Assembly: GCF_900473965.1 (NCBI RefSeq) | Contig: NZ_UCNJ01000025.1 | Span: forward strand, 248,001-312,000 | Source: Synechococcus sp. UW179A | GTDB taxonomy: Bacteria > Cyanobacteriota > Cyanobacteriia > PCC-6307 > Cyanobiaceae | Direction: 5' to 3' | DNA length: 64,000 nt | Shown here: positions 1-64,000 of the stretch, one piece after another | Layout of the letters: the number at the start of each line of letters is the position of its first letter | How positions within the stretch are numbered: the first letter of the stretch is position 1 | Notes under the pieces: model-generated | What the model was told of the DNA's origin: nothing | The model's input: the letters and a program-made list of their open reading frames with translations, nothing else | The model's database searches: none | Program-made: the position numbers and the translations under genes

Positions 1-79
1 TTACGTCCTCTGCTGCCTTAAATCGGAGGCTGTCCGCGTATAGCTTGACGATCACGTCGGCCGAAGTGGTGAGATTCAC
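1..79 (-). CDS. Possible small CDS, cut by window edge
   Basis: A minus-strand frame opens with GTG at 79 and stays open to the window edge, giving about 26 residues that begin MNLTTSADVIVKLYADSL. The GTG overlaps the TGA of the small membrane-protein gene before it, which suggests translational coupling. No function can be read from so short a piece, and the frame could be chance. Confidence 0.3.
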   Translation of the reverse strand, partial: MNLTTSADVIVKLYADSLRFKAAEDV

Positions 80-195
80 TCACATACCCCAACGCATACA
101 AAGGTACCTGGATCATTGAAGGCAAGAATCATCAAAACAGCCACGAGGCTTCCAGCGATCAGCACAACAGGCCAGAATTCCTCTTCAGCACGCAT
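76..195 (-). CDS. Small single-span membrane protein (WPVVL type)
   Basis: This 39-residue protein starts MRAEEEFWPVVL and has one hydrophobic segment (about residues 8-24). An in-frame ATG at 210 would add five residues, and it overlaps the stop of the gene before it. I prefer the start at 195 because a similar microprotein in this window (38271-38387) begins two or three residues before the same acidic-WPVVL block. The two share the pattern E-x-E-x-W-P-V-V-L-x-A and a Gly-x-Phe near the C-terminus. The function is unknown; a small subunit or membrane-anchored accessory peptide is possible. Confidence 0.55.
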   Translation of the reverse strand: MRAEEEFWPVVLIAGSLVAVLMILAFNDPGTFVCVGVCE

Positions 196-209
196 TTCGA
201 GAAGCACCA

Positions 210-650
210 TTAGTTGATTGACAGCTCACACCCTCGCTGAAAGGGTGGTGAAGGCGCATCCCCCAAACGAGCCAAAGACATTTCCGCCCATAAAGCTCGA
301 CCCAATCCACCGCGCCGACTTCGCTGGTGAGGAGCTGATGGCATCGTTCCTGTGCAGCAGTGTTCTCCTCGACTGAGTAGAACCTTTCGTTCTCTCGAAG
401 CTTGCTTCAGCAGCCACGCTCTAGAGTTTTCACACTTGCTTGAGTCCAGGCTTTCGGGGGTGGTGGTTGCCTGCGCTGGATCTAATTCTGCAATTGCTGC
501 CTGCAACATTCCCGCTGTCATCCCTGACTTCTCAAACGGATTACTAGGGCTGATCTTGCTCGAATCAATGCCTGCCATCTTGCAAGCTCGATTCAATAAT
601 TGAATCTGCTTCGGTGTCATTTTCATGCGGGCTGCAATGTCCCAAATCAC
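210..650 (-). CDS. Hypothetical protein
   Basis: This is an open frame of 146 codons. A second possible start at 626 gives MKMTPKQIQLLNRACKMAG. The first half looks like a genuine helical protein (charged and aliphatic residues alternate). The second half is rich in Arg, Ser and Cys and looks less natural, so the true gene may be shorter or frameshifted. The TAA stop overlaps an in-frame ATG of the next small gene. I do not recognise a family. Confidence 0.4.
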   Translation of the reverse strand: MIWDIAARMKMTPKQIQLLNRACKMAGIDSSKISPSNPFEKSGMTAGMLQAAIAELDPAQATTTPESLDSSKCENSRAWLLKQASRERKVLLSRGEHCCTGTMPSAPHQRSRRGGLGRALWAEMSLARLGDAPSPPFQRGCELSIN

Positions 651-752
651 TACCCCATTCTAAAAAGTTGGTTTTATCTATCTCTGCTTAACTGCGCTCA
701 ATCGTGCCAGGTATTGAAGGCTGATTGTTGGTCTTTTTGGAGTGATTGAAGT

Positions 753-784
753 AATAAAAAGCCCCTGCGTTTGCAGGGGCTTTG
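753..784 (-). terminator. Rho-independent terminator of the lanthipeptide precursor gene
   Basis: Two 8-base arms, GCCCCTGC (761-768) and GCAGGGGC (773-780), flank a 4-base loop. On the minus strand the hairpin is followed by a U-rich run (complement of 753-760). It lies 34 bases past the stop of the Nif11-leader gene, so that gene is probably a single-gene transcript. Confidence 0.85.
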
Positions 785-817
785 ATTCATCCTTAAATAT
801 ACTAAAGTCGCTAGGCT

Positions 818-1081
818 CTAGTTTACCTTACACCACCCATCACTGAGTTTTATCTTACCCACGCTAGTCCTATAAATACACTCCAGACACCACGCTCCGC
901 CAGCCACGGCTTCCAGTTCCTCTTCACTGAGTTCAGCGATCTTATCAGCAGTGAATTCGTGGCCGTGTTCTTTAGCGATCCCTACGATGTCTTCAGGAGT
1001 CTTTGCTGCCTTTAGTTTGTCTTGAAGACTTTTGTCGCCTTTGACCTTCTCAAGAAAGGCTTTGAGTTGTTCTTCTGACAT
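818..1081 (-). CDS. Nif11-leader lanthipeptide precursor (prochlorosin-like)
   Basis: This 87-residue peptide has a Nif11-type leader (residues 1-62): it opens MSEEQLKAFLEKVK, has an amphipathic helix in the middle, and ends LSEEELEAVAGG. Gly61-Gly62 is a typical double-glycine site for C39 peptidases. The 25-residue core (63-87) contains three Cys (core positions 3, 6 and 22) and three Ser/Thr (10, 11 and 18), so up to three thioether rings are possible. Conserved leader with variable core is known for prochlorosins made by ProcM-type LanM enzymes. A LanM and its export operon lie at 46384-57113; that this peptide is their substrate is inference. No strong Shine-Dalgarno is visible. The gene has its own terminator and sits beside a phage terminase remnant. 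Confidence 0.92.
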   Translation of the reverse strand: MSEEQLKAFLEKVKGDKSLQDKLKAAKTPEDIVGIAKEHGHEFTADKIAELSEEELEAVAGGAWCLECIYRTSVGKIKLSDGWCKVN

Positions 1082-1191
1082 CGGTGATTGAGCAGTGCAA
1101 AAGTCATAGCACTGATCTGAATCACCACATAGGCGGGCAACGCTTTCACCCGCCTTACTCCCCCGTTTGGGTAGCCCTCTGCTTTAACCCC

Positions 1192-1785
1192 TCAACGAAT
1201 CGGCATTGGCTTAAACGTCCGTACGCCTCCTACATATCGTCTCGGCTTCTCTTCCTTACCCCACATCAGCGGATGCGCTCCACTTCGCTGTGATTGCCGA
1301 TAGCTGTGCTGACCCTGATTCGCTGCAGGCAATACATACCTGACAGCATCAGCAGAGTGATCAGGCGCCGCCTTCTCCATGTCCTCTGGATTGCGATCAT
1401 CACTGATGCAATAAGGCAACGTCGCCCACAAGCTCTCGCACCGCTCTGAGATAAACAATCCAGGCTCATCACTGCCTGCCTGCCACAACAAACTTTTCAT
1501 CAGTTGCCAACCGACAGCCCTTGAACTCTTAGGGCTGCCAGTGACCTGCCATCCGTACTTCTTAAATTCAGTGCTCAGCGTCACTGGATCTCTATGACCG
1601 CCAAAGCCAAGCTGTGCAGTAACTGCTGAATCCATAATCACTCTGCGGTGCGGAATCACCCAATCAGTGAACCTATTGCGCATGTAGAGCTTTTTCACTC
1701 GCTCCACAAACTGCGGGGTTGTTTGTGATTGATCTGTTCCGCTTCGTGCCATTTTGAGATTTGAAAAAATATGAGTGAGGTTCAA
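1192..1785 (-). pseudogene. Phage terminase large subunit, C-terminal fragment
   Basis: The 197-residue frame resembles the nuclease half of a terminase large subunit (TerL), which packages phage DNA. It shows an acidic nuclease-core segment (VIMDSAVTAQLGFGG), a GSPKSSRAVGWQLM stretch, and the end motif NPEDMEKAAPDHSADAVRY, which matches the usual TerL D-H-A-A-D-A-x-R-Y pattern. A full TerL is normally 400-600 residues; the N-terminal ATPase with Walker motifs is missing, and no other phage structural genes are nearby. I therefore call it a prophage or gene-transfer remnant. The start at 1785 or the next Met has little meaning in a fragment. Confidence 0.7.
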
Positions 1786-1890
1786 TTTATACCAACAATA
1801 TGCTTTTTGGTTTGTCGTTAATTCTAGTGTTTTTAGATTATGATTCTGCTAGTCTGCACATCTCGACACTTGTAGTGTGATAACTTCTCT

Positions 1891-3318
1891 ATGGACCTTG
1901 CTTCGATAAAAACTGGCTTGTTGGTTGTATTAGTTTTGCTAGCATCTTGTTCAGGTAGGCAAAATATCTATTCTCCAAGTACTGGTCCACTGAGGAAAGT
2001 GCTTACTCAGGACTTGGACTTTGCAAATCCGATTATCATTATTCCCGGTATTGGCGGGTCAAAGTTTATTGATTCGAGAAATGGAAAAGTTGTTTGGGGT
2101 GCTTTTGGCTATAACTCCTACTGGCCGGCTACAGAGCAAGAAAATAAGTTGCTCGCTCTTCCTTTAAACCAATCAGCAAAAAACATACTGTTAGCTGATA
2201 ACAATATTACTACCCAATCTGTTTTGGATACAGTCAAAATTGAATTCCTCCCGCCTCCTTTTGTGTCGATTGAATATTCGGTTTATCTGAATATTTTTAA
2301 ATCTCTTACAATGGCTGGTTTTGTGCCTGTAGACGAAAGAGATCATCATCTGCATATGCCATCCTCGAAGGGGAAGCCTGTTTTTCAGTTCGCTTATGAT
2401 TGGCGAAAATCTAATGCTTCCAATGCAAAGCGCTTGGATGCATACATTAAGGCCATATCCAAGCAATTGACGGAGAATAAAGGTTTAGGCAGCTACCCAA
2501 AAATTGATATTGTATGCCACTCAATGGGTTGCCTGATGGCTAGGTATTATCTTCGCTACGGTGATCAGGACTTAGGCACCCTAGATAACCCGCCAGTTCT
2601 TGATTGGCGAGGCGCCAGTAAAATAGAAAACTTAGTTATGGTTGCTCCACCGAATAAAGGTTCTATCAACGCATTAAATTATCTTATTCATGGTTTCCAT
2701 ATTTCCCCATTCAAATATTTCAAATATCCATCTGCTGTGGTCGGAACAATGCCCTCAGTTTATGAGTTGCTGCCACGTAAGGACATTGTTAATGCAGTTA
2801 ACCAGGATGGTTTTCCTGTTAATCTTTTCGATCCTAAATTGTGGCTAAAGATGCAATGGGGCCTCGTTGATCCAAAGCAAAAGTCTGTGTTAAGGCAGAT
2901 TGCTCCTGAATATCATCGTGAATCTTATCGATATAAACAAGCCAAAGCTCTTCAGCAGGAACTTTTGAAGAAGGCATTTTTATTTCATTCTTTGATTGAT
3001 GCTCCTGCCACGCCTCCTGACGGCTTGAAGTTTTGGCTATTCGCAGGTGTTGGCACACCCACGGTTTCAAAAATTATGATTAATACATCCAATCGAACAT
3101 ATTCGAAGCTTAAGAATGATGCTGGGGATGGCAGTGTTCTTAGAGAGAGTGCTTATGCCATAAAGAATACTGAGCTTCCAAGAGAGGGCTCTTTAATTCA
3201 CTGGAATAATGCAATGTTTTTTTATCTTCCACATATAGAACTAGTCAAGAGTAATGATTTTCTGGTAAATTTCTACTATGTTTTGTTCTGGCGTAAGTTT
3301 ATTCCCGTTGATCGTTAA
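1891..3318 (+). CDS. Lipoprotein, LCAT/lipase-like alpha/beta hydrolase
   Basis: This 475-residue protein starts with a lipoprotein signal: a hydrophobic stretch followed by LLASCSG, with Cys20 as the likely lipidated residue. The mature part resembles lecithin:cholesterol acyltransferase-type hydrolases. It has an early oxyanion segment (IIIIPGIGGSKF), a DWR element (FAYDWRKS), and the nucleophile elbow VCHSMGCLMARYY with Ser211. The acid is probably the Asp in DAGDGSV, and the base the His in LPHIEL. The protein probably cleaves or transfers acyl chains of lipids at the outer membrane or periplasm. The gene is monocistronic, with AT-rich flanks, and its codon use is more AT-rich than the operons further right, which could mean transfer. 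Confidence 0.85.
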   Translation: MDLASIKTGLLVVLVLLASCSGRQNIYSPSTGPLRKVLTQDLDFANPIIIIPGIGGSKFIDSRNGKVVWGAFGYNSYWPATEQENKLLALPLNQSAKNILLADNNITTQSVLDTVKIEFLPPPFVSIEYSVYLNIFKSLTMAGFVPVDERDHHLHMPSSKGKPVFQFAYDWRKSNASNAKRLDAYIKAISKQLTENKGLGSYPKIDIVCHSMGCLMARYYLRYGDQDLGTLDNPPVLDWRGASKIENLVMVAPPNKGSINALNYLIHGFHISPFKYFKYPSAVVGTMPSVYELLPRKDIVNAVNQDGFPVNLFDPKLWLKMQWGLVDPKQKSVLRQIAPEYHRESYRYKQAKALQQELLKKAFLFHSLIDAPATPPDGLKFWLFAGVGTPTVSKIMINTSNRTYSKLKNDAGDGSVLRESAYAIKNTELPREGSLIHWNNAMFFYLPHIELVKSNDFLVNFYYVLFWRKFIPVDR

Positions 3319-3411
3319 TCTTGATGTAATTTTATTTGTCGTTTGTTGATAGTTCTGTGCTGACACAACCGTAATGATTCTACAATTCAGAGATGATTGT
3401 GAGCTCGTTTC

Positions 3412-3453
3412 CTAAATTCTAAATTCTAAATTCTAACTTCTAACTTCTAACTT
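3412..3453. repeat. Heptanucleotide tandem repeat
   Basis: Six 7-base units lie head to tail: three copies of CTAAATT, then three of CTAACTT. They lie 94 bases past the lipoprotein stop and touch the stop codon of a possible minus-strand small gene. Seven-base units can slip during replication. Confidence 0.9.
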
Positions 3454-3614
3454 CATTGAGCAGCGTATTCTGCGGCAATTTTTTTGGCAGTGCGTTGCAT
3501 CGGCGACGTAGCTAATATTTTATTTATTAACGGATTCTTAGACTTGACTTTGGAGCAATTAACAGCCATGTCTTCAATAGTCTGACTCTGCATTTTGATT
3601 TTGTTTGCAGACAT
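3453..3614 (-). CDS. Hypothetical small basic protein
   Basis: This 53-residue frame starts MSANKIKMQSQTIEDM and ends KKIAAEYAAQ. It is soluble, rich in Lys and Ala, and probably helical. I see no good ribosome binding site. Its stop codon abuts the heptamer repeat. No family recognised. Confidence 0.4.
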   Translation of the reverse strand: MSANKIKMQSQTIEDMAVNCSKVKSKNPLINKILATSPMQRTAKKIAAEYAAQ

Positions 3615-3857
3615 CTTATGCAGGGACTACACCATCTCTGATGTCAAGCGAAGTTTGCTACTTTGATGCTTGTCTAGTAGCCATTGGATATTTGTTGGCG
3701 TTTCCATCTTCCATGCAGCTATGCCGAAGCATGCACTGCAGAAGTATGGTCTGTCTAATGCCGTGCGACAACCCATCAGTGCTCAGCGAGTTCTCATTGA
3801 TTTTCAAGGTCATGGACGGCTAGCCCCCATCAAATAGGAGGGTACGAATAGTGTGTG

Positions 3858-4025
3858 ATGACCAGTGCGATCAAAGGTTTTGGTCCTTCAGACAAAAATC
3901 AAGCTTTCAAGTTGATGATTTACGCCGTAGTTTGTGCCTTGGCTTCTCCTTGTATGGTTGCCATTGGCCTCCCTCAAAAATTGAACCTTTGGCCTAAGCA
4001 AGAGGCCCCTTTCAAACTATGGTGA
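3858..4025 (+). CDS. Hypothetical small membrane protein
   Basis: This 55-residue protein has one hydrophobic segment (about residues 18-36, from LMIYAVVCALA). A strong AGGAGGG lies at 3836-3842. An in-frame GTG at 3855 is slightly better spaced from it than the ATG at 3858, and an upstream TAG at 3849 limits the start to these two. The function is unknown. Confidence 0.5.
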   Translation: MTSAIKGFGPSDKNQAFKLMIYAVVCALASPCMVAIGLPQKLNLWPKQEAPFKLW

Positions 4026-4121
4026 TGCCTGTACGAAGCTGCTCGTCATTGCCTAATATCCAGCCTTTGTATTCCTTGATATTCGATATTTTGACGTGAG
4101 CATAATTTGTTGTTTGGCGGT

Positions 4122-4265
4122 ATGAAGACCCGTCCCAGTAAGACACTGGTTGCTAATTTTATCAAATCACATTGGTATCTTTCCTGGAATGTGTCTCCAA
4201 GGATTAAATGGATTCCGTTTGTCACGGAAGCCAAGTCTGACGTTGGTTGTCTTTTAATGCTTTAA
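4122..4265 (+). CDS. Possible small hypothetical protein
   Basis: This 47-codon frame starts MKTRPSKTLVANF. Composition is plausible, but there is no clear ribosome binding site and nothing to compare it with, so it could be a chance ORF. Confidence 0.25.
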   Translation: MKTRPSKTLVANFIKSHWYLSWNVSPRIKWIPFVTEAKSDVGCLLML

Positions 4266-4389
4266 ATTAAGCCTCATATCTTTTGCTAGGATTTAATCAA
4301 ATCTCCATCAAAGCTCTCTGTAATTCAGATTAAGAGGTCTTGCTTTGCATTAATTATCAGCATGTCTGTCTCAGCTGTTTACTTCTGGA

Positions 4390-4548
4390 TCAAACCAACT
4401 CCGGCATCAATTCAGTGACGTTGGGCATCGGGTCCGGCTTTCCGTCAGCAATGGCTCTTGCACGTAGATAAAACCAACTGTTGGTGTTTCCATTGGCCTC
4501 CATCTTCGCTGCGATGGCCTTCCAGTTGTTGATTTCGTTGTGGTCCAT
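4390..4548 (-). CDS. Hypothetical small protein
   Basis: This 52-residue protein starts MDHNEINNWKAIAAKM and carries a WFYLRARAIADGKPDP segment. The helix-then-turn composition looks like a real small cytoplasmic protein. No family name can be given from the sequence alone. Confidence 0.55.
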   Translation of the reverse strand: MDHNEINNWKAIAAKMEANGNTNSWFYLRARAIADGKPDPMPNVTELMPELV

Positions 4549-5036
4549 TGAAGTGTCTCATTCCATACCATTTTGGAAACTATGACGATGGTTCTGTGAC
4601 TTCATCAGGTCGTGATGACCGTCACTGAGATCAGATCGGAGCCAAAGCCCTCTGAGCAGCGATCACTCCAGTACTCAACAGCGCCAAGTGGATTGCCAAC
4701 ATCACCAGGAGAGATTATTAGGCGTTTAAACCTGAGTTGACAGTCCTTCTGGCGACATCCTCCGGGGACGTCGTTAACTTAGGCCCCGGGAATAAGCTGA
4801 CAGCCCTGTTTTGTTTCAACCAATGTCTTTGAGTTGGTAGACATTCTGATGTGCTCGTTCTGATTCGTTCGGTTCTTGCTTGGTGTAGTCGTTGTGAATG
4901 CGTAGCTGCAGTCGGCACGTTGCTTGTTTTGGGCTGTAAGCAGATCTGGATGAAGCACGTGGATTGATGCAATCCCTCTTTTGGGTGATGCACTCCGGTG
5001 CCATCCCGGACGAGCTTGTGATGGTGGAAATGGCCG
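4549..5036. other. Intergenic stretch without a supported gene
   Basis: Frames here are open only by chance: overlapping minus-strand ORFs have poor composition and no start signals. A 21-codon minus frame (MSTNSKTLVETKQGC) is too short to judge. The 3' end carries the leader of the small gene at 5037. Confidence 0.5.
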
Positions 5037-5252
5037 ATGAACAAGTGCACCAAACGTTTTGCGATCTTCGCGTGTTCTGTAGTCATCGCTGCAGGGGCCG
5101 GGGAGGTGATCAGTCCAATCCTCGGAGGTCTGGCTTATGAGGCAAAGATGGATCGGTGTGTTGAGGCGGCTAAGGAAAACGGAGTGATTGCCGGTCCAAA
5201 CCTGCTGCGTAACTGTGAGAAAGGGGTCTACATCGGTCAATTTGATTACTGA
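5037..5252 (+). CDS. Hypothetical exported small protein
   Basis: The 71-residue product starts MNKCTKRFAIFACSVVIAAG: a basic end then a hydrophobic segment, consistent with a signal peptide or membrane anchor. Two further Cys lie in the mature part (MDRCVEAAKENG and LRNCEKGVY) and could form a disulfide. A GGTGGA lies about 10 bases before the ATG. No family recognised. Confidence 0.6.
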   Translation: MNKCTKRFAIFACSVVIAAGAGEVISPILGGLAYEAKMDRCVEAAKENGVIAGPNLLRNCEKGVYIGQFDY

Positions 5253-5527
5253 TGGAAATTCTCTTCCGGCAAAGAGCTGATCGAAATAGCTCATATGGGG
5301 GACAGGTCAGGATTAATCCGGCTGCGATCGTCGAGTACCTTGCGATCCTCTGCAACCCTGCACCGAGGCCCACTCGGCTGCTCGTGAAGTCATTGAGTTC
5401 AGCGCTGACATCGATGACATCGGCAGTGGTATCCGATCAGGATTCCGATTCGCGAAGCTTGGCCGCTGCAGCCGAGTGCTTTCCAACCTGCGAGCAGAAG
5501 ATACCGAGAATATGCGCTGGTTTTGAG

Positions 5528-5731
5528 CTAGCTCGGAGCCGCTAGCAGAAGTGCTAATTCTCCGGTCCCACAGTGACAGCCGTCCTGTTCACCGTGGCAG
5601 GGCTCCATGCTGGGATGTCCCTTTGCGCAAGCCTCAGAGCAAAAGTGCTGACCACCAATCCTGATTGATAGCGATTCTTCAACGCTGCACTTGCACAGTG
5701 AGCAGTCGCATAAAAGCAGAGTTTCAGTCAT
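5528..5731 (-). CDS. smtA: SmtA-type bacterial metallothionein
   Basis: This 67-residue Cys-rich protein matches cyanobacterial SmtA in layout. It has an N-terminal CDCSLCKCS cluster, the central zinc-finger-like block FCSEACAKGH, then a CHG...GCHCG tail with His. SmtA binds Zn and Cd through Cys and His clusters in the cytoplasm. I chose the ATG at 5731; a GTG one codon upstream is possible. The extra tail after the last Cys (GTGELALLLAAPS) goes beyond the usual family end. No SmtB-type repressor gene lies beside it. A Zn/Cd-type efflux ATPase occurs at 32242-34404, but no link can be shown. Confidence 0.9.
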   Translation of the reverse strand: MTETLLLCDCSLCKCSVEESLSIRIGGQHFCSEACAKGHPSMEPCHGEQDGCHCGTGELALLLAAPS

Positions 5732-5897
5732 CACAAAACTCTCAACAACGATTCATTTGTTCTACGACATCCAGTGCTCCATTTCTTGAGCGGTTAACCG
5801 AACATCCAATCTGTTGGCTCTCTACCGTCTTGTGGATACCTAGCATGTGTTCCATATTCGGCCCTGCTGGTGTTTAGCCAACACCTGAATTGCACGG

Positions 5898-6209
5898 GTG
5901 GCACTGATCCCTGCTATAGGTCTAAAAACAAGGCTGACTCAATTGATGAAGGACCAAGAACGGAGAGAAGCTGCCCTTTCAAGCCTTAAGCATCGGAGGG
6001 GACTAGAGAGACAGCTCAGGATTTACGCCATAACCAACATCACGCTTGTGGTGATCTGGGCGCTGTCGGGACGTGGTGAATTCTGGCCAATTTGGCCGAT
6101 CGCTTTTTGGGGTCTAGCCTTGATCTGGCAAGCCATTTCCTATAACTATCGACCAAAGCCGATTACTGAGGATGAGATCCAAAGTGAAATGAGGAGATTG
6201 GACTCTTAA
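5898..6209 (+). CDS. 2TM-domain membrane protein
   Basis: This 103-residue protein has a charged, coiled N-terminal part and then two hydrophobic segments (about residues 45-58 and 66-82) joined by a short Trp-rich turn (FWPIWPIAFWG), followed by a cytoplasmic acidic tail. This is the arrangement of 2TM-domain proteins, whose role is mostly unknown. The start could be the GTG at 5898 or the ATG at 5946, which would drop the first 16 residues; neither has a convincing ribosome binding site. Confidence 0.7.
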   Translation: MALIPAIGLKTRLTQLMKDQERREAALSSLKHRRGLERQLRIYAITNITLVVIWALSGRGEFWPIWPIAFWGLALIWQAISYNYRPKPITEDEIQSEMRRLDS

Positions 6210-6331
6210 TTAGCAATCGGGGTTGATCGTCCCAGATGTCCTTTAGGCACCTCCCCTATTGGAGAATTCACTTGATCAATTTCCTTTGAACACTTTCCAG
6301 ATGGCTGTTCACGAGGTCTCCTCCATCTGCC

Positions 6332-6493
6332 TTATGTAGGCTCAAGTGTTTTAACGTCCTTATTGCGTCGATCAAGCATCATCTCAAAATTGTGATCTCT
6401 ACGATAATCATTGACTTTCGCTTCGACTTCTAAAGCGAGATGCACAAGGTGACCATTTAACTTGCGGAGGTTGTCTGCTGATTGACGAGTCAT
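6332..6493 (-). CDS. Hypothetical small coiled-coil-like protein
   Basis: This 53-residue protein starts MTRQSADNLRKLNGHLV and is made almost entirely of charged helix (VEAKVNDYRRDHNFEMML). No membrane segment, and no family recognised. Confidence 0.5.
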   Translation of the reverse strand: MTRQSADNLRKLNGHLVHLALEVEAKVNDYRRDHNFEMMLDRRNKDVKTLEPT

Positions 6494-6772
6494 GGAAATG
6501 CTTTTGTCTTAATGAAAAATAAATGAGAGAACCCAGTGGTAAAGACACGCTTAACTCAATTTAAAAGGTGTGCTGTTTGTGTATTTTGCCGAACATAATC
6601 TCAAGAGATTTTGGTTGTACTTGATACTAAAACTGCTTGCCGGCTGACGCGATGAATCGGCTTTGTTGGAGTGTTGATGTCTTGCCTATGCATTTGATCC
6701 CAAAACAAATCCAGATATTTGTTGATGGATTGGCTGAGTCGTTAGATGCTTCAAGCAGCACTTCAGTATCAA

Positions 6773-7066
6773 ATGGCTACTTTCACTGTCACGATGGTCA
6801 CGGATGCAGGCGAGCAAGCCTTCAGTTGTGATGACGACCAATACATCCTTGATGCAGCCGAGGAAGCAGGTCTTGATTTGCCTTACTCCTGCAAAGCTGG
6901 CGCTTGCTCAACTTGTGCAGGCAAGGTCTCGGAGGGAACTCTCGATCAAAGTGATCAGAGTTTTCTTGATGACGAGCAGATGGAGGAGGGCTTCAGCCTT
7001 CTTTGTGTGGCCTACCCCAGGAGCGATTGCAAAATCCAGGCTGAGGCTGAGGAACTTCTCGCTTAG
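6773..7066 (+). CDS. petF: Plant-type [2Fe-2S] ferredoxin
   Basis: This 97-residue ferredoxin starts [15 protein letters not shown]. It has the plant-type cluster loop CKAGACSTC and the fourth ligand in [11 protein letters not shown], so all four Cys ligands of the [2Fe-2S] cluster are present. Such proteins carry electrons from photosystem I to FNR, nitrogen assimilation enzymes and thioredoxin reductase. Length is typical. The start at 6773 gives the standard family N-terminus; an ATG 27 bases upstream would add nine residues not seen in the family. It stands alone, and a second, different small ferredoxin is in the cobQ operon. Confidence 0.95.
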
Positions 7067-7172
7067 CTGAAGGACAACTGTCCCGCCCGGGCAAGGCCAA
7101 AGTGGCTCAAGATCCAGACGATGGCTTGGAAGTGATTTCATCCGAAATGGTGATGAGCTTTAGCTTGTAGCA

Positions 7173-7433
7173 ATGACCCATTCCCATCTCTTTGTTCTGT
7201 GCTGTTCCCTAGTCGTCTCCTCGCTGCATGGCCTGCCTGGATCTTCTCAAACGAACGAACGACTTCTTCAGGAGCGCATGATCAGCCCGGCTGTGTATGA
7301 GCTTCTTAATCGTCGTGGTGCAACAACCAGGCAAAAGCGCATTGAGGTGCTGCAAGAAGCTTGTGCAGCGGGTGAATTGCCTGCTAGTGACTGCGAACCG
7401 ATCAGCGGAACAACAAGGTTGTATCAAGACTGA
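7173..7433 (+). CDS. Hypothetical secreted protein
   Basis: This 86-residue protein begins with a signal peptide (MTHSHLFVLCCSLVVSS), with cleavage probably near residue 20-25. The mature part is charged and helical, with two Cys (QEACAAG and SDCEPI) that may pair. The gene begins about 100 bases past petF on the same strand. The function is unknown. Confidence 0.65.
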   Translation: MTHSHLFVLCCSLVVSSLHGLPGSSQTNERLLQERMISPAVYELLNRRGATTRQKRIEVLQEACAAGELPASDCEPISGTTRLYQD

Positions 7434-7537
7434 TTGATTCGAAGCATGGCTGCTTGGTCAGGACAAAGTCATGGTTTCCAATTCCACTAACCTCCTGCAC
7501 TGGCGGCATGACAGAGCTCAAGTTCCCGGTGGTTGGC

Positions 7538-8158
7538 TTAGTCGGCTGTTGCGGGTCTGCTGACCAGAGTTTGGTCGATCTGCAACAGTGAGCGACCGTC
7601 TGCACTCACAAGAATTCGTGTCATCACTGAAGGTGAGCCTGCGGACTGTTCCCAACCCGGAGCACCTCCAGGAATCTCGAATTCAAATCCTTCCGGCCCA
7701 GCGTGGACAAGGCAGGGATTGTTGGATGCACTTTCATACATGCAGATTCCAGGGCGATAAATTCTCAGGCTGCCATTTCTTCGGGTCGCTGCACCTCGGG
7801 CGAGATTCATGGCTCGCCGTGCGGCAAATGGATCGTTGCGTACATATCGATTCACGACTTCTGGATCGGGAGACGTTTCGGCGTACGGGCTTGGTCCGCT
7901 ACTGACTTCCGGATCTATGAATGGCTGTGCAGCCCCTTCTGCAGAGGCTTCATCAGGCGACGTGATTGTGGCTTCTATCGGAGTGATAAGTTCACAACTC
8001 ACCTCAGGCGTACTGAGATCGATCAAACTTGCTGCGACTGGGCGTCGAGTCTCCCTGTCGAAGCATTGATAGTTCATGACATCGCTTTGCGCGGTCTGCG
8101 CTGTCGTGATCAGCAAAGCGGCCGATCCCAAGCAAAGGCTCAGCCGTTGCATTGACAT
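7538..8158 (-). CDS. Hypothetical secreted protein
   Basis: With the start at 8158 (MSMQRLSLCLGSAALLITTAQTA) the protein has 206 residues and a clear signal peptide; the frame is open further upstream, but that part is low-complexity and unlike a protein. The mature region has a Pro/Ser/Glu-rich middle and a Cys-containing C-terminal part (YRPGICMYESASNNPCLV). It ends with IPGGAPGWEQ and a beta-rich tail. I recognise no family. A periplasmic or surface location is likely. Confidence 0.65.
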   Translation of the reverse strand: MSMQRLSLCLGSAALLITTAQTAQSDVMNYQCFDRETRRPVAASLIDLSTPEVSCELITPIEATITSPDEASAEGAAQPFIDPEVSSGPSPYAETSPDPEVVNRYVRNDPFAARRAMNLARGAATRRNGSLRIYRPGICMYESASNNPCLVHAGPEGFEFEIPGGAPGWEQSAGSPSVMTRILVSADGRSLLQIDQTLVSRPATAD

Positions 8159-8417
8159 CCTGGGAGTTGTTTCGTTCAAAACGTAGTGACTTTGAGCTGT
8201 TTTGGTCAAAAGCAATGCTGATTGGTATTGCAGCCGTGAAGTCATTCCTCCTGCGGGCATGTTGTCAGCCCCATCGCCTGTGGGTTGCAATGGCTGTTGG
8301 GCAACTTTGGCTTTTTGGCAACCGTGGCCGTTTGGCAATGGTGGCTTTTGGATGCTAAAAGCTGTTGCCTGTCAAAGGCTGTTGCAAAAAATGGTGGATG
8401 GCATCAGCTCGCTGATC

Positions 8418-8585
8418 TCAGAAAAGGGCAGGATCAATCTCAGCTTCAGGATTCAGTTTGAGAACCATCCATAGCAGCATCGCGACACAGGCTCTGTCAT
8501 CGGCTCCATAATCGTATTTCCAGTCGTTCACCATTGCGGTTAGCTCAAGCTGTGCGCTGGTGATGAATTCATCTGTCCATTCCAT
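8418..8585 (-). CDS. Hypothetical small protein
   Basis: This 55-residue acidic protein starts MEWTDEFITSAQLELTAMV. A good ribosome binding site (GGGGAG on the minus strand) sits a few bases before the ATG at 8585. The composition suggests a soluble helical protein. No family recognised. Confidence 0.65.
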   Translation of the reverse strand: MEWTDEFITSAQLELTAMVNDWKYDYGADDRACVAMLLWMVLKLNPEAEIDPALF

Positions 8586-9080
8586 GGTCACTCCCCTAGT
8601 GCTTGGGCCACGATCTCAGGTATTGGAGGAGTTATCCAACACGACTCTGTCAATTGCCATACATCTCTGCTCTGGCCAATCAGGCAAGCGTTTTACGGTC
8701 ATTGGTCCGTCGCGGTGCCTGTAAGCAAGCCACGGCTGCTTTCGCTGATCCTCCGTTTACATTTTCGCAGTAGGAAGCGTTACCGCACTGATTTAATCCA
8801 GCTCGTCCTGTCTTAGAGCGGATGAACTTCAGCAGAGAGGAGCGATCAAGGAGTAAGACTTGATGGATGAACGGTAGCTGCAGAACTGGAAGGCAACCGG
8901 ATTTGTCTGACTTGCCAGCACTGAGGAACAATGGTTGCCGGCAACTTCCGTCAGCAGCTGTTTCAGCAGGACGATCTCCTCAAGCATCCGCCACCCCATC
9001 TGGACACCTTCTCGGCAGAACCAGCCCGGATGGTGTCCGAACCAGGGGTAAGGCATCATGCACGCACTCACCCCAGTCCA
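8586..9080. other. Intergenic stretch without a supported gene
   Basis: A minus-strand frame of 83 codons (8680-8931) is open here, but its only start is a TTG with no ribosome site and the composition is ambiguous. The 3' part holds the leader of the outer-membrane-type gene at 9081; upstream in-frame codons there read as low-complexity and are not counted as coding. Confidence 0.45.
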
Positions 9081-10088
9081 ATGCTCCGTCGCCTTACCAT
9101 TGGATTGCTGATTTCTGCAACGGCCATCGCACCGTTTCCATTGAAGGCACAGGACGGCATGCCAGAGGATCTAGGCGATGCGATCAGCATCAACCTCAAG
9201 GATGTAGTCAAGTTCAATTGGGGTTTCCAAGGTGCATTGCAGGATGCTGGAGTAACCAATCGAATAGGTGCTGGTTTTTTCTATCCTTTCTCTATTAAGC
9301 CCAATAAAATGTGGTTTCTAGATAGTAGATTTGATCTAAACTTGGGCGATTATAATATAAATCCTGAATATCTTAGTTCCAGTATTAATGATGTGCAGGT
9401 TCAGGGAGTTTCAATATCAACATCAACTCGTATCGGATATAGATGGATTGATCGTCATTTGAATCGCGGCTTTGGTGTTTCGGCTGGATATGACAGTAGA
9501 CCTTTGATCGCTGGCTTTCCGATGGATGAATTCATCAAAGAAGCGACAGCTTTCCGTGGAGGACCGCAGACACAGTTTTTTCAACAGCTAGCACTAAGTG
9601 CAGTAACAGCAGGTGAAAAATCGAAAGTTTCAGCGTACGGCTTATTCCCAATTGGTGACTATGGAATTGGATCTAATAAGGTCGCGGCTATTTATGGCTT
9701 TTACGGAGCGTCACCACTCATGACGACTGGAATTGATCTCGAGTATGAGGTATTCCCATCAATCAAAGTTTTAACAGGCTTTTATTATCAATCGAATGAG
9801 TCAGAGCCGCCACTCTATGTTGATCCCGTTTCGGGATTTGGGTTTAAAGCACAACTGACAGGAGACATAAACGACTATTCCAGTATTTATGCCAGAATGA
9901 CACGCGACTTGAATTTCAAGACAAGGTATTCAGCAGGGTTTATTGTAAGATTCGCGAAAGAGACTGACCAAAATATAAAGAGTGGCCTTGCAGATTTTGC
10001 CAATTCTTCCCCTGATTATAGATATGTGAGAGTGAACTGCTCTGAAGCCAATCCAAGTCGTGCAGAAGATGAGCAGTGCGGCGATTAA
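9081..10088 (+). CDS. Predicted outer-membrane beta-barrel protein
   Basis: With the ATG at 9081 this is a 335-residue protein with a signal peptide (MLRRLTIGLLISATAIAPFPLKA, cleaved after AxA). The mature part is rich in alternating polar and hydrophobic strands with Gly, Tyr and Trp turns, for example WFLDSRFDLNLGDYN, RIGYRWIDRHLNRGFGVSAG and YSAGFIVRFAKE. That is typical of an outer-membrane barrel. A short tail with two Cys (RVNCSEA and DEQCGD) follows. The pattern recalls the barrels of inverse autotransporters, but no passenger domain follows, so that is only a suggestion. Confidence 0.65.
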   Translation: MLRRLTIGLLISATAIAPFPLKAQDGMPEDLGDAISINLKDVVKFNWGFQGALQDAGVTNRIGAGFFYPFSIKPNKMWFLDSRFDLNLGDYNINPEYLSSSINDVQVQGVSISTSTRIGYRWIDRHLNRGFGVSAGYDSRPLIAGFPMDEFIKEATAFRGGPQTQFFQQLALSAVTAGEKSKVSAYGLFPIGDYGIGSNKVAAIYGFYGASPLMTTGIDLEYEVFPSIKVLTGFYYQSNESEPPLYVDPVSGFGFKAQLTGDINDYSSIYARMTRDLNFKTRYSAGFIVRFAKETDQNIKSGLADFANSSPDYRYVRVNCSEANPSRAEDEQCGD

Positions 10089-10271
10089 TGATTACATATT
10101 TAAAAGTTACTCTTAACGCGGATAAATTGACTCACCATTCGATTTACACGATGTGTGCATCATCATCATCATTAATTCAGTGTAAGTCGTATTTATTATT
10201 GGTATAACCGCTATTGATTCATTGATTCATCTTTTGGAGTTCTGACTTGCTAATCTTAAAAAGATAATAAG

Positions 10272-10568
10272 CTAAAATAACCTATACTCTTCCATCTCTG
10301 TTTTGCCATTTTCTGGCAACTTTGGCTGTGTTGATAACGGCTGCTCGTGACCGGTGTTTCTCTCATCTTTTTCAGGATTTTTTTGCTGTGATGTTTGAGT
10401 ATTCAAGCTCTGCTCGTGATCGGCATCGCTCGCACCTTTTTCAGGAACTTCTTGCTGCGTTGTCGTTGGTATTGCCGTGGGAGGCTGCTTATCAAGGATC
10501 ACTCCGTTGAAATAAACTACTCCACCAATGATTAATAAAATCAAAGGTGGCCAGTATTCAAGCTTCAT
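10272..10568 (-). CDS. Small membrane-anchored protein ending in YRLF
   Basis: This 98-residue protein has one N-terminal hydrophobic span (WPPLILLIIGGVVYFNGVI) and then a hydrophilic, repetitive tail. The tail carries two related units (PEKGASDADHEQSLNTQ and PEKDERNTGHEQPLSTQ), followed by a partial third. It ends EEYRLF. Two other exported proteins in this minus-strand group end in YRLF or YSLF. The repeats suggest a flexible spacer between the membrane and the C-terminal tail. The function is unknown. Confidence 0.6.
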   Translation of the reverse strand: MKLEYWPPLILLIIGGVVYFNGVILDKQPPTAIPTTTQQEVPEKGASDADHEQSLNTQTSQQKNPEKDERNTGHEQPLSTQPKLPENGKTEMEEYRLF

Positions 10569-10827
10569 TGTGGCTTTTCTGCTTTTGCAGAAGGTTGATT
10601 GCGCTTGGGTAACGCTAGATTGCTTATTCTAAGGCAAATATCTTCCGCCATGTAAAGTAGCCTTCAAATGGCTTATTTCATTGTCTGATCTCAAATTTAG
10701 CAGTATATGGGATTTTCAGTTGCCGAAGATTCGTTTTTGTAGCTATATTTTTTAAGTGCAAGAGATCGCATAAGTAGTGTTTGAAATACCTTTGCTTAAA
10801 TTTAGCTGTTGCGATCTGATAACCTTC

Positions 10828-12669
10828 TTACATGTTATTGCACCAAGCGCCTTCTCTACTTTTTAAATATTCAGAGGTCCCTGTATAGCCTAGCGATGAT
10901 GCCTTTCTTAAGTCATTGCAGGCGCTTTTATTTTGTCCAAGTTTATGTTTTGCGCGACCACGTGTATCTAAGGTTGCACCATTATTTGGATTTAATGCAA
11001 GTGCTTTGTTGGCGTCCCTAAGAGCGCCTCGAAAATCTCCTTGTTTAAATTTAGACCATCCACGATTATTATAGGCAATTGCGTACTTTGGGTTAATTAG
11101 GATAGCCTTGCTTGCATCATCAATTGCTCCCTGATAATCTCCTGAATAGATCTTTGCAAAAGCACGGTTGCTGAAAGCAGCGGCATCCCTTCGATCAATC
11201 TCAATGGCCTTAGTGTAATCAGATATTGCCCCTTGATAATTACCTAGGCTTCGTTTTAAAATGCCACGATTGCTATAGGCACGACCAAGCTGTGGGTTAA
11301 TCTCTATTGCTTTGTTGTAATCTGCCATTGCACCTTGATAGTCTTTTAGGTCATACTTTGAAATGCCGCGGTTGCTGAAGGCATCTGCGTACTGCGAATT
11401 AATTGCTATTGCTCTATTGAAATCAGCAATTGCTTCCTTGTTATTACCTAATTCGGCTTTGGCATTGCCACGGTTATTGAAGGCAATGGGATATTTCGGA
11501 TTAATTGCTATTGCTTTGTTGTAATCAGCAATCGCTCCTTGATAATCTTCTAAATCATACTTGACAATACCCCGATTCATGTAGGCGGGCGCATACTTGG
11601 GATTCATTGCTATTGCTTTGTTGAAATCAGCAATTGCTCCTTGATAATCCTTGGACTTCTGCTTGGCATTGCCACGGTTGTTGTAGGAAACGGGTTTCTG
11701 CGGATTAATTTCAATTGATTTCGTGTAATCAGCAATTGCCTCTTGATATTTATTTAAGTCATATTTGGCATAAGCACGAAGAAAGTATCCCTCAAAACTT
11801 GGTCGTAATGCCAGTGCTTGGTTTGTTAGCTTAATTACTGTCTGCTCTCTTCCCTTTCTTGTCTGGGATGCTTTTGCTTGGGCCAGATAATCATCAACAC
11901 TAGTTGCAGCATTCTTGATAATCACCACAGGCTCGCCATTTGCAAAAAGCTTGTAGTAAGTAATTGGAATACCTTGATTGATCCCTGTTTTCGTAACCAA
12001 CTCTTTGTCACTGTATGCCTGCTCATCTCGCTCTCCCCTTCCATGCAGTCCTACCAAATCTCCATCAGAATTCAGCAGTACACCTCCACTCATTCCACTC
12101 TCCGTTTTGTTGTCATATAGCAATTGATATCCCTGGTCAATTCCGATCTCTGCATTGGCTACAACCTCTCCAGTTTCATAGCGAAGGTTTTGTGAGTTAT
12201 TAAAGGGAAAACCTGCCACATAAATGGGCTGACCATACTTTACTTTTTTGATATCCCCAACTTCAGCGACCTCATAACTGCTACCACTAGTGAATGACAG
12301 TACTGCCATATCAACCTCACCTAATCTTTGGATACTGCCTTGTTGTAATTGGTGCTGCTTTCCATCAGGTGTGTAGATTCCAACCTCTTCTCCAGGTCTA
12401 TTGCCACTCACCACATGCCATGCTGTCAGCACTGTGTAGCGATTGCCCTCTCGTTGAACGATCACACCTGAACCCTGGGTGCTTCCTTCTATGCGGACTG
12501 TGATTGCTGCTGCAATGCGTGCAACAGAAGCATACTGTGCAACTGCAGCACTCTGTTGAAGAACAGCTGCTGTTGTCGCTGTCGAAATACCAAGTGTTCC
12601 TACCAGAAGAGGTTGCCCGAACGGCAGCATCGATAGGGCTACCGCTAACGCAGAAACATTCCGGCTCAT
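10828..12669 (-). CDS. Exported trypsin-like serine protease with TPR repeats
   Basis: This 613-residue protein has a weak N-terminal export signal and then an S1/HtrA-like protease domain (about residues 48-240). The catalytic residues are visible: His85 in LTAWHVVSG, Asp120 in EVDMAVL and Ser194 in SGMSGGVLL. After a linker come about nine tetratricopeptide repeats of 34 residues (about 290-590), most with the cyanobacterial form RGxAKxxLxDYQGAIADYNKA. The TPRs probably dock partner or substrate proteins. It ends in AWCNNM rather than Y-x-L-F. It is on the same strand as the HExxH and COP23 genes, after a gap of about 200 bases, so it may be a separate transcript. Confidence 0.9.
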   Translation of the reverse strand: MSRNVSALAVALSMLPFGQPLLVGTLGISTATTAAVLQQSAAVAQYASVARIAAAITVRIEGSTQGSGVIVQREGNRYTVLTAWHVVSGNRPGEEVGIYTPDGKQHQLQQGSIQRLGEVDMAVLSFTSGSSYEVAEVGDIKKVKYGQPIYVAGFPFNNSQNLRYETGEVVANAEIGIDQGYQLLYDNKTESGMSGGVLLNSDGDLVGLHGRGERDEQAYSDKELVTKTGINQGIPITYYKLFANGEPVVIIKNAATSVDDYLAQAKASQTRKGREQTVIKLTNQALALRPSFEGYFLRAYAKYDLNKYQEAIADYTKSIEINPQKPVSYNNRGNAKQKSKDYQGAIADFNKAIAMNPKYAPAYMNRGIVKYDLEDYQGAIADYNKAIAINPKYPIAFNNRGNAKAELGNNKEAIADFNRAIAINSQYADAFSNRGISKYDLKDYQGAMADYNKAIEINPQLGRAYSNRGILKRSLGNYQGAISDYTKAIEIDRRDAAAFSNRAFAKIYSGDYQGAIDDASKAILINPKYAIAYNNRGWSKFKQGDFRGALRDANKALALNPNNGATLDTRGRAKHKLGQNKSACNDLRKASSLGYTGTSEYLKSREGAWCNNM

Positions 12670-12882
12670 CTTATAAACCCTGCTGAATAAATGATAGGAC
12701 CTCTATCCTATTTGACTGTCCAGGTACTGACTGTCCGTTTTCTCTTTACATATCGACGCGCTGATCTATCAGTTTAGATGATAAGCATATTAATAGAGCG
12801 TAAATTGCAATTGGGGATGGTTTGTCTTGGCTATTTTGGCCAGTCGGCAATGGTTTATTCAGTGGGCATGAGCAAAGTCTGA

Positions 12883-13638
12883 CTAAAATAATCTATAACT
12901 CTCGTATGACTGTGCTTGATTGAATTGATTCATTAACGCAATTAATGCTTGTTTAATGTCTGGGATATTGTTTGATTCAAGAGCCTGGGCAAGTTGTTTG
13001 AGTTCTTGCTGTGAAAGGTTGTCTTCTGCCCACGCAAGAAGTGCGTTCAAAGATTCTTTGCCTCCTACAATAGAAAGTATGCTTTCAGCTGATTCACCAC
13101 TAGACTGTGCTGTTGATTGTGAATTCTGATTCGTAGGCCTAGTACAATAATTCACAAATAAAGATATCACTTCTGAAGCTGGTCTCAGTTCCATATCAAA
13201 AGCTTCGAGCTCCATCATCTTGTCCCAGCCATTGTACTGCCGAAGAATCTGTGCATAATGAGGCGCCTGTTCTTTTAAGCCTCTAAGCATTCTTGGGTGA
13301 TACTCCGCCTTCCATAGCAAACCGCCATTGCAGGCCTGCATGACATGAGCACTTTCATGAGCCAACACTTCCCAAACAGCACTAATATCATTGAAATCAA
13401 TATTGTTTGAGCAAAAAACAAGCCGATCTCCACCTCCTCCTTCGGTGGGTGCTTGATAAAAACCCAGTGTATTTGAATCACAAGTAGTCTTTTCAACTTT
13501 TGTGCCAGTCTGTTGAACGTAAGTAATCAGCAGCTCAATATCTTTTGGTGAATCAGCATAGGCTGTCGGGGGAAAAGCCAATAAATTCGCTGATTGGATG
13601 AGAGCGACTGTGGTAATGAAACACTTCAGTTTAGTCAT
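12883..13638 (-). CDS. Exported HExxH metallopeptidase-like protein
   Basis: This 251-residue protein has a signal peptide (MTKLKCFITTVALIQSANLLAF) and a zinc-peptidase motif H94-E95-S-A-H98 in the stretch VLAHESAHVMQAC. Acidic residues 45-50 positions later (KMMELEAFDME) could supply the third ligand, as in gluzincin-type enzymes. It has four Cys in the mature domain, then a low-complexity Gln/Ser linker and a helical tail that ends SYESYRLF. The gene begins five bases after the COP23 gene stops, so the two are almost certainly co-transcribed. Substrate and family are not known from the sequence. Confidence 0.75.
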   Translation of the reverse strand: MTKLKCFITTVALIQSANLLAFPPTAYADSPKDIELLITYVQQTGTKVEKTTCDSNTLGFYQAPTEGGGGDRLVFCSNNIDFNDISAVWEVLAHESAHVMQACNGGLLWKAEYHPRMLRGLKEQAPHYAQILRQYNGWDKMMELEAFDMELRPASEVISLFVNYCTRPTNQNSQSTAQSSGESAESILSIVGGKESLNALLAWAEDNLSQQELKQLAQALESNNIPDIKQALIALMNQFNQAQSYESYRLF

Positions 13639-13643
13639 TTTAT

Positions 13644-14201
13644 TCAGAAGAGTGAGTATCCAGGCTTTGATGGTGTAGGCGCTGGAGACATTGGAAGTGG
13701 ATTCAATGCATCACCCATCTTTTGTTGAATTATTGAGTCAACGTTCACATAGAGTCGTGCTGTGGTTTCTTCAAGTGGCGCAGATCCGGGTTTTCTTTGA
13801 ATATTGAATAGCTTCTTCAAAGTGGAAGTGGCGTTTTGTCCTGGTTTAAGTGTGTAGAGCAAACCAGCACAGGCTCCACCATCTGAATTGGCAACACAAA
13901 TAACAGGCAGTCCATTCATTCGGCCAGTCGTAATGTAATCCAAGCTATTTGATGAGTGAAATTGTTGAAAACGCGCTGAGACTTCTTGGCACCGTCGCTC
14001 AGGCGTCCAGCCGGACCCAGAGAAGGTGGTACTTTTCCAATAAATAATTGGTACACTTTTGCCAGTTTTTGTTTTTACGACTGTTACCGGGATGCCTTGG
14101 TCGATCATGCAAGCGATAGATGATGCCAAAGCTGAACTCGCTTTTGCGTGATGGCCAGCCAAAGCAGTAAAGACAAATACCGCGGGTACCAGGTAAAACA
14201 C
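13644..14201 (-). CDS. COP23-domain exported protein
   Basis: This 185-residue protein starts with a signal peptide (GTG at 14201) and has the COP23 domain, named after a circadian-oscillating membrane protein of cyanobacteria. The matching features are CMIDQGIPVTVVKTKTG, IIYWKSTTFSGSGWTPERRC, YITTGRMNGLPVICVA and a Cys pair around GGACAGLLYTL. It continues with a Pro-rich tail and ends KPGYSLF. The role of COP23 proteins is unknown. Here it is directly upstream of the HExxH gene and in the same group as the trypsin-TPR protease, which suggests a common extracytoplasmic task. Confidence 0.85.
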   Translation of the reverse strand: MFYLVPAVFVFTALAGHHAKASSALASSIACMIDQGIPVTVVKTKTGKSVPIIYWKSTTFSGSGWTPERRCQEVSARFQQFHSSNSLDYITTGRMNGLPVICVANSDGGACAGLLYTLKPGQNATSTLKKLFNIQRKPGSAPLEETTARLYVNVDSIIQQKMGDALNPLPMSPAPTPSKPGYSLF

Positions 14202-14204
14202 TGC

Positions 14205-14387
14205 TTAGGACGCTTTAAGTTCTTCTACCCTACATGGAAACTTGATGATTATCATTTCGTCATTATGAAAATTCCTTTTGCTAGACCCCAGACTTGCAGC
14301 AAGTGTTTCAGCAACTGCTTGGAAAAGATTCTGTGATACCTGATCAGCTTTTTCTATGTTAGTGAAGAGACCATCCAAAAGCTTCAA
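14205..14387 (-). CDS. Possible small protein upstream of the COP23 gene
   Basis: This 60-codon frame starts MKLLDGLFTNIEKADQVSQN, is helical and has a hydrophobic C-terminal piece. Its stop lies three bases before the GTG of the COP23 gene, so it may be the first gene of that operon, or may just contain its leader. No family recognised. Confidence 0.4.
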   Translation of the reverse strand: MKLLDGLFTNIEKADQVSQNLFQAVAETLAASLGSSKRNFHNDEMIIIKFPCRVEELKAS

Positions 14388-14618
14388 ATCGGCTTTAACT
14401 GAGAGGGGTTTTTTGTATCGTTTACATTGTTTGTTCTAACCTCTGACACTGTCTTTTGAGATATCAGTGAGCTGGCCGTAGGCTTGAATTGATTCAATAG
14501 AGTTTCGAAGAATTCTGATGGTCTTGCCGTTGACTTGTCTAAGAGCTGAGCAGCCGTGCGTTCTTTCGCGACACGGATTTGATTGTCTCTTCTCAGTATG
14601 CTGGGATTTGTTTTCTAG

Positions 14619-14777
14619 ATGTCAGTGTCTCATAGATCTGATCAAGGGGAGGATTGTTTTGCTCTCCAGCAGTTTTTGATCGTGTTATCAGGAGATCTGA
14701 AGCTTGATGTTCATCAACTCGCTTGGTTTAAGGGGCTCATCGCTTCTATTGACACTTACGGCCGCTCTCAGTTCTGA
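14619..14777 (+). CDS. Hypothetical small protein
   Basis: This 52-residue protein starts MSVSHRSDQGEDCFALQQF. Hydrophobic and charged residues alternate regularly (FLIVLSGDLKLDVHQLAWF), as in a folded small domain. No ribosome binding site stands out, and no family recognised. Confidence 0.5.
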   Translation: MSVSHRSDQGEDCFALQQFLIVLSGDLKLDVHQLAWFKGLIASIDTYGRSQF

Positions 14778-14842
14778 AAGGTTTATTGTCCTATGGATGT
14801 GCAGGCCAAAGAAAGAAGATTGGTTGACAGTCCATTGATCGA

Positions 14843-15214
14843 TTAATCAGCAGCACAATTCATAGATTGCGAGAGGGGAAGATGCAGGCAGCTCGCAATA
14901 GAATTGTCTTGACAAGTCGAGTCGCCCAAGGCTGGATTGTTCAAATCTCTTTGCGGTGATTTACTACTGATGCTGTCCCGACCCTTGTCTGCTCTGCAGT
15001 AGCTCTGCAATCCGGCAGTCATCAGCGCCATTTGCAGGCGACTGGGACTTAGCAGGTGATGCGTGAGGTTGTCTGGATGACCCTCATCGAACTCGTTAAC
15101 ATCCATCTCTTGATCAAGTTCTGGTGAGCCGGTGAGTGACGTCACTCGGAATAAATAAGTCAGCGCACCGGCGCATGGCATCGACGCCAGCCGATCAATT
15201 GCATATTTTTCCAA
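14843..15214 (-). CDS. Possible hypothetical protein
   Basis: This 123-codon frame starts MEKYAIDRLASMPCAGALTY and has an acidic middle (MDVNEFDEGHPDNLTHHL). The last third is Ser/Cys-rich and unconvincing. It may be a degraded gene or a chance ORF. Confidence 0.3.
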   Translation of the reverse strand: MEKYAIDRLASMPCAGALTYLFRVTSLTGSPELDQEMDVNEFDEGHPDNLTHHLLSPSRLQMALMTAGLQSYCRADKGRDSISSKSPQRDLNNPALGDSTCQDNSIASCLHLPLSQSMNCAAD

Positions 15215-15479
15215 GCTTCCACTGCGTTTGCCGCAGCATGCGTCTCTGGCTTTGTGGGACCGGTGGATGGTGTCTCACCCAGCGCTATGAGCTCAGGATG
15301 ACCACTGGCCATGCCCTGTTGGGGTGTCGTTGCTGAACTCTCACCAGCAACTGTTCATCACCATTCAGCTGCCAGACTTCTCCTTCAAGTCTTGGTGGGG
15401 ATTCGTGAGTGGCGCGATAACGATTCGTCAGTTGTTGAGTCTGGTGGTTATCCGGTTGAATCCGGGGCCGAGGACGTCC

Positions 15480-15599
15480 TTAGGGGAGGTCGCCTTTGCG
15501 GTTAATCAGCAATCGGTCGGCTAAATCGAGCTTGTTCATCTCTTTGAGCAGCTGCGCGTAGACAATCTCTGGCCTTGGCCGATGCTTGGTTGATTCCAT
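15480..15599 (-). CDS. Hypothetical microprotein
   Basis: This 39-residue protein starts MESTKHRPRPEIVYAQLLKE and forms one amphipathic helix (LLKEMNKLDLADRLLINR). A TTGGAG ribosome binding site is about seven bases upstream of the ATG at 15599; the longer frame upstream is unlikely. The function is unknown. Confidence 0.55.
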   Translation of the reverse strand: MESTKHRPRPEIVYAQLLKEMNKLDLADRLLINRKGDLP

Positions 15600-16212
15600 T
15601 GGTTGCTCCAAGTGGGATCCAATCGGTCTACGCCCGCTCGCCCGTGCCTGGTAGTGGGTTAACCGTCCTCTAAGGTTCGGTTTTAGCACCCTTTGTGGAT
15701 TGGGCTTCTAGAACTCAATCTCTTTAACACGTATCTTGTCGATGTTTTGTCAATTACTGACTCGATCACTTGTGTTTTCCCATATCTTAAAATCTGTATT
15801 TGTAGACTTTGTGATGCAGGGAAAATTGGCTATGGATTTTCATTCATTTTGTTTGCTCTGACAGTTGGCTTATGGTTCTTTTATTTGATGGTTGAAGCCA
15901 GCGTTGTGGGATGAGCCAGGTCATACTTTTTGAAAGTAAAAGCATCGATGCACGCTGAGTCTTCCCACCTAGGCATCATCCAGCTTTTTCAGTGCGTTTC
16001 GCTCAAAGAGTTGTCTGGCCTTTTTTACAATTCGCCATTTTGGCGAATCCCTCAACTAGATCAGCACTCGATTCCATGCAGCTATGGGCTGATCATCGGT
16101 CGGTCGCATATTTCTGTCCCTATGAGGCAGAGTCTGTCCTTGGGAGCAGTTCGATCGACATAGAGTTGAATTGTGTATTGAGGCCTTGTCAATAGGCCCT
16201 GCATCGTCTTAT
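15600..16212. other. Gene-poor stretch
   Basis: A plus-strand frame (15693-15914) ends with a convincing hydrophobic span (FSFILFALTVGLWFFYLMV) but lacks a credible start, so a small membrane peptide may end at 15914. The rest (15915-16212) shows no frame I would call. Confidence 0.4.
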
Positions 16213-16476
16213 TCATTGGCGTTTTGGGTCTAGGGAAGGCCTTTCCTCAAGCTGGGGAGACTCGTCTTCAAATTGTCTCAAGGCTTTGAAAAGTGCATTG
16301 AAGTAGGGAAAAACCCAGATCACGATTCCGACAATCGTCCCCCAGGCTAGCCAGGTTCCTATTAGGGCTGTAAAGCCCATTCCAGGGTTTCCCTCGTAGA
16401 AATGATTGAGAGCTAAGGGCCAGCCAAAAGCTAGTAGAGCAATTTTAATCAGTGCACTTTTCTCTGATTTTTTCAT
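16213..16476 (-). CDS. TM2-like small membrane protein
   Basis: This 87-residue protein has two transmembrane segments (about residues 10-22 and 35-58). A TM2-type signature lies between and around them: ALLAFGWPLALNHFYEGNPGMGFTAL, which matches the family pattern of Gly, Pro and Phe-Tyr-x-Gly. The tail is charged (FEDESPQLEERPS). TM2 proteins are widespread and mostly uncharacterised. Confidence 0.75.
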   Translation of the reverse strand: MKKSEKSALIKIALLAFGWPLALNHFYEGNPGMGFTALIGTWLAWGTIVGIVIWVFPYFNALFKALRQFEDESPQLEERPSLDPKRQ

Positions 16477-16589
16477 TGAGTTTCAGCAGTTATCCATCTT
16501 TCTAGCAAGGTTAGATACTCAGAGCAGCTAGCTTGCCGTCTATGAGAACAAAGAGTTCTCTTTCTTTGCTGCCTTCAAAGGGCTTTCAG

Positions 16590-16721
16590 TCATGTTGTGC
16601 TTGGGGGATGGTAATAATTCCATAAGCTGCTGCCAAGGGCTATGTGCGCAGCAATTGCCAGTTTGAATAACAATTGGTTCGGAGAGTTTAGGCGTCCTCC
16701 GTTGACATGCAATTCTCGCAT
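16590..16721 (-). CDS. Possible microprotein
   Basis: This 43-codon frame starts MRELHVNGGRLNSPNQLLFK and has a short hydrophobic stretch (KLAIAAHIALGSSLW). No ribosome binding site; low support. Confidence 0.3.
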   Translation of the reverse strand: MRELHVNGGRLNSPNQLLFKLAIAAHIALGSSLWNYYHPPSTT

Positions 16722-16778
16722 GATCGTTATCTTTAGTTAGATATGGACTGCTTGGTTTGTACTCTGATCATCTTTGCC

Positions 16779-16988
16779 CTAGAGATTAAACATTTTCCTG
16801 CAGTCTCGTAAGGTGATGATGCATTGCACATTTTTTGACTGTGTGTCATAAACTCGATATGTTTTGCCTGTGGCCATGCACTTTGTGCGAGCACTGACAA
16901 ATGCCTTAAATTCTGTCTTGTATTGGATCTCTGGAACCCACACCTCTTTTTCGGAAGAAGCTTCCTTTAAGCGCTCGATGGTATACAT
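16779..16988 (-). CDS. Hypothetical small protein
   Basis: This 69-residue protein starts MYTIERLKEASSEKEVWVPE. Three Cys (TKCMATG, VQCIITL, RDCRKMF) and a beta-rich composition suggest a compact fold. No family recognised. Confidence 0.55.
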   Translation of the reverse strand: MYTIERLKEASSEKEVWVPEIQYKTEFKAFVSARTKCMATGKTYRVYDTQSKNVQCIITLRDCRKMFNL

Positions 16989-17453
16989 GAAATGATCGCT
17001 AGACCTTCATCTTTGCCACTAACGACGCAAATAGGTGAAATTCACAGCTTCTTGTTGGGATCATGGACCCAACCCGTCATGGACTCAGAGCAAACTCTTT
17101 GAGAGATGGAATCATAAGTTGGATGCGCTGTGGCTGTGATTGGTATGCCTTTGGATACCTTCTCAATACACACCACAAGCCTGTTAGATCGCCAATCCTG
17201 TACACCATCAAGCATGCATCATGCTTCTCGGCAGTCTTTGAAGCGATCCTTGTTTTGAACCGTCGTCTGACCTTCCGACGTTCGTGGCTGAAGCCCCATG
17301 TCAGAAGCAGTTCGAGGCAAATGATGGTTTGGTCGACTCATTCACTCTGGTGGGTTTTTTGTTGGCTGCTTTGGCTACTCGTTCCCAGAGGAGGAACCCC
17401 CTGAACTTTCAGAGGGTAACTTCTCCTTGTGACGTCCTTCCAATCCGCTCTCA
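16989..17453. other. Stretch without a supported gene
   Basis: Two overlapping plus-strand frames (from 17063 and 17284) are open, but they are Trp/Cys/Arg-rich and the second runs into a better supported minus-strand gene. A short GTG-started piece at 17284 (MAEAPCQKQFEANDG) has fair composition and may be a remnant. Confidence 0.35.
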
Positions 17454-17630
17454 CTACAAGCCTTGTGATTGTCGGATTGCCCATGCACTTGCAGCTTGCT
17501 GTTGCTGCCAAGCCATCAATAGATCTTTGGCAATCGAACGAAGCTGCTGCACATCTTTGGAGCTGTCGATCTCCCTGGAGAATTTTTCGATTTCAAACTT
17601 TTGGCCCAGAGTCAAAGCAATTGGTTCCAT
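17454..17630 (-). CDS. Conserved-looking small cyanobacterial protein
   Basis: This 58-residue protein starts MEPIALTLGQKFEIEKFSRE and continues QLRSIAKDLLMAWQQQQAAS. The layout (short N-terminal strand, acidic helix, Trp-Gln helix) resembles small conserved proteins of marine picocyanobacteria that I remember without a name. It overlaps less plausible ORFs on the other strand. The function is unknown. Confidence 0.65.
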   Translation of the reverse strand: MEPIALTLGQKFEIEKFSREIDSSKDVQQLRSIAKDLLMAWQQQQAASAWAIRQSQGL

Positions 17631-17829
17631 AAGAGCTTTCGGCTTGGCGCCCAGAACTTAACCCAGATGGTCCTGTGCAGCAAACCTCAAACGTAGTCGT
17701 TGCAACCATTTCGAGAGGTCTATGCTCGAGTGAATACATTGTGTTGATTACAAAGCGTTGCCTGAATTCGCTAATGATTGCCATTTGATCTGCTGACCCG
17801 CTTAAAAAGGATTACCCCATCTGAATTCG

Positions 17830-18012
17830 ATGCATCTCTCCTGGCAAAAACATCTTGAACTTTCCAGGATTGTATCGAACGCTGCAGACAAAGATAGTGG
17901 TATTGGCCTTGCTCTTATGGGCATTGCACTCACGATTCTCGCTAAAGATCTATTGATGTACGAGACGCGGTCGTCAGTAACCAATACTTGGCGGGAAATT
18001 GGTCTCAGCTAA
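17830..18012 (+). CDS. Hypothetical small protein
   Basis: This 60-residue protein starts MHLSWQKHLELSRIVSNAAD and has a hydrophobic helix (GIGLALMGIALTILAKDLL), possibly a membrane span. No family recognised. Confidence 0.45.
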   Translation: MHLSWQKHLELSRIVSNAADKDSGIGLALMGIALTILAKDLLMYETRSSVTNTWREIGLS

Positions 18013-18624
18013 ATGACCATGCAGGCCACGCGTTGTGTCCTTGTCCGTGACGTCCGCCTATGAGGTTGTCTCGTAAACAGCAATGATCAAGTACTGGATC
18101 AACAAGACAGGCTCATCGACGTTGCTGTCCTGAGCAGTTGGTAATGCCAATCCGCGAATAAGCCTATGCTCCTCTGCAGGCTGTTCATTCAGAGCTGTAG
18201 GCCAAGACCATCGGAACCTGATCCTTGCATCATTTCCGTGACCAGTGGTCCTGCTTCTGCAGATCCAGCTGATATCCAGGCAGACGACCAAAGCAGCCTT
18301 GTCGAAGGGTGCTTTGCAAGTCGCGCCGTTGCAGCGATAGGTGTTGCAGTTTGGCGTAGACGCCAGGAGATCCTGGCGATACCAGCGGTAACGCATCGGA
18401 CTTTGAGATTCTCGCGGTGTAAGTTAGTACTGAGTGCCCATGGAGCATCCCAGGGTTAAAGCCAGAACGATCATTCGCATGGATAACGTGAAATCACGAC
18501 TTTCACCCACCTTGAATCTTTAGATGCGATGGATCGGTTGAAAATTTTTTTCTTACGAGAAGCAATGTATAGCTTGTCTTTTGAGAAGTGTTTTTCGTAG
18601 AATAAGATTGATCAACGGCATCAG
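18013..18624. other. Stretch without a clear gene
   Basis: Two overlapping minus-strand frames (18058-18396 and 18230-18448) each carry some protein-like sequence, including a YRCNGATCKAPFDKAALVV piece. This could be a frameshifted small Cys protein gene. The last 150 bases are the AT-rich leader of the patatin gene. Confidence 0.35.
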
Positions 18625-19872
18625 ATGAAAAACAGACATTCTTGGCGCTTCTGGTTGTTGATCGCTGCATCTTTTAGTCTTGGTGCCATTTCGGTCGTCG
18701 TTTTTGCTGTATTAGCTTACGTGGGCGCAGGAGCATTCAATAGTGATAATCGGCTGGCTAAGCGAAACAACATTGCACAAGCTGAACTGATTCAGCGTCG
18801 GAAGCAGGAGATGGCTGAACTGTTGGAACGCAAGCGAAGGTCTTCAGAACACTTGGTTGATCGAATGTACAGCAGATATTTAGATAATCCAAATGCAACG
18901 ATGGATTTCTTGGTGATCTCTGGAGGGGGTGAAAATGGAGCCTTTGGATCTGGGTTCCTTGTTGGTTGGTCAACAGTCACCGACAAGACGCAATCAATGC
19001 CTGTATTTGATGGCGTGACTGGAGTTAGTGCCGGCTCCCTGATTGCACCTTTTGCGTATATTGGCACGGATGAAAGTCTTGAAAATATTAATCGTTTCTT
19101 TCGGAACACCACGGCTGATTTTGTTGTTTTAAGAAAGCCTATCTATTTTTTGCCAAGCAACATGAGTTTGGCGCGAGTTCCAGGCCTGGAAAGGGCAGTT
19201 GGCGAAGCATTCGACCAATCAACCGCTCAGAAAATTGTCGAAAAAACCACACCGGGAAGGCTTCTGCTGCTTCAGTCAACAAATCTAGACTTGGCATTTC
19301 CAGCTGTTTTTGATTTTGCAGCAGCAGCCAAGAAGTCGGTCGCCGAAAGTAATACAGAATCAATGACTAACATTGTTCTCGCCTCGGCCGCGATTCCAGG
19401 GATGTTTCCGCCACGTGAAATGAATGGTTTTCTATATGTAGATGGAGGCGTGGAAGGTAATTTTTATTATGGTGGTCATCCCTCAAAACCAGATAATACT
19501 TTTGGTGGGATTTGGAAAAGAAAGCATCCGAACATTCCAATCCCTAAGACTCGTTACTGGGTCATCATCAACGGTAATCTCAGGGAGTCGCCTAAAACTA
19601 GTGAAACTGGATGGGTAAGTATTGCTACTCGAAGTCTTGAAGTTTCTGTAGGCTCAGACCAGGTCGTAGCGCTGAGACAGCTTTACTCAATTGCAGAGTT
19701 AACTCAACGTCGTGGGCTTGGTCAAGTTGAAGTTCGATGGATTGCGATTGATGAGCCTCTCAAAGATGGTGTTTTTCCAAAAATATTTGATAACAGGGAG
19801 ATGCGGCGATTGTCTGATTTGGGTGAAAGTTTAGGACGGGATCCGAATTCCTGGAATTTAACTTCACCGTGA
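18625..19872 (+). CDS. Patatin-like phospholipase, membrane-anchored
   Basis: This 415-residue protein has one N-terminal membrane segment (WRFWLLIAASFSLGAISVVV) and then a coiled basic linker. The patatin domain follows: the oxyanion loop LVISGGGENGAFGSG, the nucleophile elbow GVSAGS with Ser135, and the catalytic Asp273 in YVDGGVEGN. The Ser-Asp dyad is complete, so lipid acyl hydrolase activity is expected. The anchor suggests it acts at the cytoplasmic membrane. It stands alone on the plus strand. Together with the LCAT-like lipoprotein at 1891 it makes two unrelated lipases in the window. Confidence 0.92.
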   Translation: MKNRHSWRFWLLIAASFSLGAISVVVFAVLAYVGAGAFNSDNRLAKRNNIAQAELIQRRKQEMAELLERKRRSSEHLVDRMYSRYLDNPNATMDFLVISGGGENGAFGSGFLVGWSTVTDKTQSMPVFDGVTGVSAGSLIAPFAYIGTDESLENINRFFRNTTADFVVLRKPIYFLPSNMSLARVPGLERAVGEAFDQSTAQKIVEKTTPGRLLLLQSTNLDLAFPAVFDFAAAAKKSVAESNTESMTNIVLASAAIPGMFPPREMNGFLYVDGGVEGNFYYGGHPSKPDNTFGGIWKRKHPNIPIPKTRYWVIINGNLRESPKTSETGWVSIATRSLEVSVGSDQVVALRQLYSIAELTQRRGLGQVEVRWIAIDEPLKDGVFPKIFDNREMRRLSDLGESLGRDPNSWNLTSP

Positions 19873-20053
19873 ACTCTTGAAGTACTGATCGTTGGTTTGA
19901 AGGTGGTGGTCTTGAGTCTTGATATCAATACCCCTCGCTTTCAATCTTGTTGTGTGATTATTCAGCAGCCGATGAATCTCTAAAACTGTAGGAATCGTTA
20001 CGACATGTCCAGGATCGCCGGTGCCATGACAAACAAGTCGTCGCTAAAACGCA

Positions 20054-20251
20054 ATGGATTCCCAAACTCTTCTTGCAAGAACTGCCAGAGGAACCGTACT
20101 TCATAAGTACAATGACGGATTTTTGGTTTGCGATCCTGACGGGCAATGCAATTTTTGTGTTGACCTATACAGGGCTGAAGAGTTGGTTCGTGAACTAGAC
20201 CATGGATTTGATTATCCATACTCCTCAGGTTTTCACGAGATCATGCATTAA
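20054..20251 (+). CDS. Hypothetical small protein
   Basis: This 65-residue acidic protein starts MDSQTLLARTARGTVLHKYN. It reads as a small beta-then-helix fold (GFLVCDPDGQCNFCVDLYRAEELV) with three Cys in the pattern C-x5-C-x2-C, which could bind a metal. No family recognised. Confidence 0.6.
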   Translation: MDSQTLLARTARGTVLHKYNDGFLVCDPDGQCNFCVDLYRAEELVRELDHGFDYPYSSGFHEIMH

Positions 20252-20670
20252 GAGCAGCAAGCAGGACGCCCCAATTGTTTAGTCTATGTCTAGGTATCTT
20301 CAGGACTTGAGTTTCTGGTAACTTATGCTTTTGCAAAAACAGCAAAGAGCATCTGCAAGAATTGAGTTCTGGTACATTTCTAACAACAACTGATGTCTAG
20401 ATATGAGCCGATAAGCTATTGGATTAGAAATAATTCTCATATATGGAATTTATCCATTCTTGTCATAATCGTCTAAAAGTGATCTAATGATCTAGCTCCT
20501 GACTCAATTCAATTAATAGTCCTTTGTTGATAGGTAAAACGCAGCGAATAGGACTGCAAGCAAGACAATAGGTTCCATGAAGCTTTGTCTGAACTTGGTT
20601 ATGGTGCAGCTTTATTGATTTTGAATCCGTCACCTATGACACTTTTTAGGAGAGATCCTTCATGCAAGCA

Positions 20671-20706
20671 AAGGATAGAGGCCGGACAAATCCGGTCTCT
20701 ATCCTT
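20671..20706. repeat. Long near-perfect hairpin in a gene-free region
   Basis: Two 16-base arms (20671-20686 and 20691-20706) pair with a single G-U wobble around the loop CAAA. No T run follows on either strand, so it is not a standard intrinsic terminator. It lies inside the 20252-20902 stretch, where I see no supported gene. It could be a structured small RNA, an RNA processing site or a terminator of unusual type. Confidence 0.8.
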
Positions 20707-20902
20707 CCATGAACAAGAGTTTCGCTCGTTAATTTCTGTCTTGCATCGGGCAGGCGGGTTGGGGCTGAGGCATTGGACAAGCTGGTTCTTGTTGTTGGCT
20801 CATAAGAAACATCGATAGAAGTTGACCCAACCCTTTGAAACGTAACTGGCAGCTCTTTCAATAGGTAGAAGTTCTGCTTCGACCCTGATTGGCAGATTCT
20901 GC

Positions 20903-21220
20903 TTAGTCAGTATTGGCCGCCGCTTGGATTTCTGGCCACATAGCCGCAAACTCCTTGTCAGAAACTACAGGTGTTATCTCGAATTTGATGCCGAAGCCTT
21001 TGATCCAAGGGGCAAGGTGTGCCCAGACTTTGCCAATGTCGCTTGCTACGGCAATGGCCATTCCTCGACCAGCAATTGGATCACATACGCGATACTTCAG
21101 TTCAAATCCTTCGAATTTGTCGCCCGGCCCCCCTGCATTGATGTACTCGGCAAAATGAGGGCATGCTTCCCAGGAGCCTCCAACTGTTGGAAAGTTCCAA
21201 ACGATCAGATAGTGCTGCAC
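20903..21220 (-). CDS. DUF3303-type protein
   Basis: This 105-residue protein starts MQHYLIVWNFPTVGG and ends with the pattern GKVWAHLAPWIKGFGIKFEITPVVSDKEF. That is typical of DUF3303-type small ferredoxin-like-fold proteins (beta-alpha-beta, a W-x5-W helix, and a final beta strand with PV). Single gene; biochemical role unknown. Confidence 0.75.
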   Translation of the reverse strand: MQHYLIVWNFPTVGGSWEACPHFAEYINAGGPGDKFEGFELKYRVCDPIAGRGMAIAVASDIGKVWAHLAPWIKGFGIKFEITPVVSDKEFAAMWPEIQAAANTD

Positions 21221-21470
21221 GTGGTTTCGTCAAAGACACCTCTTCGTAGCAGATACCATGTTTTTGCAGAGTGGCGGTTGATTCATCCTTGTGTGATCCG
21301 AGTTAGGCCTGTGAAATCGACGTCTGCTCCAAGATCAAGCTTGATTTTTTGAATTTGCCGAATTGCCTTGCCCAGCATGATTAATGCAATCATTGGCATT
21401 GAATGGTTGTTTTGGTAAGGAGACAGGCCAGCTTGGGCGTCAGCGAAAAATAAATGCTTCAAATAGCAAC

Positions 21471-22676
21471 TTATTTACGGTTATGCTTTTTGGAGATTGA
21501 GTATTGGATCCATTCAAGAGCAAATTGAATAGCTACAGCTGCAATGCCTAGAATTAAAATGAGATCAAGACTGTGACGTGAAAGCTGTGCTGTTACAGAC
21601 GAGAAAATGATAAAGCCTAGGGCGCCGATTGATGTGGCAATCGACCAGGACCGACGTTGTGCATCTTCATTGCAGAGTTGTCCGAGTCGGTCAAATGTTA
21701 GTGTGCCAGTCATCATATCCCATACTCCGATTAGGAATATTGAGCTAGAGAGTGTGAAGACATTCTCTGAAACTCCGAAAAGGATAACTCCTATTAATCC
21801 AATTATTGAGATTAAAGGCAGGAATAGTCTTGTTGTTAACTTTGAGGGAGCTATTGATGGAAGTAGTCCGCCAATGATTAAGCCGATTCCGAACAGACTG
21901 TCGACGCTGCTTGACATCATTGGGGTCAGTCCGACTTGCTTTACGGCAACCAATGGCTCGTAAAGAATTGCAGGCACCTGGCCAACCTGCATCATGGCAA
22001 AGCCCAAGATGATGATTAATATGAGTAGTTTTAATTCAGTTCTACCAGTCTTTGTTTGCCCGTTTCGACCAAGCTCTGCAGCAGTTGCACTAACAACTGT
22101 TTTCTGTCGTTTGTTGCCTGTTACCAGCTTAAATGTTGGCAGACTGAGAACGATCGTTAATATTGCAAGAATGTTCCAGGATGAGGGTGCAGATGTTGGA
22201 GAAAATAAACCGATTGCGATAGCTCCGAGTAATGATCCGACTCCGCCTCCGCACATGATGAATCCTGTTGCTTTTCTTCTCCAATGATCTGGGACACGCT
22301 CCAGTGCTAACGTAGGAAGACCTGAGACGACATGTGCAGCCCCCCATCCGCAAAGTAGTCTGAGGATTGATTGGCTCGTAAAATTGATCAATCTTCCTTC
22401 CAGAATTATTGAAGTAATGATTGTGATTAGCGCTGCAAATACATACCTGATTGATGCTTCCCGACTTTTCACGTAGGACTGTTGAATGCATCCAGCCAGA
22501 TAGCCGAACATGTTAATGGCTGCCAGTTTGCCGATGTCTTCGACAGCGATCCATTTTGCGTCTGCCATCAGACTTCCAATGATTCCAAAGTCAAACCGAA
22601 CCAAACCAAGCGCGATCGCAATGCCGAAGCATCCGCCAAGTAGATCAATCCACCAATGCTCCCAATCGAGTTTCAT
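21471..22676 (-). CDS. MFS transporter, YbfB/YjiJ-like
   Basis: This 401-residue protein has about twelve hydrophobic segments. The N-terminal signature GGCFGIAIALGLVRFDFGIIGSLM is typical of the YbfB/YjiJ branch of the major facilitator superfamily. A cytoplasmic motif WRRKATGFIMCGGGVGSLLG follows in the fourth to fifth helix region. The N- and C-terminal halves are joined by a basic loop (GNKRQKTVVSATAAELGRNG). Substrate is unknown. It is transcribed away from the DUF3303 gene, with gaps on both sides, and appears monocistronic. Confidence 0.85.
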   Translation of the reverse strand: MKLDWEHWWIDLLGGCFGIAIALGLVRFDFGIIGSLMADAKWIAVEDIGKLAAINMFGYLAGCIQQSYVKSREASIRYVFAALITIITSIILEGRLINFTSQSILRLLCGWGAAHVVSGLPTLALERVPDHWRRKATGFIMCGGGVGSLLGAIAIGLFSPTSAPSSWNILAILTIVLSLPTFKLVTGNKRQKTVVSATAAELGRNGQTKTGRTELKLLILIIILGFAMMQVGQVPAILYEPLVAVKQVGLTPMMSSSVDSLFGIGLIIGGLLPSIAPSKLTTRLFLPLISIIGLIGVILFGVSENVFTLSSSIFLIGVWDMMTGTLTFDRLGQLCNEDAQRRSWSIATSIGALGFIIFSSVTAQLSRHSLDLILILGIAAVAIQFALEWIQYSISKKHNRK

Positions 22677-22900
22677 TTGTTGATGCTCATAGTTTCACTG
22701 ATGTGAATCTTGAATAATTCATTAGAGCTGATCAGAAATAACAGTTCTGTCCGATCTCGCTTTTCTTATAAATGTCGACAAGATTTGCTTTGCTCCTTGC
22801 CCTTTGTTCAGTAAATTTTTACTTTGCCAGTCACGACGATTCGCGTTTGATTGGCTTCGTTTCACCCTTGTTTCATGAGATTGGTTGATGTGCTGCGTCA

Positions 22901-24163
22901 TCAGCTTGATGCAGCGTCTGATCCAATTCCTGAAGACTGATTCGTTGATGCCCTGTCTGTGGTGTTCGGTAGGTGTAGGCCCGTGCTGTCCTGAAGTTGT
23001 CGCAGCAAGGTGGCGATCGAGAGGTTCATCTGTCCATCGCGTTCTCCTATTAAGGAAACCTCCTCTACTTCGATGGGCTGAACTGTGTCACTCAGCATCG
23101 TGAGGAGTGGCTCCAGCTTCTGCAGCAGAAACAGCCGTTTGGCATCCGAGCCGGATCGTTTGAGTGAGGTCACGAGTTCCTGAAGGCCCTCTGCCTGCGA
23201 CCTTCCCTGCTCAATGATGGAAGCTGCTGCCCCCTTTGCATCCGCCATCATCGTTTCGCACTCGGATTCTGCGGGCGCGATCACATCGGCTTCGAGCTGC
23301 TGCATCACCTGTTTGATCCGCTCCTCTTGGACTGGTAACTCAGCTTCGGCACGAGCTAGTTCTGCGCCCACCTGGGCGTCGACTTCGGCAACAAGTGCCT
23401 CGCGACGAGTGAGTGCATCTTTGATGCGCTTTTGAGCATTAGCAGTGGCTACGGCAAGTTCTTTATCGAGACGACGCAGCGAGGTGATGCGTGCATTCTC
23501 AGCTTGCTTCACGGCTGATTGAGATGTGGCTTCCGCTTCTGCGATGCGAGAGTCTCGCTTTAGTTCGACCAGTTGTTTGCGACCGATTGAATCCAGATAG
23601 CGCACATCATCTGAGATGTTCTGGATCTGGAGAGTGTCAAGGACTAGTCCTAGCTTCTGGAGATCATCCTCAGCTTCCTCTAGCAAGGTTCTGGCAAATG
23701 TGATCTTGTCTTCATTGAGTTGCTCCGGAGTCAGGCTTGCCATTACACCACGTAGATTCCCTTCCAGGGTTTCTTTGGCAATGTGGCGAATCTCATCCTG
23801 ATTTTTGCCAATCAGCCGTTCGATCGCGTTGTGGATGCCTGGTTCATCCCCGGAAATCTTGATGTTGGCGACTCCGGCGACGTTCAATGGGATTCCTCCT
23901 TTGGAGTAGGCGTTCTCCACGCGTAGCTCGATGATCATGTTGCTGAGGTCGAGTCGCATCACTTCCTCGAGAACTGGGATGCGTAGAGCACTGCCTCCCC
24001 TCACGGTGCGATAGCCCACCTTGCGTCCATCTCCGGTTGTTTTGCCTAAGCCAGCAAAGATCAGTACTTCGCTGGGCTGACAGATGTAATAGAGCTGACG
24101 CAGAAGCACGACAAATGCCCAAAGTCCTGCGGCTCCAGTGAGACCAACTGCAAAAAACATCAC
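22901..24163 (-). CDS. Flotillin-like SPFH-domain protein (second copy)
   Basis: This 420-residue protein has an N-terminal membrane segment (FFAVGLTGAAGLWAFVVLL). The SPFH/band-7 domain follows (about 30-190), including VENAYSKGGIPLNVAGVANIKIS and LEGNLRGVMASLTPEQLNEDKI. A long Ala/Glu-rich coiled coil (200-330) comes next. Flotillins assemble into membrane-associated cages in ordered membrane microdomains. The start overlaps the end of the first flotillin gene by four bases, so the two are translationally coupled. They are paralogues and may form a mixed oligomer. Confidence 0.92.
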   Translation of the reverse strand: MMFFAVGLTGAAGLWAFVVLLRQLYYICQPSEVLIFAGLGKTTGDGRKVGYRTVRGGSALRIPVLEEVMRLDLSNMIIELRVENAYSKGGIPLNVAGVANIKISGDEPGIHNAIERLIGKNQDEIRHIAKETLEGNLRGVMASLTPEQLNEDKITFARTLLEEAEDDLQKLGLVLDTLQIQNISDDVRYLDSIGRKQLVELKRDSRIAEAEATSQSAVKQAENARITSLRRLDKELAVATANAQKRIKDALTRREALVAEVDAQVGAELARAEAELPVQEERIKQVMQQLEADVIAPAESECETMMADAKGAAASIIEQGRSQAEGLQELVTSLKRSGSDAKRLFLLQKLEPLLTMLSDTVQPIEVEEVSLIGERDGQMNLSIATLLRQLQDSTGLHLPNTTDRASTNQSSGIGSDAASS

Positions 24164-25482
24164 TCCACTCCAGTTGAGGACAAGGTTCCTATCAGATCAA
24201 CGCCAAGGATCTCCTTCACTTGCTCGAAGAATTGACGCACGACTTTGTGGTTCAAGGCCACCAGGCTGGCCAGGCTTGACGCGTCATTGCCATCGAGCGC
24301 TGTGATGCGTTTCAGCTGCAACTGAGCGGGTAGTCGGGTTGCTTGCTGAAGCACCATCTCAATCTGTTGCAGCAGAAAGACAAGCTCAGCTGTGCTTCCG
24401 GCCTCTTCCCAGACCTGAGTGAGCATGTCGTTCACAAGGGCACTGGCTTTGACATCCTCAGCAGTGGCTGCCGCTTGACCACGAGCCCGTAGCTCCTGCG
24501 CTTTTTGCTGAGCCTTTGATGGAAGAACCGCCTCAGCTTTCAGGCGTAGACGCTCCAGCTCAGCACGCACCTTCTGCAGTTGTTGTTCTGCACGAGCTCT
24601 GGCTTCCAGTTCGGCAGCTTCTGTCCGCTCCTCCTCAGAGCGGGCCTGTTTCTCCATTTGGGCGACTTTGGTGCGAACGTCGTTGTCTTTCTCAAGCACC
24701 ACTGTGTCGGCTTCGGTACGAACCACCTCAGCCACCTCTTCCATCTCCGCTTCAATCCGCTCTGCCTGACCGATAGCCTCGGCTTCAGCGATTTCAGCGT
24801 CTCGCACGATCTGTGCCACTCGCCTGCGGCTGATCGAATTGAGATAGTCCACATCGTCGTACACACTCTGAATCTTCAGGGTGTCGAGCTGCAGTCCTAG
24901 CCTGCGCAGATCCTCACCGACTTCATCGGCGATCTGTTCAGCAAACCGAAGGCGGTCTTCATTGACCTGCTCCGGGGTTAGCTGCGCCAGGACACTGCGC
25001 AGGTTGCCCTCCAGATTTTCTTTGGCGACCTGCACGATCTCCTTGTTGTCGCGGCCCAGAAAACGTTCGATCGCGTTGTTGCGGACCTCTGGGTCAGTGC
25101 TGACCTTCACATTGGCGATTGCCTGAATATTGAGAGGAGTCCCGCCCTTTGAATAGGCGTTGTTCACCTCCACCAGCACTGGCAGCAAGGTCACGTCCAT
25201 GCGGCGGGCTGTTTCAAGAATCGGTTTCACAAAGGTGCAGCCGCCATTGGCAACGACGCGGTAGCCCTTAACGCCCTGATTTCCCTGATTGGATTTGGAG
25301 CCGGTCACCACCAGCATTTCATTGGGTCTGCAGATGCGGATCATCCAGCGGCTGATCAGGGTGAGGGCGACGATCACCACAAAGACGCTGGAACCGATCG
25401 TTACCACTGCCGCGGCAGGGTTACTGCTGGGTTGTCGTTGGGCAAGAACCGGGACCGGTTCGATTGCCAGGCTGTTGTGCAT
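24160..25482 (-). CDS. Flotillin-like SPFH-domain protein (first copy)
   Basis: This 440-residue protein has a membrane segment (VVTIGSSVFVVIVALTLIS). The SPFH domain includes VNNAYSKGGTPLNIQAIANV and LEGNLRSVLAQLTPEQVNED, and a long, highly charged coiled coil (about 225-370) rich in Glu, Ala and Arg follows. The coupled neighbour is a paralogue. The NfeD-like gene lies 40 bases upstream on the same strand; NfeD-flotillin pairing is a known arrangement in membrane microdomain operons. Confidence 0.92.
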   Translation of the reverse strand: MHNSLAIEPVPVLAQRQPSSNPAAAVVTIGSSVFVVIVALTLISRWMIRICRPNEMLVVTGSKSNQGNQGVKGYRVVANGGCTFVKPILETARRMDVTLLPVLVEVNNAYSKGGTPLNIQAIANVKVSTDPEVRNNAIERFLGRDNKEIVQVAKENLEGNLRSVLAQLTPEQVNEDRLRFAEQIADEVGEDLRRLGLQLDTLKIQSVYDDVDYLNSISRRRVAQIVRDAEIAEAEAIGQAERIEAEMEEVAEVVRTEADTVVLEKDNDVRTKVAQMEKQARSEEERTEAAELEARARAEQQLQKVRAELERLRLKAEAVLPSKAQQKAQELRARGQAAATAEDVKASALVNDMLTQVWEEAGSTAELVFLLQQIEMVLQQATRLPAQLQLKRITALDGNDASSLASLVALNHKVVRQFFEQVKEILGVDLIGTLSSTGVE

Positions 25483-25521
25483 GCCTGGGAATGCGACTGA
25501 CCTTCCTTAGCCAGGCTGCAA

Positions 25522-26061
25522 TCAGCTGACCATGTCCATGGCATCCACAACTAATGTATTGCCCTCACAACGCAAAATCACCACACTCTGGCCCCGCTCT
25601 AAAGGACCACAGGCACTTCGTGCTGCTCGTCGCACCAAGCTACCGCGCACCGATGTCTCCACAAACCCACGCTGACGTTCACTCAGGGGCAAGGTCACTT
25701 TGGCTTCCAGTCCGATCAGATCGTCGGCGAGCACGACAGTATTGGCTTCGCGTCGAGCCAGGAAGCGCAACGCAAACGAAGCACACAACCCCAGGCTGAC
25801 TCCTAGCAATAGCGCTATGGGCAGGTTGAAGCGGGAAGCCGTTGTTTCTTCAAACAGCTGCAGTAGTAATCCGCAGAGCCCAAACCCGGCCAGTGAAAAA
25901 GACCAGAACGATGTGCTGAGCAGAACAGCCGGGTTGCCACCTTCAGCGATTCCGCTTGCAGCATCGCCATCAATCATGCTGTCCGATTCACCAGCGATCG
26001 AAAGCATGATCAAGACTCCGCCTGCGATCAGGCAAAAGAGATAGGTCCAGGTCATCGCCAT
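25522..26061 (-). CDS. NfeD-like membrane protein
   Basis: This 179-residue protein has one N-terminal and two middle membrane segments (TWTYLFCLIAGGVLIMLSI, ending near residue 95). A C-terminal OB-fold-like soluble domain follows (GLEAKVTLPLSERQRGFVETSVRGS...VVILRCEGNTLVVDAM). This is the short NfeD type without the serine protease part. It is just upstream of two flotillin genes on the same strand, where NfeD partners usually occur, and the operon context is the main support. Confidence 0.8.
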   Translation of the reverse strand: MAMTWTYLFCLIAGGVLIMLSIAGESDSMIDGDAASGIAEGGNPAVLLSTSFWSFSLAGFGLCGLLLQLFEETTASRFNLPIALLLGVSLGLCASFALRFLARREANTVVLADDLIGLEAKVTLPLSERQRGFVETSVRGSLVRRAARSACGPLERGQSVVILRCEGNTLVVDAMDMVS

Positions 26062-26159
26062 CGACTGGAAGAAGTCTCATCATGAGCGTGATTGCTATTC
26101 GGCAACAGGAGGTTGTTGCTCATTTCAGGTTTTTCGTTGGAGGATCTGGCTTGTGCCTG

Positions 26160-26185
26160 ACAAAAGCCCCGCTCAAAGCGAGGCT
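26160..26185 (-). terminator. Rho-independent terminator after the ferritin gene
   Basis: A 9-base-pair stem (26165-26173 with 26177-26185) has a 3-base loop and one position that pairs as G-U only in the minus-strand RNA, followed by four U. It ends the ferritin transcript and separates it from the NfeD-flotillin genes. Confidence 0.8.
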
Positions 26186-26215
26186 TGTTGCTGAGCTGAG
26201 AGATTGATCAATTGA

Positions 26216-26797
26216 TCAGCCTTCGAGCTTGGCGGGTTCGGCTTCGCCTTCCCTGAGTTCAGCGTCGATGATCATCACCGCAGCAGGGTTGCCGGCAGCG
26301 AACTTGACGCGGCCCAGCAGATAGGCGGCCTCGTGCTCAGAGAGACGCTGAGCATCAACGATTGCGTCGAGGAACACGGTGGTGCGGCGGTCAATGTCCT
26401 GTTCAGCAGTGCCGTAAAGCTGCAGCACCGAGGCAGTCACGTCAGCTTCCATGCGGAAAACATTGGCGATCACCTGCTCCACATCAGTCCACTGCTGACG
26501 CGGTGGTTCAACGGTGTCGAGCACCGGGCGCTGGCCTCTGGAGATCAGATAGTCAGCAAACTTGGCAGCATGCTCCTGCTCCTGCTTGGCTTCATCACGC
26601 AGATGCTCGGCAAAGCCGACCAGTTCACGTTCAGCAAACCAGATGGCAGCAGCGAAATAGTCGGCTGAGGACTGACGCTCAAGGTTGAGATGAGCCTGCA
26701 TGAGATCAAGCAGTTCGCCTGACATGGGCTCGGCCATGGCCCGGCCTGCAGGACCGACGGGAATGGTGATGGTGGCTTGGGTGGCGGAATTTGTCAT
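26216..26797 (-). CDS. Ferritin
   Basis: This 193-residue protein has the ferritin four-helix pattern. Helix A starts HLNLERQSSADYFAAAIWFAE; the E-x-x-H ligand motif is in helix B (RDEAKQEQEHAAKFADYL), and further acidic ligand candidates lie in helices C and D (MEADVTASVLQLYG; DAIVDAQRLSEHEAAYLL). It should oxidise and store iron in a 24-mer shell. The N-terminal 25 residues (TITIPVGPAGRAMA) form a short extension. It has its own terminator and a set of three direct repeats upstream that look like regulator sites. Confidence 0.92.
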   Translation of the reverse strand: MTNSATQATITIPVGPAGRAMAEPMSGELLDLMQAHLNLERQSSADYFAAAIWFAERELVGFAEHLRDEAKQEQEHAAKFADYLISRGQRPVLDTVEPPRQQWTDVEQVIANVFRMEADVTASVLQLYGTAEQDIDRRTTVFLDAIVDAQRLSEHEAAYLLGRVKFAAGNPAAVMIIDAELREGEAEPAKLEG

Positions 26798-26881
26798 TGC
26801 CTTGTCCTCTTGGGGGGATGCATCAGTTCTACATCACAAAACAGCGAAAGATATGCGTAAAAACCGAACATTAGTGGATCA

Positions 26882-26968
26882 AAATATGCTCTTGAGAATC
26901 ACATTCAAGTGCTGCAAATATGCTCTTGAGAATCACAATCAGAAGCGCAAATCTGCTGATGAGAATCA
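26882..26968. promoter_or_regulatory. Three iterated repeats upstream of ferritin
   Basis: The 22-base repeat beginning AAATATGCTCTTGAGAAT occurs perfectly at 26882-26903 and 26916-26937; a diverged third copy (TGCTGATGAGAATCA) is at about 26949-26968. The spacing is about 34 bases, roughly three helical turns. The repeats lie 85-170 bases before the ferritin start. The GAGAATCA core resembles half of a Fur box, so iron-dependent control is plausible, but that is inference. Confidence 0.7.
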
Positions 26969-27346
26969 GTTTCGTTTGTGCGCCAGCTGTCTTGGGTGCT
27001 GCTGCGACGCCTAGCTGCGCCTGTATCCCCCCCCTCCCAAGGCAGGGCGTCGGGGTGCGTTCGTTCACGTCTCAGCGAGTCAGGCGGCTCTTTGTTGCCT
27101 CCTTGGGCCATGTCGTCTGAGACCTATGGGGTTTCAAGGACTCACCGTTTCGGTTATGGGTAATGATGCTCATTGTTTTCCACTCACTGAATCATTTCAG
27201 CTTGATAGAGGTTAAGTCGCTACTTGTTCGACTTCAATAGCAAAAGCCCGGGTATCTTTTGTGCTTGATGAGTCACTCGAATGCATGGCGTAAACACGAA
27301 AAATCTGCTGACATTTATTGATATTGGATTAAGTGATAGGGAACAC

Positions 27347-27457
27347 ATGATTGAGAGGATTCAAAGTGGTATCGCCAATCGAGGCAAGTCATTTCTTGCG
27401 TCAATCGTTTTGGCTCTGTTTGTCTTCGGTGTTGTTCAGATGCTCACTAGCGCTTGA
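27347..27457 (+). CDS. Single-span microprotein
   Basis: This 36-residue peptide starts MIERIQSGIANRG and has one hydrophobic segment (FLASIVLALFVFGVVQML). A good AGGGA ribosome binding site is six bases upstream. It resembles a small membrane subunit or regulator; no family can be assigned. Confidence 0.6.
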   Translation: MIERIQSGIANRGKSFLASIVLALFVFGVVQMLTSA

Positions 27458-27604
27458 CCAATAGCTGTCTTCTCTGATCTACCAGCCTGCATGCAGTGAG
27501 GTGTGACCCGTCTCATGGTTCAGGTTGACCAATTGCAGGGCCTGTGGCTCTCTGGGGTGATCACATCACCGTAGGCACTGCTCCGACCGCAAAAAGGACA
27601 TTGT

Positions 27605-27778
27605 TTGTATGGCTTCATCCCCAATCCAGGAGGCTGTCAACCCTGCAACGTTGGTCACTCTGTTTACAAGGCGTTTCAGCGTGTTGAGCAATTGAATGAA
27701 AGTCTGTTTGTTGAGCAGATCTGCTGCAGAGTTGGTGAGATTATCAACTCCAACAAGTCGTGCACGAAGTCTTGCTGA
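27605..27778 (+). CDS. Small Cys-rich protein (TTG start)
   Basis: This 57-residue frame starts with TTG behind an AAGGA site six bases away. It contains six Cys (GGCQPCNVG; EQICCRVG; KSCTKSC) and a helical middle (VYKAFQRVEQLNESL). The Cys pairs suggest zinc binding. The frame overlaps the next gene start by 19 bases. An upstream TAG limits the extension. Confidence 0.45.
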   Translation: MYGFIPNPGGCQPCNVGHSVYKAFQRVEQLNESLFVEQICCRVGEIINSNKSCTKSC

Positions 27779-27963
27779 TTGCTCAGCTGATTGCCTCGGA
27801 TGATTCAATTTTCCAAGCTTGGGTTGACAGTCGTACACCTGAAGAGCTCTGTGAAATCTACAGAGACGGCTTGATTCCCGCCAACATGTTGCCGGGAGGC
27901 CGTGCTGAAACACCCTGTAGTTTCGGCAATGTTGATGATCCTATGGACTACATTCCGCGATGA
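27760..27963 (+). CDS. Hypothetical small acidic protein
   Basis: This 67-residue protein (GTG start) begins MHEVLLIAQLIASDDSIFQAW. It has a helical pattern (RTPEELCEIYRDGLIPANML) and ends DDPMDYIPR. The early part overlaps the end of the Cys-rich frame. No family recognised. Confidence 0.55.
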   Translation: MHEVLLIAQLIASDDSIFQAWVDSRTPEELCEIYRDGLIPANMLPGGRAETPCSFGNVDDPMDYIPR

Positions 27964-27984
27964 TTTATCATTTGGATGTTTTCG

Positions 27985-28257
27985 TTAGAGCACTGGCGCA
28001 GCGCATCGGCGCCATCCAACTTTGATCATTTGCTTCCAAATTTCACTGGCATTTTGGTTTGATAGCTTTCGTCTGGACTGAGGAACCGGCGGTTGGGGAC
28101 GAATCCAAACGTAGGTTCTCAACTCAACCCAGTGCCCATGGGTCAACGAAGAATCAGGCTTGAATTGCACAATCAGTAGTTGGTCACCATTAACAAGCCA
28201 GCCTTCTCGGCCAGCCTTTTCGCTGGGGTCAACCGTGCTTGGGCCGCAATTCAACAT
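27985..28257 (-). CDS. DUF1651 protein
   Basis: This 90-residue protein matches the DUF1651 pattern of marine picocyanobacteria: an EGWLVNGDQLLIVQF strand pair, the LRTYVWIRPQPPVPQSRRKL middle, and the ASEIWKQMIKVGW helix before a C-terminal Arg/Pro end. Many copies usually occur per genome, with no known function. It is a good taxonomic marker for Synechococcus/Prochlorococcus. Confidence 0.85.
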   Translation of the reverse strand: MLNCGPSTVDPSEKAGREGWLVNGDQLLIVQFKPDSSLTHGHWVELRTYVWIRPQPPVPQSRRKLSNQNASEIWKQMIKVGWRRCAAPVL

Positions 28258-28421
28258 GAGGCAGAGTATGGCCTCGACTGCTTCTCAGCTGTCGTCGAAT
28301 GTCACCAAGTCAGCACTCGTTGGCCCATTGGTTGTAGCCAACGAATTTGGCTTGTGCTTCTGTTTCATCGATCGAATCAGCTGCTATTTCCAGCTATCAA
28401 GGGTGTAATCGCCATGAAGAG

Positions 28422-28640
28422 ATGGAAACCCTTCTGCTAATTACCCTTTTGATGGTTGCCGTCGATGGGCCGGTTACCCCTTCTGAACTCAGCAACGACA
28501 TCCAGAATGGAATCATGGCTGAGGATTTCAGCCCGAGCCCATCTGCATGGACTGGTGGTCCAGAGGTCAACATGTGGACAGGTGGTGCGAATCAGCCCTC
28601 CAATGATTTCTTTGACAGTCGTCAACCTGTCGCTAGGTGA
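28422..28640 (+). CDS. Hypothetical exported peptide
   Basis: With the ATG at 28422 this is a 72-residue protein that starts METLLLITLLMVAVDGPVTP, like a short signal sequence. The rest is Asn/Ser/Pro/Trp-rich (SAWTGGPEVNMWTGGANQP) with two related WTGG units. Secreted small protein of unknown role. Confidence 0.5.
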   Translation: METLLLITLLMVAVDGPVTPSELSNDIQNGIMAEDFSPSPSAWTGGPEVNMWTGGANQPSNDFFDSRQPVAR

Positions 28641-28801
28641 TCCAATCAGCAAAGATCAGTCGCTGGGTCACTGCTAGGTGGGGGTTCGATTGCCAATTTC
28701 AGCCGAAACAGCACAGTCTGATGCCATAATCTGAGGCCATAAGAATAATTATATGGCAAAAGATTTTATACTCCAATCATCGTCGTTGGTTTGTAGAGAG
28801 G

Positions 28802-30142
28802 TCATGATGATGGTTTCTCTTGAATATCTTTGGATGTAATGCTTATCGAGTCTTGGATATGCAAGGTTCTCTGTGGAAATGGTATTTCGATCGAGTTCTC
28901 TTGCAATGTTTTCCAAATCATCAGATTCACTTCGCTTGTTACACGAATACCCCCCATCACATCCTGGATAAAGAATTTCACATAAAAATCTAAGCTTGAA
29001 TCCCCATAGGCAATGAACATGGTTGATGGTTCTGGATCTTCGAGAACCTCTGGATGTGATCTCACAACATTGGTAATTAATCGAATAACTTGATTTGGAT
29101 CACTTCCATAACTAACTCCAAAATATGATTTTCTTGCAATGATATTGTGGTTTTTGGTATAGGTTGTGATTTGGTTGCTGAAAAACAGGTTGTTCGGAAT
29201 GATTCTCTCAGAATGGTCATTCACGTTCGTGACTGTTACAGCTCTTAGTCCACAATCTGTTATTTTAGCGATTTGAAAGGCTTCTCCTGAGCTATCAAGA
29301 AGGTTGAGATTAATCACATCACCGGGTTTGGTTGAGCCTTCTATTAGCAACCAGATTCCACTGACAAAGTTACTGATAATTTCTTTAAGGCCGAGACCAA
29401 TGCCAACAGAGAGTCCGCCTGTAATCAGACCAAATACAGTTGGATTAATACCAATTGCGCCAATGATAATAAAAACACCTAAACCAACAAGCCCATAACG
29501 AATTAAAGTGAAAATTGCTTTTGATACTTCGCGGTCTTGGATGCTATTTGATCCAAAGCTCCATTCGAGTATTTGCGTGATGAGCGATGACAAATTGACC
29601 CATAAATAGAGACCAATGGTTATCAGCAACGCATCCCCAATGTTGAAAGGTGTGCCAAAGAGTTGGATAATAGTTGATCCAAGTAATGATAAAGGGTCTC
29701 CAAATATTTGAATGACCTCGAAGAGAAGATATCCAATAAAAATAGGTATGAAAAGCCTGGTCTTGTATTTCTTGATTTGTTCAGCTTTGTCTCTGTTAAC
29801 TGAATAAATCAGCACTTGGAATAAAATTGTCAATATGATGTAAACCAGTAATAGAGCCCATGCGTGTTGAATAATTCCATTGGGTCTTCTGATGATCTCC
29901 ATTAATGCGTAGATCATTGATAGTAAGACAAGCGCCAGAGATGCGGCTGTAGCCTTGGGTTTGATTGGGGCTTTTAATAGTTTTAAATTGATCTTTGCTT
30001 TGGATGCAATAGTCCATCCAGTTAGTAAGCAGATAATGATAATTAGAACTTGGGTGCTTACAGCTGTTCGGCTAAAGGCGTGCCAAAGCTCATTACAAAA
30101 TTGAATAACGGGCTCCAGATTGATTTTGCTTGATGTTGTCAT
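28802..30142 (-). CDS. MscS-type mechanosensitive channel
   Basis: This 446-residue protein has about six to eight membrane segments. The MscS pore helix and beta domain follow: IGLGLKEIISNFVSGIWLLIEGSTKPGDVINL, then ITDCGLRAVTVTNVNDHSERIIPNN, and the C-terminal domain with VRSHPEVLEDPEP. The N-terminal extra helices make it larger than E. coli MscS. The start overlaps the stop of the solute-binding lipoprotein gene by four bases, so the two are translationally coupled, which is an unusual partner for a channel. Confidence 0.92.
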   Translation of the reverse strand: MTTSSKINLEPVIQFCNELWHAFSRTAVSTQVLIIIICLLTGWTIASKAKINLKLLKAPIKPKATAASLALVLLSMIYALMEIIRRPNGIIQHAWALLLVYIILTILFQVLIYSVNRDKAEQIKKYKTRLFIPIFIGYLLFEVIQIFGDPLSLLGSTIIQLFGTPFNIGDALLITIGLYLWVNLSSLITQILEWSFGSNSIQDREVSKAIFTLIRYGLVGLGVFIIIGAIGINPTVFGLITGGLSVGIGLGLKEIISNFVSGIWLLIEGSTKPGDVINLNLLDSSGEAFQIAKITDCGLRAVTVTNVNDHSERIIPNNLFFSNQITTYTKNHNIIARKSYFGVSYGSDPNQVIRLITNVVRSHPEVLEDPEPSTMFIAYGDSSLDFYVKFFIQDVMGGIRVTSEVNLMIWKTLQENSIEIPFPQRTLHIQDSISITSKDIQEKPSS

Positions 30143-31443
30143 TGGGGACTCTCAAGCAGCTCAATAATTTCATTACTGGCTTTCACGGGATCGATCAAGC
30201 CCGCAGTTGCGTCTTGATAAAGTTCCTGGATTAGGTTGAAATTCAAAAACATAGTTTGCAACTCTTTCTCTGTCAGCTCAGATGAATTGGCGAAAGACTT
30301 TTCTGATGTATTATGTACCGGCAACAACTGTTTATTGAAATCGCTATTTTTGTTTATCGGTAATAGTGAGTTCCAATTGATTGCGATCTGTTGCTGTTGA
30401 TCAACACTAATCGCATAATTACTAAATCGTAGAGCCAGTTTTTTCTGGTTTTTGCTTGCAAAGGGATTTACCGCAAAAGAAGCTCCAGTAAGCCTTGGCG
30501 CTGAGTTTTTGCCATTAATAGTTGGCAACTCACCAATCCCCAGATTTTGCGTCCCAAGCTTATCTCTTAGTAATGGTAGGTCAATTGATTCACAATTAAT
30601 AATACTAATCTTGCCCTCAGAGAAATATTCAGTCATCAATGATGAATTCTTGAATATCGCCATGTTGGGCTCTTCATCACTTTTTTTAAGCAACTTAATC
30701 CAATCACTCAGTCCATCTTTGAGGACCTGGCTGGAGCTCTTGTTCGTTCCAAACAAGTTAGCATTAAACCCCGGAAGTCCCCAGATTGTTTCAAGAAAGT
30801 TTCCGCCTATTGCTATTGAAACTCCTGACTTAGAAGTTTGGATTAATTCATCAAAAGTCTCAGGTGCTCTGTTGACTTTTTGCTTGTTGAAGCAAAGTAA
30901 TTGAACATTAATGATAAAAGGTATTGCATAGAGAGACCCATTAACCTTCATGGATTGTAGAAGCTTTGGTCGGATTTCTTTAAGCCTCACACTTTTGGGT
31001 GGAATTGCTTCAATTTCATTCTTTTTGCTAAGTGCCGGGATCATAAAATTATGCACAAGTAACAAGTCTGGCCCCAGTCCATCCTTTACCTGTTCCGAAT
31101 ATCTTTTGTAGATACTTGAGTCTGAGTATTTTCTCCAAATAACATTGACCATGCTGTATCTTTGTTCAAATCGCTTGATAAGTTCTTTCAGGGTTTGATC
31201 AATCTTTTTCTGTATCAGTGGGTTCATCCCCTCGTAGTTTGGTGTCCAGATGGAAAGTGATCCTGCTGGAGGTGTTTGATTTTTCTTTTCTCTAGATTCC
31301 AATTCAAACCAGGGCCCTCCCTGAATTTGACTGCTGTAAGCAGAGAGGTTTGGAGTTGTTGTTGATGTCTGATCATTGCAGCCCTGCAGAAGTAGGCTTG
31401 CAGCCAGGAGTGTTGATGCGGCTAGAGCTGAGTTTCGAATCAC
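30139..31443 (-). CDS. Extracellular solute-binding lipoprotein (ABC family 1 type)
   Basis: This 434-residue protein has a lipoprotein signal (LLAASLLLQGCND, Cys22). It has the fold pattern of family 1 solute-binding proteins: an early LSIWTPNYEGMNPLIQ, a central GLGPDLLLVHNFMIPAL strand, AIPFIINVQLLCFNKQKV and a late LTGASFAVNPFASKNQK. Such proteins usually bind sugars and deliver them to an ABC permease. No permease or ATPase lies in this operon; the next gene, coupled by a four-base overlap, is an MscS channel. The ligand is unknown. Confidence 0.85.
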   Translation of the reverse strand: MIRNSALAASTLLAASLLLQGCNDQTSTTTPNLSAYSSQIQGGPWFELESREKKNQTPPAGSLSIWTPNYEGMNPLIQKKIDQTLKELIKRFEQRYSMVNVIWRKYSDSSIYKRYSEQVKDGLGPDLLLVHNFMIPALSKKNEIEAIPPKSVRLKEIRPKLLQSMKVNGSLYAIPFIINVQLLCFNKQKVNRAPETFDELIQTSKSGVSIAIGGNFLETIWGLPGFNANLFGTNKSSSQVLKDGLSDWIKLLKKSDEEPNMAIFKNSSLMTEYFSEGKISIINCESIDLPLLRDKLGTQNLGIGELPTINGKNSAPRLTGASFAVNPFASKNQKKLALRFSNYAISVDQQQQIAINWNSLLPINKNSDFNKQLLPVHNTSEKSFANSSELTEKELQTMFLNFNLIQELYQDATAGLIDPVKASNEIIELLESPQ

Positions 31444-31725
31444 TTCTCCTCAGATCTCTATTTAAATTGTGCTGGTTTATGCAGAGATAGTCGTGAATTA
31501 CTTAATTATTTTCGGTTGTGACGCCAGTTAATAGCACAATTGAGCTTTCTTCTCGACTTTTCAACTGACTTTAGACCTCAGTCAACTTTCTACGCTTTTA
31601 ATATTGCCATCGATTGATCTGTTTGACTGTGTTCGAACACTTTCATAATTTTCATTGAATGTGTCATTTGCTGCTGACAGTTTTGAAGTCGCTAGCTAAA
31701 GAGAGCCTAGAGAAATAGGTTACTC

Positions 31726-32148
31726 GTGACAAGTGAAGAACTTGATGGCCTTGATAGTCAGTCTGTCAGCGATTCAGTCAGTGCCCAGTCTCTGGAGACT
31801 TCATTAGTCTGGACACCTCAGACCGTTGCTTTATCGATTCTTCTCTTCATTGCTGCTGGGCTTCTTGAAGTCGGTGGCGGCTGGCTCGTTTGGCAAACAA
31901 TCAGAGAGGATAAAAATTGGACTTATGCAGCGGCCGGAGTTATCGCACTGATTGGCTATGGATTTGTACCTTGCTTGCAGCCTACCTCTGATTTCGGTAG
32001 GGTCTATGCGATTTATGGTGGGTTTTTTATTGTTTTGGCATTTGCCTGGGCTAGGCAATTTGATGGATACTTGCCTGACATGGGTGATTTGGTCGGAGCC
32101 GGTATAGCTCTCTCTGGAGTTCTAGTTATTATGCTTTGGCCACGTTGA
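31726..32148 (+). CDS. YnfA/UPF0060 family membrane protein
   Basis: This 140-residue protein has four membrane helices and the family pattern LLFIAAGLLEVGGGWLVW, YGFVPCLQP, YGGFFIVLAFAW and DLVGAGIALSGVLVIMLWP. The N-terminal 30 residues are an acidic extension not seen in the 108-residue E. coli YnfA. The family has been proposed to belong to the small multidrug resistance group. A GTG start at 31726 is used. The P-type ATPase follows 93 bases later on the same strand, possibly in one transcript. Confidence 0.9.
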   Translation: MTSEELDGLDSQSVSDSVSAQSLETSLVWTPQTVALSILLFIAAGLLEVGGGWLVWQTIREDKNWTYAAAGVIALIGYGFVPCLQPTSDFGRVYAIYGGFFIVLAFAWARQFDGYLPDMGDLVGAGIALSGVLVIMLWPR

Positions 32149-32241
32149 TCTCATCAACTCTATGTCTATTAATCAATCTGTGAATATAATCTTACTGCTT
32201 GTTTCTTGCGATATTTGAATTGTCTATAAAACATACTTGTC

Positions 32242-34404
32242 ATGATTAATGTGAATTCACAATCTACATCCTTTTCGCATCCTGATCCAGGATTGACACT
32301 TTCCATTCCTGGGATGGATTGCACCAGTGAGCAACTAGAAATTGAGGCTGCATTGGATGGGATTGAGGGCATTAGCACCCAACTCTTTAACCTTTCCAAA
32401 CGTACTTTGGTTCTGTCAGGTAAGCCCCAAGCTTTGACTGCCGCACAAGTTTTGATTCAGCAACTTGGCTATAGGGTTGAGACAATTTCTGACGCCGATA
32501 AGGCTACGGATGTTCAGAAGATGTCTTGGAAGCGTTTATTATTCTCACTCTTTTTGTCTCTTCTCGCTGAAATTTTAGAACTATTATCCTCTGGCTCGAT
32601 TGTTGGACGAGCTTTGGTGATCGGAAGTTCGTTGAGTGCCATTGCCTTGGCTGGTTTGCCTGTATATCTGCAGGGCATTTCTGCTTTGCGAAGAATCAAA
32701 TTGAATATGAACTCTTTGATGTCTGTAGCAGTAACTGGTGCATGTCTTATTGGTTATTGGCCTGAAGCAGCAATGGTAATGTCTTTATTTTCAATTGCAG
32801 AGCAATTGGAATCTCAGGCTTCTAACAGAGCAAGAAATGCTATCTCTAAGCTTGGCAAACTAGCTCCTGATTTCGCGACTACGCAAATGAGTGACCTCTC
32901 GTGGAAGAGTGTCGCTGTTAAGAACATCAGGATTGATAATCTTGTAAGAGTCGATGCTGGTGACAGGATTCCACTTGATGGTGTAATACAAGCAGGACAA
33001 AGTTCTATTGATCAGTCATCCGTTACCGGTGAAAGTATGCCTGTGGAAAAGATTGTTGGTGATCAAGTATTTGCAGGTACTATCAATACAACTGGGTCTT
33101 TTGTTTTTCGTGTTTCATCATTAGAATCTGATAGTACCATTGCTCGTATCATTCGTGCCGTCGAGCAGGCTCAGTCTTCACGTGCTCCGATGCAACGTTT
33201 TGTAGATCGTTTTGCTGCCCAATACACACCTGCAGTTTTTTATTTAGCGATTGCTGTTGCGGTCCTATCTCCTGTTTTCTTTGATGTTTCTGTTCTCAAT
33301 GCCATTTATAGGGCATTAGTGTTGCTTGTGATTGCTTGTCCATGTGCGCTTGTGATTGCTACACCTGTCACTTTAGTCAGCGGTTTGACTGCTGCAGCGC
33401 GAAAAGGAATCGTAATTAAGGGCGGTCTTTTTCTCGAACAAGTCCCCAGGCTGAAGACTATTGCATTCGATAAGACTGGAACTTTAACGATCGGACGCCC
33501 ATCATTGGTGCAGTTTCATCCTTTGATTGGAGGGAGTCAGTTAATTCATCTTAAGCAGTATTGCGTCTCACTGGCTACGCAATCCAAGCATCCTGTATCC
33601 CGTGCAATCGAAGCAGGCATTGATGTAGATCATCTTCAGGTGGAAGAGTTCGAGGCTCTGATTGGCAAGGGCCTGACAGCATTGATCAACAACCGACGTT
33701 TCTACCTTGGTAATCAACGATGGCTCAAGGAGATTGTTCCTATTAGTCCACAGATCGAATCGTTGATTATAAGTCACGAGAACGCAGGTTGTAGTGTCTC
33801 GCTCCTTGCCGATAATCAGGAATATTTAGCCTTGTTAGCTGTTGCTGATCAGCCACGTTCAACATCAGCACGAGCAATTGACCTCCTTCATAAAATGAAT
33901 ATTAGAACCGTAATGTTGAGTGGTGATAACCGAATTAGTGCAAGTTTAATTGCATCTCAGATTGGTATTGATCGAGTATTTAGCGATCTTCTTCCAGAAC
34001 AAAAATTACTTACCCTAAAGATTTTGCAGGACAAGTCTCCAACTGGAATGGTTGGAGATGGCATTAATGATGCTCCCGCATTAGCAGGAGCGCAGGTTGG
34101 CTTTGCAATGGGTGCAGCTGGCAGTGATGCGGCGATGGAGGCTGCTGATGTTGTGATCATGGATGACGACCCAATGCGGCTTGTTGATGTAATCCAAATT
34201 TCTCGTCGTACTTTGCATCTGCTATGGCAAAATATTGTCTTAATTGTTCTTATCAAGGGCTCATTTCTGTTATTGGCTTTGCTGGGGTACGCAACAATGT
34301 GGCAGGCTGTTTTTGCCGATATGGGTACTAGCTTGATCGTAGTGTTTAACAGTTTGCGTCTTCTTGGCGGTTCGTCTTCAGTTTCTTCGCCTTCTCTTTC
34401 TTGA
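32242..34404 (+). CDS. Heavy-metal P1B-type ATPase (Zn/Cd efflux-like)
   Basis: This 720-residue ATPase has an N-terminal metal-binding-like domain (SIPGMDCTSEQLEIEAAL) and membrane helices. The TGES loop (SVTGESMPVEK), metal-site motif ACPCALVIATPV, phosphorylation motif DKTGTLT (Asp410) and hinge GDGINDAPALA are all present. The CPC site fits a soft-metal pump, and the overall form is ZntA/CadA-like. Oddly, the N-terminal domain has only one Cys (G-M-D-C-T-S-E) where a C-x-x-C is usual, so it should bind metal weakly or not at all. No ArsR/SmtB-type regulator is adjacent. Confidence 0.94.
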   Translation: MINVNSQSTSFSHPDPGLTLSIPGMDCTSEQLEIEAALDGIEGISTQLFNLSKRTLVLSGKPQALTAAQVLIQQLGYRVETISDADKATDVQKMSWKRLLFSLFLSLLAEILELLSSGSIVGRALVIGSSLSAIALAGLPVYLQGISALRRIKLNMNSLMSVAVTGACLIGYWPEAAMVMSLFSIAEQLESQASNRARNAISKLGKLAPDFATTQMSDLSWKSVAVKNIRIDNLVRVDAGDRIPLDGVIQAGQSSIDQSSVTGESMPVEKIVGDQVFAGTINTTGSFVFRVSSLESDSTIARIIRAVEQAQSSRAPMQRFVDRFAAQYTPAVFYLAIAVAVLSPVFFDVSVLNAIYRALVLLVIACPCALVIATPVTLVSGLTAAARKGIVIKGGLFLEQVPRLKTIAFDKTGTLTIGRPSLVQFHPLIGGSQLIHLKQYCVSLATQSKHPVSRAIEAGIDVDHLQVEEFEALIGKGLTALINNRRFYLGNQRWLKEIVPISPQIESLIISHENAGCSVSLLADNQEYLALLAVADQPRSTSARAIDLLHKMNIRTVMLSGDNRISASLIASQIGIDRVFSDLLPEQKLLTLKILQDKSPTGMVGDGINDAPALAGAQVGFAMGAAGSDAAMEAADVVIMDDDPMRLVDVIQISRRTLHLLWQNIVLIVLIKGSFLLLALLGYATMWQAVFADMGTSLIVVFNSLRLLGGSSSVSSPSLS

Positions 34405-34416
34405 TTCCATGTATTT

Positions 34417-34602
34417 TTACAGACCTTCCTGATGGCGTCTTGATCCCATTTGAGCTCGCCATAAATCAATCAGTTCTCTTGCACGTGCGTGAGCGGATAG
34501 ATCACCTCTGTTAACACCACTGCGGTATTTTTGGTCGAGAAGCTGATCCAGCCAATCGAGAGCAGCCTCGTCGAGATGCCATTCTGTGGGGTATTGATTC
34601 AT
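34417..34602 (-). CDS. Hypothetical small protein
   Basis: This 61-residue protein starts MNQYPTEWHLDEAALDWLDQ and is a helical, charged domain (QLLDQKYRSGVNRGDLSAHARARELIDLW). The start codon overlaps the stop of a 26-codon frame before it (ATGA), which suggests coupling. It lies convergent to the P-type ATPase, with 12 bases between their ends. No family recognised. Confidence 0.65.
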   Translation of the reverse strand: MNQYPTEWHLDEAALDWLDQLLDQKYRSGVNRGDLSAHARARELIDLWRAQMGSRRHQEGL

Positions 34603-34679
34603 CGGCGTTTGTGTTTGTAGGTCTTTAAACGTTCTGTCGCTGTCCTTTCAGAAGCTTTGTAGGCATCGGCTGCGATCAT
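34599..34679 (-). CDS. Possible 26-residue leader-type ORF
   Basis: This frame starts MIAADAYKASERTATERLK and ends KHKRR, overlapping the next start by four bases. The basic helical peptide might be translated for coupling, or may be chance; no ribosome binding site is visible. Confidence 0.35.
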   Translation of the reverse strand: MIAADAYKASERTATERLKTYKHKRR

Positions 34680-34727
34680 CAGTTAACGACTTCTTTTTGC
34701 CTTTGCTCGAACTGGTGCACAACGCTA

Positions 34728-35155
34728 TCAGATACTCGGATTCCAAGCGGGTGGTTCAGATCCCTGAATCAACTGCAGCTCAGCTGGTTCTTCATCAATA
34801 GCCCACGAGCGATGCCCTTGTTTGTTTCGTGTGCGCTGATCATCTTTGAAATTGATTTCTCCCGGCCCCATGTCAACAATCACTCCATCCATTGTTTCAA
34901 TGCACCACTTTCCCTGTAACGGAACGATCCATTAGGCTTTAGATTTTCATGCCAGTCTTTCAGTTCTTCTGGCATCGAAATTGACGTAAGCATTGTGACA
35001 TGTTCTTTGTAGTATTTTGCATCGAAGACGGCGCCAGTGCCGTTCAAAAAGACCGATCTATCGTGTTTTTCAAACAATGTTTGCTTTGGCAACTCACTCC
35101 CTCCGATTAACCTACCCCCGCTAAAATTGAAGGTCCGAACTCTTCGTTGGATCAC
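34728..35155 (-). pseudogene. Cupin-fold protein gene with a frameshift
   Basis: Two adjacent frames together read as one cupin. The first (35155-34880) gives MIQRRVRTFNFSGGRL... up to DWHENLKPN. The second continues WIVPLQGKWCIETMDGVIVD, then MGPGEINFKDDQRTRNKQGH and SWAIDEEPAELQLIQ, which is the usual cupin order (tryptophan strand, G-x-W, PGE, DxxxxxGH). The switch point is near 34930, at an AAACCTAATGG run; in the second frame a TAA stands just before the joining Trp codon. A one-base indel is the simplest explanation. The first frame's ORF alone ends KQWME. A sequencing error cannot be excluded. Intact, the protein would have about 140 residues. Confidence 0.65.
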
Positions 35156-35207
35156 AATTAAGGGTTTTTTGTTTTGAATGATTGCCTGTTTGTTTTTGTT
35201 TTGACGG

Positions 35208-36050
35208 TTATTGATCGAGCTTCAGATCAATCATTTCATTTTCACTGCATTCTGCTAGTGAGCAGAGTGACATAAAAATAAAAATGGCTGATGCTGTTAG
35301 GCAGAGCAATATGGAATTTCTTTCTGAAGACAAGCCCAATGGTAGGTCAACACCAGTGTCATACCCATGCAGTGCAGACAGGCAGTACAGCACCGACCCA
35401 ATCAGAAAGCTGACACATGCCCACCACCCCAAATGATACTTTTCAAAAAACAATAATCTCCCGTGGCTGATCTCTGCATAGTGTGCAAGTCCCGAAATAA
35501 GAAACAAGATTGAGCCTGCCATATATGCATCTGGACCAAGTAGTTCTTGTGTTCTTGGGGCTAAATTGAGATTTAGCCAATCGCTGATGCTGTCTGTGTT
35601 GAAAAAGAGGGTTCCAGCTTTTGCTCCAATCACTCCGATTAGGGCAAGGCTAAACGAAACATGGATGTATTTTCTTTGCCGCCGCCATGCTCTAACGGTT
35701 TGCCATAACTGAGTTAGGCTTCCCACTAAAAACATGACTGAACCAACCATAAATAATGTTTTAAATATCCACTGGTTTTGTACCTCTGTGATCGAGCCAG
35801 CAACAAATAAAATTGACCCTAGTAGAAAGGCCATGGAGCTTTGTACCTCAAGTTTATTCCAGTGTTTAGGCAGAATGAGTGCCCTGATCATTTGGCGGTA
35901 AGACAGGGAAATGTAGTGATTGCCAAGCACTGGGCCCAAATCTTTCCTTAACCTACGGCTTGTATAAAAGTAACTTTGATCGATGTCGTTGGCTCTGGAC
36001 GCATCGGATCTGTTCCGGAAAGTCTTGTGGATGGTGCTTTTTCTGCTCAA
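35208..36050 (-). CDS. Multi-pass membrane protein with internal repeats
   Basis: This 280-residue protein has a basic N-terminal 70 residues and then about eight hydrophobic segments. A recurring unit of the form F-L-x-G-S-x-L-F-x-x-x-G appears four times (AFLLGSILFVAGSI, LFMVGSVMFLVGSL, YMAGSILFLISGL, SFLIGSVLYCLSAL). This duplication of two-helix units suggests a YrhK-like arrangement, although that assignment is weak. The C-terminus is acidic. The function is unknown. Confidence 0.6.
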   Translation of the reverse strand: MSRKSTIHKTFRNRSDASRANDIDQSYFYTSRRLRKDLGPVLGNHYISLSYRQMIRALILPKHWNKLEVQSSMAFLLGSILFVAGSITEVQNQWIFKTLFMVGSVMFLVGSLTQLWQTVRAWRRQRKYIHVSFSLALIGVIGAKAGTLFFNTDSISDWLNLNLAPRTQELLGPDAYMAGSILFLISGLAHYAEISHGRLLFFEKYHLGWWACVSFLIGSVLYCLSALHGYDTGVDLPLGLSSERNSILLCLTASAIFIFMSLCSLAECSENEMIDLKLDQ

Positions 36051-36163
36051 GTATTGATCTTAAGTTCTTTGATTTTAGCTGTGTTGAGTCGGCTTGGCCA
36101 TTGATGAGGTGTTTTCTCTATTGATCCTTGCTTTCGGCTCTTTGATTGATGATGAAGAGATGG

Positions 36164-36388
36164 CTATCTGTTTAGATATTCCTGAATCAACCCTTGAACA
36201 CTTTCTTCTGATTCTCTTTTTTTGAAGTCCTCAAGATTGTTTATCTTCATGGCTTGCAGGTCAAACAGAAGTTCTATGACTGCACCTCCGTTGCATTCTT
36301 CACTGGAATATCCTTCGGCAGAGTGCAGTAGCTTTGCAAGGTGATCACTTAAGTTGTCTTTCATTTTTTTCGCACGAGTTAAAGCCAT
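36164..36388 (-). CDS. Hypothetical small protein
   Basis: This 74-residue protein starts MALTRAKKMKDNLSDHLAKL. It is helical and charged, with a single Cys. It lies upstream of the multi-pass membrane gene on the same strand (113-base gap). No family recognised. Confidence 0.6.
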   Translation of the reverse strand: MALTRAKKMKDNLSDHLAKLLHSAEGYSSEECNGGAVIELLFDLQAMKINNLEDFKKRESEESVQGLIQEYLNR

Positions 36389-36749
36389 TTTGTGTGATTC
36401 AGGATGGCTATCTTCTGAATGGTCACATTCGTTAACTGTGATTCGCAGTGATTTGCTTGTGTTGACTGCAAAGCCTCAATTGTCAAATATGCAACGGCGA
36501 GGCTGCAGTACCGATTGAGCCGATCGAGCAATTTTAGCGTTGGTCCATCTCAGGCCACGTGCGTAATTTGCTGAGTTGCTTGATTGCCGCTGAGCTGTTT
36601 TGGCTCGAGCTGGCTACATGAAAGGTCAGGTGAATTTAGCTCGAGCAGCAAAGCCAGGGCTGAGTTGCTCGGATTGCCTTTGCTGTTTCGTCTTGAACTG
36701 GCGTTTCGCCTGAGCATTTAGGCCACCTCGTCGTGATTCCTATTCGACG
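36389..36749. other. Intergenic stretch without a supported gene
   Basis: Short frames on both strands (for example a 31-codon plus frame that starts MKGQVNLARAAKPG) have no support. The sequence contains several GC-rich inverted bits but no clear terminator. Confidence 0.5.
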
Positions 36750-36917
36750 TCACCAGACCTTGGGCAGCAGTGACTGTCCAGCGGCCACTTCAATGGCGAT
36801 GGCTACCACGAAGCCGAGCATCGCGAGTCGACCATTCCAGGTTTCGCCATCGACCCAGGTTTCCATTCCGAAGGTCTCTTCCATGGCGCTTTTGGGCTCG
36901 GCTTGCTGATCTGTCAT
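36750..36917 (-). CDS. hli: High-light-inducible protein (Hli, one-helix)
   Basis: This 55-residue protein starts MTDQQAEPKSAMEETFGMET and carries the chlorophyll-binding helix motif ETWNGRLAMLGFVVAIAIEV, in which Glu, Asn and Arg are the expected ligand and salt-bridge residues. It ends QSLLPKVW. Hli proteins are thylakoid proteins that bind chlorophyll and carotenoid and protect photosystem assembly under stress. Its presence confirms that the source is a photosynthetic cyanobacterium. Confidence 0.93.
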   Translation of the reverse strand: MTDQQAEPKSAMEETFGMETWVDGETWNGRLAMLGFVVAIAIEVAAGQSLLPKVW

Positions 36918-37075
36918 GGTGTTTACGTAACTTCATCTATTTTTGCAAACACGTTCGCGTGCGGTTGCTGCAAAAAGCACATGCACATGATGCACATGGC
37001 AGTTTGAGCGTGTCTTTGATTTTCAGGCCTTTGCGGCCGTCGTTGCTGCCCGTGTGATCGTCTTTTGTGTTGCGA

Positions 37076-37294
37076 TCACCTGTTGTGCAGTTGACCTAAA
37101 AGTCGTGCTGCTAGGCCCCTAGAAATTCGCCTCTGTACCAGTAGATCGCAGATCCAGTCGAAGAGTGGGATCGAATCAGTGCTTGCCAGGCGTTGTTCGA
37201 GTTCCCTTAGTTCAGCCACGCTCGTGCACCCCCGCAAGGCATCGATCAAGGTGTCTTCCTTGGGTTGTTGGATCAGCACTTGTGTTGAGTTCAA
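37076..37294 (-). CDS. Hypothetical small protein
   Basis: This 72-residue protein starts MNSTQVLIQQPKEDTLIDAL. It is helical (SVAELRELEQRLAST; DLLVQRRISRGLAARLLGQL) and looks like a two-helix regulatory or binding domain. No family recognised. Confidence 0.65.
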   Translation of the reverse strand: MNSTQVLIQQPKEDTLIDALRGCTSVAELRELEQRLASTDSIPLFDWICDLLVQRRISRGLAARLLGQLHNR

Positions 37295-37357
37295 GCCATC
37301 AGTCGTTAGCTGTCCTTGTCATGGCATCCCTTGGGTGCTGTTGTCACTTCCTGTGCG

Positions 37358-37600
37358 TCAGTCCTCACCCTGTGATTCATGGTTCGGAGCTTCCAAGAGG
37401 CCTAGTGCCAGCATGACCTGAAGGCGAATCCCGCCGAGTCGGCTCCAGGCGCGCAGCGCTTCCTCTTTTGATGTGTAAGGGCGCCAGTCATCTTCCTCGA
37501 TGCGTCTCCGCAGATGACTTGCCACCCTTGCGGCGACTTTGGCATCGCTCGCTGCCTTCAGATGCAGGGTCTTGCCGTTCAGGAAGCCTTCAGGGGGCAT
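37358..37600 (-). CDS. Hypothetical small protein
   Basis: This 80-residue protein starts MPPEGFLNGKTLHLKAASDA. The helical middle (VASHLRRRIEEDDW; EEALRAWSRLGGIRLQVML) suggests a soluble DNA- or protein-binding small domain. It is on the same strand as the 72-residue gene, 63 bases before its start. No family recognised. Confidence 0.7.
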   Translation of the reverse strand: MPPEGFLNGKTLHLKAASDAKVAARVASHLRRRIEEDDWRPYTSKEEALRAWSRLGGIRLQVMLALGLLEAPNHESQGED

Positions 37601-37706
37601 TGTTCAATCCAATGCACCCCATTGTGTTGTACAGAACTTGCATATGACGCAGACATGGCTGTGATGGCTTCATTTAATCTTGTTCCCAACGTTCCGTTGC
37701 CCTCCC

Positions 37707-37874
37707 ATGGAAACGTTGGATCCTCTGTTGCTCAGCATGTTCGCAGTTGGAGTGGCTTTCACAACAACCGTGTTTGTCGTGTCATTTCGCCAGATTGATC
37801 GAAACGAGAAAGAACGCGCAAAGGTCAATCGGATGAGGGGAAGGCTCAATAGGCTTTTGCAGCAACGTTTCTGA
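37707..37874 (+). CDS. Small membrane protein with basic tail
   Basis: With the ATG at 37707 this is a 55-residue protein starting METLDPLLLSMFAVGVAFTT. It has one membrane span and then a strongly basic helix (DRNEKERAKVNRMRGRLNRL). Its topology would put the basic tail in the cytoplasm. No family recognised. Confidence 0.65.
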   Translation: METLDPLLLSMFAVGVAFTTTVFVVSFRQIDRNEKERAKVNRMRGRLNRLLQQRF

Positions 37875-37983
37875 TCAACTCTGCGTGCTGTTTTTGCTTG
37901 TTTCCGGTGGGTTTCTGGCCCTTCTTGCGTTGACTCAATATCTTGTGCGTCGTTCGATGGACAGTGGCCAGGACAGCTGAACG

Positions 37984-38271
37984 TCAACGTCTGGCGATTC
38001 CTCTGCCGTTGCCGATCAGCCCTGCATCGATCACAAGGCCGATCAGAACAATCAGTAATCCACTGAACGATTGCACGCCTCCGAACGAAACGGCAGCCCA
38101 GCAAACGCCAAGTGTCGTTGTTGGCAGAAATACAAGGCCCAGAATCGGAATAATTGGATTGGGTATTGCCAGGGCAGCGAAGGGACCAAGCACAACCTCA
38201 GGACTGAATAGCCACAGCAGCACCAGGATCAGGCGTGGCGTGATCAGTCCAAGCGCCGCAAGAAGGCACAT
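37984..38271 (-). CDS. Hypothetical membrane protein
   Basis: This 95-residue protein starts MCLLAALGLITPRLILVLLW and has three hydrophobic segments with Pro/Gly turns (ALAIPNPIIPILGLVFLPTT; FSGLLIVLIGLVIDAG). The start at 38271 overlaps by one base the stop of the WPVVL-type microprotein gene upstream, so they are probably coupled. No family name assigned. Confidence 0.7.
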   Translation of the reverse strand: MCLLAALGLITPRLILVLLWLFSPEVVLGPFAALAIPNPIIPILGLVFLPTTTLGVCWAAVSFGGVQSFSGLLIVLIGLVIDAGLIGNGRGIARR

Positions 38272-38387
38272 CAGCCCGCACCCACCACTTCGAAGCTTCC
38301 CGAGCTTGTGACCGAGAGGATCACCCAAAGCATCACAACACTCGCCGCAACCAGTACGACAGGCCAGATTTCCCCTTCTGGATTCAT
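38271..38387 (-). CDS. Single-span microprotein (WPVVL type)
   Basis: This 38-residue protein starts MNPEGEIWPVVLVAASVVML, has a single span, and ends SFEVVGAG. It resembles the microprotein at 76-195 (E-x-E-x-W-P-V-V-L-x-A; Gly-x-Phe near the end). The stop overlaps the start of the following membrane-protein gene. A small accessory of that protein is a reasonable guess. Confidence 0.65.
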   Translation of the reverse strand: MNPEGEIWPVVLVAASVVMLWVILSVTSSGSFEVVGAG

Positions 38388-38427
38388 GGCTGCGGAGAGG
38401 TTTCTGACCTCTTGTAGCAGGCTCCTC

Positions 38428-39702
38428 TCAGGCTGTCTCAGTCGACAGCGGACGAAATGCGGTTTCGCGTGTGAAGGCACATGCCGTGACCAGGGTGCAC
38501 AGCCCGCTGAAGGCGACCCAAGCCCCTGGTAATAGAGGATTCCCGGTCTGAGCAATCAACCAGGTTGCAACCAGTGGGGTAGTTCCGCCGAAATAACCTT
38601 CTGCAACATTGAACGCGACGGCGAGGCCAGTGCAGCGAACTGCGGCCGGCATCAGTTCAACATTGGCGGGATTCTTGCCGCCTGCAAGCAGAGCCACAGC
38701 CAACGTGAGTCCGAGTTCTCCCCAAAGCACCCGCTGAGGATCACCGCTGTGCATCAGATTGAACAACGGCAGCGCTCCGAAGCAGAGCAGTGATGCTCCG
38801 CTGATCAGCATAGGTTTGCGTCCGATGCGATCGGAGAGCAATGCTGAAACCGGATACAGCATCAGCAGTACGGCCAAGACGCCGGTGTTCAGGCTCAGGG
38901 ATGTTGCCGTACTGATGTGATCGATCTCTTCCAGGTAGCTCACCGAGTAGACGAACACGGCGTAATACCCAACGCTGCTCGCGATGTTCAGCGCCATGAC
39001 GCGCAGCACCTGTAGGCGATAGCGGCCAAATGTTTCCCGAATCGGCGACTTCGTTTGCGGTTCGACCAACTCAGCGCCAATCCCTTTGCGGATCACAACA
39101 CCGCTTGTGGCCACCAGCGCTCCGAGCAAGAACGGCAGCCGCCATCCCCAGCTTGCTAGCTGGACTGGGGTAAGCGTGTGGGCCAACAGATCACCGAATC
39201 CGGAGCCGAGCAACATTCCCAGCACCGATCCCCAGAGGCCCCAGATCGCATAGAAACCACGCTGACGGGGAGGGGCGTTCTCGCTGAGAAAAATAACGGA
39301 GCTGGTGTATTCGCCTCCCACTGACAATCCTTGAACAATGCGAAGCAGTACAACCACAATCGGAGCGGCGATGCCGATCTGCTGATGGGTCGGGAGCAGA
39401 CCCATCAGTACGGTGGGGACCGCCATCACCATCACCGACAGCTGCAGAGCTCGCTGCCTTCCGGCGAGATCGCCGATTCGGCCGAAAACCACCCCCCCAA
39501 GCGGTCGTACTAGAAATCCGGCAGCAAAGGCCCCGAAGGTGCCGATCAGTGAGGCGGCTGGATCACTGGAGGGGAAGAATTCCCTGCCGATGGTGGTCGC
39601 GAAGTAGCCGTAGAGGGCGAAGTCATACCACTCCATTACGTTGCCGATCAGGCCCGCCAGAAGCACTCTGCTGGTGCTCCTGAGGCTGGGTTGCGTGATC
39701 AT
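38428..39702 (-). CDS. MFS transporter, metabolite:H+ symporter (MHS) type
   Basis: This 424-residue protein has twelve predicted helices and the MHS-family signature GNVMEWYDFALYGYFATTIG near the N-terminus. GRIGDLAGRQRALQLSV lies between helices 2 and 3, and VLLRIVQGLSVGGEYTSSV in helix 4. Family members (ProP, KgtP-like) take up organic acids or osmolytes with protons; the substrate here is unknown. The gene begins about 30 bases downstream of the YjbQ gene on the same strand, so the two may be co-transcribed. Confidence 0.92.
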   Translation of the reverse strand: MITQPSLRSTSRVLLAGLIGNVMEWYDFALYGYFATTIGREFFPSSDPAASLIGTFGAFAAGFLVRPLGGVVFGRIGDLAGRQRALQLSVMVMAVPTVLMGLLPTHQQIGIAAPIVVVLLRIVQGLSVGGEYTSSVIFLSENAPPRQRGFYAIWGLWGSVLGMLLGSGFGDLLAHTLTPVQLASWGWRLPFLLGALVATSGVVIRKGIGAELVEPQTKSPIRETFGRYRLQVLRVMALNIASSVGYYAVFVYSVSYLEEIDHISTATSLSLNTGVLAVLLMLYPVSALLSDRIGRKPMLISGASLLCFGALPLFNLMHSGDPQRVLWGELGLTLAVALLAGGKNPANVELMPAAVRCTGLAVAFNVAEGYFGGTTPLVATWLIAQTGNPLLPGAWVAFSGLCTLVTACAFTRETAFRPLSTETA

Positions 39703-39729
39703 GGTGTCGCGATCATTGCGGCGGTGTTA

Positions 39730-40389
39730 TTACTGTTGATCAGAGATCTCATGCAACCGGTCAATCAGCAGATCCACGTCTGTCTCAATTCCACCGTCCT
39801 CAGCCCATGCCCCGGGGACGTGGCGCGCTTGAACGACATCATTCAGTCTTTGGCCGTTGCGGCGAGCAAGTAGTTTCGCCGTGGTGTTTTTGCCTGATGC
39901 CAGGAGCTGACTTTGATCGCTGGGTGGGTCAGCCATGTCTCCGATCAGATGACAAGCCAGTCGTCTGTGATGCGGGGATGAGCGATGTTCCCAGAGATAA
40001 ACTGCCTGCCAGGTGCCCAGCAGCAGTCGCCCATTGTCAACACTCAAGCTCATGGTCTGGGTGGTGAGTGCTGTGCGGATGTGGGCTGGCATGTCGTCGT
40101 CACCTTCGTCGTCGTGCAGGTAACGGCGACGTTTGCCGTCTGGTCCGGTAGGTCCAGCTCCGTCCTGAGGCACCATGGCATTCATCCAGGCAGCCAGATC
40201 TTTTAGGACCCGTGGATCGGCATTTTCATTAATTGTGAGGCTGCAACTGGTGTGCAGGCAGGTGAGATGCAATACACCCTGGGTGATATCAGTTCGTGCA
40301 ATCCAATGGTTCAGAGGCTCGTTCAGCCGAGAAAATCCAGCTCCATCAGTTGAAATCTCAAGCTCATGCAAGCGTTGGGCAATGGTCAT
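39730..40389 (-). CDS. yjbQ: YjbQ family protein with C-terminal extension
   Basis: This 219-residue protein has the UPF0047/YjbQ core in residues 1-150. The marker segments are CLHTSCSLTINENADPRVL, DDDMPAHIRTALTTQTMSL, and GRLLLGTWQAVYLWEHR. Family members have been reported to have thiamin-phosphate synthase activity. The extra 70 residues at the C-terminus (from DPPSDQSQLL) form a charged domain not part of the usual 130-140-residue protein. The neighbour is an MFS transporter. Confidence 0.92.
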   Translation of the reverse strand: MTIAQRLHELEISTDGAGFSRLNEPLNHWIARTDITQGVLHLTCLHTSCSLTINENADPRVLKDLAAWMNAMVPQDGAGPTGPDGKRRRYLHDDEGDDDMPAHIRTALTTQTMSLSVDNGRLLLGTWQAVYLWEHRSSPHHRRLACHLIGDMADPPSDQSQLLASGKNTTAKLLARRNGQRLNDVVQARHVPGAWAEDGGIETDVDLLIDRLHEISDQQ

Positions 40390-40534
40390 TTCGTGACCCT
40401 TGAGCTATTCACACTAGTAGCAAGCTGCTGGGAGAATTGAATGGTTTGTTGGGTTATAGCGACCGTATCTTGATCGGTATCAATCGATGGAGCTAGTTTC
40501 GGAGATTGATTTAGACTCCCAAAGATTCATTGAC

Positions 40535-41194
40535 TTATTTATGGTGACTCGAGAAGGCTAATTTCAGGAGGTTGTAATCTTCCTCGTAAATGTATTTTAT
40601 GTGTTCGACTGATTGATTGGTGAGGCTTGCTTTTAAGTCAATGCTTGATTGTTTATCGCTCTGCATTGTTTGTGGGATTTGCGAGAGCGTACTGGTTATT
40701 TCAAAGAGATTGTCCAAATAGTTTTTAGCTTTTTGCATTCCGTCTGCGCTTAGTAAAAATAATTTGTAGTTCACGCCGGGGTATAGGAATCGACTCTGCG
40801 GCAAAAAATGGTTGTCACAGTACCCTTTTGTTGCAAAGCTTTTCGCAAGGTGTTTGGTGACAAATTCATTAGCATTCATGCTTTTTAGGTGTGATCCTGG
40901 CTCATTGATTTGAAACAAGTAGGCACTGGCGAATCTTTCGAAAGGGTCTCTAAGTATTGCAAAAAAGTCAGTAAAGAATCCTGCTGGGAAGAGGTGCTTG
41001 AGCGATGGTCCGTCGATGTGTTGTGGAGAAGAAGCATTCCATGCTGAGTTGGCTCGATGGATTGCAAAGTTGCGGTCAAGAAACGCATATTTTACGACTC
41101 CTGAGGACAAGATATAATTTTCTATTGATGTGCCTCCGTTTTTAGGGATATGTGCAAAGTGAACAGTTTTTTTTGAGTTTAAGAAAATTGGCAT
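40535..41194 (-). CDS. Sulfotransferase family 2 domain protein
   Basis: This 219-residue protein has the PAPS 5'-phosphosulfate loop HIPKNGGTSIENYIL near the N-terminus and the 3'-phosphate region FAILRDPFERFASAYLFQ in the middle. These identify the carbohydrate-sulfotransferase type. The acceptor is unknown; a cell-surface polysaccharide is likely. It is a lone AT-rich gene with gaps on both sides. Confidence 0.85.
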   Translation of the reverse strand: MPIFLNSKKTVHFAHIPKNGGTSIENYILSSGVVKYAFLDRNFAIHRANSAWNASSPQHIDGPSLKHLFPAGFFTDFFAILRDPFERFASAYLFQINEPGSHLKSMNANEFVTKHLAKSFATKGYCDNHFLPQSRFLYPGVNYKLFLLSADGMQKAKNYLDNLFEITSTLSQIPQTMQSDKQSSIDLKASLTNQSVEHIKYIYEEDYNLLKLAFSSHHK

Positions 41195-41596
41195 GAACGA
41201 AGTGGTGGAAAGGGGTTTCGTTTTCTAGTATTGCTGTTCTGTTGGGAGGGAACGATACTGAACTGTTCGCCTTATGGCTTCTGGGGTTCGATTGTTTGGG
41301 ATAGATTTGAATTAGGCGAGACTATGTAGCCTATCTGAAGCACTTTGCTTTCATGAATTAAATCTGATTGATGCGAGTCTTCGTTGATCATTTTGTTGTT
41401 GAATTACATTTTTCCGGCATTCTGGACAGAAAATCGTCCTTACTATGCGGAGCTTCATTGTCATTGAACCTCAGGTTGCCGTTGGTACGCAGGTAAGTGG
41501 TATGCATGACGCAAGTCTTTATTAAGATTTGAATCGAGCGCGGACTCAGTTGATGGTTGAGTGGAACCTTCATAGATAGGTTCTGCACCTTTCTTC
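41195..41596. other. AT-rich intergenic stretch
   Basis: No supported gene lies between the sulfotransferase start and the MBL-fold gene stop. A minus-strand frame that runs into the MBL gene is a shadow. Confidence 0.6.
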
Positions 41597-42340
41597 TTAG
41601 CGCGACTCTGACGGCAATGGGATCGCCCGCCCCACCGTGGGTGTGATCAGTGTGCAATCTTCGGGAAGATCGCCGCAATCTGCCGAAGCGTCAGCGGCGT
41701 TCAGCAGGCTGCTGATCATTCCGCTGAACTTCACATCGCCACCTGTGGTGCTGGCCAGCACGGTTTTGGGTTGGAATCGGCTGATCAGGTCAGGCATCAC
41801 GCGTGCGCCTGTGATGAATGCTCCCAACACCGGTAAGCCGAGATCCACCACAGGGGTGATCAGGGTGTCGACGCTGCGCTGATCGATCGCAGGATCCAAA
41901 ACACCATGTGGTTCGAGATAGAGGGAACCCTCGGGCCAGTCGAGCAGGTAGCCGTTCTCTACCGCTGGGACCGCTGCACCTGCGGTGGCTCGGATTTTCA
42001 GTCCCTCGATGGTGGTGGTTTCGCCGGGTTGCAGCTCGGTGATGGCCTCAAATCCCAGACGCTGCACCACACGAGCGGCGGCTGCCGATGCCACTACGGG
42101 GATCTGCTTCGACAGTGCTTGAAGCGTTTCTGGATGGGCATGATCCGGAAGCCCCTGCGTGAGCAAAAGCAGATCCAGTTCATCCGGAATTGGCATCAGT
42201 TTTGGCATCTCACCTTTCAGCATCCAGGCACCCGGTGGGAACACCAGCGCACCACTGAGCCATGGGTCCAGCAGCACCCTCAGTCCAGCGATCTCCAGCA
42301 GCCAACCATTGGCTCCGAGATAAGTGGCTGCGTCTGTCAT
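41597..42340 (-). CDS. MBL-fold hydrolase-like protein, altered metal motif
   Basis: With the start MTDAATYLGANG at 42340 the protein has 247 residues. It has the UlaG-like beta-lactamase-fold order: an early YLGANGWLLEI strand, LLDPWLSG, then LLLLTQGLPDHAHPETL where HxHxDH is normally found. In that motif the first two His are Gln and Leu, while Asp-His remains; other plant and cyanobacterial members seem to share this form. Reduced metal binding is therefore expected. It lies downstream of the EamA gene on the same strand. Confidence 0.8.
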   Translation of the reverse strand: MTDAATYLGANGWLLEIAGLRVLLDPWLSGALVFPPGAWMLKGEMPKLMPIPDELDLLLLTQGLPDHAHPETLQALSKQIPVVASAAAARVVQRLGFEAITELQPGETTTIEGLKIRATAGAAVPAVENGYLLDWPEGSLYLEPHGVLDPAIDQRSVDTLITPVVDLGLPVLGAFITGARVMPDLISRFQPKTVLASTTGGDVKFSGMISSLLNAADASADCGDLPEDCTLITPTVGRAIPLPSESR

Positions 42341-42403
42341 CTTCGAACGCTCCAAGCGAAGTGACGCTAGTCAATGTGCTGGTTCAGCTGAGCGCTTGAC
42401 CAC

Positions 42404-43276
42404 TCAGCTAAGCACCGCCAGACCAACGCCTGTTACGGCGAGGGTCGAGGCCAAGAGCACAGACGGTTTCAGCTGATCCCCCTCGGCACGGGCCACCAGC
42501 AGGGCCATCACTGGTGCCGTGCTCAGCACCGTGATTCCGATGCCAAGGGGCAAGCGCTGCAGCACAACCTGTTGCAGCAAGATCCCCAGAACGGTGCCCA
42601 GTAATGTTGCAGCCAGAACTCGCGGCCAACGCACACTGCGCTGGCGTGGTTGCGGAAATCTGGCAGCGCAGCGCAGCCAGGGAAGCAGCAGCAGCAGGCC
42701 ACCCAGCAAACGGCAGGCAGCACTTTGCAGAGGTGTTAGCGCACTGTTGATCAGCACAGTGCGCGAGACGGCGGCCCCTGCCACACCGCAGATCACGGCC
42801 AGTAAGCCCAGCACCAAGCCCTGCGTCTGAACACGGCGGCTTCTGTCGAGCTGTCGTGTGGCATCAGGAGGTTGCTGCAGTGCAACCAACACCACGGAGA
42901 TCGTGACCAGCAGTGCACCAGCCCAACCCTGAAGAGAGAGCTGCTCGCCCATGGCGAACCAACCTCCAGCAGCTGCTGCGACAGGGGAGAGCGACTCCAG
43001 GGTGAGTGTTCTGCGGGTGCCGAGACGTCGCAGTGCAGCCAGATAAAAGCTGTCTCCCAGTGAAATTCCCAGCCCACCACTGAGCAGCAGCAGCATCAGG
43101 CTCTGTACTTCTCCGTTCCAGGGGAGTGTGACCAGCACCGGCAGCAAAGTTGCGCAGGCGATCAGATTCTTCAGCCCGTTGAGTTGAATCGCGCTGAGGG
43201 AGGTGGAAAGACCTCTCCAAAGACTGCTTGCCAGAGTCCATGCCAGTGCTGCAACCAATCCGGCCAGGATTCCCAT
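42404..43276 (-). CDS. EamA/DMT-family permease
   Basis: This 290-residue protein has ten hydrophobic segments and two EamA-like halves, each with the conserved helix endings (SGGLGISLGDSFYLAALRRLG in the first half; LQRLPLGIGITVLSTAPVMA in the second). These transporters move small metabolites; the substrate is unknown. The gene starts directly where the ClC channel gene stops. Confidence 0.85.
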   Translation of the reverse strand: MGILAGLVAALAWTLASSLWRGLSTSLSAIQLNGLKNLIACATLLPVLVTLPWNGEVQSLMLLLLSGGLGISLGDSFYLAALRRLGTRRTLTLESLSPVAAAAGGWFAMGEQLSLQGWAGALLVTISVVLVALQQPPDATRQLDRSRRVQTQGLVLGLLAVICGVAGAAVSRTVLINSALTPLQSAACRLLGGLLLLLPWLRCAARFPQPRQRSVRWPRVLAATLLGTVLGILLQQVVLQRLPLGIGITVLSTAPVMALLVARAEGDQLKPSVLLASTLAVTGVGLAVLS

Positions 43277-44479
43277 TTAGTGCTTTCGCTGCAGGCTTAG
43301 ACCCACCAGCAGGCCGATCACCAGTGCGCCAGCTCCATGGCCCTGTAGGAGCGTGAGGCCGAGCACCAGTCCAAGCAGGGGCGAGGGGAGCAGTACCGCA
43401 AGGCACCCCCCGACAACACCAGCACTCCAAGTGTCAATGGTGCCAATCCAGGGAAGCCATTGGTGCAGTCCCATTCCAAGTGCGCTGCTGGCAAGGATCA
43501 CCGGAAAAAACTGGCCGCCTCTCCATCCGGTCTCAAGACACAGTCCGACCATCAGTAATTTGGCGACGGCTGACAGCATCAGCATGTTGGTATCCAGTGT
43601 CCATTCGTTCAGCACGAGGGGTTTCAACTGGTTCTCCCCGGAGAAGCCCGCCAGTGGTAAGCCCCAGAGGCAGAGTCCAATCAGCAGACCTGTACCGATC
43701 GGTATCCACCAGAAGCGTTTCAGAAGCTCTAACCGTTGAAGCCACTGCCGCCAGCGTTTGATCAACTGCCCCGTTAACCAACCCGCGAGCCCGGCGAGTA
43801 AGGCCGCCAGCAACGCCCCTAATCGTTGTGAGGGATCAGAGGGCCAGGCATAGGACACGCCTCGCATTCCTACTCCCAGGTCACTCAAACCGTTGAAGGC
43901 CACAAAACCGGCCAATCCCCCAAGGGTTCCTGGCAGCCAGCGCCAAATCAGCTGCCACTGACGTCCGGCTAAGGCAGCGCCGCCCACCAGAGGTGAGTGG
44001 AACAATCCCAGAGATCCCGCCATCGCGGCAGCCACAAGGTCACGATCCGCGCCTTTCCAGACTTCGTGGCTCGCCACGGCGACGAGGCGGGTCATCAACG
44101 CCTCTGGGCCCAGTGTTCCTCCGCCAGCGAGAGCCAGCATGCCTCCAATGATTTGCCTGAGGCCGTGATGCGTGTTCAATCCTTCTGGTTTCCGCAGTTC
44201 AGCGAGGGTCTCCGACATTTCAGGCAGCGCACTACCTGAACACCGCCGTTGCAGCAGGCTGAGAGCCACGCCGATCGACCCCGACCAGGCCAGACACCAC
44301 AACAAAGAATGATCGCTAGGCAACCCTCGCTCGACCGATGCACCCCAGATCCATCGCTGCAGCATGAGCGTGCTGCTCACCACCAATGCTGCGAGCCCTC
44401 CACCTGCTGCCCCAGCCAGGAGGGCGCGAGCAGTTCCCTCCAGAAGACTCCGTGGCTTGGTTGGTGTCGGATTGATCAC
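43277..44479 (-). CDS. ClC-type chloride channel / exchanger
   Basis: This 400-residue membrane protein has the ClC selectivity segments: GGGTLGPEALMTRLVAVASH (the GxEGP-type motif), the GLFHSPLVGGAALAGRQW region, and a late GWRGGQFFPVILASSALG (the GxFxP motif). The gating Glu position appears as Pro-Glu-Ala. It overlaps the preceding small ferredoxin gene by four bases and adjoins the EamA gene, so it belongs to the cobQ operon. No link between chloride transport and cobalamin is known to me. Confidence 0.92.
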   Translation of the reverse strand: MINPTPTKPRSLLEGTARALLAGAAGGGLAALVVSSTLMLQRWIWGASVERGLPSDHSLLWCLAWSGSIGVALSLLQRRCSGSALPEMSETLAELRKPEGLNTHHGLRQIIGGMLALAGGGTLGPEALMTRLVAVASHEVWKGADRDLVAAAMAGSLGLFHSPLVGGAALAGRQWQLIWRWLPGTLGGLAGFVAFNGLSDLGVGMRGVSYAWPSDPSQRLGALLAALLAGLAGWLTGQLIKRWRQWLQRLELLKRFWWIPIGTGLLIGLCLWGLPLAGFSGENQLKPLVLNEWTLDTNMLMLSAVAKLLMVGLCLETGWRGGQFFPVILASSALGMGLHQWLPWIGTIDTWSAGVVGGCLAVLLPSPLLGLVLGLTLLQGHGAGALVIGLLVGLSLQRKH

Positions 44480-44727
44480 CAGTAGGGGTCGGTGGCCAAC
44501 TCCACCTTGAGTTGGCCTGATGCTGACGCAGGAACGGTGCTAATGCAGGCTCTAACTGTGGTGCCATCAACGTCGATCTCGCAGGCGCCGCAGCTGCCTC
44601 CCATGCAGCCAGTAGGCACATGCACGCCGGCCTGCCGCGCTGCTGACAACCAGTCTTCGCCGTTGTGGCTCACGCTGCGCTGACCGTCCGGCCACAAGAT
44701 TTCCACCCTTTTGTGCCCAGAGGTCAC
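44476..44727 (-). CDS. Small [2Fe-2S] ferredoxin
   Basis: This 83-residue protein has the plant-type loop [16 protein letters not shown] and a fourth Cys in VRACISTVP, so all four ligands are present. It differs from PetF in length and surface, and resembles the cobQ-linked ferredoxins of cyanobacteria. The ends overlap cobQ and the ClC gene by four bases each, so the three are translationally coupled. A role in electron supply for cobalamin metabolism is plausible but unproved. Confidence 0.9.
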
Positions 44728-46235
44728 GTGGATGTTTCCAGCAGTGGTTCCAGATTCACATGTTGCTCAAAGGCATCGGCCAATCGGTCGAGCAGGGCGT
44801 CCCTCTGCCGACTGTGGTGGGGTTGTTGCTCACAGAGCTCCGGCAGTCCCCGCCTGTGTCGAAGGCGATTCAGCCAACGTCGTCGCCAGGGTCCGTTCTC
44901 GAAGATTCCATGGAGATAAGTTCCTGAAGTGGTCTCACACACCCAACCCAGGTCTTGATCCGCACTGAATGCATCGCAGTCCTCGATGGCTTCGCTGGTT
45001 CCACGATGCAGTTCGAACCCCTCCACCTCCAGTCTGGGTTGTTGATCTGGCCACAGCACGAGGGCTTGCCGCTGATGCAGAGCTTTTTCGCCGCTGAACA
45101 CTGTTCGCAGTGGGAGAAGACCAAGGCCGGCGACATGGGCATCAGATTGCCCTGGAGGACCGTCGCCCTCCAGTCCATGCGGATCGTGCAGTTCCATCCC
45201 GAGCATCTGCATGCCGCCACAGATGCCGAACAGCTCACCGCCGTTCTGGGCATAGCGGATCAGATGAGCTTCCAGGCCGCTGCTGCGCAGAGAGGCAAGA
45301 TCCCGAAGGGTTTGTTTGCTTCCTGGGATCACCACTGCATCGGGGGACCCAAGTGGTTCACCCGGTGCGATCCAGCGCAGCTCAACCGTTGGCTCCGCCT
45401 CAAGGGGGTCAAGATCGGAGAAGTTGCTCAGTGAGGGGAGTTTCAACACGGCGATCTCAAGCTCGGCACTGCGCTTGCGCCCACGCCTTTCAAGCAGGTC
45501 CAAAGAGTCTTCAGGAGGGAAGAGTTCGTCAAGCCACGGCATGACTCCCAGGACCGGAATACCTGTGTTGGTGTCGAGCCAGCGTCGACCTTCGTCGAAG
45601 AGTTCTCTTCTGCCTCGGAACCGATTGATCAGCAGCCCATGGATGAGTCGCCGTTCATCGGGTTTCATCAACTGGAGAGTGCCGACGATCTGGGCGAAGA
45701 CGCCTCCCCGTTCAATATCGGCAACCAGCAGGCAATTGGCTTGCAGATACTTGGCTAAACGCAGGTTGGTGAGATCGCGTGATTGCAGGTTCACCTCCAC
45801 CGGGCTGCCTGCTCCCTCAAGCACCAATCTTCCGCCAGGATGGCTGGCCTGCAGTTCATCAAGCCCCCTGCGGATTGCGGCCCAGCCGGAATCGAACCAA
45901 TCCCTGTAGTAATGCTCTGCTCTGCAAGTCCCAGCTGAGTCTCCGAGGTGAATGACCTCGCTTGTGGAGTCGCCCTGGGGTTTGAGCAATACAGGGTTCA
46001 TGGCATGCACCGGTTCGAGACCGGCGGCCCAGGCTTGCAATGCCTGGGAGTAGGCCATTTCACCCCCTTCCTGATCAACCCAGGCGTTGTTGCTCATGTT
46101 TTGGCCCTTGAAAGGAAGGGGTGTTTCGCCTCGCCGTTTCAGCACTCTGCAGAGCGCTGCGGTCATTAGCGATTTACCGGCGCCACTGCTGGTGCCTAGC
46201 ACCATCAGTGGCGTCGGACGGAACGTTTTGCTCAC
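44724..46235 (-). CDS. cobQ: Cobyric acid synthase
   Basis: This 503-residue enzyme amidates adenosyl-cobyrinic acid a,c-diamide using glutamine and ATP in cobalamin synthesis. The N-terminal DTBS-like ATPase has [17 protein letters not shown] (P-loop) and [10 protein letters not shown]. The C-terminal type 1 amidotransferase has [11 protein letters not shown] with the nucleophile Cys and the late His in [10 protein letters not shown]. It is the first gene of the packed operon cobQ-fdx-clc-eamA. A divergent promoter region separates it from the TolC gene at 46384. Confidence 0.96.
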
Positions 46236-46383
46236 TACGCTTCGCCCTGATTTATACGATGCAGCATTGCAGTGTGTTCTTCACATCACAGAAATTCTGG
46301 AGGCTCGGGACCATATCCGCTGCAAAGTCTTGTGGACAAATCCAAAATTTGTGATTTGATGACTACGATTAATGAGGTAATCG

Positions 46384-47991
46384 TTGCTTCGAACCAGGCA
46401 AGCCAAAAGCACGTTCGGAGTCGTTATCGGTTTGCTTCCAATCAGTCTTCTGTTTCCGTTGACTTATGCGCAAGTCGCAGAATCTGGATCCAATGTTCAG
46501 GTCAATGCTGTTGGAGCAGTCAGTCAGGTTTCCGGGCAAGAAACTCTCTCAACCGAGCAGCAGGCTGATCAGCTTCTGGCAAGACTGAGTGCATTGCGAG
46601 AGAGAATTGATCAGTCTGCTCGCAAAATTTCACTTGATGAAGCAATTGCGCTTGGAATTCGCAATAACCCTGAACTGGTTTCAGCCTTTCGATCCATTCA
46701 GGAATATGAGTGGCAATTGATTGCTGCTCAGCGTCAGTGGTATCCCACATTTCAAATCAGTAACGGTGCACCTACGCTTGGCCTGGATGTTGTTACTTAT
46801 ACCACTAAGTACTATAATGACCCCAACAGAGAATCCACTAGCACGTCTCCTAATAGTGCTATAAATAGTGAGCCCCTCTCAATATCTCAATATAATAATA
46901 CCTTAAACTTTCAACCCAATGCGTCTATTTCATGGAATTTCATTGATCCTACTCGTCAGCCCGATATCAACGCGGCGTCTGAAGCCCTGCGTCAGCAAAA
47001 GTTGCTATTCGAGGTCAGCGCGCGAGATTTGATTCTCAATATTCAGACTTCGTATTTTGCTTTGCAAAGTACGCGACAGTTAATTGGTGAGTTTTATCAA
47101 ATATATGATATCAACCGTCAGCTTCTCGAAGTCAATAAAGCGCGTTATGAAATTCGTTTGGTGTCCATGCTGGCTCTGGCTCAGACACAGACTCAGCTCT
47201 ATAATCAGTTGAGTCAATTGTTGGGATACACCAATCGATTTATTGAGGAATCAGCAACTCTTGCGATGCGCCTGGGCTTGCCTTCCGATGTTCTTGCCTT
47301 GCCTGACGAAAAGGCCAATCTTTATCGAGACTGGTCTATGACGTTGTCTGAAACAATCGATCGCGCAGTTGAATCACGAGAGGAGATTCTTGCCAGTCTT
47401 GCTGCTGCAGAAGAAGCGCGTTGGGAAGGGATCAGCAAGATGAACAGCTATTTGCCGATTATTTTGTTGTATGGACAGGGTTCTCTTTCGATGGAAAGCG
47501 GTGTGATTAACGGCTTACCCGGCCGTGATAATACTTTTAGTGAACAACTTTTCACCACCTGGAATGGTGCCGTTGGCCTGGGATTTGAATGGACCTGGGA
47601 CGGAGGGGTTGATGCGGCCATTGCTCGTTCTGATGATGCTCAGGAAGAGATGGAGCGTTCCAGGGCCGAGACGAATCGTCTCAAGGCCGTTCAGCAGGTT
47701 CGCTCCAGTTTTGGCCAGTATGAAACTTCGCGTGTTGCCGTCGACAGCGCACGCCTTGCCTACAAGTCGGCTCAAGTGGCTCAGGAAGCAGCCAGGGCCC
47801 GTTATGAGATTGGCCTTGGAGACATCACATCCATTGTCCAGACTATTGAACAGCTGGGAACCGCTTCCGTGACATTGTCTGAGTCCATACTTAATTATAA
47901 TAAATCCGTAGCCCAGCTCTATCGATACTCGGCGACTTGGCCAAGTGACAGTGATCAATTAGTGCGTCAGCAGGAGAAAAGCCTGAGATGA
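46384..47991 (+). CDS. TolC-type outer-membrane efflux protein
   Basis: This 535-residue protein (TTG start) has a signal peptide (STFGVVIGLLPISLLFPLTYA). The TolC repeat pattern follows: SLDEAIALGIRNNPELVSAF, a long alpha-barrel region with many Gln/Ser helices, and a second unit near ARYEIGLGDITSIVQTIEQL. It should form the outer-membrane channel of the exporter whose other parts follow directly: HlyD, two ABC transporters, then LanM. The stop overlaps the HlyD start by four bases. Confidence 0.92.
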   Translation: MLRTRQAKSTFGVVIGLLPISLLFPLTYAQVAESGSNVQVNAVGAVSQVSGQETLSTEQQADQLLARLSALRERIDQSARKISLDEAIALGIRNNPELVSAFRSIQEYEWQLIAAQRQWYPTFQISNGAPTLGLDVVTYTTKYYNDPNRESTSTSPNSAINSEPLSISQYNNTLNFQPNASISWNFIDPTRQPDINAASEALRQQKLLFEVSARDLILNIQTSYFALQSTRQLIGEFYQIYDINRQLLEVNKARYEIRLVSMLALAQTQTQLYNQLSQLLGYTNRFIEESATLAMRLGLPSDVLALPDEKANLYRDWSMTLSETIDRAVESREEILASLAAAEEARWEGISKMNSYLPIILLYGQGSLSMESGVINGLPGRDNTFSEQLFTTWNGAVGLGFEWTWDGGVDAAIARSDDAQEEMERSRAETNRLKAVQQVRSSFGQYETSRVAVDSARLAYKSAQVAQEAARARYEIGLGDITSIVQTIEQLGTASVTLSESILNYNKSVAQLYRYSATWPSDSDQLVRQQEKSLR

Positions 47992-49382
47992 GAGAAATCT
48001 TCGAAAAGCGTGCCCTGCGCAAACGTCACCAGGCAGGAGATAAGCATACTCCAATTGTTGTTCTTTCTCCGCCTCTACGCATCACTCTGGGGCTTGGGGT
48101 TGCTTTGGCCGCAGTAGGTGTTATCTGGGCATTTCTGGCAAAAATACCGATTGAGGTTAAAGGCACGGGTGTTCTGCTGCCTGTTGGAGAGATCAACCGA
48201 GTTCGGGCTCAGGTGTCCGGTATCACCCGCTGGATGTTTGCTGAAGAGCAAAAAGACTGGGTTGCTGATGTTCAGAAATTCCAGCTTCAGCCCGATCAGC
48301 TTTCAGATGCAGCTGTATTGGATCTCTCGCGTCGCATCCTCCGTACTTATTCAACTCCTGAGTTTTCTGCTCCACAAACCAATGGTGTACTTTCAGATGA
48401 AAGGATGTTCCCCAAGGGAACTTTGTTGATCTGGCTGCAGTCGCTTCAGGAGCAGGAGTCGTTGCAGGCACAGGTTGACACGCTCGCCTCGGTTGGCCGT
48501 CTCAATCGTGTTCAGCAACAAACACTGATTCAAAAACAATCGATTCTCGAACAAGAGCTCAAGAGCAGAGAAGCTTTCCTTAACTCGATGCGCGATTTAA
48601 CGAAAAAAGGTTTCGTTAGCAAGCCAACCATCCTTCAAAATCAAGCTGAAGTTGACAATCTCAAATCCAAAGTTTTTTCCAACCGCGATTCTTTGGTTAA
48701 CTTGCAGACTCAATTGCAGCAGTCATTCATCAAGCTGCGTAAGTCGCTTGCACAGATGATTTCGAATGGATTTGTTTTTGCTGATAACGACTTATATATC
48801 CGCCAGGTGATTCCCAACAATGGTGAAGGGGTGTCCCAGGGAGATCTCTTATTGCTGCTAAGTCGTCATTCGTTGAGCAGCCCTGTGCAGATCCCTGTAT
48901 TCCTCTCCGAGCGTGAATCAGCTCAGGTCACTGTTGGTATGTCGGTGCTTGTCACCCCGGTGGGAATGCGTCGTTCTGAGGTGGGAGGAATACTTGGGCG
49001 CGTTGTGCAGATGTCTGAATTGCCTAGCGGGGATAAGGATCTGGAGGCTCGTATTGGTTCCAGTAGCCTGGCCAAGGTGATTCAACAGCGTGAACCCAGT
49101 CCCACGCTTGCGATTGTTGAACTGCAACGCTCCCCTCAAGACCGTGGCGGGAATCGTGGTGGCTATGTCTGGAATTCCAAGGGTGATTTGCCTTTTGCGC
49201 CCAAAACCGCCGATCAGCTCAATGTCTCGATCACAACTCGTCGTGTAGCGCCCATTTCCTTGGTGATTCCACGACTGAGGCTGTTGCTGGGGCTGGCTCC
49301 ACCTGAAACCCCTCCAATGAAGGATCGTCATTCAGATCAATCGTCGTCCTTGTCAACCGGTATTCAAAAGGTGCCTGGCTGA
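47988..49382 (+). CDS. HlyD-family adaptor (NHLM bacteriocin secretion type)
   Basis: This 464-residue protein has one N-terminal membrane segment (ITLGLGVALAAVGVIWAFLA) and a short lipoyl-like half (VKGTGVLLPVGEINRVRAQ). A coiled-coil hairpin (about 150-260) follows, and a C-terminal beta domain with SQGDLLLLLSRH and VGMSVLVTPVGMRRSEVGG. This matches the membrane-fusion proteins of NHLM-type peptide export systems, which join the inner-membrane ABC unit to TolC. It overlaps both neighbours (four bases and one base), which supports one polycistron. Confidence 0.92.
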   Translation: MREIFEKRALRKRHQAGDKHTPIVVLSPPLRITLGLGVALAAVGVIWAFLAKIPIEVKGTGVLLPVGEINRVRAQVSGITRWMFAEEQKDWVADVQKFQLQPDQLSDAAVLDLSRRILRTYSTPEFSAPQTNGVLSDERMFPKGTLLIWLQSLQEQESLQAQVDTLASVGRLNRVQQQTLIQKQSILEQELKSREAFLNSMRDLTKKGFVSKPTILQNQAEVDNLKSKVFSNRDSLVNLQTQLQQSFIKLRKSLAQMISNGFVFADNDLYIRQVIPNNGEGVSQGDLLLLLSRHSLSSPVQIPVFLSERESAQVTVGMSVLVTPVGMRRSEVGGILGRVVQMSELPSGDKDLEARIGSSSLAKVIQQREPSPTLAIVELQRSPQDRGGNRGGYVWNSKGDLPFAPKTADQLNVSITTRRVAPISLVIPRLRLLLGLAPPETPPMKDRHSDQSSSLSTGIQKVPG

Positions 49383-51574
49383 TGAAGTCCTCCGCTTCGC
49401 GTCGGATCAAGGCCACCACTGTTCTGCAGTATGAAGCGACTGAGTGTGGTGCTGCATCACTGGCCACGATCCTCCGTTACTACGGTCGGATCGTGCCATT
49501 GCCTCAGCTACGGCGCGAATGTGGTGTTAACCGTGATGGTTCCAATGCCCAGCGCGTGCTCCTGGCAGCACGAAGCTACGGGCTTCAAACTAAGGCCTTT
49601 CGCTGTTCCGGTGAGCAGCTTGTCTTGCAGGGACAGTTTCCCTGTGTCGTCTTCTGGGGATTCAACCATTTCCTAGTGCTTGAGGGATTTGACCAGCAGT
49701 ACGCCTATGTGAGCGACCCCGCTGAAGGTCGGGTTCGGATGTTGAAAGGTGAATTCTTTGATCAATTCACCGGTGTTGTGATGGAGTTCAGTCCAGGCCC
49801 GGAATTCAAGCGTGGAGGCCATGACGAATCTCCGCTTTGGATGCTGCCTGGATTGCTGTTGCCTTATCGGAGGCAGGTGCTGAGTCTGCTCCTCGTAGCC
49901 TCGATTCTGCTGATTCCGAATCTCTTAGTTGCAGGTCTGACCTCGTCTTTCATTTCTGATTTCTTACAAGAAGAAAGGCTCTACTTCGGCATTCCCATCG
50001 TCTGGTTGTTGGCATTCAGCTCCGTGCTTTGGCTCATCCTTTTGATCGTTCAGTTTGTCTTGTTGCGTCGGCTTGAACTGTTGCTGTCTAAGAAGTTGAC
50101 CGTTGATCTGTTCGAAAAGCTCTTTTCGGTGCCATGGGCGTTTTTTCAGGTTCGCATGGGGGGAGAACTGGCGTCCAGGATGTTGCTGGGGATGAGAATC
50201 ACCCAGGTCGTTGTTGCACAGTTGCTCCGTTTTGTGGTGAGTATCTGGGCGGCGCTGCTGTTGATGGTCGTCACCTGCCTGATTTCGTTCTGGCTGACAG
50301 CACTAGTTGCAGCGCTCCTTGTCTTCAACCTTTTATTCAATTGGTGGCTCACGGTTCGCCGTTATGACGCCAACCGCAAGCTTGCCATTGAGCAGGGGAA
50401 GGCGCAGGGCCGTGCCCTGCAGGGCATCAACTCCATCGAAACACTCAAAGCGTCCGGACTTGAGTTCGATTTTCTGAGTCAGTGGCAGGGAAATTTCGGA
50501 TCGGTCGTTGAACAGAACCAGTTGCTTGGCGCTCAGCTCGCCTGGTCCAGCATCAGTGCCAGCAGTGCAACCTTGTTACTTCAAGCTCTTGTGATCACTG
50601 TCGGTGGTCTGTTGATCATCGATGGAAGGATTTCTCTGGGTCTGCTTGTTTCGTTTCAGTTCCTTCAAGCCCAGTTAGTGGCGCCGATTTCCACACTTCC
50701 TCAGCTGAGTTCCACCCTTCAGCGTCTGATTGGAAATCTTGGCCGATTATTGGACCTTACGACGACGGCAGATGATCCGCATGTACGCAGTTTTCAGGCT
50801 GCCAGGGATGGATTCGATACGGGAGATCGTCTCCAGGGACGGATCACACTCGAAAGGGTCACCTATGGATTCAATGCCGTTGACCCTCCCTTTATCCCAG
50901 CCCTCGATCTGGATGTTCCGGCTGGGTCAAGGCTGGCGCTAGTGGGTGCCAGTGGATCTGGTAAAACCACTTTGATCCGGATGCTTGCAGGTTTGGTTGA
51001 CCCTCTTCAAGGTCAAATTCTGTTCGACGGTAAGACCTGGGATCAACTGGATGACCAGGTCGTGCGCGGGAGTATCGCTTATGTGCCGCAGCAGGTGTTT
51101 GTTTTCAATGCCAGCCTTCGCGACAACATCACTCTATGGAATCCTGATTTCACTGACGAAGATCTTCAGGCTGCAGCGGCCGATGCTCAACTGCTGGAGA
51201 TGGTCAACTCGCAACCGGAGGCCTTTCAGCGGCAGTTGCGAGATAATGGCAGTGATCTCAGTGGTGGAGAACGCCAGCGTCTTGAGATCTGTCGTGCTCT
51301 GATTCGTCGCCCATCGGTTCTGCTTCTCGACGAAGCCACCAGCTCACTCGATAACGTCACACAACGTCGAGTGATTGATGCCGTCCAAAAGCGTGGCATT
51401 ACTGTCGTTAGTTGTGCGCATCGGCTGGATGCAGCACTGAGTAGTCAACAGGTTCTTGTTCTGGCTCACGGCAAGGTGGTTGAGCTTGGTCATCCTGATG
51501 ACCTGTTGGCTAATCCGGATGGAGCGTTCACGAAGCTCGTGGCCGCTGAACGGCGTGATCAGGTGGAGGTTTGA
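49382..51574 (+). CDS. C39-peptidase ABC exporter (NHLM bacteriocin type)
   Basis: This 730-residue protein begins with a C39 peptidase domain (QYEATECGAASLATILRYYG, catalytic Cys22; His in FWGFNHFLVLEGF; Asp in YVSDPAEG) that cleaves after double-Gly leaders. A six-helix permease follows (about 165-470), then an ABC ATPase with GASGSGKTTLIRM, a signature LSGGERQRLEICRAL and Walker B VLLLDEATSS. It can process and export leader peptides such as the Nif11-type precursor at 818. The next ABC gene starts five bases past its stop. Confidence 0.95.
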   Translation: MKSSASRRIKATTVLQYEATECGAASLATILRYYGRIVPLPQLRRECGVNRDGSNAQRVLLAARSYGLQTKAFRCSGEQLVLQGQFPCVVFWGFNHFLVLEGFDQQYAYVSDPAEGRVRMLKGEFFDQFTGVVMEFSPGPEFKRGGHDESPLWMLPGLLLPYRRQVLSLLLVASILLIPNLLVAGLTSSFISDFLQEERLYFGIPIVWLLAFSSVLWLILLIVQFVLLRRLELLLSKKLTVDLFEKLFSVPWAFFQVRMGGELASRMLLGMRITQVVVAQLLRFVVSIWAALLLMVVTCLISFWLTALVAALLVFNLLFNWWLTVRRYDANRKLAIEQGKAQGRALQGINSIETLKASGLEFDFLSQWQGNFGSVVEQNQLLGAQLAWSSISASSATLLLQALVITVGGLLIIDGRISLGLLVSFQFLQAQLVAPISTLPQLSSTLQRLIGNLGRLLDLTTTADDPHVRSFQAARDGFDTGDRLQGRITLERVTYGFNAVDPPFIPALDLDVPAGSRLALVGASGSGKTTLIRMLAGLVDPLQGQILFDGKTWDQLDDQVVRGSIAYVPQQVFVFNASLRDNITLWNPDFTDEDLQAAAADAQLLEMVNSQPEAFQRQLRDNGSDLSGGERQRLEICRALIRRPSVLLLDEATSSLDNVTQRRVIDAVQKRGITVVSCAHRLDAALSSQQVLVLAHGKVVELGHPDDLLANPDGAFTKLVAAERRDQVEV

Positions 51575-51578
51575 TGGC

Positions 51579-53723
51579 ATGACCGACTCACGCAAACGCG
51601 CTCTTCAGCAGGTCGATCACCTAGAGAACGACCTCCTCTTTGAGGTTGTGGAAGAAGCTGATCCTCAGCGTGATCTTCGACTGATCGGCTTTTGTTTGCG
51701 GCGTCTGGAAGCACCTGCGCAGTCTCTCATTGCCATGCCCGATGCTGATATCAGTTTTCAGCTCGATCACAACGATATTCATCATCGTCGAGTGGACGCA
51801 CCGCGTGAGCCATGGAAACGTGAATTTCCCATGCTGATCGTGAAAGATTTGGCGAATGGTGAACCCCTGGCGTTGTATCGCGAACGTGGTCGGAACTGGT
51901 TCTATTCAGCAGCTCAGGGAAAGCACTGGCTCGTGCCGACGGATATTCGCCTCGACAGAGATGCCTACGAGATCTATCCATCACTGCCGGCCAAGATTCT
52001 TGGCCCCTTAGAGGTGGTCAAATTTGCATTCAGCACGGAGTGGAATGCCATCTGGGCTCTGGTTATTGCCTCTGCTGTAGTGATGACATTTCATCTGTCT
52101 ATTCCGATGTTCACCAATGTTCTGGTGAACCGGATCCTGCCTGAAAACGATAGTGCACTACTGATTGAGGGTTTAGCAATTGTGATTGTAGTGGTGGTGG
52201 GTGTTGCTGCTGCCCAGTATTTGCAGACCATGATGATGCTGCGGATTGAAAGTGTTACGGATCTGCGATTACAGACCGCAGTCTTTGATCGCGTTATGCG
52301 TCTTCCAATGCGCTTCATTTCCAAATACACCACCGGTGATCTTTCCTCGCGTGTTGAATCGATCAATCAATTACGTCAATTACTCGGAAGTGGTGTTCTC
52401 TCGACCTTGCTCACTACAGTCTTCAGCTTGGGTTACTTCGTTCTGATGGTGATTTATGACCGCTCACTAGCCATCTGGGCTGCTTTGTTCACGGTTGTTT
52501 CTCTGACATCTCTGCTCTATCTCACAATTCGTGATATTCAATTGCAAAAACCATTGTTGGAGACTGGAGCTGAGATCACCAATTTCTCACTGCAATCTGT
52601 CATGGGACTTCCGCAAATTCGTAGTTCCGCAACAGAACCGTTTGTTCTGCTTCGCTGGCTGCGCGAGATTAATCGTTATGCGCTGTTGCAATTGCGCAGC
52701 AACTTTTATAACGATGCGATCGAAATGTTCGGGACGCTGGTGAGTCCACTGGCTTCCTTAATGCTGTTCGCACTGGTGACTCACAAACTCCTGGCAACTG
52801 CCAGCAATTCAGCCGAGTTTGAGCTGATTTTGGTGAGCTTTATTTCCTTCAACGCTGCGTTCACAGGATTCAATGCAGCCCTTTCCCAGGCAGCCAATCT
52901 TGCTGCCAATACTTTAGGACGAGCCAGCGTTCTCTGGCAGCGTGCCGAACCAGTGATCTATGCCGAAGTGGAGCGGGGCTATGAACCCGATGCTGTGCAT
53001 CATGACCTGGAGGGTCATTTCCTTTTCAGAGATGTTGTTTACCAGTTTCCGGGTTCTAATGATCCGCTTTATCGCAATCTCAATTTCGAGATCACACCTG
53101 GCCAGCACACGGTGATCACAGGGCCGAGCGGCTGCGGAAAAACCACAATTATCAACATGTTCCTGGGCTTCGTTGAACCTCAGGGGGGTGATTTACTGGT
53201 CGATGGTATTGCGCTGCCTCAGCTCGCCATCCGCCATTACCGCCGTCAGCTCGGTGTTGTTCTGCAGACCGCCCATCTTAATTCCGGCTCGATCTACGAC
53301 ATTGTCTCTGGCGGTCTTGTGACTGAAGAAGATCGAATCTGGGCAGCGCTTGAATCTGCTGCCGTGGCTGATGACGTGGCAGCCATGCCGATGAAGCTCG
53401 AGACGATTGTGATGGATGGGGCAGGCAACATGTCCGGTGGCCAGGCACAAAGAATCGCAATCGCCAGAGCGTTGATTCACCAACCTCGAGTGCTCCTAAT
53501 GGATGAAGCCACCAGTGCTCTGGATCCTCCATCACAACAGCGCATCAATGAAACGGTTCAGTCACTTGGGATTACAAGGATCAGCGTTGCGCACCGTTTG
53601 GCCACCATCCGCGATGCGGACAGGATCATTGTGCTGCGTGATGGTGTAGCCGCTGAAAGCGGAACCTGGGACGAACTTAAACAACACGGCTACCTTGCAG
53701 AAATTCTGTCTAAGGGACACTGA
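51579..53723 (+). CDS. Second ABC exporter subunit (NHLM type, no peptidase)
   Basis: With the ATG at 51579 the protein has 714 residues; the frame is open further upstream inside the previous gene, but that part is the C-terminus of another protein in a different frame. The N-terminal 150 residues form a divergent, peptidase-free domain (LLFEVVEEADPQRDL; WLVPTDIRLDRDAYEIYPSL). Six membrane helices follow, then an ATPase with TGPSGCGKTTIINMFLGF, MSGGQAQRIAIARALIH and LLMDEATSALD. Such pairs of one C39-containing and one peptidase-free ABC protein are known in NHLM peptide systems, where they may work as a heterodimer. Confidence 0.94.
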   Translation: MTDSRKRALQQVDHLENDLLFEVVEEADPQRDLRLIGFCLRRLEAPAQSLIAMPDADISFQLDHNDIHHRRVDAPREPWKREFPMLIVKDLANGEPLALYRERGRNWFYSAAQGKHWLVPTDIRLDRDAYEIYPSLPAKILGPLEVVKFAFSTEWNAIWALVIASAVVMTFHLSIPMFTNVLVNRILPENDSALLIEGLAIVIVVVVGVAAAQYLQTMMMLRIESVTDLRLQTAVFDRVMRLPMRFISKYTTGDLSSRVESINQLRQLLGSGVLSTLLTTVFSLGYFVLMVIYDRSLAIWAALFTVVSLTSLLYLTIRDIQLQKPLLETGAEITNFSLQSVMGLPQIRSSATEPFVLLRWLREINRYALLQLRSNFYNDAIEMFGTLVSPLASLMLFALVTHKLLATASNSAEFELILVSFISFNAAFTGFNAALSQAANLAANTLGRASVLWQRAEPVIYAEVERGYEPDAVHHDLEGHFLFRDVVYQFPGSNDPLYRNLNFEITPGQHTVITGPSGCGKTTIINMFLGFVEPQGGDLLVDGIALPQLAIRHYRRQLGVVLQTAHLNSGSIYDIVSGGLVTEEDRIWAALESAAVADDVAAMPMKLETIVMDGAGNMSGGQAQRIAIARALIHQPRVLLMDEATSALDPPSQQRINETVQSLGITRISVAHRLATIRDADRIIVLRDGVAAESGTWDELKQHGYLAEILSKGH

Positions 53724-53729
53724 GAGACG

Positions 53730-56700
53730 ATGACAGCGCCAAAGACACCCTTTTCCTTGCATCAGATGATGGGCTCTGAAAAGGTTTCGCTCTCTGAATC
53801 ATCTCCTGGCACGCCCATCACTCGCGACGATCTCGAAGACCGGCAGCTAGGGCTTGGTGAAGCCTGGTTAGAAGCGATCGCGCCTCAGGAGCTTGAAAAG
53901 CTTGAGCGTCGCTTTGCATGGTCCGGACTTGATCGTGAGGCTCTTTACAGAGTGCTAGATCAGCTTGAGCAACCTGATGAACCCTCAAGAACGGAGATCT
54001 GGTTTCAGGAGTTGACGTTTCTGCAGGAAGCATTGCGCAGTGATCCTGAACGCGAGCTTGAGCCTTATGTCGAGGAGGTGTCGGAGGCGAATCCTGATCA
54101 GCTCCCTTTCAGCGACCTGTGGCTTCCAGCGGTTGAGGCTTTCGTCGCTCGTCTGCGCAGCAACTTGGTCGATCTCCAGCACCGCAGTATCGATGATCAG
54201 GTTTATCGCTCTCTAGGTCGGTCACTGCTCACCAGGTTGAGCAGTATCTCTGAACAGGCTTTGTTCGAGCAGTTCAACCTACAGAGGCCTCCCGGAGCGA
54301 TGTTGCTGGCTCATCTCGGTACAGATGGCGATGGGCAGGGTCCTCCTGTAAGGGAGTACTACGAGCGTTTCATCAGGGAGTATCGGTGCGATGGATTGGC
54401 CACTTTTTTGGAGACGTTCCCTGTTCTGGGACGTTATCTGGGGCAGGTCTGTGGCGATTGGCAACGGTCCAACGAAACTTTGCTTCGGCGGATTGATGCT
54501 GACGCGATTCCCTTGCAGCAGCTCTTTGGCGTCGAGCCTGAGATGGTTCTATCCGGAGTTCATCAGGGCCTAAGTGATCCCCACAATCATGGTCAGGTTG
54601 TGAGCATTTTGAAGTTCGCTCAAGCCGATGGAAGTTCTTCCGTGCAAGTGGTTTACAAGCCCAAGGACATGGGCGTGGACTTGGCTTATCAACAGGCACT
54701 TGAACATCTCAACAGCGTCAGCACACTGAAGCCGCTGCGCAGTTTGCGGATTTACTGCGGCAACGACTACGGATACATGGAGCATGTCGAGCATCGTCTC
54801 TGTGAAGGAGATGATGAGCAGGAGCGCTTCTATCGCAATGCTGGACGATTGACAGCCGTCCTTCATCTCCTGGGTTGTACGGATTGCCACTACGAGAACC
54901 TGATCGCTTGCGGGGATCAGCTGCTGTTGATCGATACCGAAACTCTTCTTGAGGCCGATTTACCTGATCATGTTTCAGATGCCTCTGATCAACAGACAGC
55001 CCTGTCTCAGTCGAATCTTCAGAAGAGTTTTCAGAATTCAGTGCTTCGATCAGGTTTGATGCCGAACTGGCTTTTTGTCGGTCAGGCCAAGGTCGCTGTC
55101 GATATCAGCGCTCTAGGCATTGCCCCCCCTCTCAAGCCCCTGACGAAGGGGCCGGGTTGGCTGGGGCTGAACAGTGACGGAATGATGGCTGCCCAGATCA
55201 GCCGTCCATCATTGTTGCCCACGAGTCTTCCAGTGGGTGTTGGTGCAACCAACGGTCTCAACGCCCATCTTGAGACGTTCTGCCAGGGATTCCGTGAGCA
55301 GTGCTCTGAATTTGAACGAACGCGTGAGGACTGGATCAGACCCGGTGGAGTGCTCGATCAGTTCCGTGGGCTGCCTCGTCGCATTGTGCTTCGGGCCACC
55401 CGAGTTTATTTCGCATTGCAGCGTCAGCAACTTGAGCCAGCGGCTCTGCGTTCGTCCCTCCGCCAGGGGCTCGTGCTCGAGCAGCTCAGCCGCAGTTTTC
55501 TAATGGCCAGCGAACAACCGCTGCACTGGCCTGTATTTGAAGCTGAATTGCGTCAGATGGAGCGTTTGGATATTCCATTTTTCGTCCATTCCATCGATGG
55601 ACAGGATCTGCCCTTAGTTGACGATATGAAGCCCGTTGAGGGGTTTATGGAAACCAGTGGTCTGGAGTCGAGTCGTCAGCGTATTGCTGAATTGGATCCA
55701 GCAGCCGTTGCGTTCCAGGAGCAATTAATCCGCGGTACGAGCCGTGCGCGCATTTCCACTGAAGTTGGCAGAAGTCCACGAGATGTCGTTGCGCCTAATG
55801 TAGACGTCTTGACGCTTACGCCGGAACAGCTCTATCAAGAGAGCCGTCGTCAGCTCGAGATGCTCGAAGAGATTGCCATTCGCGATGCGGATGGTCTCAT
55901 CGACTGGCTGGGAATGGATCTTGGCAGTGATGGTGAGAGTTTCTGCTTCGGGCCTGTTGGTACTTCGCTTTACGGTGGATCCATCGGTGTTGCTTTACTT
56001 GCAGCCCATTTCGCCGACGAGCCAGGTCCAGCCGAACTGGTCGAGAGTTGTGTGAAACCTCTGCTGCAGATGGGTGAAAAGGACCGGGATGGTCTCCGCC
56101 TGCGCTGGTGGCGTGATCAGGCGCTTGGCTTAAGTGGTTGCGGTGGTTCTCTCCTCTCTATTCAGGAGTTGGCGACTTGGGGACCGGAATCACAGCAGCC
56201 AATGCTCCAGGAGCTGCAGACCAGTCTTATCGAGGCATTGTTGCCGGAGCATATTCGCGCCGACCTCGGTCTCGACATGATCGCTGGTGTGACCGGTCTG
56301 ATGGGACCTCTGCTCAGGGATGGTTCGATACGAGCGCTTGATTTAGCTGTGATTGCCGGAGATCATCTTTTGGGCCTCCAAAACGAACATGGAGCTTGGA
56401 GCGTTCGTGGCAAGCAGCCATTGCTCGGCTTTTCGCATGGCACCGCCGGATATCTCGCTGCGCTTGTCAAGTTAGGGCAGCAGCTGGGTGAGCAGCGTTT
56501 CCTCGATGCGGCAGCCAAGGCTCTCACCTATGAACGAGAGCGTTTTGATGTGGAACACCTCAACTGGCCCGATTACCGAGATCACCAACCCGATGAGCCG
56601 AACAAGTTCATGACCTCTTGGTGCCATGGAGCACCTGGCATCGCCTTGAGCCGGGCTTGTCTGTTTGGCTCTCCTCTCTGGGATGAGCAGTGCGTTGATG

Positions 56701-57113
56701 AAATGGCTAACGCCCTGCAGACACTTACTGCGCTGAGTTTGCCGTTCTGTGATCATCTCTGCTGCGGCACCTTTGGAAATGCCGGCATTCTTCGCGTTGT
56801 GGCTGAGGGGCCATGGGCAAAGTCCGTCACAGAGTCAGTCCGTACAGCTGCAATCAACAGATCGTCTGAGCTTGTTGCTCAGGCTGTCTCCATTGCAGAT
56901 CAAAGTGGCGGAGCTTTCCGTGGTTTTGGAACGTCTGAAGGCAATCTGTTGCTGCCGGGTTGTTTTACAGGCATGTCCGGAATGGGTCTCGCTCTGCTTG
57001 ATCAGATGAATCGCGATGATCGTCTCGGCACGTTGATGACCATTGGCTTGCTTTCACCAGCGGGGGCGATTGCGACGACACCAATGCATGAATCGGCTTC
57101 CAAGGCCAGCTGA
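53730..57113 (+). CDS. lanM: Class II lanthipeptide synthetase LanM (ProcM-like)
   Basis: This 1127-residue enzyme dehydrates Ser/Thr and forms thioether rings. The N-terminal dehydratase half has VVYKPKDMGVDLAYQQ, LHLLGCTDCHYENLIACGD and LLIDTETLLEADLP, the kinase-like active-site motifs. The C-terminal LanC-like cyclase has GFSHGTAGYLAAL, SWCHGAPGIALSRA and CDHLCCGTFGNAGIL. The zinc ligands would be Cys965, Cys1011 and Cys1012: the CCG form typical of substrate-tolerant ProcM-type enzymes, in contrast to the usual Cys-Cys-His set. It is the last gene of the export operon and starts six bases after the ABC gene. No precursor gene is adjacent. Confidence 0.95.
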   Translation: MTAPKTPFSLHQMMGSEKVSLSESSPGTPITRDDLEDRQLGLGEAWLEAIAPQELEKLERRFAWSGLDREALYRVLDQLEQPDEPSRTEIWFQELTFLQEALRSDPERELEPYVEEVSEANPDQLPFSDLWLPAVEAFVARLRSNLVDLQHRSIDDQVYRSLGRSLLTRLSSISEQALFEQFNLQRPPGAMLLAHLGTDGDGQGPPVREYYERFIREYRCDGLATFLETFPVLGRYLGQVCGDWQRSNETLLRRIDADAIPLQQLFGVEPEMVLSGVHQGLSDPHNHGQVVSILKFAQADGSSSVQVVYKPKDMGVDLAYQQALEHLNSVSTLKPLRSLRIYCGNDYGYMEHVEHRLCEGDDEQERFYRNAGRLTAVLHLLGCTDCHYENLIACGDQLLLIDTETLLEADLPDHVSDASDQQTALSQSNLQKSFQNSVLRSGLMPNWLFVGQAKVAVDISALGIAPPLKPLTKGPGWLGLNSDGMMAAQISRPSLLPTSLPVGVGATNGLNAHLETFCQGFREQCSEFERTREDWIRPGGVLDQFRGLPRRIVLRATRVYFALQRQQLEPAALRSSLRQGLVLEQLSRSFLMASEQPLHWPVFEAELRQMERLDIPFFVHSIDGQDLPLVDDMKPVEGFMETSGLESSRQRIAELDPAAVAFQEQLIRGTSRARISTEVGRSPRDVVAPNVDVLTLTPEQLYQESRRQLEMLEEIAIRDADGLIDWLGMDLGSDGESFCFGPVGTSLYGGSIGVALLAAHFADEPGPAELVESCVKPLLQMGEKDRDGLRLRWWRDQALGLSGCGGSLLSIQELATWGPESQQPMLQELQTSLIEALLPEHIRADLGLDMIAGVTGLMGPLLRDGSIRALDLAVIAGDHLLGLQNEHGAWSVRGKQPLLGFSHGTAGYLAALVKLGQQLGEQRFLDAAAKALTYERERFDVEHLNWPDYRDHQPDEPNKFMTSWCHGAPGIALSRACLFGSPLWDEQCVDEMANALQTLTALSLPFCDHLCCGTFGNAGILRVVAEGPWAKSVTESVRTAAINRSSELVAQAVSIADQSGGAFRGFGTSEGNLLLPGCFTGMSGMGLALLDQMNRDDRLGTLMTIGLLSPAGAIATTPMHESASKAS

Positions 57114-57434
57114 AGGGATCGTTTCCGGCCAGGGCATCAGCACCTCCCTGCCAAGAGGGGTCAAACGGACCCGTTCCGTTAGCCCCTGACCGTCAACCTC
57201 CCGACGCAACACTCCCAGTTGAATCAGCCAGATCAGCAGATCCTCTGTTTCCCTGGCATTCAGCCGCCGTCGGGTCTGAAACGACCAGTCTGATTGAGCG
57301 ACTAATTCAGTGCTGCTCAGGGCTGCTTCTTCGACGTTGCGGTAGAAGCTGCGTTGGAAAGGCAGGCAGCACAAGGCTTGGCGTGCCCGCCCCAGAGCAT
57401 GCCTTGTGAGTTCGCTGGGGTCCTGAAGAGTCAC
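57054..57434 (-). CDS. Npun_F0494-family protein
   Basis: With the GTG at 57434 this is a 126-residue protein with the family blocks [40 protein letters not shown] and [16 protein letters not shown]. These resemble a winged-helix fold and are conserved across cyanobacteria. Its function is unknown. The stop lies inside the 3' end of lanM (59-base antisense overlap), and the start is divergent from maf. An upstream open frame overlaps maf and is not counted. Confidence 0.75.
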
Positions 57435-57489
57435 GCGTGAGCTGCTGTCAGTGCCATTCTCGTTCTCAGCGCCGCTAACTGAGACACCA

Positions 57490-58062
57490 ATGTTGCTGCT
57501 GGCTTCAGCGTCCCAAGCAAGACGTCGCCTTCTAGAACAGGCTGCCATTCCCCATCGCGTTCAGGTCAGCGGTGTCGATGAAGAGGCCATTCAGGATTCC
57601 GATCCGACCGAATTGGTGAGGCGTCTGGCGCAGGCCAAGGCGATCGCTGTCCGGAACCAGCTCAGACGCAATGAAATTACAGCTGTGCTCGGCTGTGATT
57701 CGTTGTTTGTCTTCGCCGGTCAGGTGTACGGAAAGCCCACTGATTCCGCTCAGGCAGTGGAACGCTGGCAACACATGCGTGGATCCTGGGGTGATCTGCA
57801 TACGGGCCACTGCCTGTTGCCAGGCAAGGGTGTGACGTCGCAGCAGCCTCTGCTGGCGTGTGTGACCACACGAGTGTTGTTTGCCGATCTCAGCAATCAA
57901 GAGATTGAAGAGTATGTCGCCAGTGGCGAACCGCTTCGCTGTGCCGGAGGCTTTGCCCTGGAAGGTCTTGGAAGCTCCTTTGTGGAACGTCTCGACGGTT
58001 GTTATTCAAACGTGATCGGGCTCAGCTTGCCGCTGCTGCGCCGTTGGCTACCGCAGGTTTGA
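57490..58062 (+). CDS. maf: Maf-family nucleotide pyrophosphatase
   Basis: This 190-residue protein starts [19 protein letters not shown], the typical Maf N-terminus with the SxSxRR motif. It continues with GVDEEAI, the [11 protein letters not shown] helix, the [20 protein letters not shown] block (Asp nucleophile region), and the [27 protein letters not shown] end motif. Maf enzymes hydrolyse non-canonical nucleotides to monophosphates. Confidence 0.95.
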
Positions 58063-58136
58063 TACATCGCAAGGCAGGACGTTGCCATTTTTCGTTTGCC
58101 GTAGCTAAGTCAAGGACAGTTGCTTTGTGGGTGGTC

Positions 58137-58406
58137 ATGACCCGTTTGATTGGCCTTGTCATTCCTGTTGTCTCTTTGGCCTTGATTCCGCCGGCATCAG
58201 CGCTTGAGCCTCTGCAACGCTCCCTGGCCAGTTCACCTGTAGTTGTATCAACAGCACAGCCACTGGATCTTTCATCAGAGCAGACCCATTTCAGTGAGTC
58301 TTCCAAGCATTTTGGAGATTCTGATGGTTCATTAGTCACTCCCGTTGCACCAGGAGAGAAAGGACGCCCTCCCTCTGGGCACGCCTTGCTTGACCTCAAC
58401 TTCTGA
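58137..58406 (+). CDS. Hypothetical secreted protein
   Basis: This 89-residue protein starts MTRLIGLVIPVVSLALIPPASA, a signal peptide with AxA-type cleavage. The mature part is polar and Ser/Pro-rich (SSPVVVSTAQPLDLSSE), without Cys. It begins 75 bases past maf on the same strand. No family recognised. Confidence 0.65.
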   Translation: MTRLIGLVIPVVSLALIPPASALEPLQRSLASSPVVVSTAQPLDLSSEQTHFSESSKHFGDSDGSLVTPVAPGEKGRPPSGHALLDLNF

Positions 58407-58708
58407 TGGTTTTTAAAACGGACTAGGTTGAATTGATATGACTTGGCTGAGTATCAATATTTTGGTAATCAGCCGTAATTTGCTCGTCTGATGTCGTTTG
58501 GCATCTGCGGAAAAGTGATGCTATTTATTAAACGTCAATGTCTGGAGCTCGAAGTTTGCAGGGCTGGTGATTCGTCCAATAGCCCAATGTTTGATCTTGA
58601 AATATTCAAGAATTGATCAACCTGTGTTGGGTGGCGCTTTTGTGGTGATTTGAGGTCAATTCAGGCTGGCTCTTTCTGTTTTTTTTTACAATCAATTTCC
58701 GCAGTAAA
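58407..58708. other. AT-rich intergenic stretch
   Basis: No open frame here is convincing. The poly-T (eight T near 58680) and AT-rich sequence just before 58709 may contain the promoter of the next secreted protein. Confidence 0.55.
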
Positions 58709-59122
58709 GTGTCAATGCTGAAACCAAGAATTTTTTCGTTTCCCTTCGTTATTTTGTCAACTGTCTTGTTGTGGACTTCCATGGCTCCGCTTGGGTTCGC
58801 CCAGTCACAAGGGAATGTTAAAGCCATGTCTCAGCAAGAGTTGCAGTCTTCGCTGTTTCAGGCTGCGCTAACAGTTTGCTTTCTTCGAGGTAATGATATC
58901 GATTTTAAGTTAGCCCTCAGTGCAGCAACGATTCCTGTTGTCCAGGTTTTAAGAAACCGTTATGACGGCAGGGTCGAAGGTTTTGAGAGTACGTTTAGTG
59001 ACAATGCATGGATTAAGTATTTCGGCGTCAAAATTAGTGAAATTTCGCTTTCCTATTGCTCTAAAGTGATTCCTTCGAATGTGTCTAAGGAGTTGTCTGA
59101 TTTCAAGGATCTGAAGAAGTGA
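58709..59122 (+). CDS. Hypothetical secreted protein
   Basis: This 137-residue protein starts MSMLKPRIFSFPFVILSTVL and has a signal peptide ending at PLGFAQS. The mature part is helical (MSQQELQSSLFQAALTVCFL) and ends with a basic tail. Two Cys (TVCFLRG; LSYCSKV) may pair. The start may instead be the ATG at 58715. No family recognised. Confidence 0.7.
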   Translation: MSMLKPRIFSFPFVILSTVLLWTSMAPLGFAQSQGNVKAMSQQELQSSLFQAALTVCFLRGNDIDFKLALSAATIPVVQVLRNRYDGRVEGFESTFSDNAWIKYFGVKISEISLSYCSKVIPSNVSKELSDFKDLKK

Positions 59123-59363
59123 TCTCAAGGCTATTTGTTGAGACTTGATTATCTGTGAAGAGTTGTCCAAAGGCATGTTTTTTGTTTGTGTTCATACTCA
59201 AAATATCTTTTTTGATACCCTATATCTCTCGATGATTTGTTTGTACATCGTTGATGATTGGCTCTTTTGGTCGAGGTTTGAAGCCTGTGGCAGATGCTCA
59301 GCAAGCTGGTCAGTCTGGCCCTATTGCTTAGGCAAAGGCTGCAGTGCTTTTCTCTGCGACGGT

Positions 59364-59564
59364 ATGGATTTCTCGGCATCGCAAGATTGTCTCAGCCAGA
59401 TCGAACAGATGAAGAAGAGTGTCGCTCTACACCTTGGAGCTTTATCGCAGATGTCCGATCAACAGCGAATTTTGCGTTATGGATGGCGTCTGCACTATAT
59501 TCATCCTAGTAGTGAACTCCATCTCTTTGAAAAGGGCATTCAGAAGAATCTGCTTGTTGCCTGA
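59364..59564 (+). CDS. Hypothetical small protein
   Basis: This 66-residue protein starts MDFSASQDCLSQIEQMKKSV and is helical (LHLGALSQMSDQQRILRYGW), ending HLFEKGIQKNLLVA. Longer open sequence upstream is not convincing. No family recognised. Confidence 0.5.
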   Translation: MDFSASQDCLSQIEQMKKSVALHLGALSQMSDQQRILRYGWRLHYIHPSSELHLFEKGIQKNLLVA

Positions 59565-59671
59565 AGTCAATTAGGCTGATATTTGTCCAAGCGTAAGTTT
59601 GATATTTGGCTGATGATTCTTGAGCCAGGTGGATATAATGTATGTCATTGTCACAGCCCGAGCTTTTTTAA

Positions 59672-59902
59672 TTGGGTGATTTTTTAAACGAGTTTGATGA
59701 AATATTTGGTCCACTTATTCTGAAAGATGCCAGACTATATCGCCGGTTTTCCATGGGACATAGCCATTTTCTGTGGACATTCCGATCAATGCTGAAGCAG
59801 GAAGAATTATCATTTCCCCTTCATGTCTGGAGCATTTTGTCTAAACAAATTTCTCTAGAGAATCTATGGCTGTTGTTGCTTTTAACCTTGGAGACTCATT
59901 GA
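59672..59902 (+). CDS. Possible hypothetical protein
   Basis: This 76-codon frame starts with TTG and reads MGDFLNEFDEIFGPLILKDA, with a hydrophobic C-terminal stretch (LENLWLLLLLTLETH). No ribosome binding site is visible. It could be real or chance. Confidence 0.3.
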   Translation: MGDFLNEFDEIFGPLILKDARLYRRFSMGHSHFLWTFRSMLKQEELSFPLHVWSILSKQISLENLWLLLLLTLETH

Positions 59903-59986
59903 GTCCTACTTGAGATTAGTTGTAAAGCCTGACAATTCATGTCCGATTCTCAGAATTCTCTAAGGTTTTCTGAAGTGTAAAAAAGC

Positions 59987-62900
59987 GTGAATTACCGCTG
60001 TTTAAAACTCGGTTTAGCCGTCTTGCAGGGTGGTTTATGGGCTTTTGGGCAGGTTGCTCTTCATGCTGAGAGTTTCAGCGCGCCCAACGGCGCCACCTCC
60101 TCGGGTGTTGATTCTGTCGCTATCGGTGAATCTGCCGCTGCCGCTGGGAATTCATCGACTGCAGTGGGTCGCTCGAGCAATGCCTCTCAGGACAGTTCGG
60201 TCTCCATCGGTCATGGAAGCAATGCATCAGCTGCTTCGGCGACGGCGATCGGTAAGGCAGCAACAGCATCGAAGGCCAATGCATTAGCGATTGGTACAAG
60301 CTCTGCTTCAGATCAAGCGAATGCCACGGCGATAGGAACCAATGCCAATGCTTCTGGCACCAATGCGACGGCGATTGGAACGAGCGCCAATGCCAATCAA
60401 GCCAATGCGGCAGCACTGGGAACAACAGCTGTTGCCGGTGGAGCGAATGCAACGGCAGTAGGAACCAATGCCAATGCTTCTGGCACCAATGCGACGGCGA
60501 TTGGAACGAGCGCCAATGCCAATCAAGCCAATGCGGCAGCACTGGGAACAACAGCTGTTGCCGGTGGAGCGAATGCAACAGCGATTGGCGCCAGTTCTGG
60601 AGCGAGCCAAGCCAACGCCACGGCCGTTGGTGCTGGTTCGCAAGCAACGGCTGCGAATAGCGCTGCTTTCGGTAGCGATTCGACTGCGAGTAGCAATAAC
60701 TCTGTTGCCATTGGCACGAATGCAACTGCGGCGGATTTGAACGCTGCAGCGATCGGTGTTGAGTCCTCCGCTAATGGCACCAACTCAACGGCTCTCGGTG
60801 TTGGAACCAAGGCTTCTGGACCCAACGCATTTGCGGGCGGCACCAATGCCAGTGCATCAGGTACCAATTCAATGGCACTAGGTGCTGCTTCGATTTCCAA
60901 TCAAACCAACTCAGTCGCACTTGGCATATCAGCTGTAAGTTCAGCGGTTGGTGCGACTTCACTGGGTTCAGGCTCAAAAGCCTCGGGCGCTAATGGTGTT
61001 GCTCTTGGGCTTGGATCCAATGCAGCAGCCAGCAATGCTCTGAGTGTTGGCTCAAGCTCTTGTGCGATAGCCAGTAATTCAACGGCATTGGGAGTTGGTG
61101 CACAGGCGACGGGAGTGAATAGCACTGCATTGGGAGCTGGCTCATCAGCAACACTCCCCAATCAATTCACTCTTGGAACAAGCGATAGCGCCTATTACAT
61201 GCCTGGGCTTGGCACTAACGGTTCAGTTTCAGCGCCAACAGCGACAACTTCTAATTCCAGTGTGTCTGGTTATGTTTGGTCTTACAAAGTAGCTGGAAGT
61301 AACTCAAAGTCATACATGGCTGTTCCAGATGCAAACTCAAGTAGTGCATCTGCTGCGGCAAGTTATATTAAATCAAACGAATATGATCTCACTGGAGATA
61401 CGATCACGATAGGCATTTTAAGTAATACGCTAATTAGTTATACTCAGCAAACTAACTATAGTAATTATACTGATCTCAGTAGTCAAAACTGGACAGCGGC
61501 TCCTTCAGATTTTTACGCCTCTTCTTCTGTTGTTGCTCCAAATGGAAAATTATATAGTTCCCCGAACACTACTAGCTCTACTTCTAATGCTGTTTGGTAT
61601 CTGCAGGGTGATTATGCGGTCAGCGTTCAGAATAGTTCGTCGATAGCAGCTGCAAATTGCAATCAAGTTTCATGGAATGCTCCAAATTTCACCTCTAATT
61701 CTTGTACCCCAATTCCAAATAGCACTTGGAGTCACGAGGGTACGGAAAATAACCAATCATGGTATTACTCGAATGGTGCGAGCGCCCCTAATGCGTCATC
61801 TTCGAGTTCAAGTTATATGGACTCAAATGGTTCATTGTCATCCTCGTCTTCTGTTTCCACCTCTTCTGTTTACCCTTCGTTTGTTTCTTCGTTAGGTGCT
61901 GCAAGTCAGTTTTTGGCTGGTGCTGGTCAAGCTCAATCTGTAGGCAGTACCGCACCTGGCTATCTATCTAACGGTCTGGCTGGAACTTGCATTACGAGTA
62001 AAGGCGCCAATACGTCTGGTGGTGATGAAGCCCTCTCTATTACCGGTGCAGATATTACGATCATTGGTGATGCGTTCTTGCTTTCGATTGAAAGTGCTGA
62101 AGTTGAGGCACTCGAAGGCGAAATAACCTCACTCTTTGTTGATGGAACTGTTGATTGTGGAGGGATTTGTGCAGGTGGAGGAACCTCAGATGGAAATGCA
62201 AACCTTGTAGCTGGGGGATATGTGGAATTGTCTGGTATCAACGCGGATGATGTCAATTTACATATCGATAACGACCTTGAATATTGGGATCAAAGCCTTA
62301 ATGGGCAAGAAACTCTTGATATTTATAATTGTGGCCCATCTACTCAGGGCTATGGAGTCGGCGATCTTGGCGCGAATCAAGCTGCATATACCGCCGATAC
62401 CGCAGTCGGTAAGCTTGCTAAAGCCGATGGCACAGCTAATTCAGCTGGTGCTACCGCGATCGGATATGAAGCTTATGCCACGGAAGCCTACACCACTGCA
62501 ATTGGAGCCTCTGCTTATGTCAATGAATCGAGTTCAACAGCCGTCGGTTTTGGCGCGAATGTCACTGCAATAAATTCAGTTGCCGTTGGAGCGAATTCAA
62601 CCGTTTCGGCTGACGCTAACGGTGCTACTGCTATTGGGTATGGATCTTATTCTAAATCTATTGATTCAACAGCCGTAGGAAGGAATGCTGTTGCACATGG
62701 GGATAAGGGTGCTACTGCCTTGGGCAGTTTTGCAGGTGCTACAGGAACTAATTCTTTGGCTCTTGGCATCACTGCTATTTCTTCGAGCACCGGTTCGATT
62801 GCAACTGGCGCGGGATCTTCGTCTACTGGAGAAAACGCAATAGCAACTGGCGTTGGCGCTAATGCTTCTGCCACTAATTCAATCGCAACAGGCACAAGTT

Positions 62901-64000
62901 CAAATGCTTCTGTCACTAATTCAATCGCAATAGGTACAGGCTCTAAGGCCAATAACGCTAATGCCATTGCGATTGGTGCAGGGTCTAAAGCAACAGGTGT
63001 GAATGCGGTGGCTTCAGGGGCTGGTGCAGAAGCATCGGGAAATAATTCTCTTGCATTCGGTGCTGGATCAGCGGCAACCCAAACCAATTCCGTTGCGATT
63101 GGAGCGGGATCTAGAGCAACAGGTGTGAATGCAGTGGCTTTAGGTGCTGGTTCAGAAGCATCAGGCGCGGATGCGCTTGCTTTCGGTTCAGCTGCTGTTG
63201 CTAATCAGAACAGAGCGACTGCTATCGGGGCTGGCTCAAAAGCGACAGGCAATGATGCAGTCGCTCTTGGCAGTAATGCTGAAGCTGCAGCAAACAATGC
63301 GATGGCATTGGGAACCAATGCCGCTGCCAGTGAAGTTAATTCTTTAGCCATCGGTAGTGGATCTAATTCGGCGGGTGTCAATGCCACCGCCCTCGGTGTT
63401 CGTTCCAGTGCTTCGGATACGAATTCCTTAGCTGTCGGCACTGGCTCCATCTCCTCGGCCGCAAATTCCACTGCAATCGGCGTGGATTCCAACGCGTCTG
63501 CAATTAATGCTCTTGCTTTAGGTAGTGGATCTAATTCGGCGGGTGTCAATGCCACCGCCCTCGGTGTTCGTTCCAGTGCTTCGGATACGAATTCCTTAGC
63601 TGTCGGTACTGGCTCCATTTCCTCTGCTGCAAATTCCGCTGCAATCGGCGTGGATTCCAATGCGTCTGCAATTAATGCTCTTGCTTTAGGTAGTGGATCG
63701 ATTTCCTCTGGTACGAATTCCATCGCGGTTGGATCCTCTGCTAGATCCGCTGTTGTCAACTCCACCGCTGTGGGTAGTGGATCGAATGCCAATGGAGTTG
63801 ATTCCATTGCGCTCGGTGCTGGCGCTGCTACCAATGACTCTGGATCAGTAGCCATTGGTGCAGGATCCTGTGCGTTCGCAACCAATTCAACGGCGATTGG
63901 TTTCAATTCCAGTTCCAATGGCACCAATGCCATTGCAATTGGAGCTGGGACCTCTGCCACATGTGCCAACTCCTTTGTGTTGGGTGCAGGTGCCATTGCC
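59987..64000 (+). CDS. Giant YadA-like (trimeric autotransporter type) adhesin, 3' end outside window
   Basis: One frame is open from the GTG at 59987 to the window edge, at least 1338 codons without a stop. An in-frame TAA at 59978 fixes the start. The signal peptide is residues 1-27 (CLKLGLAVLQGGLWAFGQ). From about residue 42 runs a 14-residue repeat of YadA-head type (N-A-T-A-I-G-x-x-A-x-A-x-G-x), about 25 copies, ending with NQFTLGTSDSAYYMPGL, the usual head-end motif. A domain of about 380 residues without that repeat follows (about 405-790; Ser/Asn-rich, with a CGGICAGGG stretch). A second array of about 38 repeats then runs to the edge. These repeats form left-handed beta-roll trimers in surface adhesins. 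The anchor domain is not visible, so the secretion type is inferred. Confidence 0.85.
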   Translation, partial: MNYRCLKLGLAVLQGGLWAFGQVALHAESFSAPNGATSSGVDSVAIGESAAAAGNSSTAVGRSSNASQDSSVSIGHGSNASAASATAIGKAATASKANALAIGTSSASDQANATAIGTNANASGTNATAIGTSANANQANAAALGTTAVAGGANATAVGTNANASGTNATAIGTSANANQANAAALGTTAVAGGANATAIGASSGASQANATAVGAGSQATAANSAAFGSDSTASSNNSVAIGTNATAADLNAAAIGVESSANGTNSTALGVGTKASGPNAFAGGTNASASGTNSMALGAASISNQTNSVALGISAVSSAVGATSLGSGSKASGANGVALGLGSNAAASNALSVGSSSCAIASNSTALGVGAQATGVNSTALGAGSSATLPNQFTLGTSDSAYYMPGLGTNGSVSAPTATTSNSSVSGYVWSYKVAGSNSKSYMAVPDANSSSASAAASYIKSNEYDLTGDTITIGILSNTLISYTQQTNYSNYTDLSSQNWTAAPSDFYASSSVVAPNGKLYSSPNTTSSTSNAVWYLQGDYAVSVQNSSSIAAANCNQVSWNAPNFTSNSCTPIPNSTWSHEGTENNQSWYYSNGASAPNASSSSSSYMDSNGSLSSSSSVSTSSVYPSFVSSLGAASQFLAGAGQAQSVGSTAPGYLSNGLAGTCITSKGANTSGGDEALSITGADITIIGDAFLLSIESAEVEALEGEITSLFVDGTVDCGGICAGGGTSDGNANLVAGGYVELSGINADDVNLHIDNDLEYWDQSLNGQETLDIYNCGPSTQGYGVGDLGANQAAYTADTAVGKLAKADGTANSAGATAIGYEAYATEAYTTAIGASAYVNESSSTAVGFGANVTAINSVAVGANSTVSADANGATAIGYGSYSKSIDSTAVGRNAVAHGDKGATALGSFAGATGTNSLALGITAISSSTGSIATGAGSSSTGENAIATGVGANASATNSIATGTSSNASVTNSIAIGTGSKANNANAIAIGAGSKATGVNAVASGAGAEASGNNSLAFGAGSAATQTNSVAIGAGSRATGVNAVALGAGSEASGADALAFGSAAVANQNRATAIGAGSKATGNDAVALGSNAEAAANNAMALGTNAAASEVNSLAIGSGSNSAGVNATALGVRSSASDTNSLAVGTGSISSAANSTAIGVDSNASAINALALGSGSNSAGVNATALGVRSSASDTNSLAVGTGSISSAANSAAIGVDSNASAINALALGSGSISSGTNSIAVGSSARSAVVNSTAVGSGSNANGVDSIALGAGAATNDSGSVAIGAGSCAFATNSTAIGFNSSSNGTNAIAIGAGTSATCANSFVLGAGAIA
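60333..60579 (+). repeat. 126-base direct duplication inside the adhesin gene
   Basis: Positions 60333-60453 and 60459-60579 are identical over 121 bases, offset by 126 bases, which is three 14-residue units. Identity at silent positions shows a recent tandem duplication or gene conversion. Confidence 0.95.
63353..63690 (+). repeat. 168-base direct duplication inside the adhesin gene
   Basis: The 168-base unit (four 14-residue units) that starts at 63353 recurs at 63521; the first 86 bases are identical and the rest nearly so. A third, partial copy begins near 63689. Confidence 0.95.

Follow-up and report, generated by a model that had tools for sequence, protein, structure and literature searches.

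How are the many lanthipeptide precursors of a marine Synechococcus matured and carried out of the cell, and does the enzyme that modifies them come with an exporter of its own? To our knowledge, prochlorosins have no demonstrated function, and a 2017 PNAS paper is said to deal with the radiation of lanthipeptides. The question is raised by a 10.7 kb segment of Synechococcus sp. UW179A (source genome of 3,057,835 bases in 35 contigs, 99.97% complete), located at 46384–57113 of the window, the 64,000-nucleotide stretch of DNA that was analysed. The open reading frame listing and family scans place five consecutive plus-strand genes in this segment. In the order 5′→3′ they encode a TolC-like outer-membrane channel (46384..47991, 535 aa), an HlyD-like periplasmic adaptor (47988..49382, 464 aa), an ABC exporter with an N-terminal C39 peptidase (ABC1; 49382..51574, 730 aa), a second ABC exporter protein (ABC2; 51579..53723, 714 aa) and the class II lanthipeptide synthetase LanM (53730..57113, 1127 aa).

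The tight coupling described in an earlier note on this DNA, with neighbours overlapping or at most six bases apart, is borne out by the coordinates: the TolC-like and HlyD-like genes overlap by 4 bases, the HlyD-like gene and ABC1 by 1 base, ABC1 and ABC2 are 4 bases apart, and ABC2 and LanM 6 bases. The TolC-like gene has a TTG start with a GAGG at 46374–46377, and ABC2 has an ATG start at 51579, its mechanical reading frame beginning earlier, at a TTG at 51456. Within 46200–57700, neither promoter-like sites (5 observed versus 7.7 expected) nor terminator-like sites (15 versus 12.3) gave a signal, so that it is from gene spacing alone that we infer that the five genes form one operon. Rfam at gathering thresholds returned no match within the window, and a scan of the window for tRNA found none.

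The LanM belongs to the ProcM/SyncM type. It scored 700.5 bits against TIGR03897 (cut-off 304) and contains the Pfam domains DUF4135 and LANC_like. The earlier reading of a 1127-residue protein with zinc ligands Cys965, Cys1011 and Cys1012 was accurate for all three residues, and together with Gly1013 they are invariant throughout an alignment of 24 LanM rows. Residues of the dehydratase domain are also conserved across these rows, and we take them to be the catalytic ones, as in work on CylM; Arg674 is an arginine in 21 of the 24. Thr677 was considered as a conserved residue and rejected, its position varying freely in the same rows. The CCG zinc site is a mark of the ProcM group (PMC10783134). 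Searching all 35 contigs found one LanM in the genome; a candidate for a second, at C12:385911–386309, was discarded at 16.2 bits only, with 25% over 141 residues.

A search of the whole genome for Nif11 leaders, proposed in the earlier note and now carried out, returned 109 places over the cut-off, two pieces of one frame being counted once. Peptides were read at 108 of them, one lying outside the stretches taken for reading, and 83 of the 108 had the prochlorosin-like form, namely a site of the double-Gly type and, after it, a core containing Cys and Ser/Thr. The other 25 comprised 8 with a site and no Cys, 11 with no site and 6 with a stop inside the leader. The sole Nif11 precursor in the window (818..1081, minus strand, 87 aa) scored 90.4 bits against TIGR03798, over the cut-off of 32.3; it has a double Gly followed by the core AWCLECIYRTSVGKIKLSDGWCKVN and is a likely substrate of the LanM. 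At a distance of 45 kb it is also the leader nearest to the LanM, in agreement with the view that the cassette has no precursor beside it, and no Nif11 match at E ≤ 1 is listed between its gene and the end of the contig (C25:249,081–316,567). Because the leaders are scattered and none lies beside the LanM, the precursors are dispersed, and the setting of one LanM against 109 leaders would fit an enzyme with many substrates. Two Nif11 peptides near contig ends, at C17:76800–76997 and C19:1166–1363, are identical over what was read and may be a single repeat that the assembly has divided.

The four proteins encoded upstream of the LanM together resemble a known type of exporter. The TolC-like protein matched PF02321 (OEP) at 135.1 bits (cut-off 22) and TIGR01844 at 62.7 bits, below the cut-off of 225.15, and is 84–86% identical across all 535 amino acids in three relatives. 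The HlyD-like protein, for which Pfam gave no match, scored 79.1 bits against TIGR03794 (cut-off 156.2), ABC1 698.7 bits against TIGR03796 (cut-off 853.3) and ABC2 515.6 bits against TIGR03797 (cut-off 709.4), each below the respective value. ABC1 contains Peptidase_C39 (PF03412) and ABC domains, and the C39 residues Cys22, His96 and Asp112 are all present, the Asp being kept in 19 of 21 aligned rows. Its ATPase motifs are complete (Walker A with Lys528, signature, Walker B and H-loop), so that the protein joins C39 catalytic residues to a full ATPase motif set, the combination that characterizes PCAT/AMS proteins; its closest match in the PDB is PCAT1 (E 5.9e-88). The NHLM/NHLP export cassette is made up of three genes, those of TIGR03794, TIGR03796 and TIGR03797 (PMC2887384). 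The likeness lies in the adjacency, close to a RiPP system, of genes for HlyD, a C39-ABC protein and an ABC protein with no C39 match, and the NHLM/NHLP families are the best NCBIfam matches here, yet all three scores fall below the curated equivalog cut-offs; in addition, a TolC gene belongs to the unit in UW179A, which is a difference. HlyD, ABC1 and ABC2 are a divergent relative of the NHLM cassette and not a strict equivalog member.

ABC2 had been described as peptidase-free, and Pfam indeed finds no C39 match in it; TIGR03797 proteins are likewise described as having no peptidase domain (Haft et al, PMC2887384). A fold prediction may qualify this description. In the best AlphaFold2 model of residues 1–190, built on three sequences and with a pLDDT of 70.5 (50–55 for the other four models), residues 26–136 are predicted to adopt a C39-like fold. 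The best structural match of this three-sequence model reached a Z score of 9.8 over 108 residues with an rmsd of 3.1; the first 11 of 11 rows were ComA, PCAT1, HlyB, LahT or CLD, and other papain-like folds came after them. Foldseek on the same model returned nothing at E ≤ 0.001, with HlyB best at 8.3e-3, and hhalign of the N-terminal domain (15 ABC2 rows, of which two, from G260 and G156, were out of frame and count as noise) against the C39 rows gave a probability of 0.3%, that is, no profile similarity. The profile of the domain against PDB sequences gave no match at E ≤ 1. A second model had a pLDDT of 52.9 and a best Z of 4.2, its first 12 rows all being C39 or C39-like domains, and was not counted as confirmation because it was built on the same three sequences. 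The domain has a single cysteine, Cys39, present in all three rows. The predicted fold points, if weakly, to a likely degenerate C39-like domain at the N-terminus of ABC2.

We consider it very probable that the five genes serve the prochlorosin/synechococsin system as its unit for maturation and export. Judging from family membership and conserved residues, the single LanM would dehydrate Ser/Thr residues and join them to Cys in many scattered Nif11-leader peptides, the C39 domain of ABC1 would then cut after the double Gly, and a conduit of ABC1/ABC2, HlyD and TolC would move the product through both membranes in a single step. More speculatively, ABC2 would probably form a pair with ABC1 and hold the leaders by a putative, non-catalytic C39-like domain. 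ABC1 and ABC2 could instead each form a homodimeric exporter and differ in their substrates, for each has its Walker A, signature, Walker B and H-loop motifs in full, such that neither needs the ATP site of a partner; against this, the two are found side by side in all the cassettes that were compared, as they are in the published NHLM cassette, and we regard separate homodimers as rather unlikely.

If the five genes act as a maturation and export unit, the other exporters of the genome also have to be considered. The earlier note had named a separate ProcM/ProcT pair elsewhere as one finding that would speak against it. The genome holds no second LanM, and it does hold three other loci with a C39-ABC protein (C12:15180, C9:83004 and C18:251609). 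The proposal of a self-contained outer-membrane export route stands as regards the full set of TolC, HlyD and two ABC proteins beside the LanM, and is weakened by these three loci. That one of them provides the main prochlorosin exporter would be in line with their each having an HlyD, a C39-type ABC protein and an ABC2 relative, with the TolC relatives at C9 and C18, and with two Nif11 genes about 11–12 kb from the C12 locus; however, their C39-ABC proteins are only 29–34% identical to ABC1 of the window, none of the loci has a LanM and in the C18 protein the C39 Cys is replaced by Ser, and we hold this explanation to be improbable. In Prochlorococcus MIT9313, the C39 domain of one transporter, encoded by one of two C39 genes, was inactive in vitro (PMC6363468), and export without dedicated transporters has been considered possible (PMC10783134).

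A comparison of gene order around LanM among relatives, also suggested by the earlier note, bears more directly on the proposed LanM–exporter unit. Among 31 LanM-bearing loci (L066–L096, some being one contig counted twice), the cassette adjoined the LanM at 13 (12 distinct genomes besides the window). At 5 of the 31, from five relatives, the arrangement was the co-directional TolC-HlyD-ABC1-ABC2-LanM of the window, and at 8 (seven distinct genomes) the cassette lay tail to tail with the LanM. The DNA examined at the remaining 18 loci (14 distinct), several of them short contigs, contained no cassette. Since the same order recurs in five relatives, it is not due to chance. The LanM tree unites the co-directional rows and G186, in which LanM and cassette lie apart, in a single supported clade. 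In the ABC1 tree, all six co-directional rows fall into one clade, and the convergent rows make up no single supported clade; both trees are rooted at the midpoint and have some long branches, such that the age order of the two orientations is not readable from them.

The association also holds at the level of genomes. In a family set of 300, LanM at ≥990 bits was found in 15 genomes and an ABC1 relative at ≥60% identity in 15, with 13 having both, two LanM only (G029 and G186) and two ABC1 only (G156 and G236). Close ABC1 relatives were thus present in 13/15 top-LanM genomes versus 2/285 others (Fisher p 5.5e-19, ancestry ignored). With all 22 long-LanM genomes included (13/22), the value was 2.5e-15, and within the genus, 11/11 LanM genomes versus 1/13 others gave 4.8e-6, ancestry again being ignored in both. 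These results show that the LanM–exporter linkage is common to many marine picocyanobacteria and is kept in two orientations.

Two members of the comparison stand out in other respects. The relative G289 (3.3 Mb, one contig) has two LanM genes, which share 90% and 44% identity with that of the window, and at least 150 Nif11 leaders over the cut-off (150 of 276 candidates scored), many more than the 83 given for MIT9509. The alphaproteobacterium Roseovarius lutimaris encodes a LanM (L069, 10001–13153) that is 48% identical to that of the window. The LanM tree places it among picocyanobacterial sequences, and a Nif11-like reading frame adjoins it at 13334–13621; a transfer between phyla is possible.

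Two genomes in which the pair is apart retain traces of the missing partner. G071 has an intact LanM near 280 kb and a cassette near 1.056 Mb. With 2,410,873 bases, it is presumably the same size as the genome of Prochlorococcus MIT9313. Its cassette carries, in the convergent place, a C-terminal stub of LanM (L131:7431–7631, plus strand, 47 residues) that shares 81% identity with the full LanM of G071 (E 7e-18) and ends in VLND-stop, like the intact convergent LanM of G120; the LanM of G071 itself ends otherwise. In G120, the stop codons of LanM and ABC2 overlap by about ten bases. Reciprocally, in Prochlorococcus MIT 0701 (L067, contig C7 of G029), where no ABC1 relative was found at E ≤ 1e-150, a C-terminal stub of ABC2 (L084:7580–7825, minus strand) comes after the intact LanM, in the convergent position; it has 82 residues, with one in-frame stop and 61% identity to the ABC2 of G253 (E 7e-23). 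Because a stub of the partner lies exactly at the junction in both genomes, the separation looks secondary, and LanM and cassette would seem once to have stood tail to tail in the lineage of G071 and MIT 0701 and later to have parted. Next to the cassettes in G156 and G236 no LanM stub was found, and the intact LanM genes of G071 and G186 had no ABC2 stub at their side. A further C-terminal LanM stub, of 83 residues and with 88% identity to LanM from G186, lies in G216 (L135:8179–8436, plus strand) and is probably a recent loss of LanM.

That the cassette exports something else, such as unmodified Nif11 or other double-Gly peptides, and adjoins the LanM by accident is very improbable, for although the cassette is retained in G156 and G236, where LanM gave no match, and Nif11 genes (E ≤ 1e-8) occur in 266 of the 300 family genomes versus LanM in 25, the adjacency recurs in two orientations, the stubs are reciprocal and co-occurrence is strong. 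For the proposed maturation and export unit, we infer that the cassette would export the Nif11-leader peptides. A fuller model is possible and we advance it tentatively: the exporter would be a heterodimer of ABC1, with its cutting C39 domain, and ABC2, with a degenerate C39-like domain docking the leader; LanM joined to the exporter would be the old state, and the dispersed ProcM of MIT9313 a later break-up in which the lanM stub marks the true exporter.

The cluster is of a kind already known and reported in close relatives. One LanM with the full set of TolC, HlyD and two ABC proteins and scattered precursors was confirmed here; the suggestion that such a unit is not standard fails, as the 2023 survey of marine Synechococcus reports LanM in nine strains with TolC, HlyD, ABC and C39 proteins nearby (PMC10783134), and a close ABC1 accompanies nearly all of the top-scoring LanM genes above. 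The nearest parallel is the SyncM/synechococsin system, which likewise has one ProcM-like LanM with CCG, dozens of scattered Nif11 precursors and TolC, HlyD, ABC and C39 genes near the LanM (PMC10783134). Precursor numbers are given as 83 in MIT9509 and 79 in UW179A (PMC10783134), and as 79 for SyncM of MIT9509 (PMC9872173); the 83 counted here equal the published 83, and there is perhaps no difference between the systems. Group IV of the cyanobacterial clusters, defined in 2011 by LanM with HlyD and a short C39 transporter, comprises seven clusters, five of them also with a second ABC protein (PMC3140520). The likeness is that LanM is clustered with HlyD and C39-ABC here too; the difference is that TolC is part of the unit, of which the available part of that source makes no mention for group IV. 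ProcM of MIT9313 is similar in type and in its dispersed Nif11 precursors, but stands alone according to the same part of that source (PMC3140520), whereas the LanM of the window is joined to an exporter. The stub in G071, the genome of MIT9313 size, suggests that ProcM of MIT9313 may once have been joined to one as well.

The interest of the locus lies mainly in the junction stubs and the possible C39-like domain of ABC2, for neither of which a description was found in titles and abstract openings of mostly open-access literature. In each genome the stubs point to one particular cassette as belonging with LanM, and the use of the finding would be the assignment of an exporter to a system whose export route is left open in the available part of the 2023 survey (PMC10783134).
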